A DNA stretch of 26,160 nucleotides from a virus. Below the pieces are notes generated by a model, which was given only the letters and a program-made list of their open reading frames with translations, ran no database searches and had not been told where the DNA came from. The DNA lies in the IMG/VR virus record IMGVR_UViG_3300042561_001717, positions 1-26,160 of that record; one strand, given 5' to 3'. How positions within the stretch are numbered: the first letter of the stretch is position 1; each line of letters begins with the position of its first letter. Shown piece by piece: positions 1 through 26,160 of this stretch. The position numbers and the translations under genes are program-made.

Positions 1-120
1 CGATTTATTAAGTATGAATGGCTTGGGATAGATGCCTACTCTAGCTGGGAAACTTTTGTTGAATCTGTGGAAAAAATTCTGAAAGAATTTGGAGAAAATT
101 ATGTAATTAATTTTGTCTAA
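1..120 (+). CDS. Transposase C-terminus, IS630-like (partial)
   Basis: The window opens inside a coding region. Frame 1 is open for 39 codons and stops with TAA at 118-120. The tail has aromatic and acidic residues (KYEWLGIDAY, then VEKILKEFGENYVINFV) and resembles the C-terminus of cyanobacterial IS630/Tc1-mariner transposases, which often end in a helix followed by a Y-x-INF-like strand. The DDE catalytic residues would lie upstream, outside the window. The stop abuts the stop of the convergent gene on the minus strand, which is itself shorter than its paralogue, so an insertion may have trimmed that gene. No terminal inverted repeat can be recognised without the other end of the element. 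The family call is from memory of the C-terminal pattern only. Confidence 0.5.
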   Translation, partial: RFIKYEWLGIDAYSSWETFVESVEKILKEFGENYVINFV

Positions 121-555
121 CTACTTATAGTCAACTTCTCGATAATCCAATTCGTCGATTTTGGCAGTCAATTCAGCAACTTGAGAGCCAAGTCGCTTGT
201 TAGCCTCAATTGCCTCACTTTTGACCTGAAAACCGGCTAAGGTGTGAAGGAATAAGCGAACGCCCAACTGCATTACTTTTAGGGCTAGTTCGTGATTGTC
301 TTTGATTAACCACTGACAGATTAAATTTTCTGGTATCAACGCAACACCTTGTAACCCGCCTGCTGTCTCGATTTGAGCCTGTTCAAGACCCTTTTCACGC
401 AAACCCATCATAGTCAAACGGCGAGAAATAGTTGAAGGTATTTTCCCTGACATCCGGGCATATCCACTAATTGAGGCAAAGCTCTCACCGGTCTCGGTAT
501 TAATAATTAATTCAATACCACCGTGATCAAAACGCTGTAAACTAGAATTAGTCAT
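121..555 (-). CDS. Antirepressor-like phage regulator, short paralogue
   Basis: This 144-residue protein is clearly paralogous to the 234-residue product of 10345-11049. Both start with LQRFDH-GIELII-T-TGESFAS, continue through GYARMSGK, and share QI-T-GGLQGV-LIPE, LICxWL, LGVRLFLHTLAGF and VKSEAI. The N-terminal part (residues 25-60) reads like a small DNA-binding or antirepressor domain, and the C-terminus is a short coiled coil (residues 112-137). It lacks the last 60-70 residues of the paralogue's coiled coil and ends at DYK next to the transposase-like gene, which suggests truncation. Transcription would start from the minus-strand promoter at 587-643, whose operator arrangement is shared with the paralogue. 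Function is inferred from phage context and architecture. No antirepressor family was confirmed. Confidence 0.55.
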   Translation of the reverse strand: MTNSSLQRFDHGGIELIINTETGESFASISGYARMSGKIPSTISRRLTMMGLREKGLEQAQIETAGGLQGVALIPENLICQWLIKDNHELALKVMQLGVRLFLHTLAGFQVKSEAIEANKRLGSQVAELTAKIDELDYREVDYK

Positions 556-586
556 GATTTACTCTGTAGTAGTAATTGTGATGAGT

Positions 587-643
587 CCCCCGTTAACGCG
601 GGGGCATACCAATATTATACCGTATTTAAAATATGTCTGACAA
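587..643 (-). promoter_or_regulatory. Promoter with downstream operator, class II copy A
   Basis: On the minus strand: -35 TTGTCA (643-638), an 18-nt spacer, -10 TATAAT (619-614), then 9 nt, then an inverted repeat CCCCCG / CGGGGG (604-599 and 592-587) with a 6-nt centre. The same geometry (9 nt from -10 to a 6+6+6 inverted repeat) recurs upstream of the paralogous gene at 10345. Placed over the start of transcription, the repeat is best read as a repressor operator, or as a hairpin at the very 5' end of the mRNA. The -35 lies inside the first codons of the divergent gene at 633. Confidence 0.6.
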
Positions 644-872
644 ATTTGACCGATGTGGTGGGTATTCAGCAAAAATTGACCGATTACCAGGTATTCCTCC
701 TGATTTCAAGTCGAATGTCGTCAAACCACCACAATCTAGGGTTATTGTTTTGCTGAAAACCGGAGAGATCAGAGAAATCCCCGATGATCAGCTAGAGTCT
801 TTCCTTGAGGAAAACCAAGATTTAATTCAAGATCGACAATCACCCAGAAAAAGACCGATTAGAAAACTTTAA
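633..872 (+). CDS. Small hypothetical protein
   Basis: A 79-codon gene beginning MSDKFDRCGGYSAKIDRLPG. No family is recognised. The middle (VIVLLKTGEIREIPDDQLESFLEENQ) looks like a short beta hairpin followed by an acidic helix. The C-terminus is strongly basic (RKRPIRKL). There is no Shine-Dalgarno sequence in front of the ATG, and the upstream sequence is the class II operator region, so the message may be nearly leaderless. The stop is followed after 4 nt by the ATG of the PadR-like gene, which implies co-transcription and translational coupling. Confidence 0.55.
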   Translation: MSDKFDRCGGYSAKIDRLPGIPPDFKSNVVKPPQSRVIVLLKTGEIREIPDDQLESFLEENQDLIQDRQSPRKRPIRKL

Positions 873-876
873 AGCA

Positions 877-1170
877 ATGACAAACAAAGAAATCCTTGTT
901 TTACGCTCTCTTTACAATAAAGAATTGTCAGGATTGCAGATAATTGAATCTATAGCCAGTACTAAAGGTAGAAGCCTTGATATTGGCTTGTTTTACCCTG
1001 TATTTCAGAAATTAGAGGAAAAAGGACTCATTAAATCTCGATGGGGAACCGAGCGATCTAACGATAGAGCCGGTGCTAGAAAAAGATACTATCGACTTAC
1101 CCAATCAGGAGAAAAATTCCTTACTGACATTCAAGGATTTGATAATTCTCTTAATTGGAATTTTACTTGA
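877..1170 (+). CDS. PadR-family winged-helix regulator
   Basis: A 97-residue protein matching the PadR N-terminal winged helix-turn-helix. The opening helix ILVLRSLYNKELSGLQIIESI is followed by the recognition region LFYPVFQKLEEKGLIKSRW (about residues 40-57), and then the wing GARKRYYRLTQSGEKFL (about 66-82). In PadR proteins the conserved LYPALxRLExxGL and RxYYxLTxxGxxxL segments occupy these positions. The long C-terminal dimerisation helix is almost absent, so this is the short PadR-like class. Such proteins are ligand-free or weakly ligand-responsive repressors. Here it could regulate the neighbouring divergent genes. It starts 4 nt after the preceding gene and its stop lies 5 nt from the 3' end of the convergent tRNA gene. 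Confidence 0.8.
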   Translation: MTNKEILVLRSLYNKELSGLQIIESIASTKGRSLDIGLFYPVFQKLEEKGLIKSRWGTERSNDRAGARKRYYRLTQSGEKFLTDIQGFDNSLNWNFT

Positions 1171-1174
1171 TTAA

Positions 1175-1247
1175 TGTGGGGTCTAGGAGTCGAACCTAGT
1201 GTTTTAGGCTTATGAGGCCTATGTGGAAACCATTTCACTCACCCCGC
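1175..1247 (-). tRNA. tRNA with CAU anticodon (Met or Ile2), atypical
   Basis: The minus strand folds as a tRNA. The acceptor is GCGGGGT/ACCCCAC, with six pairs and a C2-A71 mismatch. The D-arm stem is GTG/CAC around a loop containing GG. The anticodon stem is TAGGC/GCCTA with loop CTCATAA and anticodon CAT. There is a five-base variable region. The T-arm is CTAGG/CCTAG with loop TTCGACT. The discriminator is A and CCA is not encoded. Position 8 is G instead of the usual U. The anticodon stem lacks the three G-C pairs of initiators, so elongator Met or lysidine-modified Ile2 is more likely than fMet. The promoter side holds TTGACA on the minus strand near 1277. It could be a phage-borne tRNA or a decaying copy. 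Confidence 0.75.
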
Positions 1248-1333
1248 TTTTATAAGCTAACATATCAAAAAACAGAATGTCAAGTGTATTGTACTAATAA
1301 GTTCACTGTTTTTTGTTCCCAATTATAACACTT

Positions 1334-1537
1334 TCAATCAATCCAATAGACAATTTCGTTAGGCTGTATCTCGTACCTATCACAGATTGTTTCTAAGACA
1401 GTGATAGATGGTAAGTGATTAGGATTCTGAGATAGCTTGTATCCCGTGGACATCGCAATCCCTGTTTGCTGAACGAATTTATAGATTGTGATGCCTCTAG
1501 ATTCTGTAAATTCCTTGACTCTGTTTTTTAGTACCAT
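1334..1537 (-). CDS. Cro/CI-type (XRE) helix-turn-helix repressor
   Basis: A 67-residue single-domain protein that fits the XRE/Cro fold throughout. Helix 1 is VKEFTESRGI. Helices 2 and 3 (YKFVQQTGIAMSTGYKLSQ, about residues 19-37) form the helix-turn-helix. LPSITVLETICDRYEIQPNEIVYW is the conserved C-terminal part of the domain, with the ALxxICxxLxxxPxEIL-type pattern. It is transcribed away from the gene at 1700, and the intergenic region carries a -10 on each strand (minus-strand TATAAT at 1570-1565) plus an inverted repeat between the -35 and -10 of the rightward promoter. This is the classic layout of a phage control switch. Its target is inferred, not shown. Confidence 0.8.
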   Translation of the reverse strand: MVLKNRVKEFTESRGITIYKFVQQTGIAMSTGYKLSQNPNHLPSITVLETICDRYEIQPNEIVYWID

Positions 1538-1589
1538 TGTATTAGTTTTGTGTCTCTATAATTTATTATAACTTTTTTTGGAATAATGC

Positions 1590-1619
1590 TTGACAATATT
1601 ACCGCGAAGTCAGTAATAT
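1590..1619 (+). promoter_or_regulatory. Rightward promoter with embedded operator
   Basis: -35 TTGACA (1590-1595), an 18-nt spacer and -10 TAATAT (1614-1619). A perfect inverted repeat ATATTAC (1596-1602) / GTAATAT (1613-1619) with a 10-nt centre fills the spacer and covers the -10, so a dimeric repressor bound there would block transcription. The best candidate is the adjacent Cro/CI-type protein encoded divergently. The 1538-1699 gap contains nothing else I can identify. Confidence 0.55.
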
Positions 1620-1699
1620 ACAGATATAGAGAAAGACGACCACTCCCAACTCCAAATTAGTGTGATCGCCTTTCCGTCAACCCTTATCAGGTCTAAGTC

Positions 1700-2128
1700 A
1701 TGTTAGCATCCAATCCTGTTTCTGTCAAAGTCCCTGTCATGTCTGGCAATTTCACTATGATTACCAGAGGTCAAAAGCACCATGTCTCCTTAGAAGTGTG
1801 GGGAAAGGGTCAAATTACCACTCTTAGGGTCACTTGCCAGCAAACTGGTAAAGAATGGTTTTTTGATACTTTTAATGGCAAATTAAGTCGGGGGTTTAGT
1901 CCCGATGGGAAACTTCCCAACCGCGAATTACCTGAGATTAAATTTCAACCCGTCAAAAAATCTTTTGTATTATCTCCTACGATGGGATTTGTCGATTGCG
2001 GAGGGCGTTACTATGAGATTCCTAGTAATGAGAGTAATGACGATTTTATTTGCGATGATAACGAGCCGTCAGATTTAAGCCGGTACAGCGAACCAATGAC
2101 CGACCCAATGACATGGCAAGAGTTTTGA
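1700..2128 (+). CDS. Hypothetical protein
   Basis: A 142-residue protein of unknown family. Residues 15-60 look beta-rich (FTMITRGQKHHVSLEVWGKG, TTLRVTCQQTGKEWFFDTF), the middle is polar, and the C-terminus is acidic and ends in MTWQEF. It is the first gene after the operator-bearing promoter at 1590-1619, so it is probably an early gene under the Cro/CI-type repressor. A start at codon 14 (ATG 1739) is possible, but the 1700 ATG keeps the longer open frame. The DNA contains several short perfect inverted repeats (for example GGGAA/TTCCC near 1908), which links it to the hairpin-rich genes downstream. Confidence 0.5.
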   Translation: MLASNPVSVKVPVMSGNFTMITRGQKHHVSLEVWGKGQITTLRVTCQQTGKEWFFDTFNGKLSRGFSPDGKLPNRELPEIKFQPVKKSFVLSPTMGFVDCGGRYYEIPSNESNDDFICDDNEPSDLSRYSEPMTDPMTWQEF

Positions 2129-2130
2129 TT

Positions 2131-2153
2131 AGTTATCAGTTGTCAGTTATCAG
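2131..2153. repeat. Heptanucleotide tandem repeat (TTATCAG type)
   Basis: About three imperfect copies of the 7-mer AGTTATC. Five intergenic gaps in this window carry the same motif. Short tandemly repeated heptamers are well known from cyanobacterial intergenic DNA. Confidence 0.75.
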
Positions 2154-2186
2154 ATGTGAGCTAACCATTATTTAGGAGTAAAAACC

Positions 2187-2564
2187 ATGACTATTATCAA
2201 CGCAACCCCTCACACTATCACCCTTGTTTCTAAACAAGGGGTAGAACAGGATAGCAAAAAACAATTTCTTGCTGAAACTGTTGAAATTATGAGAAGTATC
2301 CCTCCGAGTGGGATAATCCCCCGTGTTTCTATGAGCAATTCCCCCGCAGGGGAAATTGACGGGATTCCTATTGAATCCGTCATTTATGGGGAGATCGAGG
2401 GACTCCCTGAGTATCAGGAGGAGGTGTACTATATCGTGTCAGGATTAGTGGCTACCGCTGCCGCTAAGATAGGACGCACGGACTGTCTTGCGCCCGGCGC
2501 GTTAGTCCGAGACAAAAATAACCCCGGACTGATTCTAGGGTGCTTGTTCTTACAAAAGCCTTAG
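2187..2564 (+). CDS. Conserved phage-associated protein of unknown function
   Basis: A 125-residue protein with a pattern I recognise from phage and bacterial proteins of unknown function. It has an opening N-A-TPHTITLV strand, IPPSGIIPRVS, YGEIEGLP, then YYIVSGLVATAAA followed by R-DCLAPGALVRD and a final ILGCLFL strand. No catalytic motif is evident. The start is well supported by AGGAG about 9 nt upstream of ATG 2187. The DNA holds strong hairpins, for example CCCTTGTTT / AAACAAGGG near 2222-2242 and AATTCCCC / GGGGAAATT near 2337-2359. The product may act in phage early functions by context. The function is unknown. Confidence 0.6.
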   Translation: MTIINATPHTITLVSKQGVEQDSKKQFLAETVEIMRSIPPSGIIPRVSMSNSPAGEIDGIPIESVIYGEIEGLPEYQEEVYYIVSGLVATAAAKIGRTDCLAPGALVRDKNNPGLILGCLFLQKP

Positions 2565-2574
2565 ATTAGCAAGT

Positions 2575-2637
2575 AGTACAAACGTTCAAAAAAGATTCTC
2601 CCATATACTTGACTTTATTGGGAGAATGATCCACAAT
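2575..2637 (+). promoter_or_regulatory. Class I promoter/operator module, copy 1
   Basis: AGTAC (2575-2579), left arm ATTCTCCCA (2595-2603), -35 TTGACT (2609-2614), right arm TGGGAGAAT (2619-2627) inside the 17-nt spacer, and -10 CACAAT (2632-2637). The conserved leader with AAGTAAACAAAACACA follows, and then the ATG at 2672. The arms are 24 bp apart start to start, as in all six copies. Confidence 0.85.
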
Positions 2638-2671
2638 AAAAAGTAAACAAAACACAGAGAAGTAACAAGCT

Positions 2672-3961
2672 ATGAAATCTCAAATTACACTCGCATACAT
2701 CCCCTTTGACACTGAGGACGGGGGAGTATTGTTCGAAGGGAAAGTGATCGCGGTAAGGGAAGGAGAGTGCTTCTGGTACAATGACGGGTTTGAAGACCGC
2801 CTCGTCCCTTTGCCCACTGCCAGTTGGGCAGAGATTCCTGTTACGCCAGAAATGGCTCAAACATACGGCGATTACGCCAGTTTGTATTTGCCAGGCGGGG
2901 AAATAACTACAGACGGAAATCTGTGGGCAGATGCTTGGGGAATCGATCTCATCGATTCCCCAACCTACTCAGTAGGTTTTAAAGACGATGAAATCAACCA
3001 GATAATCATTAATTATCTGGACTCTTTAGAAGCCTCTTTAGAGGCTTCTAGGAAGGCGAAAGAGGCTTGGATTACTGGCCAAGCCGAAAGAGAAAAAGCG
3101 GAAAAAAGAGCCGTAGAAGCGCGGGAAGAGGCGCGGGAAAAAGAATGGGGTAACTACCTGTCAATCAAAGACAGGCTAAAAAAATACGACCGCTATGAAA
3201 ATAGCGATTATTATGTCGTGACACACGGCATAGTAATCAATGAAAGAACCGAAAGGTTTTATTCCGAGGGGTCAGATACCCCATCATCTGACGGAATGGG
3301 ATCTCGATCCCATGGCGGTTATGTGACCGTTCGGGTCGTAACCTATCAGCTTCCCCACTGGGAAGCCAAACAATTAACCAACCCTCCAAAACCCAGATCG
3401 GAAAAAGACTGGGTGTTAAACCACAACTCTGGTTACTGGACTAGAAAAAAATGGGATATAGAAAATCCTAAAGTAGAAGCGGTTTCCGAACCCGAACCTG
3501 CTCCTATTTCAGCAAATCAAAAATTAATTGAAGATTTTGGGGCTAAATTCCCCCAACTTGTCGAAGAATCCCTGTCTCTAGGGATTCAAATAAGACTTAC
3601 AAGTGGCGAAGAAAGACGGGTAGTAGTCCGTAGCCGCGATTTAAGGAATGGTTACGAATCCTTTCCGAAGGATGCTACCGAACTGCATCAAGCAGTAATC
3701 GAAGCCATAGCCTTTAAGTCTCGCAAAAACGAGCTAGAAGCCTTGGAAAAGGCTAGAGAAGAGCAGATTACTGCTCAACAGAAGGAATCTCAACTTCCTT
3801 ATAAGACAGCCTGCGAAAAAGCAGGGTACAAGGTGGAGTGGAACCAGGACTCCTATCTTGCCAAGGTCGGTAAAAGATGGACAGATTGCCGGACTGTCTG
3901 CCGGCAAAAAAACCTATCAATTGAGTTTAGCAAAAAGCCTAAACTCATTCTCAAAAAATAG
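2672..3961 (+). CDS. Hypothetical coiled-coil protein; hairpin-packed gene
   Basis: A 429-residue protein of unknown family, driven by class I module copy 1. Residues 1-100 look globular and acidic. Residues 108-165 form a charged helix (KAKEAW, EREKAEKRAVEAREEAREKEW) typical of a coiled coil. Residues 165-270 contain YYVVTHGIVINERTERFYSEG and aromatic repeats such as KDWVLNHNSGYW. The C-terminus is basic and ends KPKLILKK. The striking property is at DNA level: perfect short inverted repeats follow one another almost without interruption (see the repeat entry). No membrane segment or signal peptide is visible. The start is fixed by the promoter leader, and SD-like GAGAAG lies 10 nt upstream. 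Confidence 0.65.
   Translation: MKSQITLAYIPFDTEDGGVLFEGKVIAVREGECFWYNDGFEDRLVPLPTASWAEIPVTPEMAQTYGDYASLYLPGGEITTDGNLWADAWGIDLIDSPTYSVGFKDDEINQIIINYLDSLEASLEASRKAKEAWITGQAEREKAEKRAVEAREEAREKEWGNYLSIKDRLKKYDRYENSDYYVVTHGIVINERTERFYSEGSDTPSSDGMGSRSHGGYVTVRVVTYQLPHWEAKQLTNPPKPRSEKDWVLNHNSGYWTRKKWDIENPKVEAVSEPEPAPISANQKLIEDFGAKFPQLVEESLSLGIQIRLTSGEERRVVVRSRDLRNGYESFPKDATELHQAVIEAIAFKSRKNELEALEKAREEQITAQQKESQLPYKTACEKAGYKVEWNQDSYLAKVGKRWTDCRTVCRQKNLSIEFSKKPKLILKK
2937..3947 (+). repeat. Consecutive perfect hairpins inside a coding sequence
   Basis: Perfect stems read by eye, with arm length and loop: 2937-2961 (11 bp, 3 nt), 2962-2978 (8, 1), 2998-3020 (9, 5), 3027-3050 (10, 4), 3064-3085 (7, 8), 3157-3175 (6, 7), 3191-3206 (6, GAAA), 3271-3292 (7, 8), 3296-3313 (8, 2), 3349-3366 (7, 4), 3537-3556 (6, 8), 3566-3587 (8, 6), 3658-3673 (6, 4), 3739-3754 (6, GGAA), 3761-3776 (6, 4), 3782-3800 (6, 7), 3886-3907 (7, 8) and 3922-3947 (9, 8). 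The arms differ in sequence from stem to stem, so this is not one repeat that has spread. Confidence 0.85.
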
Positions 3962-3991
3962 TTATCAGTTATTAGTTATCAGTTATTAGTC
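3961..3991. repeat. Heptanucleotide tandem repeat (TTATCAG type)
   Basis: About four imperfect copies of GTTATCA/GTTATTA directly after the stop codon of the preceding gene. Confidence 0.75.
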
Positions 3992-4014
3992 AATAAACAT
4001 CAACCAAATAAAAA

Positions 4015-4551
4015 ATGAAACCTCTGTATAAATTAGGCAAATATCACAATCTAGACAAGCTAAACAAGATAGTAGAATCGATTTGCAGTTCTACTACCTT
4101 TTCTGCAAGAGCAAAACACAATTGGGTTAACAGTCCTTTAGAGTTGTTTGATCCTTATTCTCTATGGTGGACATTAGGGTTAGAATGGCACACTGACGAC
4201 ATTAATGAAGATAAAAAATATTCAATTATTTTAGTTGTTCAAAGTGACAACTATGAACTCTACTCTTCTACAGCAAACAATGATACTTTAGAAAAACTCT
4301 TGAAAAATTATACTCCCTTTAAAAGTATGGATGATCAAATAAACTTTTTATTAGTCCAAAGAAAAGATACTCAAAAATTAGTCTTAAAAGCAGGAGATAT
4401 TTTACTGCTGGACATATCCTGCTACCATAAGCTGGAAAACACAAAAAAAACAGAAGACCCTTTTATATTTATTAACTTAGATATTGACTTTATTCCAAGA
4501 GTCAAGGAAGCGGTCAAGGTTGTCAATTATTTTGTTTATGATTTTTTGTAA
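4015..4551 (+). CDS. Double-stranded beta-helix protein, 2OG-Fe(II) oxygenase-like
   Basis: A 178-residue protein. The visible signature is an iron-binding facial triad pattern. There is H59-x-D61 in LEWHTDD and a distal H138 in the strand LKAGDILLLDISCYHKLEN, followed by a final strand FIFINLDID. In 2-oxoglutarate/Fe(II) dioxygenases the order is HxD, a beta-rich core, GDxxxF, H and then a basic residue that binds 2-oxoglutarate. K144 or K145 could play that role, but the usual RxS is not clear. Such enzymes are frequent in cyanophages. The gene sits 15 bp upstream of a HigA-like antitoxin gene and may be co-transcribed with it. The codon use is AT-rich and it lacks the dense hairpins of its upstream neighbour. 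A cupin-like non-enzymatic protein is the alternative. Confidence 0.4.
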   Translation: MKPLYKLGKYHNLDKLNKIVESICSSTTFSARAKHNWVNSPLELFDPYSLWWTLGLEWHTDDINEDKKYSIILVVQSDNYELYSSTANNDTLEKLLKNYTPFKSMDDQINFLLVQRKDTQKLVLKAGDILLLDISCYHKLENTKKTEDPFIFINLDIDFIPRVKEAVKVVNYFVYDFL

Positions 4552-4566
4552 CTATTGATCAAATCT

Positions 4567-4845
4567 ATGACTAATACTACCGAGAACACATACACACCAG
4601 ATTTTGTTTCTCCACCAGGAGAAACCCTTGCTGAAATCCTAAAAGAAAGAAAAATACCCCGACGAGTATTTGCTAGTCGCATGAAGTTGCCGAAAAAGAC
4701 TATTAATCAACTCATAAAAGGTAAGGCAGAAATTACTGTTTGTATTGCTTATAAAATGGAATTAGCTTTAGGCGTACCTTCTGCTCGTTTCTGGATAGAG
4801 CGTGAAAGACTTTATCGAGAGTCTCTAGTAAATCAAATTGATTAG
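4567..4845 (+). CDS. higA: HigA-family antitoxin / XRE regulator
   Basis: A 92-residue protein with the HigA/VapI pattern. It has an opening PPGETLAEILKERKI, then helix-turn-helix VFASRMKLPKKTINQLIKGK, then AEITVCIAYKMELALGVPSARFW and ERERLYRE. Those positions match the family's HPGExLxExLxxxxI, KTINxIxxGK, ITPExAxxLxxxLGxSxxFW signature. HigA antitoxins repress their own operon and neutralise the HigB ribosome-dependent RNase. No RelE-fold toxin of about 90-110 residues is adjacent. The upstream slot is taken by a DSBH protein. A TTG start at 4555 would add four residues. I prefer ATG 4567 because the family consensus begins well after it. Confidence 0.8.
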   Translation: MTNTTENTYTPDFVSPPGETLAEILKERKIPRRVFASRMKLPKKTINQLIKGKAEITVCIAYKMELALGVPSARFWIERERLYRESLVNQID

Positions 4846-4874
4846 AATATTTTTACAACTATTAACGAGGATTT

Positions 4875-5051
4875 ATGAATCTGTACTTAATTAGAGATTC
4901 AGTTACATCATTTGGTCTTCTTATTGCATCAGAATCAGAAACAGAGGCTATCTGGCATTGGTGTAGCTATTTTGATGGCAATAACGACAATCCAATCGAA
5001 ATAGAGCGTATTAACATTAATACTTCTGGTATCGTTTGGGAATGTGGATGA
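4875..5051 (+). CDS. Small hypothetical protein, 58 residues
   Basis: ATG 4875 is preceded by GAGG at an appropriate distance (4867-4870). The frame runs MNLYLIRDSVTSFGLLIASESE and ends IVWECG at TGA 5049-5051. The composition (LYLIRD, then EAIWHWCSYFDGNND) looks like a real small globular beta-alpha protein. It ends 8 bp before the stop of the convergent terminase gene, so no space for a terminator exists between them. Function unknown. Confidence 0.55.
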   Translation: MNLYLIRDSVTSFGLLIASESETEAIWHWCSYFDGNNDNPIEIERININTSGIVWECG

Positions 5052-5058
5052 ACTACTA

Positions 5059-6714
5059 CTAACCCCTAAAACCGCTCCTAAACCGATTAACAGGAGCAGA
5101 AGTAATAATCGTGCTAATAACCTTTTCATGTCCCTGAAACTCATTTTCAAGGGAATAAAATGCTCCCGATAGGCTATCTACAATGTCATTAGTCGGAGGT
5201 GTTTTCTTGCTACCATCAAAACCCTGGCAGGCATTTAAGAACCGAGTGTTCCATGTCCCATCTCTTAAGATAAAGATTTGTCCCCGACTAGCTGCCGTGG
5301 CTACTGGTAAAGCTCGTGTTAGCTTATCCCCTTGAGGTGCTATCGCTCTAATATCATGATTCGGATGATTTTCTCTAATTACATTAGTAATGGTATTTTC
5401 AACAAATTTACCGCTCGATCCCCCTTCTTGTTCCCATCTTACAGCTACAGTTTTCCCATCCAGTTCAGCAGTATTTTTAAGCATTAATTCCACTTCCCCG
5501 ACCTTTTTCTGCTCACAGATATTATCGGCAATCACATAAGCAAATTCCTTAATCTCAGTTGAATCTGGCAGTGTGTTCTTAATTCTTTGGTATTTATAGA
5601 CAAGAGTGCCACTTGTATAACAATGATAGTTCTCAGCATTCTCTTTAGCAGTTGCCGCTAAATCCCAGAATCTTACTTTACCTATTAACTTCCAATCGTC
5701 AGGTATTTTATCGAGAATCTCAAACCAAGTCCGATCAAATACTGTACCAGCTTCGTATTTAATCTTCCAGTTACCTCTAAGAAGTCTTTCTCGTTCAACT
5801 TGATGAAGTGAATAAAGGTTAGCTAAGTAGGTAGGGTTAACTTTTATCAGTTCTCTATTATCAAAAATCGTGGCAGGAATAAAAGTAAAACTCTTGATCA
5901 AGTCTTCTGGTTTAATGCTTATTTCTTCATTTAATAAAAACTTTTTTTGAATATCATTAGGAATCATTTCAAAAAGCTTATCTTTAAGACTAAATTTATC
6001 AATTAATTCTTGTTTATTATCAGCCCAATAAACCGTATCTCCCTGCCTAATAAAGTATCGAACTATTCCCGACCTTTCTTCAATAGCATAACCGTCTTTT
6101 GGGTTGATCCACCAAGAGATAAAACTAGCTACCCATGAATCAGCGTCGGGGTTACAGGTTGCTCTAACAGCGGGTTTAATCCCCGATACTGACCGGTTTC
6201 TAGAGAGAAGATAGAAAAACTGTTCCTGCGTGAAATGGGTTAGTTCGTCAAAACCGATCCTAGTAATCTGAGAGCCTTGATAAATATGCACGGTTTTTTC
6301 ATGCTGTAAATGCCTAAAAGATACCCTAGCACCACTAGGAAACCGCCATTCAAGACTAGGCTTTTCTATAAAAGTACCCTTGATAGGATAATAGATTTTA
6401 CGACTTTCATCTACTAATCCCCCAGCTTGAGTAAATTCAGGATAAGTCCGGCGAAACATGACAGCCCGGTAATCAGGATTGTCAATATATTCTTGACGAA
6501 CAAAATCAGTTAATAAGGCTCTGGTTTTTCCTGCTCCTGCGGCTCCACCGAATATAATTACATCAGCGTCAATTTTTCCAAATAAAGCTTGTTTTCCCTC
6601 TTGTAATTGAGGGAAAACAATTTCTTCTTTGGTATTAATAAGTTTATATTTTTCGGTCGCTGTTTTTATCTTTGAGAGATTTTTTAATGATAATTTACTC
6701 GCTTTCATCGTCAT
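5059..6714 (-). CDS. terL: Terminase large subunit (ATPase-nuclease)
   Basis: This is the 551-residue packaging motor that cuts and translocates phage DNA into procapsids. The ATPase domain shows Walker A GGAAGAGKT (residues 56-64), an adenine/arginine region FRRTYPEF (88-95), Walker B RIGFDE (152-157, catalytic E157) and the coupling motif RATCNPD (184-190). The nuclease domain begins near residue 345, with FWDLAAT carrying the first metal-binding Asp (D351), and has a late DIVDSLSGA acidic motif near 520. The length is normal for the HK97/lambdoid-like superfamily. It overlaps the small subunit gene by 20 bp on the same strand. Downstream on that strand there is no portal gene, which is unusual because portal normally follows terL. 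Confidence 0.95.
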   Translation of the reverse strand: MTMKASKLSLKNLSKIKTATEKYKLINTKEEIVFPQLQEGKQALFGKIDADVIIFGGAAGAGKTRALLTDFVRQEYIDNPDYRAVMFRRTYPEFTQAGGLVDESRKIYYPIKGTFIEKPSLEWRFPSGARVSFRHLQHEKTVHIYQGSQITRIGFDELTHFTQEQFFYLLSRNRSVSGIKPAVRATCNPDADSWVASFISWWINPKDGYAIEERSGIVRYFIRQGDTVYWADNKQELIDKFSLKDKLFEMIPNDIQKKFLLNEEISIKPEDLIKSFTFIPATIFDNRELIKVNPTYLANLYSLHQVERERLLRGNWKIKYEAGTVFDRTWFEILDKIPDDWKLIGKVRFWDLAATAKENAENYHCYTSGTLVYKYQRIKNTLPDSTEIKEFAYVIADNICEQKKVGEVELMLKNTAELDGKTVAVRWEQEGGSSGKFVENTITNVIRENHPNHDIRAIAPQGDKLTRALPVATAASRGQIFILRDGTWNTRFLNACQGFDGSKKTPPTNDIVDSLSGAFYSLENEFQGHEKVISTIITSAPVNRFRSGFRG

Positions 6715-7459
6715 CGCTTATTTTAGTGGGAACCATTACATCATCATCAAATTCTGCACTATCACGAATAATCGAGGTCAGTCCGTCATCGAGTTTCTCT
6801 ATGCCAGAATGTCCTATAAGTTTTCCGTCAGGGTCAATAACAGCTAATCCGTGCTTTTGAACAATATTAATTGCGTACTCGATGGTGTCAAAACCTAAAA
6901 CTTTTTCAAAGGTATCAGTCAACGTTTTAGCCATAGTCACTGCGTCTCTATGATTCCAATTTCCGTTAGGTTCAATTGTTATGGCAATCGGACGGCCCGA
7001 TTCATCTACAGAATCTATCCGACGGCGAGAAATCGGATAATTAGTCATCTGTTCAATCTTTTCGAGGTTTTTTAGAGTAATCTTTAGAGTCTTCTCTCGG
7101 ATTTCTCGTAAAATGCTATCAGTGTAAGCTTGCTGCTCTTGAATCTTTAAAAGCCAATAGGCTTTCGCCCGCTCTTCCCATCGATAGTTTTTATGCGCTA
7201 ACTGCCAGTCATCGGGGACAGTTTTAGCTCGTTTAAATTTAGTCTTCTCTATCTGTTCCCCAGAAGCTTCCCCGCAGTTACCGTAGGCTCGATTTAAAGT
7301 GCGATAGCCTGAAGGAATAGGAAGGTAAAAAATCTGAAATCTTTCAAACCAGTCAGGGGTTTCTAGTTCTTGCCGTTCCCAGATAGGATATTTGGTAAAC
7401 TCGATTACCTCTTCATGAATAGAGTATGTACGCTTTCTGCCTCGATTAGTGACAACCAT
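6695..7459 (-). CDS. terS: Terminase small subunit-like protein
   Basis: A 254-residue protein directly upstream of and overlapping terL. Its start is ATG 7459-7457. Residues 80-105 (VPDDWQLAHKNYRWEERAKAYW) match the YxWxERAxAW segment found in small terminases and in phage HTH proteins that recognise DNA ends. A long helix follows (LLKIQEQQAYTDSILREIREK), and then a domain with NHRDAVTMAKTLTDTFEKVLGF. The C-terminus is acidic (SDDDESE). The protein would bind the packaging site and regulate TerL. The subunit call rests on gene order plus this motif, because small terminases are poorly conserved. The minus-strand TATAAT at 7470-7465 is only 5 nt from the ATG, so a leaderless mRNA is possible. 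Confidence 0.75.
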   Translation of the reverse strand: MVVTNRGRKRTYSIHEEVIEFTKYPIWERQELETPDWFERFQIFYLPIPSGYRTLNRAYGNCGEASGEQIEKTKFKRAKTVPDDWQLAHKNYRWEERAKAYWLLKIQEQQAYTDSILREIREKTLKITLKNLEKIEQMTNYPISRRRIDSVDESGRPIAITIEPNGNWNHRDAVTMAKTLTDTFEKVLGFDTIEYAINIVQKHGLAVIDPDGKLIGHSGIEKLDDGLTSIIRDSAEFDDDVMVPTKISDDDESE

Positions 7460-7500
7460 TGGTTATTATAGTAGTAGAGTTACTTAATCTTACATCAATC

Positions 7501-8205
7501 ATGACAGATAAATTAGAAATTGAGTATCGACGGCTTTGCGACCTAAAACAACTAAAGGGTAATTCCAAAAAACACGCCACTGAAAACACAATAGCTTCAA
7601 TATTGGAGTTGGGATTTAAAGACCCAATTGGCTACGATCCGAGCTTAAACGGCGGAAAAGGGGGGATTACTGAGGGTCATGATCGGTGTGCCGCACTATT
7701 AGCAATTAAAAAGCGCAAAATAGATCGACCTAGAGGTATAGATATTGACAATGATGGGGAGTGGATGGTTCCTATTTTAGTAGGAGTTCACGCTAAAAAT
7801 GAGGCTCAAGCTATAAAATACTCGATTATTCACAACCATTCTACGATTCACGGGGCGGGGCTTGACCTTGCTACGGAATTAAAGCTTTTTGATACTGACT
7901 TACTAATTAGCCAAGCTGAATACCTTGATGAAAGGGGGGAGAATTTAGGAGTAATCGGCGATTTAAATTCAATCCTAGAAGCTTTAAATACTTCAGATAA
8001 TTTAGATAATTCTGATAATTTTGAATCGAATATAACAGATAATTTTTCGGGAAAAAACAAAGAAATTGACATCGAGGGTATGGATGGGCAAATGATAATT
8101 AAATTAAGTTATACAGAAAATGAATACTGGCAAGTAAAAGAACAATTAAGTAAAATAGCATCGACACCCGAACAAGCAGTATGGAAGCTTTTAGGTAATG
8201 ACTAA
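7501..8205 (+). CDS. ParB/Srx-fold DNA-binding-like protein
   Basis: A 234-residue protein with a ParB N-terminal (Srx-fold) type domain. It has an opening strand and LKQLKGNSKKHA (residues 13-27), then TIASILELGFKDPIGYD, and the nucleotide-binding-type motif GGITEGHDRCAALLAIKK, equivalent to the GExRxxA region of ParB. A strand VPILVGV and a region with AIKYSIIHN follow. The C-terminal half lacks the ParB helix-turn-helix and contains an acidic, Asn/Asp-rich linker (NTSDNLDNSDNFE). It overlaps the methyltransferase gene by 8 bp (ATGACTAA). ParB-like proteins paired with DNA methyltransferases recur in phages, possibly for target specificity or anti-restriction. A TTG at 7459 would add 14 residues. 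ATG 7501 is preferred. Confidence 0.7.
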   Translation: MTDKLEIEYRRLCDLKQLKGNSKKHATENTIASILELGFKDPIGYDPSLNGGKGGITEGHDRCAALLAIKKRKIDRPRGIDIDNDGEWMVPILVGVHAKNEAQAIKYSIIHNHSTIHGAGLDLATELKLFDTDLLISQAEYLDERGENLGVIGDLNSILEALNTSDNLDNSDNFESNITDNFSGKNKEIDIEGMDGQMIIKLSYTENEYWQVKEQLSKIASTPEQAVWKLLGND

Positions 8206-9271
8206 ACATAAATTTGCATATAAGTGGAATTTGTCAGATGGATACCCAGCACCCGGAATTGAAAAACATGGGTTAAAAGTATTTGGTACTTTTATCTGTG
8301 GCGGTGGTTCGACTATGGGTTACAAGTTAGCAGGTTTTGACCATTTAGGAGGTGTTGAAATAGACCCGCAAGTAGCTAATATATATAAAGCTAATCACAA
8401 TCCTAAATATTTATTTATTGAAGATATAAGAGATTTTGCTGATCGTGCAACTCTTCCCGATGAACTTTACAACCTAGATATTTTAGACGGCTCACCTCCC
8501 TGCTCTTCATTTAGCATGGTAGGAAATAGAGAAAAAGACTGGGGGAAAGAAAAAGTATTTAGGGAAGGTCAGGCTAAACAGCGACTTGATGACCTTTTCT
8601 TTGATTACATACGATTAGCAAAAAAACTACAGCCAAAGGTCGTTATCGCTGAAAATGTTAAAGGAATTATTCAAGGTAATGCCAAAGCGTATGTAAAGCG
8701 AATAAAAGATGAATTTGAAAAAGCAGGATATAAAGTACAGTTATTTCTTTTGAATGCTGCGAGCATGGGAGTGCCTCAAAAACGTGAGCGAGTATTTTTT
8801 ATTTGCCAAAGGAATGATTTAAACTTTAAAAATCTAGAGTTAAGTTTTAATGAAGAGCCAATTTTGTTTGGTGAATTTGGAACAAATGAAATTGGAGAAG
8901 CAATTAAATGTAATTATATAAAAAAACTTTTAAAAAACCCTATAACATCAACAGGTGCGTTACAAACACATAAAAAAAGTTTAAATGGCAAAATCGGCGG
9001 TATTGGATTTACTTTTGTTTGCTTAGAAAATCAAACGCCTTTAACAGTAATAGCAAACAAAAATAAACTAATACACAGTAACTTAAATAATTATATATCA
9101 AATAAAGCAACTTGCCTAATTGGTAGCTATCCACTCGATTACAACTTTAAAAATATCGATCCAAAGTATTTAATTGGTATGTCAGTTCCTCCTGTAATGA
9201 CTGCACAGATAGCGCATCAGATTTATTTACAGTGGTTTACAGAACAATCAGTACAAAAATACACACAGTGA
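8198..9271 (+). CDS. DNA (cytosine-5-)-methyltransferase
   Basis: A 357-residue C5-cytosine methyltransferase that transfers methyl from S-adenosylmethionine. Motif I is GTFICGGGSTMGYKLAGF (residues 30-47), and the acidic motif II is GVEIDP. Motif IV is DGSPPCSSFSMVG with the catalytic Cys in PCSSF. Motif VI is VIAENVKG, motif VIII is PQKRERVFFI, and the C-terminal motif X is MSVPPVMTAQIAHQIY. The motif order is canonical. The target recognition region between VIII and X is of moderate length (about 110 residues), so a short target is likely. There is no companion restriction endonuclease. Within a phage this suggests protection from host restriction or epigenetic control. The stop codon lies within the first copy of a 22-bp direct repeat. 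Confidence 0.92.
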   Translation: MTKHKFAYKWNLSDGYPAPGIEKHGLKVFGTFICGGGSTMGYKLAGFDHLGGVEIDPQVANIYKANHNPKYLFIEDIRDFADRATLPDELYNLDILDGSPPCSSFSMVGNREKDWGKEKVFREGQAKQRLDDLFFDYIRLAKKLQPKVVIAENVKGIIQGNAKAYVKRIKDEFEKAGYKVQLFLLNAASMGVPQKRERVFFICQRNDLNFKNLELSFNEEPILFGEFGTNEIGEAIKCNYIKKLLKNPITSTGALQTHKKSLNGKIGGIGFTFVCLENQTPLTVIANKNKLIHSNLNNYISNKATCLIGSYPLDYNFKNIDPKYLIGMSVPPVMTAQIAHQIYLQWFTEQSVQKYTQ

Positions 9272-9289
9272 CACTTGATAAACTGTCAC
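9268..9289. repeat. 22-bp direct repeat, left copy (hairpin)
   Basis: A GTGACA stem, a 10-nt centre CTTGATAAAC, then TGTCAC. It is identical to 9596-9617. It contains the stop codon of the methyltransferase gene. Confidence 0.85.
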
Positions 9290-9331
9290 GCTTTGCCAAC
9301 TATCTGAAAATTATCATGATATATTTAAAAT

Positions 9332-9519
9332 ATAAGCACTAAACCGAGTGCATCCATTAATTAGAGCCTCCATAAGCTACTGGGCGGATCAGTAACCGAC
9401 TTGAAATAGTAGTCGGCTGGTGAGACTGGTTAATGAGTCGTTCTAAGCTTGCTGGTGTAATTCCAGTAACCGATTTGAAATAGTAGTCGGCTGACGCACG
9501 CACTTGGTCTAGTGCTTAT
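9332..9519 (+). ncRNA. Candidate structured non-coding RNA
   Basis: A long closing helix pairs 9332-9351 with 9500-9519: 18 Watson-Crick pairs, one G-U and one A-C. Inside are two almost identical 30-nt segments (9390-9419 and 9464-9493, one C/T difference). Each folds as CAG, a 3-nt bulge, CCGAYT, a TGAAATAGT loop, AGTCGG, CTG. Both are preceded by another hairpin (TACTG/CAGTA near 9378-9394 and CTGG/CCAG near 9452-9465). The C/T difference keeps a G-U pair, which suggests the helix is maintained. There is no open frame. It matches none of the classes I can recall (tRNA, tmRNA, 6S, group I intron, c-di-GMP or cobalamin riboswitch). The strand is assumed from neighbouring genes. Confidence 0.6.
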
Positions 9520-9539
9520 TACTTTAAATAGATTCTTAG

Positions 9540-9592
9540 TTATTCCAGTGACAGTAAATCACTGGAATAACTGCTTTAGGGATATCTAAAGC
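9540..9592. other. Two adjacent strong hairpins
   Basis: The first stem is TTATTCCAGTGA / TCACTGGAATAA (9540-9551 and 9559-9570, 12 bp, 7-nt loop). The second is GCTTTAG / CTAAAGC (9573-9579 and 9586-9592, 7 bp, 6-nt loop). No T-run follows, so they are not simple terminators. They may be the 3' part of the structured RNA at 9332-9519. Confidence 0.6.
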
Positions 9593-9595
9593 ATT

Positions 9596-9617
9596 GTGAC
9601 ACTTGATAAACTGTCAC
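9596..9617. repeat. 22-bp direct repeat, right copy (hairpin)
   Basis: An identical copy of 9268-9289, 328 bp away. The two copies bracket the structured RNA block, as would the scars of an inserted cassette or the ends of a mobile RNA unit. Confidence 0.85.
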
Positions 9618-9650
9618 ACTCGGACAACACCTATCAAGAATTAAGTGATT

Positions 9651-9763
9651 TACTTAAGGTAGCGCACAAAAAATCCTATTAGGAATTGAAACTATGTACT
9701 ATAGTCGTAGTCGCGTGCGCTTTATCTAATAATCCCTATTAGGGATGCCCCGAAGCTTAAGTA
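9651..9763 (+). promoter_or_regulatory. Structured leader, riboswitch-like fold
   Basis: Nested helices: TACTTAAG (9651-9658) with CTTAAGTA (9756-9763), enclosing AGCGCAC (9661-9667) with GTGCGCT (9715-9721). Inside the second helix is a small hairpin TCCT-ATT-AGGA (9674-9684). Between the two helices is a similar one, ATCCCT-ATT-AGGGAT (9732-9746). The outer helix ends exactly at AGGAG (9763-9767), the only Shine-Dalgarno sequence for the next genes, so the fold could control translation. It is a candidate cis-regulatory RNA. The ligand is unknown. Confidence 0.4.
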
Positions 9764-9780
9764 GGAGAAAATTTGAAAAA

Positions 9781-9810
9781 ATGAAAGCTTTATTACTCGA
9801 TCTTGATTAA
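9781..9810 (+). CDS. Possible 9-residue leader peptide
   Basis: ATG AAA GCT ... TAA encodes MKALLLDLD. It follows AGGAG at 9763-9767, and its stop overlaps the TTG start of the next gene (9803). The arrangement suggests translational coupling: ribosomes finishing the leader would reinitiate at TTG. It could also be a chance frame. Confidence 0.3.
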   Translation: MKALLLDLD

Positions 9811-10072
9811 GACTAAAAAAACAAAAGTGATAACACCTAGACAAGCCTACATCTATCTAGTGTGGGCAAAAAACAATAATCTTGACCCAGTGCCTGTTAC
9901 TTCCCGGCATCGGAACTATCGCTTTAGAGTGGCATCAACTACAGCAGAATTAGGAATAGGTAAAGAACGAGTCAGACAAGTTCTGGCTAAAGTCCTTGAA
10001 CTGCTATCAAAAGGAAACCAAATTGAGGAGGCAACCGACCTAATACTACAAGAGTACAAAAAATTTAATTAA
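9803..10072 (+). CDS. Small helix-turn-helix protein, sigma-region-4-like
   Basis: An 89-residue basic protein. Residues 9-25 (ITPRQAYIYLVWAKNNN) form a helix. The core segment TTAELGIGKERVRQVLAKVLELL (about residues 47-69) has the signature of a sigma-70 region 4-type HTH, in which LGxxxERVRQI contacts the -35 DNA. The C-terminal helix is EEATDLILQEYKKF. It could be a transcription modulator for phage promoters. It starts with TTG with no own ribosome-binding site and overlaps the leader peptide stop. A strong terminator follows the stop immediately, so the leader plus this gene form a single transcription unit. Confidence 0.6.
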   Translation: MIKTKKTKVITPRQAYIYLVWAKNNNLDPVPVTSRHRNYRFRVASTTAELGIGKERVRQVLAKVLELLSKGNQIEEATDLILQEYKKFN

Positions 10073-10074
10073 TC

Positions 10075-10102
10075 AAAACCCGTCAATTAATTGACGGGTT
10101 TT
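10075..10102 (+). terminator. Rho-independent terminator
   Basis: AAAACCCGTCAA / TTGACGGGTTTT (12-bp arms, TTAA loop) ending in a T-run, 3 bp after the HTH gene. Symmetric, so it could act in both directions. Confidence 0.9.
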
Positions 10103-10344
10103 TAGTTAATATTGTTAACAGATTGTTAGCAGTGTATTAACAGTGAAAAGTATTGATATATATACGTTTTATTAGTTTGTTGCTACTGTTAATAGGTTTC
10201 CCGATTCTCGTTTTTTCTGTGTCTAGATTCCCTAATATAGAAAATTCTATATTGGGGAATAATTGATTATTTAATGTAGTACAATATTAATATGCCCTCG
10301 TTGACGCGAGGGACTAACTAAGTCAACCTACTGTAGAGGCTAAC
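10103..10344 (+). promoter_or_regulatory. Intergenic region with class II promoter copy B
   Basis: Non-coding. The part at 10140-10215 (GTATTGATATATATA, then GTTTCCC and a T-run) resembles 11141-11213, so the two flanks of the antirepressor gene share an AT-rich element. A 15-bp inverted repeat with one G-U lies at 10227-10241/10246-10260. The promoter has -10 TACAAT (10280-10285), then 9 nt, then the operator CCCTCG / CGAGGG (10295-10300 and 10307-10312) with a 6-nt centre, the same geometry as copy A at 587-643. The -35 is weak. Imperfect TTGTTAACAG-like repeats occur near 10110-10145. Confidence 0.55.
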
Positions 10345-11049
10345 ATGGCTGATCTAATTTTACAACGTTTTGATCACGACGGCATCGAGCTAATTATCGA
10401 CACTCAGACCGGTGAAAGCTTTGCCTCAATCAAAGGATATGCTCGTATGTCTGGGAAAAGCTCCAACGCTATCACTATGCGGTTAAACCGGCTATCTAAA
10501 GAAGATAGCAAGGGGGTAACTTCTGAATCTCCAAATCGCCCTCAAATTCAAACAGGGAGCGGGTTACAAGGGGGTAACACAATGGGGTTAGGATTAGGAT
10601 TGCTAAAACAGGCTCAAATTCAAACAGAGGGCGGGTTGCAAGGGGTTTATCTAATCCCAGAAGACCTAATCTGTAAGTGGTTGCCAAAGGATAATCCTGA
10701 GTTAGCCTCTCAAGTGCTTAAGCTAGGAGTCCGATTATTCCTTCACACATTAGCTGGTTTTCGCGTCAAGAGCGAGGCAATTACAGAGGTAAGGCAACTT
10801 GAGAGCCAAATCGTCAAACTAAGCGAAGAGAAGCAAATACTAGAGGAGTTGATCAAAACTCAAAAGACTATGATCTCTGACTTTAGCAGTAAAAACTCGA
10901 TGCTTGACTATAAGCGGCTAGTGATCGAAGAATTACACGCTGAAAAAGAGCGCGATATAGCTAAATTTAACTTACTCGAAACCGAACGAGAAAAAGCACG
11001 GGGATGGCGAGGCGGTCGAATGCTTATGAGAAACGACAAAAAACGGTAA
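10345..11049 (+). CDS. Antirepressor-like phage regulator, long paralogue
   Basis: A 234-residue paralogue of the protein at 121-555. The N-terminal domain carries TGESFASIKGYARMSGKSSNAITMRLNRL. An insertion contains a tandem duplication: PQIQTGSGLQGG is repeated as AQIQTEGGLQGV about 26 residues later, and the short paralogue has only one copy. The conserved core LGVRLFLHTLAGF follows, and then an extended coiled coil (residues 145-215) rich in E, K, L and R with a basic tail (GGRMLMRNDKKR). Its operator-bearing promoter and terminator make it a monocistronic unit. A role as antirepressor or DNA-binding regulator is inferred from phage context, duplication and operator sharing. The start is supported by AGAGGC upstream. 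Confidence 0.55.
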   Translation: MADLILQRFDHDGIELIIDTQTGESFASIKGYARMSGKSSNAITMRLNRLSKEDSKGVTSESPNRPQIQTGSGLQGGNTMGLGLGLLKQAQIQTEGGLQGVYLIPEDLICKWLPKDNPELASQVLKLGVRLFLHTLAGFRVKSEAITEVRQLESQIVKLSEEKQILEELIKTQKTMISDFSSKNSMLDYKRLVIEELHAEKERDIAKFNLLETEREKARGWRGGRMLMRNDKKR

Positions 11050-11064
11050 AAATACCTAAACCCA

Positions 11065-11098
11065 TATAAACCCCCTATGGACTCATAGGGGGTTTATA
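11065..11098 (+). terminator. Bidirectional-type terminator
   Basis: A perfect 14-bp stem (TATAAACCCCCTAT with its complement) and a 6-nt loop, 15 bp after the antirepressor-like gene. Confidence 0.88.
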
Positions 11099-11118
11099 GT
11101 TTGTTGGTTTGTAAATAG

Positions 11119-11538
11119 ATTGTAGATAAGGTGATCAACAATAAAAAGCATTGATATATATAGGTTTCAGACTTTGTTAGTATTGTTACTCTATTTCCCC
11201 GTGTCAGGATTTTTTATCCTTTTCTTATTGTCCAGTTCGTTTATCTCTCTTTATTTTTTTTCTCCCCTGTATAAAGTGCCAACAAGATAAACAAACTTTG
11301 AAACCTATACCCTGCAAGGCTTTCGATTGTAGATAACCTTATCTACAATCGAATCACAATCCAACAGCCTTGCTGTTGACCTTGTTTGCTTTTTTACTCT
11401 ACAGTTTTTTATTGTCCAGTCTGGTTTATTCTTTTATCTTTTTCCTTTATAAGACATCGACATTATCAACAAAGTCTAGAACCTTTACAGGGTAACGGTT
11501 TCGGTTGTCGATCACCCTATCTACAATCTATCTACAAT
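11119..11538. other. Iteron-bearing AT-rich region, candidate replication origin
   Basis: This non-coding region of about 600 bp (11050-11654) carries the iteron ATTGTAGATA, or its complement, five times: 11119-11128 direct; 11327-11336 direct and 11339-11348 inverted, which together form a palindrome with 15-bp arms (11322-11336 / 11339-11353); and 11518-11527 and 11529-11538 as an inverted-orientation tandem pair spaced 11 bp. Long T-rich stretches (11200-11260, 11395-11460) and GATATATATA near 11152 would melt easily. Iterons plus AT-rich DNA plus a large palindrome are typical of plasmid and phage origins. No DnaA box cluster was confirmed and no replication initiator gene was recognised nearby. 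Confidence 0.45.
11225..11538. repeat. Diverged tandem duplication in the iteron region
   Basis: 11225-11350 and 11409-11528 align over about 120 bp. Both start TTATTGTCCAGT, continue through GTTTAT, a T-rich run, an ACAA-A-A segment, AACCT-TAC, GG-TTTCG-TTGT, and end CTATCTACAATC. The copies are separated by about 58 bp and are only moderately similar, so the duplication is old or under constraint at the iterons only. Confidence 0.6.
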
Positions 11539-11558
11539 GATAACAAGTAAATATACTT

Positions 11559-11621
11559 AGTACACTTGCTCAGAAATAATTCTCCCAATCTATTGACTTT
11601 ATTGGGAGAATGATCCACAAT
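11559..11621 (+). promoter_or_regulatory. Class I promoter/operator module, copy 2
   Basis: AGTAC 11559-11563; ATTCTCCCA 11579-11587; TTGACT 11593-11598; TGGGAGAAT 11603-11611; CACAAT 11616-11621 (17-nt spacer). The conserved leader AGGAAGTAACCAAAACACAC leads to ATG 11655. Confidence 0.85.
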
Positions 11622-11654
11622 AGGAAGTAACCAAAACACACAAGGATTAAAACA

Positions 11655-12326
11655 ATGAACACTCAACAATCTAAGCTGAACAAATACCAGACTAGCCTAG
11701 CTAGATTAACTGCTCAACTAGCAGTTACTAAAGGTAATCGGAATAAAGCTAAAATCGTTTTAAATATATTAGAAATTGAATCAAATATTGAGTTTTTGTC
11801 CTCAACGATTAAAAATATGCAATCTTTTAAAGATGAAGTAGTAACATTACCTCAACCAGAATGGTTACAAAAGTTATCAATTCCAGAATCTACAAAAGAA
11901 CGAGTCGTTAATACAATCAACGCCCTTGACTGTAAGATTGAAAAATTAAATAACGATATAAACGGAATTACATCTCAAAATCACAACAATATCTTAAACT
12001 CTAGCCCTGCCGCTGACACTGGTGGTATTAGAAATCAATCAGACAGTAAGCGTCAACAGTTTGACGATAGACTATTCCGGAATGCTAAAAATGCTGTTAA
12101 CGCATCAAAAGAAAGAGATACTTTAACAACACAGAAAAAACGGTATATCAAGGACATAAAAGAACGTCCTATCTTTGAAAAGGCGTTAAAAACAGGTAAA
12201 AAATCATCGGGAGAATCCTATGATCGGGAGACAATGCAATTCATAAAAGATGAGTTAAAACTGATTAACGATAGAATATCTAAAATTGAGTTTTCAGTCA
12301 CGACTCAAAAATTCAAGAAATTGTAA
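11655..12326 (+). CDS. Hypothetical protein with shared N-terminal module
   Basis: A 223-residue protein of unknown family, driven by class I module copy 2. Residues 13-47 (SLARLTAQLAVTKGNRNKAK, then IVLNILEIESNIEFL) are clearly homologous to residues 6-40 of the next gene's product, a helical pair with invariant TKGNR-KAKIV. The remainder is helical and charged, with a second coiled coil near residues 93-107 (INALDCKIEKLNNDINGI) and a basic C-terminal helix. The start ATG has AAGGATT upstream. No enzymatic motif is visible. A DNA-binding or scaffold function is possible but not demonstrated. Confidence 0.6.
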   Translation: MNTQQSKLNKYQTSLARLTAQLAVTKGNRNKAKIVLNILEIESNIEFLSSTIKNMQSFKDEVVTLPQPEWLQKLSIPESTKERVVNTINALDCKIEKLNNDINGITSQNHNNILNSSPAADTGGIRNQSDSKRQQFDDRLFRNAKNAVNASKERDTLTTQKKRYIKDIKERPIFEKALKTGKKSSGESYDRETMQFIKDELKLINDRISKIEFSVTTQKFKKL

Positions 12327-12332
12327 TAAAGT

Positions 12333-12395
12333 AGTACAAACGTTCAGAAAAGATTCTCCCACCCACTTGACTTTATTGGGAGAATGATCCACAAT
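12333..12395 (+). promoter_or_regulatory. Class I promoter/operator module, copy 3
   Basis: AGTAC 12333-12337; ATTCTCCCA 12353-12361; TTGACT 12367-12372; TGGGAGAAT 12377-12385; CACAAT 12390-12395. It sits only 7 bp after the preceding stop codon, so each of these genes keeps its own promoter instead of forming an operon. Confidence 0.85.
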
Positions 12396-12421
12396 AGGAA
12401 GTAACCAAAACACCCCGACAG

Positions 12422-13378
12422 ATGAACACCTTACAAACTAAATTAGCTCGATTGAAAGCTCAACTTAAGATTACAAAAGGCAATCGTGCCAAAGCTAAGA
12501 TTGTTATAGAAATTCTAAAAGTAGAATCAGCTATTGAGCAGTTAAAGCCCAAAAAAGAAATAAAAGTGAAAGATATAACTGTTAAAATCCCTGTTAGTGT
12601 TTCTACCCTTAAAAAACACTGCAAAGTACCATCTTCTAAACTGACAGACAAGGAAATTATTGACGGATGGAAATATTCTTTAGCTGCCCAATCAATGCAA
12701 AAAGACTTTAAGGCACAAAAAGATATTCAATGGGGAGATCGCCATCTCCTTCTACAGGTAGTTTATTGGGTTGATCAATACCAGCAAGAAATGGATAAGA
12801 GGGGTTTAACAGAAAAATACTGTCTATGGATCGAGGAAAAACAAGCATTTAAAGACGAATTTCATCGGAAACCAGAAAAAGCAATTAATGAATCTAAGCC
12901 TCAAATTAATATAACCGAAACTCAAGTAATTGACCCCAAAACCAAGCAATTAGAATTAAATCTTTTTGGTGAGATGCCATGCGTAAATAAGTTTCAAGAA
13001 GTAATCGATAACACAAAATTTACCAAACAGACCGTATCTATTCTAAACAGAGAAGGTGAAACTAGAAAAGTAAAAGGAGAAGCTTTGGGCGATTATCTAA
13101 TTTCTGCGGGAGGAAATGACGCTTACAGCATTCATCACATCCCAACAGGATTAGAAATAATGTCTAGTGTAGGATTTAAAACTAGAAACCCAGTTAAGTA
13201 CGAAAATCTAAGCGAAAAAGAAGCGGCTAAATTAGCTGTCAAAAAGTTGGTCGCCGCTAACATTGACATTCCAGGTTCTTACTTAGAATGGAATAAGTCT
13301 AGCGCAATTGAAAAAGCAAAAATAGGGCAAAACATCATAGATGCTTTTGATGACAAGATTAAGGCTAAAGCTTCATGA
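12422..13378 (+). CDS. Hypothetical protein with shared N-terminal module
   Basis: A 318-residue protein. The first 40 residues (KLARLKAQLKITKGNRAKAK, then IVIEILKVESAIEQL) are the module shared with the preceding gene, but the rest differs. Residues 60-120 contain LKKHCKVPSSKLTDKEIIDGWK and HLLLQVVYWVDQYQQEMDKRG. Residues 170-318 contain TRKVKGEALGDYLISAGG, then DAYSIHHIPTGLEIMSS, and a C-terminal LSEKEAAKLAVKKLVAANID helix. The C-terminal part resembles the small beta-alpha modules of large phage and plasmid accessory proteins, but I cannot assign a family. The start 27 nt after the -10 gives a short leader with no clear Shine-Dalgarno sequence. Confidence 0.6.
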   Translation: MNTLQTKLARLKAQLKITKGNRAKAKIVIEILKVESAIEQLKPKKEIKVKDITVKIPVSVSTLKKHCKVPSSKLTDKEIIDGWKYSLAAQSMQKDFKAQKDIQWGDRHLLLQVVYWVDQYQQEMDKRGLTEKYCLWIEEKQAFKDEFHRKPEKAINESKPQINITETQVIDPKTKQLELNLFGEMPCVNKFQEVIDNTKFTKQTVSILNREGETRKVKGEALGDYLISAGGNDAYSIHHIPTGLEIMSSVGFKTRNPVKYENLSEKEAAKLAVKKLVAANIDIPGSYLEWNKSSAIEKAKIGQNIIDAFDDKIKAKAS

Positions 13379-13407
13379 GTACACTTATCTCTTAGTCAGC
13401 AATAAGA

Positions 13408-13434
13408 AACGCTTAACTAAGCTAAGTGTTTTTT
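13408..13434 (+). terminator. Rho-independent terminator
   Basis: AACGCTTA / TAAGTGTT (8 pairs including one G-U, 7-nt loop) followed by TTTT. It insulates class I copy 4 from the gene upstream. Confidence 0.8.
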
Positions 13435-13437
13435 ATT

Positions 13438-13500
13438 AGTACATCCGCTCAGAAATAATTCTCCCAATCTATTGACATTTATGGGAGAATGATCTACAAT
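13438..13500 (+). promoter_or_regulatory. Class I promoter/operator module, copy 4
   Basis: AGTAC 13438-13442; ATTCTCCCA 13458-13466; TTGACA 13472-13477; TGGGAGAAT 13482-13490; TACAAT 13495-13500. It has the best match of the six to the sigma-70 consensus and is likely the strongest promoter. ATG follows at 13534. Confidence 0.85.
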
Positions 13501-13533
13501 AAAATATAAACAAAACACACAAGGATTAAAACA

Positions 13534-14295
13534 ATGGCTACCAAAGCACAGCAACTAAAGAAAGAACTAACCCAAGCATTCCCAGAGTTAAAGTTTTCTG
13601 TAAAAACTAATAAAGGTGTTATTGATAAGATTTCTGTAGATGTCAAAGGGTTAATAGGTTCTTCTTATACAATGTCAGAAATTAAATTGGTTACTAATAA
13701 ATATCATAGCTACGTTTCAGATTCTCTTGATGGTGGATATACAGGAGATACTATTGTTAGCGTAAGTAATAACGACTTAGACGCAATGTTTGATGAAATT
13801 AAAGTAATGCTAAATATCGAGAACGAAAAATACGATCCCTATATTTACGCTGACCTCTATAAAGTGGCTAACAACGAGTTTTTTAGTGTACTTTCTGACG
13901 GATACTATGAAGAAAAAATAGCAGAAATAGAACAAGTCGATGAACCAAGCGAATACAAAATAGAATCAATTGTTTTTAATAGTTCTGTTTTTAATTCCGC
14001 TGATCAATTCATCAAACATATACAATCTTGGTACAAAAATGACCCTAAAAACTTGCCAAGTAACGGGCTATATGACAAAGTAGATTTTACAATTTATTTT
14101 GGTAATGGCAAGGAAAATCGAGATTACACTATGCGGTTATATGTTTCCCAAACCGATGATAATCCTTTCGTTTCCGAGAATTTACTTTATAATCATTTTC
14201 TTGCATTCTGTGAAGAGTTTAAGTCTTATCCTAGTAAAGAATTAGAAAAAGAATTAGAATTTTTCTCGAAATGTGATTGGGGGCAGTCAAAATAG
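13534..14295 (+). CDS. Hypothetical protein with LPD29-like N-terminus
   Basis: A 253-residue acidic protein. The first 30 residues (AQQLKKELTQAFPELKFSVK) follow the pattern of LPD29-type domains, small modules found in large polyvalent proteins of phages and conjugative plasmids (LKxxFPxxKFSV followed by a beta-rich part). Residues 30-100 continue the alternating strand and loop pattern (ISVDVKGLIG, IKLVTNKYHSY, DTIVSVSNNDLDAMFDEIKVML). The second half repeats a beta-alpha layout (YDKVDFTIYFGNG). The LPD29 relation is my reading of the motif. The module is usually found on anti-restriction and nucleic-acid-associated proteins. AAGGATT precedes the ATG. Confidence 0.5.
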   Translation: MATKAQQLKKELTQAFPELKFSVKTNKGVIDKISVDVKGLIGSSYTMSEIKLVTNKYHSYVSDSLDGGYTGDTIVSVSNNDLDAMFDEIKVMLNIENEKYDPYIYADLYKVANNEFFSVLSDGYYEEKIAEIEQVDEPSEYKIESIVFNSSVFNSADQFIKHIQSWYKNDPKNLPSNGLYDKVDFTIYFGNGKENRDYTMRLYVSQTDDNPFVSENLLYNHFLAFCEEFKSYPSKELEKELEFFSKCDWGQSK

Positions 14296-14426
14296 TTGAC
14301 TTAAAATCTCAATACCATAAGTATTTACAGGATAAGCTTTCCCGTAAAGAATACAATGCAATTATTACCCTAGAAGCATTTAAGGATAAGGTTGCATCTA
14401 TGCCAGTAAAATTTATCTTTCCTTAG
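14277..14426 (+). CDS. Possible small overlapping gene, 49 residues
   Basis: A frame starting at TTG 14277, overlapping the end of the preceding gene by 19 bp. It reads VDLKSQYHKYLQDKLSRKEY and then AIITLEAFKDKVASMPVKF, ending IFP at TAG 14424-14426. The composition is protein-like, with amphipathic helices. The start codon is non-canonical and no Shine-Dalgarno sequence is clear, so it would depend on coupling to the upstream gene. It may instead be a decayed gene end. Confidence 0.35.
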   Translation: MGAVKIVDLKSQYHKYLQDKLSRKEYNAIITLEAFKDKVASMPVKFIFP

Positions 14427-14446
14427 ATGGTTTTAAAATTTAGTGA

Positions 14447-14491
14447 CCTAAGCAAGTCAGTAAACTGCTTAATTTAAGTACCTCACTTAGG
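14447..14491 (+). promoter_or_regulatory. Leader hairpin that could mask a ribosome-binding site
   Basis: CCTAAG (14447-14452) pairs with CTTAGG (14486-14491), which includes the Shine-Dalgarno core AGGA of the gene at 14502. An inner stem (AAGCA with TGCTT, 14450-14470) would stabilise it. The fold would block translation unless opened. Confidence 0.4.
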
Positions 14492-14501
14492 AAAATAAAT
14501 C

Positions 14502-14888
14502 ATGAATACAGAACAAACTGGATTTAAAAAGTTTAAAGCCAACAAACTTCGTATTTACGAAGATGGTTACACCGGGCCTCACGGATGGTACTGGGGAAGT
14601 CACACAATTGCTAGTTTTATAGCAAAAGCTATTCAGACAAAACACGGTCATAATATGACTGACGTTCTAAATTACACCACTATCTATGTCTCAGAGCTAG
14701 TTAAGATTCCTGCGGGGGGTTTAGCTCGCGGATGTCATGACACACTCTACAGCGTGACGGCTTTAGTTGATTTGTCCCTAGAGTTGCCGACGGAAAAAGA
14801 GATATACGCCGCTTACAAACACAATAACGCCCATTTCAGCGGCGTAGAGGCTATAAAAGGCGGTTATCACTTTTATAGCATTTGGTAA
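14502..14888 (+). CDS. Hypothetical protein, 128 residues
   Basis: A small globular protein of unknown family with aromatic and Gly-rich segments: DGYTGPHGWYWGSHTIASFI (residues 21-40), VSELVKIPAGGLARGCHDTLYSV, and a C-terminal GGYHFYSIW. The starts and ends of segments are hydrophobic, but there is no membrane helix or signal peptide. The Shine-Dalgarno sequence (TTAGGAAAATAA) is good but may be masked by the leader hairpin. The gene DNA contains strong internal stems such as CTATAAAAG / CTTTTATAG near its end. A terminator follows. Confidence 0.5.
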   Translation: MNTEQTGFKKFKANKLRIYEDGYTGPHGWYWGSHTIASFIAKAIQTKHGHNMTDVLNYTTIYVSELVKIPAGGLARGCHDTLYSVTALVDLSLELPTEKEIYAAYKHNNAHFSGVEAIKGGYHFYSIW

Positions 14889-14903
14889 TAAGCAACTAAG
14901 TCA

Positions 14904-14925
14904 AAACGGGGATAATTCCCCGTTT
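14904..14925 (+). terminator. Rho-independent terminator
   Basis: AAACGGGG / CCCCGTTT (8 bp, 6-nt loop) with a trailing T-run beginning in the stem, 15 bp after the gene at 14502. Confidence 0.8.
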
Positions 14926-14950
14926 CATATTAACACTAACAAAAACCACT

Positions 14951-15301
14951 ATGATCTTAATCTTGTCTCTTGAATTGGAAGATTTTGAGGTTTTAAAATC
15001 TTCTCTCCAAAAGTATACTCTTGTTGAGTTACAAGATTACTCTTTGTCGGGCATAGCCCTAACAAGAGTAGCTTTAATCTGTGATAAACAGCCTGAAATA
15101 AAAGGGATTAATTTCTCTGTAGAGATAATTATCCCTGAAACTAAATATTGTGCTGCCTGCTTAGTTTTAGGTAAATTTACGGCACTTAATACCCGAAACA
15201 AATCTGGGTATTGTTTAGAACATCGAGAACTTGATCCTAAGCGGAAACAGGATCAACACCAACGCTACAAACAAAGACGTAGTACAAATGCTCAGAAATA
15301 A
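14951..15301 (+). CDS. Small zinc-finger-like protein
   Basis: A 116-residue protein. The N-terminal half is beta-rich (MILILSLELEDFEVLKSSLQ, VALICDKQPEIKGINFSVEI). Residues 68-90 carry a C-x2-C ... C-x2-H pattern: CAAC, then 16 residues, then YCLEHRE, followed by a very basic tail (PKRKQDQHQRYKQRR). This resembles small zinc-ribbon/recombination-type fingers of phage proteins that bind nucleic acid. The last seven codons overlap the AGTAC-containing upstream part of class I promoter copy 5, so the coding and regulatory sequences are interlocked. The DNA also holds a 9-bp hairpin GAAGATTTT / AAAATCTTC near 14978. No Shine-Dalgarno sequence is visible. Confidence 0.5.
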   Translation: MILILSLELEDFEVLKSSLQKYTLVELQDYSLSGIALTRVALICDKQPEIKGINFSVEIIIPETKYCAACLVLGKFTALNTRNKSGYCLEHRELDPKRKQDQHQRYKQRRSTNAQK

Positions 15302-15343
15302 TTCTCCCACATACTTGACTTTATTGGGAGAATGATCCACAAT
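15281..15343 (+). promoter_or_regulatory. Class I promoter/operator module, copy 5
   Basis: AGTAC 15281-15285 (inside the preceding gene); ATTCTCCCA 15301-15309; TTGACT 15315-15320; TGGGAGAAT 15325-15333; CACAAT 15338-15343. ATG 15377 follows the conserved leader. Confidence 0.85.
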
Positions 15344-15376
15344 AGGAAGTAACCAAAACACACGAAGTAATAAATC

Positions 15377-16090
15377 ATGGCTAACAATAAATCGTTTGAT
15401 GAAGACTACCTCCGAAATTGCGAATACATCCCACAAGAGGATCAAGAAATTGACAACCAACTAAAGACTGATAGCGAGTTATCTTTTTCTGAAAAAAGAC
15501 AGGTTGCGCTCGTTGATTGGTTGTTAGGTGAACCTGACTTAGAATACCAAGAGTTCAATAAAGCATGGATTGAAAAGGAAAACTTAAAGCAACAAATACA
15601 TGATCTTGAATGCACAGTTTCTCTACTGCAAAGAGAAACAAATCAAATAACAGTTCTAAACGAATCTGTTACCCAGTTACAAATTCGTATTTATCAACTG
15701 GAACAGGAAAATAAGCAACTAAAAACCAATCAACCAGAAACCAAACCAGAACCTAAGCTAGATAAAAAACCGATGGCTAAAAAGCCTAAGTTTAAACTGC
15801 CAGAAAACTTTGCTGACTACCAACAAGAGTGCGACGACTTAATTGACGCATTGTCTTGCTTTTACAATATCAAAAAAGGTAAATGGGGAAAAGACATTCT
15901 CCAGTTTATTCTTACTCCCAACGATACCGAAAAAGCAAAGCATCCATATCCTGACAAGTGGAAAGCAGGACTATATTTTTCGAGACGGTGGGCAGTCGAT
16001 AAAGTCAATTTGTCTGACCCTGATGAATGGTCAGACTGGTACATGGACATCTATGACTTTGCTGACGCTAACGACTTAGAGATTAGTTAG
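15377..16090 (+). CDS. Hypothetical coiled-coil protein
   Basis: A 237-residue protein driven by class I copy 5. Residues 60-115 form a coiled coil (EKENLKQQIHDLECTVSLLQ, LEQENKQLKT). A proline/lysine-rich linker follows (KPEPKLDKKPMAKKPKF). The C-terminal 90 residues are globular and acidic with many aromatic residues (YQQECDDLIDALSCFYNIKK, WADKWKAGLYF-like segments, DEWSDWYMDIYDFADA). No catalytic motif is apparent. The linker plus coiled-coil layout suggests an oligomeric scaffold or single-stranded-DNA partner. Confidence 0.6.
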   Translation: MANNKSFDEDYLRNCEYIPQEDQEIDNQLKTDSELSFSEKRQVALVDWLLGEPDLEYQEFNKAWIEKENLKQQIHDLECTVSLLQRETNQITVLNESVTQLQIRIYQLEQENKQLKTNQPETKPEPKLDKKPMAKKPKFKLPENFADYQQECDDLIDALSCFYNIKKGKWGKDILQFILTPNDTEKAKHPYPDKWKAGLYFSRRWAVDKVNLSDPDEWSDWYMDIYDFADANDLEIS

Positions 16091-16094
16091 CTTC

Positions 16095-16112
16095 TAGTTA
16101 TCAGTTATCAGT
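16095..16112. repeat. Heptanucleotide tandem repeat (TTATCAG type)
   Basis: Two copies of AGTTATC directly upstream of class I copy 6. Confidence 0.7.
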
Positions 16113-16175
16113 AGTACACTTGTTCAAAAAAGATTCTCCCAGATAGTTGACATTTCTGGGAGAATGATCCACAAT
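16113..16175 (+). promoter_or_regulatory. Class I promoter/operator module, copy 6
   Basis: AGTAC 16113-16117; ATTCTCCCA 16133-16141; TTGACA 16147-16152; TGGGAGAAT 16157-16165; CACAAT 16170-16175. It drives the 47-residue gene at 16209. Confidence 0.85.
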
Positions 16176-16208
16176 AAAAAGTAACCAAAACACACGAGGT
16201 ACTAAGTC

Positions 16209-16352
16209 ATGTCTAACGATAAACAACTAATCAAAACAACACAAATTCCTAAAATTAAAAAGGCTCAAATTTTCCGCGAAGAGATTGAGCAAATAACTCA
16301 ATCTTTAGATCAGAAAGTACAAACAGTACTAGACAAATATCCGATGCTGTAA
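16209..16352 (+). CDS. 47-residue early-type protein
   Basis: ATG 16209 begins MSNDKQLIKTTQIPKIKKAQ and the frame ends KYPML at TAA 16350-16352. A basic N-terminus is followed by an amphipathic helix (IFREEIEQITQSLDQKVQTVL). The gene is solo behind its own complete class I promoter module and has SD-like CGAGGT 9 nt upstream, which argues that it is real. Small phage proteins with their own promoters often inhibit a host enzyme, but no specific function is indicated. Confidence 0.6.
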   Translation: MSNDKQLIKTTQIPKIKKAQIFREEIEQITQSLDQKVQTVLDKYPML

Positions 16353-16510
16353 TCAGTTATCAGTTATCGGTTATCAGTTGTCATCCGTCAAAAAGTGTGT
16401 GATTACTTTATTGGCTTAATTTTCCGAGATTTTTGGCAGTTCTGCGATCAGTGTAACCATAGGTAAATCTACAAACTACAAAAAGATAATAAAAAAGTTT
16501 GACAAACTAC
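16353..16510. repeat. Intergenic gap with heptanucleotide repeats
   Basis: 16353-16382 holds four imperfect AGTTATC copies. The rest of the gap to the promoter at 16511 shows no coding frame or further structure that I can support. Confidence 0.65.
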
Positions 16511-16539
16511 TTGACATACAAACATATACCTGTTATATT
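16511..16539 (+). promoter_or_regulatory. Class III promoter, copy A
   Basis: TTGACA (16511-16516), a 17-nt spacer containing CATACAAACATAT, and -10 TATATT (16534-16539). It shares the CATACAAACATAT motif with the promoter at 17255. Flanking ATATACC and GGTTATAT form an imperfect inverted repeat around the -10. Confidence 0.7.
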
Positions 16540-16572
16540 GGTTATATGCCAACAAACACAAAAGAGGTTACG

Positions 16573-17235
16573 ATGAAATTTAACAGACAAGCACCTGGTC
16601 ACTACGTTGCAGTAGCAGAAAAAGTTGAAATTAAAAAAGGTATTGGTGTCAATAAAGATAAATGGTTTTGCTATTTTCCTGATGATAAAGTGTCTTACCG
16701 CCGTAGCTATGAAGCGGCTAAGGCTTGGTCAGAAAAATATATGGAAAAACTACAGACATACAATGTCACAGTCAATCGAGTTAAGACTGTCAAAAAACAA
16801 GCGACGACCAGTAAAGAGCAGTCTTTACAACACAAGTTATCTCGCCACCTAAGTTATGTGGTAGGAGCGGAATCGTTAGGCTGTGTCAATACTGGGCGCG
16901 CCGCTTGTATAGCACATTTATCTGTTAACGGAAAATCCTTTTATGTAGTCGGTTTTGAGGGTGCTGTTACTGACACCATTTTCGAGAGAATTATCTTTAA
17001 AATTAAAAAAGATTTACAATCTGGTTTATTCCAAGATTGCTATCAGACCGAAGTATGGGGTAGCGTTTCGGTTTTTAAAGGTTTCAAAGAAGCTGAAAAA
17101 GCTTATCGTAAAATGGACGACAAAACAAGAAAACAGAACGAGGAAGATCGTCAAGCAATAGCAAAAGCAAAAGCAAAAGCAAAAAAAGGAGACATGGAGT
17201 CAGTATTTGCATTGTCAGACTACGGGGTTATTTGA
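16573..17235 (+). CDS. Hypothetical protein, 220 residues
   Basis: The open frame begins at ATG 16546, but ATG 16573 is preceded by AGAGG (16562-16566), and the -10 at 16534-16539 leaves little leader before 16546, so 16573 is preferred. Residues 5-50 (APGHYVAVAEKVEIKKGIGV) look like a small beta domain. Residues 90-165 contain HLSYVVGAESLGCVNTGRAA, FYVVGFEGAVTDTIFERIIF and TEVWGSVSVFKGFKEAEKAY, alternating strands and helices reminiscent of nucleic-acid-binding or nuclease-like folds. A run of alternating Ala and Lys (residues 196-204) precedes a short C-terminal segment. No family is recognised. Confidence 0.55.
   Translation: MKFNRQAPGHYVAVAEKVEIKKGIGVNKDKWFCYFPDDKVSYRRSYEAAKAWSEKYMEKLQTYNVTVNRVKTVKKQATTSKEQSLQHKLSRHLSYVVGAESLGCVNTGRAACIAHLSVNGKSFYVVGFEGAVTDTIFERIIFKIKKDLQSGLFQDCYQTEVWGSVSVFKGFKEAEKAYRKMDDKTRKQNEEDRQAIAKAKAKAKKGDMESVFALSDYGVI
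17161..17184. repeat. In-frame hexanucleotide repeat
   Basis: Four tandem GCAAAA units encoding alternating Ala-Lys near the C-terminus of the preceding gene. It could vary by slippage without a frameshift. Confidence 0.75.
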
Positions 17236-17254
17236 AAAATATTTTCCAAACCCC

Positions 17255-17292
17255 TTGACAACATACAAACATATCCCCTACAATGGGGATAT
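17255..17292 (+). promoter_or_regulatory. Class III promoter, copy B, operator bracketing the -10
   Basis: TTGACA (17255-17260), an 18-nt spacer with CATACAAACATAT, and -10 TACAAT (17279-17284). The -10 hexamer is exactly the loop of a perfect 8-bp inverted repeat: ATATCCCC (17271-17278) and GGGGATAT (17285-17292). Confidence 0.75.
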
Positions 17293-17321
17293 AGAGAAAC
17301 AAACACAAAGGAGTTAAACAG

Positions 17322-17585
17322 ATGAACGGGTTAAACACATTAAAGGAATTTGCTCAAAAATTCAAAAATGTCATTATTAGTTCTCACGAACACGAGCAAC
17401 TATTTGTTAAAACAGAAAGAAATCTTAAAAGGCTAAAATCTACCGAATTAGTAGCACTTGCAAGCAAAATAGGACTCACCACAACAACCATTAACGGGAA
17501 AACGTTAGGTTACACCAAAGATCAATGGATTGATCTACTGTTACAGTATTCTCATCTATCATTAAATGACAATGCAATGTCCTAA
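17322..17585 (+). CDS. Small hypothetical protein, 87 residues
   Basis: The start is supported by AAAGGAG 8 nt upstream. The protein is helical: NTLKEFAQKFKNVIISSHEH, then KTERNLKRLKSTELVALASK. The second half (IGLTTTTINGKTLGYTKDQWIDLLLQY) resembles a SAP-like or HeH-type DNA-binding module (L-x4-LV-x2-A-x2-IGL ... W-x2-LL), in which a short strand-turn is followed by an amphipathic helix. This reading is tentative. It is the first gene behind class III copy B and overlaps the zinc-ribbon gene by 20 bp. Confidence 0.45.
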   Translation: MNGLNTLKEFAQKFKNVIISSHEHEQLFVKTERNLKRLKSTELVALASKIGLTTTTINGKTLGYTKDQWIDLLLQYSHLSLNDNAMS

Positions 17586-17838
17586 ATGTCAATCACAGAG
17601 AATCTCTAAAAAAGGGTTCTCTGTGTCAGGAAAACAGCGTTATTGCTGTAAAGACTGCAATCATCATTTTACTGGCAATCCGGCAGGAAAACCTCCCCAC
17701 CCTGATTCAATGACTAACGCCGAAAGATGTCGTCGTTATCGGTTGAAAAAAAAACAAAAAAACACTAAAGGAGTTCACGATGACCGAAAACCTACCCAAT
17801 CAAGTCGTATTAGAAATGGTGAACTTACCAGCAAGTGA
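17566..17838 (+). CDS. InsA-like zinc-ribbon protein without transposase
   Basis: A 90-residue protein. Residues 3-38 (MQCPKCQSQRISKKGFSVSG, then KQRYCCKDCNHHF) have the C-x2-C ... C-x2-C zinc ribbon and the GxxxSGKQRYxCKxC pattern of the IS1 InsA N-terminus and of transposase-associated zinc ribbons. After the ribbon come MTNAERCRRYRLKKKQKN (residues 49-66), a basic helix, and a tail with no known match. No InsB or DDE domain follows, so it is not a functional IS1 transposase. It is probably a phage DNA-binding protein that has borrowed the ribbon. It overlaps the upstream gene by 20 bp and the next gene by 59 bp, forming a compact cluster. Confidence 0.6.
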   Translation: MTMQCPKCQSQRISKKGFSVSGKQRYCCKDCNHHFTGNPAGKPPHPDSMTNAERCRRYRLKKKQKNTKGVHDDRKPTQSSRIRNGELTSK

Positions 17839-18481
17839 ATTTCTCATAGGCTCTCCTGATAGTGATCCCGATGTTCAAAATCATCAAAAGCCTCAACACC
17901 AAGTTAAAGTCAACAGTTTTGCAATTGGCAAATATCCAGTGACTCAAGCACAATATGAAGCGGTGATGGGAATTAATCCTTCTTACTTTAAAAATAATCT
18001 TCAAAATCCAGTGGAACAAGTCAGTTATGACGACGCTATAGCCTTTTGTCAGAAATTGAGTCAGCTAACCGGGAAAAATTATCGTCTTCCTACAGAAGCG
18101 GAATGGGAATATGCTTGTCGTGCGGGGACAACTACTGACTATTATTTCGGAGATTATTTTGATGATTACTTAAAAGATTACGCTTGGTATTATGGAAATT
18201 CTCAGGATGAAACTCATCCTGTAGGACAGAAAAAGCCCAATGCTTGGGGGCTTTATGATATGAGTGGTAATGTTTGGGAGTGGTGTGCCAATACTTGGCA
18301 CGATAATTATGATGGTGCGCCGACGGATGGCAGTGCCTGGATAGAAAATGGGAATGATAATTTGCGGGGCGGTTCCTGGGGATGCAATCCTGATGACTGC
18401 CGTTCCGCGATTCGCTACTACTACGACCGCCGCGACATCCGCAGCCACTCTTTCGGTTTTCGGGTAGTCTGCGACAATTAG
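17780..18481 (+). CDS. FGE-sulfatase-fold variable protein (DGR target-type)
   Basis: A 233-residue protein with a formylglycine-generating-enzyme-type C-lectin-like domain over nearly its whole length. It has FLIGSPDSD near residue 21, a KYPVTQAQYEAVMG segment, YRLPTEAEWEYACRAGT, GLYDMSGNVWEW and the final GFRVVC. The catalytic cysteines of true FGE are not evident. FGE-fold proteins with a C-terminal variable region are the usual targets of cyanobacterial diversity-generating retroelements, and here residues 201-225 form such a block (see next entry). The product is likely a ligand- or receptor-binding protein. The start has AAAGGAG upstream at 17766-17772. No reverse transcriptase or template repeat lies in the window. 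Confidence 0.85.
   Translation: MTENLPNQVVLEMVNLPASEFLIGSPDSDPDVQNHQKPQHQVKVNSFAIGKYPVTQAQYEAVMGINPSYFKNNLQNPVEQVSYDDAIAFCQKLSQLTGKNYRLPTEAEWEYACRAGTTTDYYFGDYFDDYLKDYAWYYGNSQDETHPVGQKKPNAWGLYDMSGNVWEWCANTWHDNYDGAPTDGSAWIENGNDNLRGGSWGCNPDDCRSAIRYYYDRRDIRSHSFGFRVVCDN
18380..18454 (+). other. Predicted DGR variable region
   Basis: Residues 201-225 fit the target pattern RGGSW-variable-CRSA-x-R-variable-R-variable-GFRVV. Thirteen of the fourteen non-conserved codons end in C or T (for example TAC TAC TAC GAC, GAC ATC, AGC CAC TCT TTC) and encode C, N, D, I, Y, S, H and F. These are residues reachable from AAC or AAT by changing only the two adenines. Adenine-specific mutagenesis is the hallmark of DGR homing. 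The one exception is GGA at residue 201. The block is GC-richer than the rest of the gene. Confidence 0.75.
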
Positions 18482-18511
18482 TCAGTTATCAGTTATCAAT
18501 TATCAGTTGTT
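18481..18511. repeat. Heptanucleotide tandem repeat (TTATCAG type)
   Basis: Four imperfect AGTTATC units directly after the stop codon of the variable-protein gene. Confidence 0.7.
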
Positions 18512-18535
18512 AACCACAAATCAACAAAGGTAATT

Positions 18536-18766
18536 ATGTTTCACTTAAACTTTGCAGAAAAAGATAAAAATGGCAATCCTAAACACCAGACTTTTACCGC
18601 TGCGGCTATTATATACAACAAAGAAGGAATACTTCAAGAGTATTCTTGCAATATAAATACAGAAGATGATGTTACCAAAATTTTTGAGTATTACAATCGA
18701 CGAGACAAGTTATTGCATTTTGAAGCTATATGTGTTGAGACTGGTCAAGTTATTAAACTAAAGTAG
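18536..18766 (+). CDS. Small hypothetical protein, 76 residues
   Basis: An AAAGGTAATT leader precedes ATG 18536. The protein has beta-strand patterns (FHLNFAEKDKNGNPKHQTFT, AAAIIYNKEGILQEYSC) and a helical segment (TEDDVTKIFEYYNRRDKLLHF), ending VIKLK. No family is recognised. It lies between the variable protein and the tail operon, so it may be a structural-region accessory gene, but nothing in the sequence shows that. Confidence 0.5.
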   Translation: MFHLNFAEKDKNGNPKHQTFTAAAIIYNKEGILQEYSCNINTEDDVTKIFEYYNRRDKLLHFEAICVETGQVIKLK

Positions 18767-18789
18767 TGAATCAACGGGAGTAATTATGC

Positions 18790-18886
18790 TATAGCGGTAT
18801 TCGCTTAAGTGAGATACATACAAAGTCTTGCCTAGACTGACTCATAGCCTGTTGCACTATACCTCATTCGACTGCATACCGCTATA
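18790..18886. mobile_element. 97-bp MITE-like element
   Basis: Perfect 11-bp terminal inverted repeats, TATAGCGGTAT (18790-18800) and ATACCGCTATA (18876-18886). The similarity continues inward after a 9-nt unrelated stretch (TGAGATA versus TGAGGTA). The ends begin with TA, the target dinucleotide of IS630/Tc1-mariner transposases, and there is no coding capacity. A ribosome-binding site and ATG (GGGAGTAATTATG, ending 18789) stand immediately before it. The transposase-like gene at the left edge of the window could be a source of mobilisation, but that is speculative. Confidence 0.7.
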
Positions 18887-18888
18887 TA

Positions 18889-18920
18889 ATAGCTGCAAGG
18901 ATAACTTGCAGCTATTTTTT
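18889..18920 (+). terminator. Terminator or attenuator before the tail operon
   Basis: ATAGCTGCAAG / CTTGCAGCTAT (11 bp, GATAA loop) followed by six T. It ends 1 bp before the ATG of the first tail gene, so transcription from upstream must read through or be antiterminated. A potential ribosome-binding site (AAGGATAA) lies in its loop. Confidence 0.75.
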
Positions 18921-18921
18921 A

Positions 18922-19320
18922 ATGATTAACTGGAATCTAGGAAAAGACTTAGCTACTGAAGCTTTTGGGGAAATGGTGTCCGAATTTGCCCAAGAGATTA
19001 ACTTTCAGATAGAAGATACTAAATGGAACTGGCCACGGGAAACCGTACGAAAAAATGGCAGTGTAGTCGGCTCACCTCGGGACATTGTAGATACAGGTGA
19101 GCTAAAAAATAGCCAATTTATTGAAGATGTATCGGATACTTATAAAGTAATCGGTTACACTGCTGATCATGCCGCTCTTGTCCATGAAGGGTATCAAATA
19201 GAGCGTAACGATGGGACGGTGACAGATGTTCCCGCCCGCCCATTTATCGACACGGCTATAGAAGACTATAATCCAATTGAGGCTTATAGTGAAATCTTAA
19301 AGGAAAAATTAAATGAGTGA
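18922..19320 (+). CDS. HK97 gp10-like head-tail/tail component
   Basis: A 132-residue protein. The diagnostic part is PRDIVDTGELKNSQF (residues 53-67), then VIGYTADHAALVHEGYQIER, then VPARPFIDTAIEDY (residues 103-116). HK97 gp10 and related neck/tail proteins share DTGxLRxS, AxxVxxG and RPFLxPA motifs at these places. They sit at the head-tail interface or tail terminator region and usually open the tail gene cluster. The start codon has no Shine-Dalgarno sequence, and the terminator-like hairpin abuts it. The next gene overlaps by 8 bp. The upstream head genes expected before it are missing. Confidence 0.75.
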   Translation: MINWNLGKDLATEAFGEMVSEFAQEINFQIEDTKWNWPRETVRKNGSVVGSPRDIVDTGELKNSQFIEDVSDTYKVIGYTADHAALVHEGYQIERNDGTVTDVPARPFIDTAIEDYNPIEAYSEILKEKLNE

Positions 19321-19762
19321 ATCAGAATTAAGAGATATTTTATTAGGTATTAGAAACAATTTAAAGATACTTATCGGTACTGACTTAGGCAAATACGAAA
19401 TAACAAGCCCTACAGGGCAAAATTTAAAAGAAATTGATGCTATTTGGGTAGAGCCTCCTGAATTACCCCCTAACTATAAAGTAAAGCCCAATAGTGGAAT
19501 TGAGGCAATTATTCAGAGAGAACCCGACCCCTATCACGAAAACCTATTGGGTTACACCGTAGGCATAAATAACTATTGCATTACCTTGAAACAGTACAAT
19601 CTAGAGAAATCCTTAACACCAGTGATCGAGAGACTTAAATCATCTCGCTACTGGAATTTTCTAGATCAGCCGCGCCTAACCCCCTATACCAAAACTTCTG
19701 AGGGGATTATCAGACCAAAAGTGACCTTTAAAATCACTACTGCTAGGCTTTTAGACTTCTAG
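19313..19762 (+). CDS. Tail terminator-like protein
   Basis: A 149-residue protein. It begins SESELRDILLGIRNNLKILI. The middle holds AIWVEPPELPPNYKVKPNSG and then GIEAIIQREPDP, followed by NNYCITLKQYNLEKSLTPVIE and a C-terminal strand VTFKITTARLL. This alpha-beta layout and the position between a gp10-like protein and the tail tube are those of siphovirus tail terminator or tail-completion proteins. The sequence itself gives only weak family evidence. It overlaps the upstream gene by 8 bp, implying translational coupling. Alternative: a minor tail protein. Confidence 0.5.
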   Translation: MSESELRDILLGIRNNLKILIGTDLGKYEITSPTGQNLKEIDAIWVEPPELPPNYKVKPNSGIEAIIQREPDPYHENLLGYTVGINNYCITLKQYNLEKSLTPVIERLKSSRYWNFLDQPRLTPYTKTSEGIIRPKVTFKITTARLLDF

Positions 19763-19825
19763 AGTACACATTTACTAATCTTTTATAGTACAATGTAACT
19801 AGAAAAGTTTAGTCAGTGATCAGAA

Positions 19826-20557
19826 ATGTCCAATCAGATTTTAGAGTTGAACCGGAGTGACAACCTCACCCCTAGCCGTGATACGCAATTTTTTATCTCT
19901 GGTACTTATGGTTTTGGAGAGGAACCTTCCACACGAGTAGCCGATTTAGGTGGTGCAATCGTCTTAGGTGATTCCACTCTTACCGTGGCGACTGGGGGTT
20001 TTGGCCGAATTTTATATGCTGGCACTTTAATTTATGTGGGGACTGCCGGTGATTATGTGGTCGTCCGAACAAAAACGACGACAGTAACCCAGACAGCAAT
20101 CCAGATCGAACCTTCCAAAATTGCTGCTACCCTTGCTACTCCCGCTCAAAAATGCACGATTAAATCTTGGGTTCCTTTTTTGAGCGCCAAGACCTTTAAC
20201 GTTGACACCTCCTCTACTGAGGTTACTGATTCCGTCTTTAGTGAAATGGCGGTGGAGAAATTTATCTCCGAAATCATGAGTACTGGGTCGGTATCGGGTC
20301 CGCTTGTATTTGGTGATCCTGGATATGAAATTGTAAAAGCTGCAGAGCAAAGAGGTGATCGAATTTATCTCGAAATTGTCTATATGGGACAGCGCGGCGG
20401 CTTAGGTTTTCAGACAAATGTTAGCCAAAATGTTAGTGGTGAAAAAGGCAATTTCCTACAAGGAAACGTAACTCTAACTATTAGTGGCAATGTGTTTGAC
20501 ATTAAACCGATGGCAACGTCGCCATTTTCTCCTAATGTAGCCGATGATCTCAATTAA
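19826..20557 (+). CDS. Major tail tube protein
   Basis: A 243-residue protein rich in Thr, Val, Gly and Ser, as tail tube subunits are. It has N-terminal LELNRSDNLTPSRDT, then YVGTAGDYVVVRTKTTTVTQT (beta hairpin), VDTSSTEVTDSVFSEMAVEK (typical of tube proteins of the lambda gpV type), FGDPGYEIVKAA and C-terminal GEKGNFLQGNVTLTISGN. The tube stacks as hexameric rings, and its length is set by the tape measure encoded four genes later. It is the most abundant tail protein, so a separate promoter is plausible. TACAAT at 19788-19793 precedes it with no clear -35. The following gene overlaps by 14 bp. Confidence 0.8.
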   Translation: MSNQILELNRSDNLTPSRDTQFFISGTYGFGEEPSTRVADLGGAIVLGDSTLTVATGGFGRILYAGTLIYVGTAGDYVVVRTKTTTVTQTAIQIEPSKIAATLATPAQKCTIKSWVPFLSAKTFNVDTSSTEVTDSVFSEMAVEKFISEIMSTGSVSGPLVFGDPGYEIVKAAEQRGDRIYLEIVYMGQRGGLGFQTNVSQNVSGEKGNFLQGNVTLTISGNVFDIKPMATSPFSPNVADDLN

Positions 20558-20837
20558 AACAGTTAAACTCCTTGTCGATGAAGACCAAGAGGTAATGTTA
20601 GTCAATTCTAGAATAATTAATAATTACCTCTGGTTTTCTTTCGGTACGTTTGATCGAGAAATAACTCAACAAGAAAAGATATTAATCGAACCACCAGACG
20701 GAACAAAAAACCAAGAAAGAATACAAGTATCTGTGATCCTTGATCCTCTGTGGCTCAATACTGAACAAAGTGCAAAAAGAAATCAAAAGGTAAAAATAAA
20801 TGGCGAAGTTAAGCGTATTAGGCAAATTGAAATTTAA
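20544..20837 (+). CDS. Small tail-operon protein, 97 residues
   Basis: A protein with beta-rich composition (IKTVKLLVDEDQEVMLVNS, IINNYLWFSFGTFDREITQQ) and a basic C-terminus (NGEVKRIRQIEI). It overlaps the tail tube by 14 bp and the chaperone by 38 bp. The tight packing between tail tube and chaperone implies a tail-related function, but no family is recognised. Confidence 0.5.
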   Translation: MISIKTVKLLVDEDQEVMLVNSRIINNYLWFSFGTFDREITQQEKILIEPPDGTKNQERIQVSVILDPLWLNTEQSAKRNQKVKINGEVKRIRQIEI

Positions 20838-21585
20838 TGAAACATTCTTTTTCCCTTTAAAAAAAGAGTGGCTTTATTACATCCAAGACAACGATACTTT
20901 ACTGGAAAAGATAGATACAATTGCTACAGAAGAAAATGGAGAGATTGGAATCAAGTTTTTAAAACGATACGGAATTAATCCAAAGGAAAATGAAACAGTC
21001 AAGGAATACTTAGAGGCACGGGAAAAAGCTGACAAAGCTTATCTTGAGAAAATTAAAGCTATCGGGCAAAAAACGGGACTATCCACTGCTGAAATTGAAG
21101 GAGTAGTAGTTAACGACGGTTCGATCCGAGAACGAATTGAACAGGTCATGGTTGATGCCCTTGACGGGGTAAAATCTGACAGCGTAGAACAAAAAGTAGA
21201 AACCGCCGCTATCGTGCAGCAATCAATTTTAAGCAACCGTAAAAAAACAAGAGAATTGACACGGGAATCTATAGAACTTGTAGAGCCTTATCTCGATGAA
21301 TTAAACGCTTTATTTAAGGATCGGGAAACAACTTATGAGACGTACAATAAAGCCTTGTTAGCTAAATTTCTAGGTAGTCCTCGACGGGTAGTTAAACTTA
21401 AAGATAAATCTTCTGTTGATTTCACCATACAAGACGTTAATGATATGTCTCAATTTATGGTAGTAAAACTCTATCAAGACTATCTCTGGCAAGACATAAC
21501 CCAGTGGCAAAACCCAGAAACTGAAAAACCAGAGCCTGAAAAATCAGAATCAGAGTCAACGGAGGACGACGAAAAAAACGAATAG
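20800..21585 (+). CDS. Tail assembly chaperone, short form (gpG-like)
   Basis: A 261-residue helical, acidic protein in the position of lambda gpG, between the tail tube and the tape measure. These proteins coat the tape measure and recruit tube subunits. It begins AKLSVLGKLKFNE and contains long helices (TVKEYLEAREKADKAYLEKI, REIRE/TRESIELVEPYLDEL). Near residues 214-236 is VDFTIQDVNDMSQFMVVKLY, and the tail is rich in Pro, Glu and Ser (ETEKPEPEKSESESTEDD). The zero frame ends with TAG two codons after the slippery heptamer. The frame overlaps the preceding gene by 38 bp. Confidence 0.75.
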   Translation: MAKLSVLGKLKFNETFFFPLKKEWLYYIQDNDTLLEKIDTIATEENGEIGIKFLKRYGINPKENETVKEYLEAREKADKAYLEKIKAIGQKTGLSTAEIEGVVVNDGSIRERIEQVMVDALDGVKSDSVEQKVETAAIVQQSILSNRKKTRELTRESIELVEPYLDELNALFKDRETTYETYNKALLAKFLGSPRRVVKLKDKSSVDFTIQDVNDMSQFMVVKLYQDYLWQDITQWQNPETEKPEPEKSESESTEDDEKNE

Positions 21586-22028
21586 ATGACGCAATTAATG
21601 CACGGTTAGAGGCAATTGCTAACCCCATTAATTGGGAAGAAATCTATTACAAATGGTGTGCATGGGGATTATCTATCGAGGAGTGGGAAGATTGGCCAGA
21701 CTGGTTAATCCTGAAAAAATATTCAGGGATTCAAAAAGTCAAATGTGAAGAAATTAATTCACTATCAGGTACGGTTAGTCAGATTGCTGCCATGGTTCAC
21801 GCCTACCTAGTAGCACAATCTAAAGAAGGTTCTAAGTCACAAAGTCTTCCTAGTGATTTTCTGCCTTACCAGTTTAAAGAAAATAAAAAATATTTTCTTG
21901 ATCAAGAAACCGCTCAAATTCTGTTAGAAGCTATGCAAGCTGGCCAAGTGCCAGTCTTCGCCACTCAGATAATAGTCGATTGCGGACTATACGACGAAAT
22001 AATTCAATTAGTAGGGGAGAAAAGCTAA
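20800..22028 (+). CDS. Tail assembly chaperone, frameshift form (gpGT-like)
   Basis: A -1 shift at A AAA AAC (21573-21579) joins the 260-codon chaperone to a 149-codon extension that is open without a start codon of its own. The extension begins RIDDAINARLEAIANPINWE, continues WGLSIEEWEDWPDW and IVDCGLYDEIIQLV, and ends at TAA 22026-22028. The total is about 409 residues. The WEEIYYKWCAWGLSIEEW segment is acidic and aromatic, as T-domains that contact the tape measure often are. The stop overlaps the tape-measure ATG (TAATG), as in lambda-type tail operons. Confidence 0.75.
21573..21579 (+). other. Programmed -1 frameshift heptamer
   Basis: Zero-frame codons GAA AAA AAC GAA TAG contain X XXY YYZ as A AAA AAC, a classical -1 slippery site. 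The -1 frame is open from there to 22028, and the zero frame ends 6 nt later. A downstream stimulatory structure was not identified. Confidence 0.8.
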
Positions 22029-25000
22029 TGTCTTTATCACTTGGTACTTTAGAAATCGGTCTAGGGCTAAATACAGCCCAATATGATAGCGGCATCAAAT
22101 CGGCTAAAGACCAGCTTTCTTCCTTAGAGCGTCGTGTTACTAAACTTGGCACGACTCCACTAAAAATTAAAGTTAGCGTCGATGACCGTCAGCTTTATGG
22201 GCTAAACAGTCATTTACTTTTAAAAAGAGTTGACCTCAAGAAAACAGTTGATTTTTATAAAGCAAATCCTATTAAAGTATTTGCTGAAGATGACGCATTA
22301 GTTTCTCTTAACCAAGAGTTGCGTGAATTAAAAAAAACATCACTAGAGATAAGAACACCTTCTAAAATTGTTGTTGAGCATCGGTTTTCTGGGTATCAAG
22401 ATCGGGTAGAGAAAGCGATCGAGCGTCTGTCTGTCACCGTTCGCAATTCTAATCCCCGTGAAAACATTTTTCAAAAAGCATTTAATCTCACCGTAGGCAA
22501 TGTAGTCGGGGGATTTTTTACGGGGGCGGGTCTTTATGGAGGTTTAAAAGCAGGCAAGGGAATCAACAAGACGATCGGAATTGATTTTGAGAGTCAAGGA
22601 GAAGCAATCGGTAAAACTGTTCGTCGCAATGTCAGACAGTTTAACAATCTTCTCGATACTGCTTTTCGAGATTTACTCGGTTTTCCCAAGGGATTAAAAA
22701 GCGCAAAACAGTTACTTCGTATCAATTACAGGACAATAACCGATACACTGTTTAATCCAGAAACATATCGGAAACTAGAGAATATTTTTGTTGAGTCGCA
22801 ACAATTTAGCCGCGCAAACGCCCAAAAACAACGCAAACGCTCAACAGAGCCAGAACCTGCTTATCCAATCGGGGATAAGTTGAGAGAAGCTTTTCCAAAA
22901 ATTGCAATGGTAGCCGAGGAGAATCTTGCGCGATCACTAGGAGCGGCCGCACGAGTTGCAGTACAACCGCTAAGAATTCGCAAGCGAATACAACTTTCAG
23001 AATCAGCAATGGCGGCTGAAGAAATAGCAAAAATCCTACAACTCTCGCAAAAAGAACAAGATTTTATTAAATCTAGAAAGTCCATTACTCTTGTAACGGG
23101 TGGTGTTCAACCGAGCGAATCCCGTCCAGGCAAGCCCGAAGTACAAAGCACCTACGATCTTGCCGCTCAAATACAGGGTGTTTTTCCAGAGACAGCCGTT
23201 CTTGCAGTCCCGAACGTCTTATCAAATAGCTTAGAGGAACTACGCAACAGCCCAAGTCAATTTATTCGAGAACAGTTACTGCCGATTATCGAAAAGAATA
23301 AAGAACTTCTGCAACAATTCATATCCGAGACAGACTATCAAGGAATACTATCGGGCTTCAAAACAGTGCAACCGATTGACCGGGTATTTCAGACTAATTT
23401 CGAGGGATTCGATAAAGATGCGATCACGCTTGCGGCAAAAGCGTTAAACGTCGCAATGGGAAACCCTGAAAAAGAAATTGCGTTAGTCGGGGGTTCTGGT
23501 GGTGGGTACGTCGTTGAAGAAGCGGTCGCTATCCTACAGCAATTAATCAAGATGTCACCCGCTCTTAGGGAGGTGTTAAAAAATGTCAAATATGGGCTAG
23601 GAATAGGCACTCCTAACGCAGGATTAACTTCTGTTGTGGATACGAAAAGTCCACTCAAGTATATTGCCGCAATGGGCAATTATGATAAAGTCGGGATCAC
23701 GATGTTCGGAAAGTCCTTTATTCCTGATATAGCCAGCAAAGACCCTGAAAAGAAAAAAAAGGCCGAAGATATTTACGAAACCGCTGATGTTGCTTTACCT
23801 TCTCGCATTTTCTTTCCATCAAAACAGCAATTAACCCTTGACAAAATAGGAGAAGATCACAAGATTGGACTATATGTTGCCAACCTTGCCACATCTTCAA
23901 AGCAATTTAACAAAAGGCTTAAAGAGTCACTTAAATACTTTTATACTCCAATTGTTAAACGAATTACAGAACTAAAAAAATACAAAGAAAAATTAGAGCA
24001 GTCCGTGTCAGGTGTTGATCAGTCAAAGTTGTCGGCTGACGATACCAAAAAATTAGATGAACTACTTGCGTTGATCTCGGAAATCGATCAAGAAATAGCC
24101 GATCGGACAGAGTTCTTAAAAGCGATTCCAGTTCTCGGCAATCCAAGCAAGACAGCCGGGGCGGAGCAAAAAGAACTACAAGGGACAATTTCTGCCTACC
24201 AAAACACTCTCGCAGAAATTCTTAACGCGACAAATGTTTCCTTTTCGTACCTTGACCCGTTATTATCAAATTTAGAAGAACTTGAGAGGCTTGTCAATTC
24301 AGGAACCGATACTATCGATCTTAAGCCAAGCAATTTCGGATCGCTTTTACGGTTTTGGATGGAGACACGGAAAAATATTTTCCGTATGATGGGGGATAAA
24401 TTTGAAGCAGAATGGACTAATTTTATTAATGCTATTGACAATCTAGTAGAGGCGGGATACGAGAAACAGTTTAGGGCAAAACCTTATCATCATGTTACAG
24501 AGGCAGACAATGCTCTCCCAAACTCAGCAACATATGGGGAGACGTTTTCTCGCAGAGAAGATGCACCTAGCGATATTCGCAAAGACGTAATTCCTCGGTT
24601 TGGAGATATTCTTTATAAACTTTCACAAACAACCAATCAAAATGCTTTAGGATTACCGCTAGTTAAGGATCAGTCTCTTCCTGATTTATTAAAGTGGGTC
24701 AATAAAATGCCCACGAATACGGAAGCAGATAAAGCGGCCAAAAAAGTTATCGAGGCTCTAATTGAGATACGTCGGAAAGAAGCTAGATTTTATCAAGATT
24801 TTTTAAGGCGTGTTTCCGAATTGCAAAAAAGAATTGCGGGGGGAGACACGGGAGCGCAGTCAGAATACATTCAACTCTTAAAAACCAGCCCATTTTCTCG
24901 TATTCGCGAAATGATAGACGGGGCTGGCAAATACATTGACGTAAACGCACCGGTTCCGACTTTTATAGGGAAAAACAGGGTAATTAAAGAAATCGCCACA

Positions 25001-26160
25001 ATGGACGAGAGCGTAGAAAATATTACCGACTTTTTCTTCAACCTCTCGAATGCAATACTTGGATTTGAAGCGACGCTAAGAACAAACACGGGATTGATCG
25101 AGACCGCATTAGAAAATGTATCGCAATCATTAACATCTGCGTCGCAAAACGTTAAGTCAATTCAGTACCAGCCGTTTGATTTGATTAATGTTAATCAGGC
25201 ATTACAGAAGTCCCAAAAAATACTTCCCGAAAATCTCGACGTACTTAAAGCAGAAAAAATAGGACAGGGCTTTACGGGAGCCGTGTATCGACTTGGCGAT
25301 CTAGCGATTAAAACCCCCATCACCGAACTGAATCAAGGAAAGCTCGGAACTCCGAAAGAGTTCCAAGCGCAGTTAGCGATGGCGAAACAGGGACTTGCGC
25401 CGCGTCCGATTACCACAAGAAAAGGTGAGTATTTCATTCAGGAATATATTAAAGCAGTTGGTTCTTTAAACGATGTTTTACGAAAAGCCGATTTAAGTAC
25501 CCAAGAGGGTATTAAAGCTTTCACGGATTATATAAAACGGTATGCAGCGCTACTCAAGAATATACACGAAGCGGGTTATGCTCACTTCGATCTAAATACA
25601 GAAAATGTCTTAATTACTCCTAAAAATGAACTAAAAGCAATAGATTTTGCTAATGCAACAAAGCTATCAAAAGATGACGCAGAACGTCAATCACAAATAA
25701 ATAGAGATATTCAATGGGCAAAAGGGCGAAGCACCAGAGGATACGACAAGGAAACCGTCGAGATATTTCAAAAAGCTTTTGATGAGGGATATGGCGACAC
25801 TTCATTAACGGTTAACGACCCACGTTTTTTGCAGAGAGTCCGACAAAATCCCCGTATTGACATTGGGTCGGGCGTTGTTAATCGTCCAAGTAGAAGTGGC
25901 AGATCTAGTGAAAACTTCCCAAGAACAGAAGTTGCTAAACAGATAGACAAAAAAGAACCTACTGAAAAATCATTAACAGAAAGAATTAATGATGTGTTGT
26001 CGGGTAAACCTATAGCCGGTCATAAATTAAAAGATGTAGCTGATAAACAAAAAGATTTAACAAAAAAAGAAAGCTCAATAGAAAAAACTATTCACAGTGC
26101 CACAAAAGAAATAATTTCTAGTTTATCCCGAATAGAAAAAGCCATTCTAGCCAAATATGC
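22028..26160 (+). CDS. Tape-measure protein with enzyme-like inserts (partial)
   Basis: Open from ATG 22028 to the window edge (1377 codons, no stop). The N-terminus SLSLGTLEIGLGLNTAQYDS followed by GIKSAKDQLSSLERRV is the start of many siphovirus tape measures, and the gene follows the chaperone with a TAATG overlap. A glycine/hydrophobic stretch (residues 157-175) could insert in a membrane. Two segments are foreign to tape measures: an alpha/beta-hydrolase-like module (about residues 350-617) and a kinase-like module (about 1070-1235). Long coiled coils lie between and after them (residues 640-700, 900-1010). The tape measure occupies the tail lumen and is ejected into the cell, so such domains could be delivered to the host. 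Confidence 0.8.
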   Translation, partial: MSLSLGTLEIGLGLNTAQYDSGIKSAKDQLSSLERRVTKLGTTPLKIKVSVDDRQLYGLNSHLLLKRVDLKKTVDFYKANPIKVFAEDDALVSLNQELRELKKTSLEIRTPSKIVVEHRFSGYQDRVEKAIERLSVTVRNSNPRENIFQKAFNLTVGNVVGGFFTGAGLYGGLKAGKGINKTIGIDFESQGEAIGKTVRRNVRQFNNLLDTAFRDLLGFPKGLKSAKQLLRINYRTITDTLFNPETYRKLENIFVESQQFSRANAQKQRKRSTEPEPAYPIGDKLREAFPKIAMVAEENLARSLGAAARVAVQPLRIRKRIQLSESAMAAEEIAKILQLSQKEQDFIKSRKSITLVTGGVQPSESRPGKPEVQSTYDLAAQIQGVFPETAVLAVPNVLSNSLEELRNSPSQFIREQLLPIIEKNKELLQQFISETDYQGILSGFKTVQPIDRVFQTNFEGFDKDAITLAAKALNVAMGNPEKEIALVGGSGGGYVVEEAVAILQQLIKMSPALREVLKNVKYGLGIGTPNAGLTSVVDTKSPLKYIAAMGNYDKVGITMFGKSFIPDIASKDPEKKKKAEDIYETADVALPSRIFFPSKQQLTLDKIGEDHKIGLYVANLATSSKQFNKRLKESLKYFYTPIVKRITELKKYKEKLEQSVSGVDQSKLSADDTKKLDELLALISEIDQEIADRTEFLKAIPVLGNPSKTAGAEQKELQGTISAYQNTLAEILNATNVSFSYLDPLLSNLEELERLVNSGTDTIDLKPSNFGSLLRFWMETRKNIFRMMGDKFEAEWTNFINAIDNLVEAGYEKQFRAKPYHHVTEADNALPNSATYGETFSRREDAPSDIRKDVIPRFGDILYKLSQTTNQNALGLPLVKDQSLPDLLKWVNKMPTNTEADKAAKKVIEALIEIRRKEARFYQDFLRRVSELQKRIAGGDTGAQSEYIQLLKTSPFSRIREMIDGAGKYIDVNAPVPTFIGKNRVIKEIATMDESVENITDFFFNLSNAILGFEATLRTNTGLIETALENVSQSLTSASQNVKSIQYQPFDLINVNQALQKSQKILPENLDVLKAEKIGQGFTGAVYRLGDLAIKTPITELNQGKLGTPKEFQAQLAMAKQGLAPRPITTRKGEYFIQEYIKAVGSLNDVLRKADLSTQEGIKAFTDYIKRYAALLKNIHEAGYAHFDLNTENVLITPKNELKAIDFANATKLSKDDAERQSQINRDIQWAKGRSTRGYDKETVEIFQKAFDEGYGDTSLTVNDPRFLQRVRQNPRIDIGSGVVNRPSRSGRSSENFPRTEVAKQIDKKEPTEKSLTERINDVLSGKPIAGHKLKDVADKQKDLTKKESSIEKTIHSATKEIISSLSRIEKAILAKY
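23075..23878 (+). other. Alpha/beta-hydrolase-like module in the tape measure
   Basis: A hydrophobic strand ITLVTGG (residues 353-359) is followed by IALVGGSGGGYVVEEA with a G-x-S-x-G nucleophile elbow (S490). Next are YGLGIGTPNAGL (residues 523-533), resembling the lipase strand after the elbow, then GNYDKVG (D553) and GEDHKIGLYV (H611). The Ser-Asp-His order and spacing suit a catalytic triad. Confidence 0.5.
25235..25732 (+). other. Protein-kinase-like module in the tape measure
   Basis: Glycine loop IGQGFTGAVY (residues 1078-1087), VAIK-like LAIK (K1095), a possible helix-C Glu in KEFQAQL (E1111), hinge-like YFIQEYIKAV, catalytic loop HFDLNTEN (D1188, N1193) and metal site IDFA in place of DFG (D1206). 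All key residues are present, but the C-lobe is short. Confidence 0.65.

Follow-up and report, generated by a model that had tools for sequence, protein, structure and literature searches.

A protein-kinase-like domain encoded within the tape-measure gene of a likely cyanophage

Polyvalent phage proteins, which are thought to be injected with the DNA, contain short kinases, and ParB-like domains are reported from the same proteins (Iyer et al. 2017, PMC5512222). The domain described here resembles them in being a short kinase within a giant multidomain phage protein, and the corresponding gene of a related contig (L002) also has a weak ParB-like match. It differs in that the kinases of polyvalent proteins carry an insertion separating the catalytic His from the Asp, whereas here there is none (HFD in the kinase of our sequence, hereafter type 1, and HND in a second kinase, type 2). 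Polyvalent kinases are reported mainly from (pro)phages of Verrucomicrobia-Chlamydia and Bacteroidetes in PMC5512222, where T7 kinase is mentioned as a stand-alone phage kinase; the expression 'tape measure' has no occurrence in that paper. A second parallel is found in the CIS effectors Sle1 and Tme, which are tape-measure-like proteins with an exchangeable domain, loaded into the tube and ejected (PMC13277306, in part), as we infer for the protein studied here. Sle1 and Tme belong to CIS of Actinobacteria and have C-terminal functional domains, whereas the present case is a DNA phage with an N-terminal module, and the word 'kinase' has no occurrence in PMC13277306. Tape measures with peptidoglycan enzymes are also known, including the TM4 motif (cited in the available part of PMC13277306), and one relative of our sequence (L005) carries peptidase M23 and transglycosylase SLT domains. 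These enzymes act on peptidoglycan, whereas a kinase needs ATP and hence another compartment.

Among phage records, the best matches to the kinase were the 'ChoK-like' kinase of S-CBWM1 (E 4e-5) and the 933W-like Stk (E 1e-3), both annotated as kinase genes of their own, outside any tape measure. When either kinase was compared by tblastn with 50,697 phage records, 14, 0 and 37 records were returned, none of them annotated as a tape measure. MinS1 encodes a separate 95-aa 'kinase domain protein' (PMC8876498, in part), and the available portions of PMC9341999 and PMC7824862 hold no kinase in a tape measure. The same is true of the open-access literature among the matches listed. Kinases in injected phage proteins have already been proposed; within this scope, we found none described as part of a tape measure.

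The sequence analyzed (the window) is a complete IMG/VR record of 26,160 bases, which may itself be only part of a genome. The tape-measure gene (22028-26160, +) is open at the 3' end of the window, with 1,377 codons seen. The first-pass annotation had placed the kinase in this frame, which is right as to the frame, but the listed TTG start at 21980 lies upstream of the likely ATG at 22028, from which we number the residues. The gene is preceded by one for a tail assembly chaperone (20800-22026, +) in which a -1 frameshift is presumed: the first frame stops at 21585, and the second runs open across the slip site A AAA AAC (21573-21579) as far as 22026. A tail completion or Neck1-like protein (18922-19320, +; phrog_5, E 1.6e-9) is encoded further upstream. 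The first 133 residues (22028-22426, +) form a constant N-terminal part, common to otherwise different tape measures at up to 98.5% identity. Among the 50,697 phage records, the 1,377-aa query has a sole match, to the annotated tape measure of Cylindrospermopsis raciborskii virus RM-2018a, which aligns with residues 3-133 (30%, E 2e-6). On the basis of this one named relative, the host is likely to be a cyanobacterium. In bacterial genomes, pattern-based scans with the tape-measure part of the window confirmed no relative among 104 stretches.

Since the gene runs past the end of the window, the later domains of the protein are visible in relatives only. The type-1 kinase occurs in five other contigs (L002, L003, L004, L005 and L006), and three of them (L002, L005 and L006) have TMP_3 over the Pfam cut-off in the same frame; Pfam did not find it in L003 and L004, both of which end inside the frame. 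The L002 protein is identical to that of the window over the shared 1,376 residues and continues to TMP_3, while L005 is 98% identical in the shared part and has TMP_3, M23 and SLT. Because the N-terminus matches RM-2018a and the frame of the relatives contains TMP_3, M23 and SLT, we identify the gene as a tape measure. The earlier identification is thus upheld, also by the frameshifted chaperone upstream.

Another part of the L002 tape measure (10500-11000) matches phrog_21, a portal protein family (E 6.6e-47; positions 1010-1173 of 1362), as well as, weakly, ParB-like families of PHROGs (E 0.0036 and 0.01). Pfam returned nothing in this part, which we take as putatively ParB-like. Family scans of L002 12000-12545, L006 10650-11006 and L006 11340-12056 gave nothing usable. 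Measured from stop to stop, the open frames reach 5,680 aa in L002, 5,212 aa in L020 and 5,329 aa in L022, which is very long for tape measures. We also observed a Beta-lactamase2 domain (PF13354, E 4.1e-25 or better) late in the tape measures of L041, L028 and L039, presumably a serine enzyme acting on peptidoglycan.

The kinase-like domain lies at 25235-25732 (+), with core residues 1070-1235 defined by profile matches and by a set of motifs. All the residues that had been named as a kinase core are found at their places. The glycine loop GQGFTG starts at nucleotide 25262 (G1079, G1081, G1084). It is followed by K1095, the presumed beta-3 lysine (25310-25312, +), and by D1188, the presumed catalytic aspartate of HFDLNTEN (25589-25591, +), both invariant in all seven rows of alignment A2. 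H1186 and N1193 (nucleotide 25604) complete the HxDxxxxN motif with D1188. The presumed metal-binding aspartate D1206 (25643-25645, +) is assigned by its motif position, IDFA, where DFA replaces DFG; hhalign aligns it with the D of IDL in the type-2 kinase, and MAFFT misaligns it. E1111 is a candidate for the alpha-C glutamate that pairs with the lysine: it is aligned in both types.

Profile searches agree with the motifs. On 25100-25900 the Pfam model Pkinase scores 39.4 bits (cut-off 31.7, E 6e-10), so that the proposed search against kinase families bears out the kinase assignment, and RIO1 (32.6, cut-off 22), PK_Tyr_Ser-Thr (31.7, cut-off 23.1) and Kdo (23.3, cut-off 21.3) pass as well. 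When the whole 1,377-aa frame is searched, Pkinase (36.1 bits) and PK_Tyr_Ser-Thr (27.7 bits) both pass, RIO1 is not listed and Kdo falls just under its cut-off (20 against 21.3). Four further Pfam models, ABC1, OspG, choline kinase and APH, remain under their cut-offs. PHROGs returned serine-threonine kinase and other kinase families. In NCBIfam, Kdo kinase ranks first with E 1.2e-8, although its 34 bits fall far short of the cut-off of 142, and Bud32 (E 1.6e-5) is likewise far below its curated cut-off. Searches of PDB by sequence gave many protein kinases, with a best E of 2.1e-5 for the single protein and 1.2e-5 for the profile, and the best of them are tyrosine and Ser/Thr protein kinases. 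Together, the sequence data confirm that 25235-25732 encodes a protein-kinase-like domain in a genuine tape-measure gene.

As regards the loss of the C-terminal subdomain, a feature of the polyvalent kinases, the match to Pkinase ends near residue 1218, and those to RIO1 and PK_Tyr_Ser-Thr near 1230, 12 to 24 residues past D1206. The resemblance to atypical, RIO/APH-like kinases that the first-pass annotation had seen stands for the apparently short C-lobe and for the kinship with RIO and Kdo in Pfam, with Bud32 below its cut-offs, but is weak for APH (PF01636 13.5, cut-off 23.2). This resemblance bears on the substrate. The domain could be an injected small-molecule or glycolipid kinase, Kdo-, APH- or Bud32-like, acting on a metabolite, a nucleotide signal or an envelope lipid. 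Such an enzyme would be consistent with the RIO1 and Kdo matches above the Pfam cut-offs on 25100-25900, the first place of Kdo kinase in NCBIfam despite its low score, the lead of Bud32 for type 2, the short C-lobe and the predicted lipase-like fold of the adjoining hydrolase. We consider it rather unlikely, given that Pkinase is the best Pfam model, that the best PDB sequence matches are protein kinases and that a substrate in the envelope would be without ATP.

AlphaFold2, run on the kinase with a three-row alignment, gave a model with pLDDT 42. Foldseek with this model had no match in PDB at E<=0.001 (best E 1.2) and no protein kinase among the best 50 of 89 matches up to E 10. We treat this low-confidence model and its Foldseek list as no result, and not as evidence against a kinase fold. 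Because the three-row structure prediction failed, the kinase fold is a prediction from sequence only, and a bilobal pocket holding K1095, D1188 and D1206 is putative.

The fact that the window ends inside the gene could raise the suspicion of an assembly join, or of a chance match to the motifs. The join was rejected: the domain is found in the five other contigs, one of which is 81.7% identical over the shared 1,376 residues. The ordered motif set occurred in 0 of 20,000 shuffles of the same protein, and we regard either explanation as already refuted and its probability as negligible. A scan of bacterial genomes for the kinase returned one weak partial match among 327 (L059, a Bacteroidetes MAG, 29%), and the plasmids scanned returned none.

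We compared the kinase of the window with that of L006 over 208 codons and obtained a dN of 0.068 and a dS of 0.586, for a ratio of 0.116. In the same pair dN/dS is 0.065 for the hydrolase and 0.71 for the adjacent linker (1269-1376), while dS is saturated in residues 1-133. The comparison with L003 gives a kinase dN/dS of 0.2, on only 10 changes. The low ratio suggests that the kinase is under selection at the protein level. It also bears on the possibility that a catalytically dead kinase fold serves as a spacer, a membrane-channel part or a binding part of the tape measure. Tape measures tolerate insertions, the module is dispensable and DFA stands in place of DFG, all of which would suit a dead fold. 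Against it, the catalytic positions are retained in both kinase types, even in the diverged type 2, and dN/dS is 0.116, so that we judge a dead fold to be quite improbable. The glycine loop, Lys, HxDxxxxN and the metal-binding Asp are also retained in L003 and L006.

To describe the boundaries of the kinase, we aligned the window with five other tape measures (L006, L010, L012, L014 and L026). The module, with an approximate extent of 25190-25810 (+), is present in L006 and absent from the other four, in which 152 to 154 of 196 columns are gaps and the remainder aligns unconvincingly. Upstream, all four kinase-less tape measures align with the window (L010, for example, at 36% over 301-640 and 28% over 641-1030). 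Downstream, from about residue 1300, the identical positions are 56 of 76 in L010, 56 of 71 in L012 and 55 of 71 in L014, while the alignment of L026 is unconvincing (18 of 76). The expected insertion with clean boundaries is therefore seen in part: the module is insertion-like, with both flanks aligning in three tape measures, but its boundaries are approximate.

A scan with the N-terminal part extended this comparison to 38 contigs, five with type 1, 10 with type 2 (one copy cut by the contig end), 18 with neither and five too short to judge. These counts are not independent, because sequences from a single lake or time point may stem from one and the same phage, as the identity of the window and L002 over 1,376 residues and the strong likeness of L010, L012 and L014 suggest. 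The kinase appears to be dispensable, since neither type is seen in 18 of the 33 relatives that extend far enough for a judgment. Absence was judged by two kinase profiles, a motif pattern and Pkinase, and a further diverged kinase could be hidden, because Pkinase missed six of the 11 type-2 records searched.

Type 2 is a strongly diverged kinase in a similar place of the tape measure. At E<=1e-5, residues 1-133 are the sole part of the window protein matched by the tape measures that carry it, with an identity of 97-98.5%. Two more contigs have it, namely L055, which begins inside the kinase, and L057 (41%), whose N-terminus is related at 31%. Aligned by hhalign, the two types match with an E of 6.6e-6 and a probability of 85%, from shallow alignments, and the profile alignment spans the glycine loop, Lys, HxDLxxxN and Asp. 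On its own, type 2 remains under the Pfam cut-offs (Kinase-like 21.6/25, RIO1 19/22, APH 19.1/23.2), and in NCBIfam Bud32 leads with E 5.8e-8, far below the cut-off of the model. As judged from these sequences, the module is shown to be conserved under selection and to be present or absent between related tape measures.

Upstream of the kinase, residues 320-645 (22985-23962, +) form a probable cutinase-fold serine-hydrolase-like domain with the nucleophile elbow GGSGG. This agrees with the pattern GxSxG, and GxSGGG is invariant in the seven rows of alignment A3. D234, D248 and H292, invariant in A3 and numbered as in that alignment, are candidates for the catalytic Asp and His and lie mostly in low-confidence parts of the model. 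AlphaFold2 gave pLDDT 52 overall, with blocks of 67-79 around the elbow. Foldseek with this model had no PDB match at E<=0.001, and cutinases made up 28 of the best 50 rows, many being variants of one protein. Applied to the same candidates, VIA-align gave a Z of 11.3 with a cutinase (138 aligned, rmsd 3.1) and of 10.7 with lysin B of phage D29, both values being obtained with the low-confidence, pLDDT-52 model. Pfam has no hydrolase match in the window's own stretch; among relatives it weakly matches a secretory lipase in L012 and a cutinase in L041, each below the cut-off. No match was found in the phage records, and none in PDB by sequence was convincing: the best of them, to a Cap repeat chain with E 8.9e-6, falls outside the catalytic portion and has no stretch passing. 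Taken together, the predicted structure makes a cutinase fold probable, a likely fold that the module would share with cutinases and with mycobacteriophage lysin B. Lysin B is a separate lysis enzyme, whereas the hydrolase here is built into the tape measure. By eye, SxSLGG motifs can be seen upstream of the kinase in L015 and L057.

With moderate confidence we propose that a compact kinase-like enzyme, carried as an exchangeable head-proximal module behind the probable hydrolase, leaves the tail as part of the tape measure and, once in the cytosol, phosphorylates a target of the host. The protein would lie packed inside the tail lumen and leave it tip first. In phage 80alpha the tape measure is attached by its N-termini to the tail completion protein, at the neck, and by its C-termini to the baseplate, and it probably exits together with the DNA as a pilot (PMC11661146, in part). 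By analogy with this orientation, the C-terminal peptidoglycan enzymes M23 and SLT would be the first to leave and to act, and the hydrolase and kinase of the N-terminal part would come out last, next to the DNA. As a folded kinase would hardly fit the tail lumen, it would have to be stored there unfolded and to fold after ejection, and the idea of domains adapting to the lumen and folding after ejection exists for CIS effectors (PMC13277306, in part). The kinase would then reach the cytosol of the infected cell, the compartment with ATP, and phosphorylate a host target, most likely a protein, favoring the start of infection. In doing so it would act as an early injected effector, comparable with T4 Alt, T7 kinase and the polyvalent proteins.

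Against delivery into the cytosol, many tape measures stay in the envelope. The tail lumen and the periplasm are without ATP. Because it needs ATP, the kinase could act only in the infected cytosol or in the producing cell before assembly. In the latter case it would be active before or during tail assembly, with tail proteins, the chaperone or proteins of the host as its substrates late in infection, and would afterwards be inert cargo. The tape measure is made in a cytosol that contains ATP, where the domain can fold, and its gene sits among tail genes. However, a stand-alone late kinase would suffice without lengthening the tape measure, and the domain is missing from related tape measures; we hold activity in the producing cell to be unlikely and favor the cytosol of the infected cell after ejection.

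Should the kinase be ejected and active, the tape measure of an ordinary tailed phage would be a delivery vehicle for host-modifying enzymes. The fate of its N-terminal part would also become directly testable, because phosphorylation would mark the compartment reached. More tentatively, the tape measure may be a polymorphic effector carrier composed of a constant neck anchor, an exchangeable cassette of hydrolase and mini-kinase, the tape, M23 and a transglycosylase, where the lumen would put the enzyme pair into the host with the DNA. The variants of the cassette would be the two strongly diverged kinases, or a hydrolase without kinase. The kinase is in addition a candidate for a module that tape measures have gained or lost; in a broad survey, mosaic signals were seen in this class, but no genuine recent case could be confirmed (PMC10684548, in part).

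Other features of the window lie outside the tape-measure gene. At 17780-18481 it encodes a protein resembling formylglycine-sulfatase and C-type lectins (NCBIfam PvdO, E 2.5e-40, 138 bits, far below the cut-off of 500). It ends in RGGSW...GFR, which we take to be in the style of the variable proteins of diversity-generating retroelements; no repeat of at least 30 nt involving this gene is listed within the window. A 113-nt repeat is present in six copies (2573, 11557, 12331, 13436, 15279 and 16111), before or between genes, five of which are 73-84% identical to the reference copy, and is a candidate for a repeated promoter or early-gene element. Repeats of the AGTTATCAGTTAT type, partly in tandem, occur between genes at 2131-2188, 3946-4017, 16348-16391 and 18484-18527. 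Finally, 121-555 (-) and 10345-11049 (+) are related genes in opposite orientation, with inverted repeats I1 (74%) and I2 (77%).
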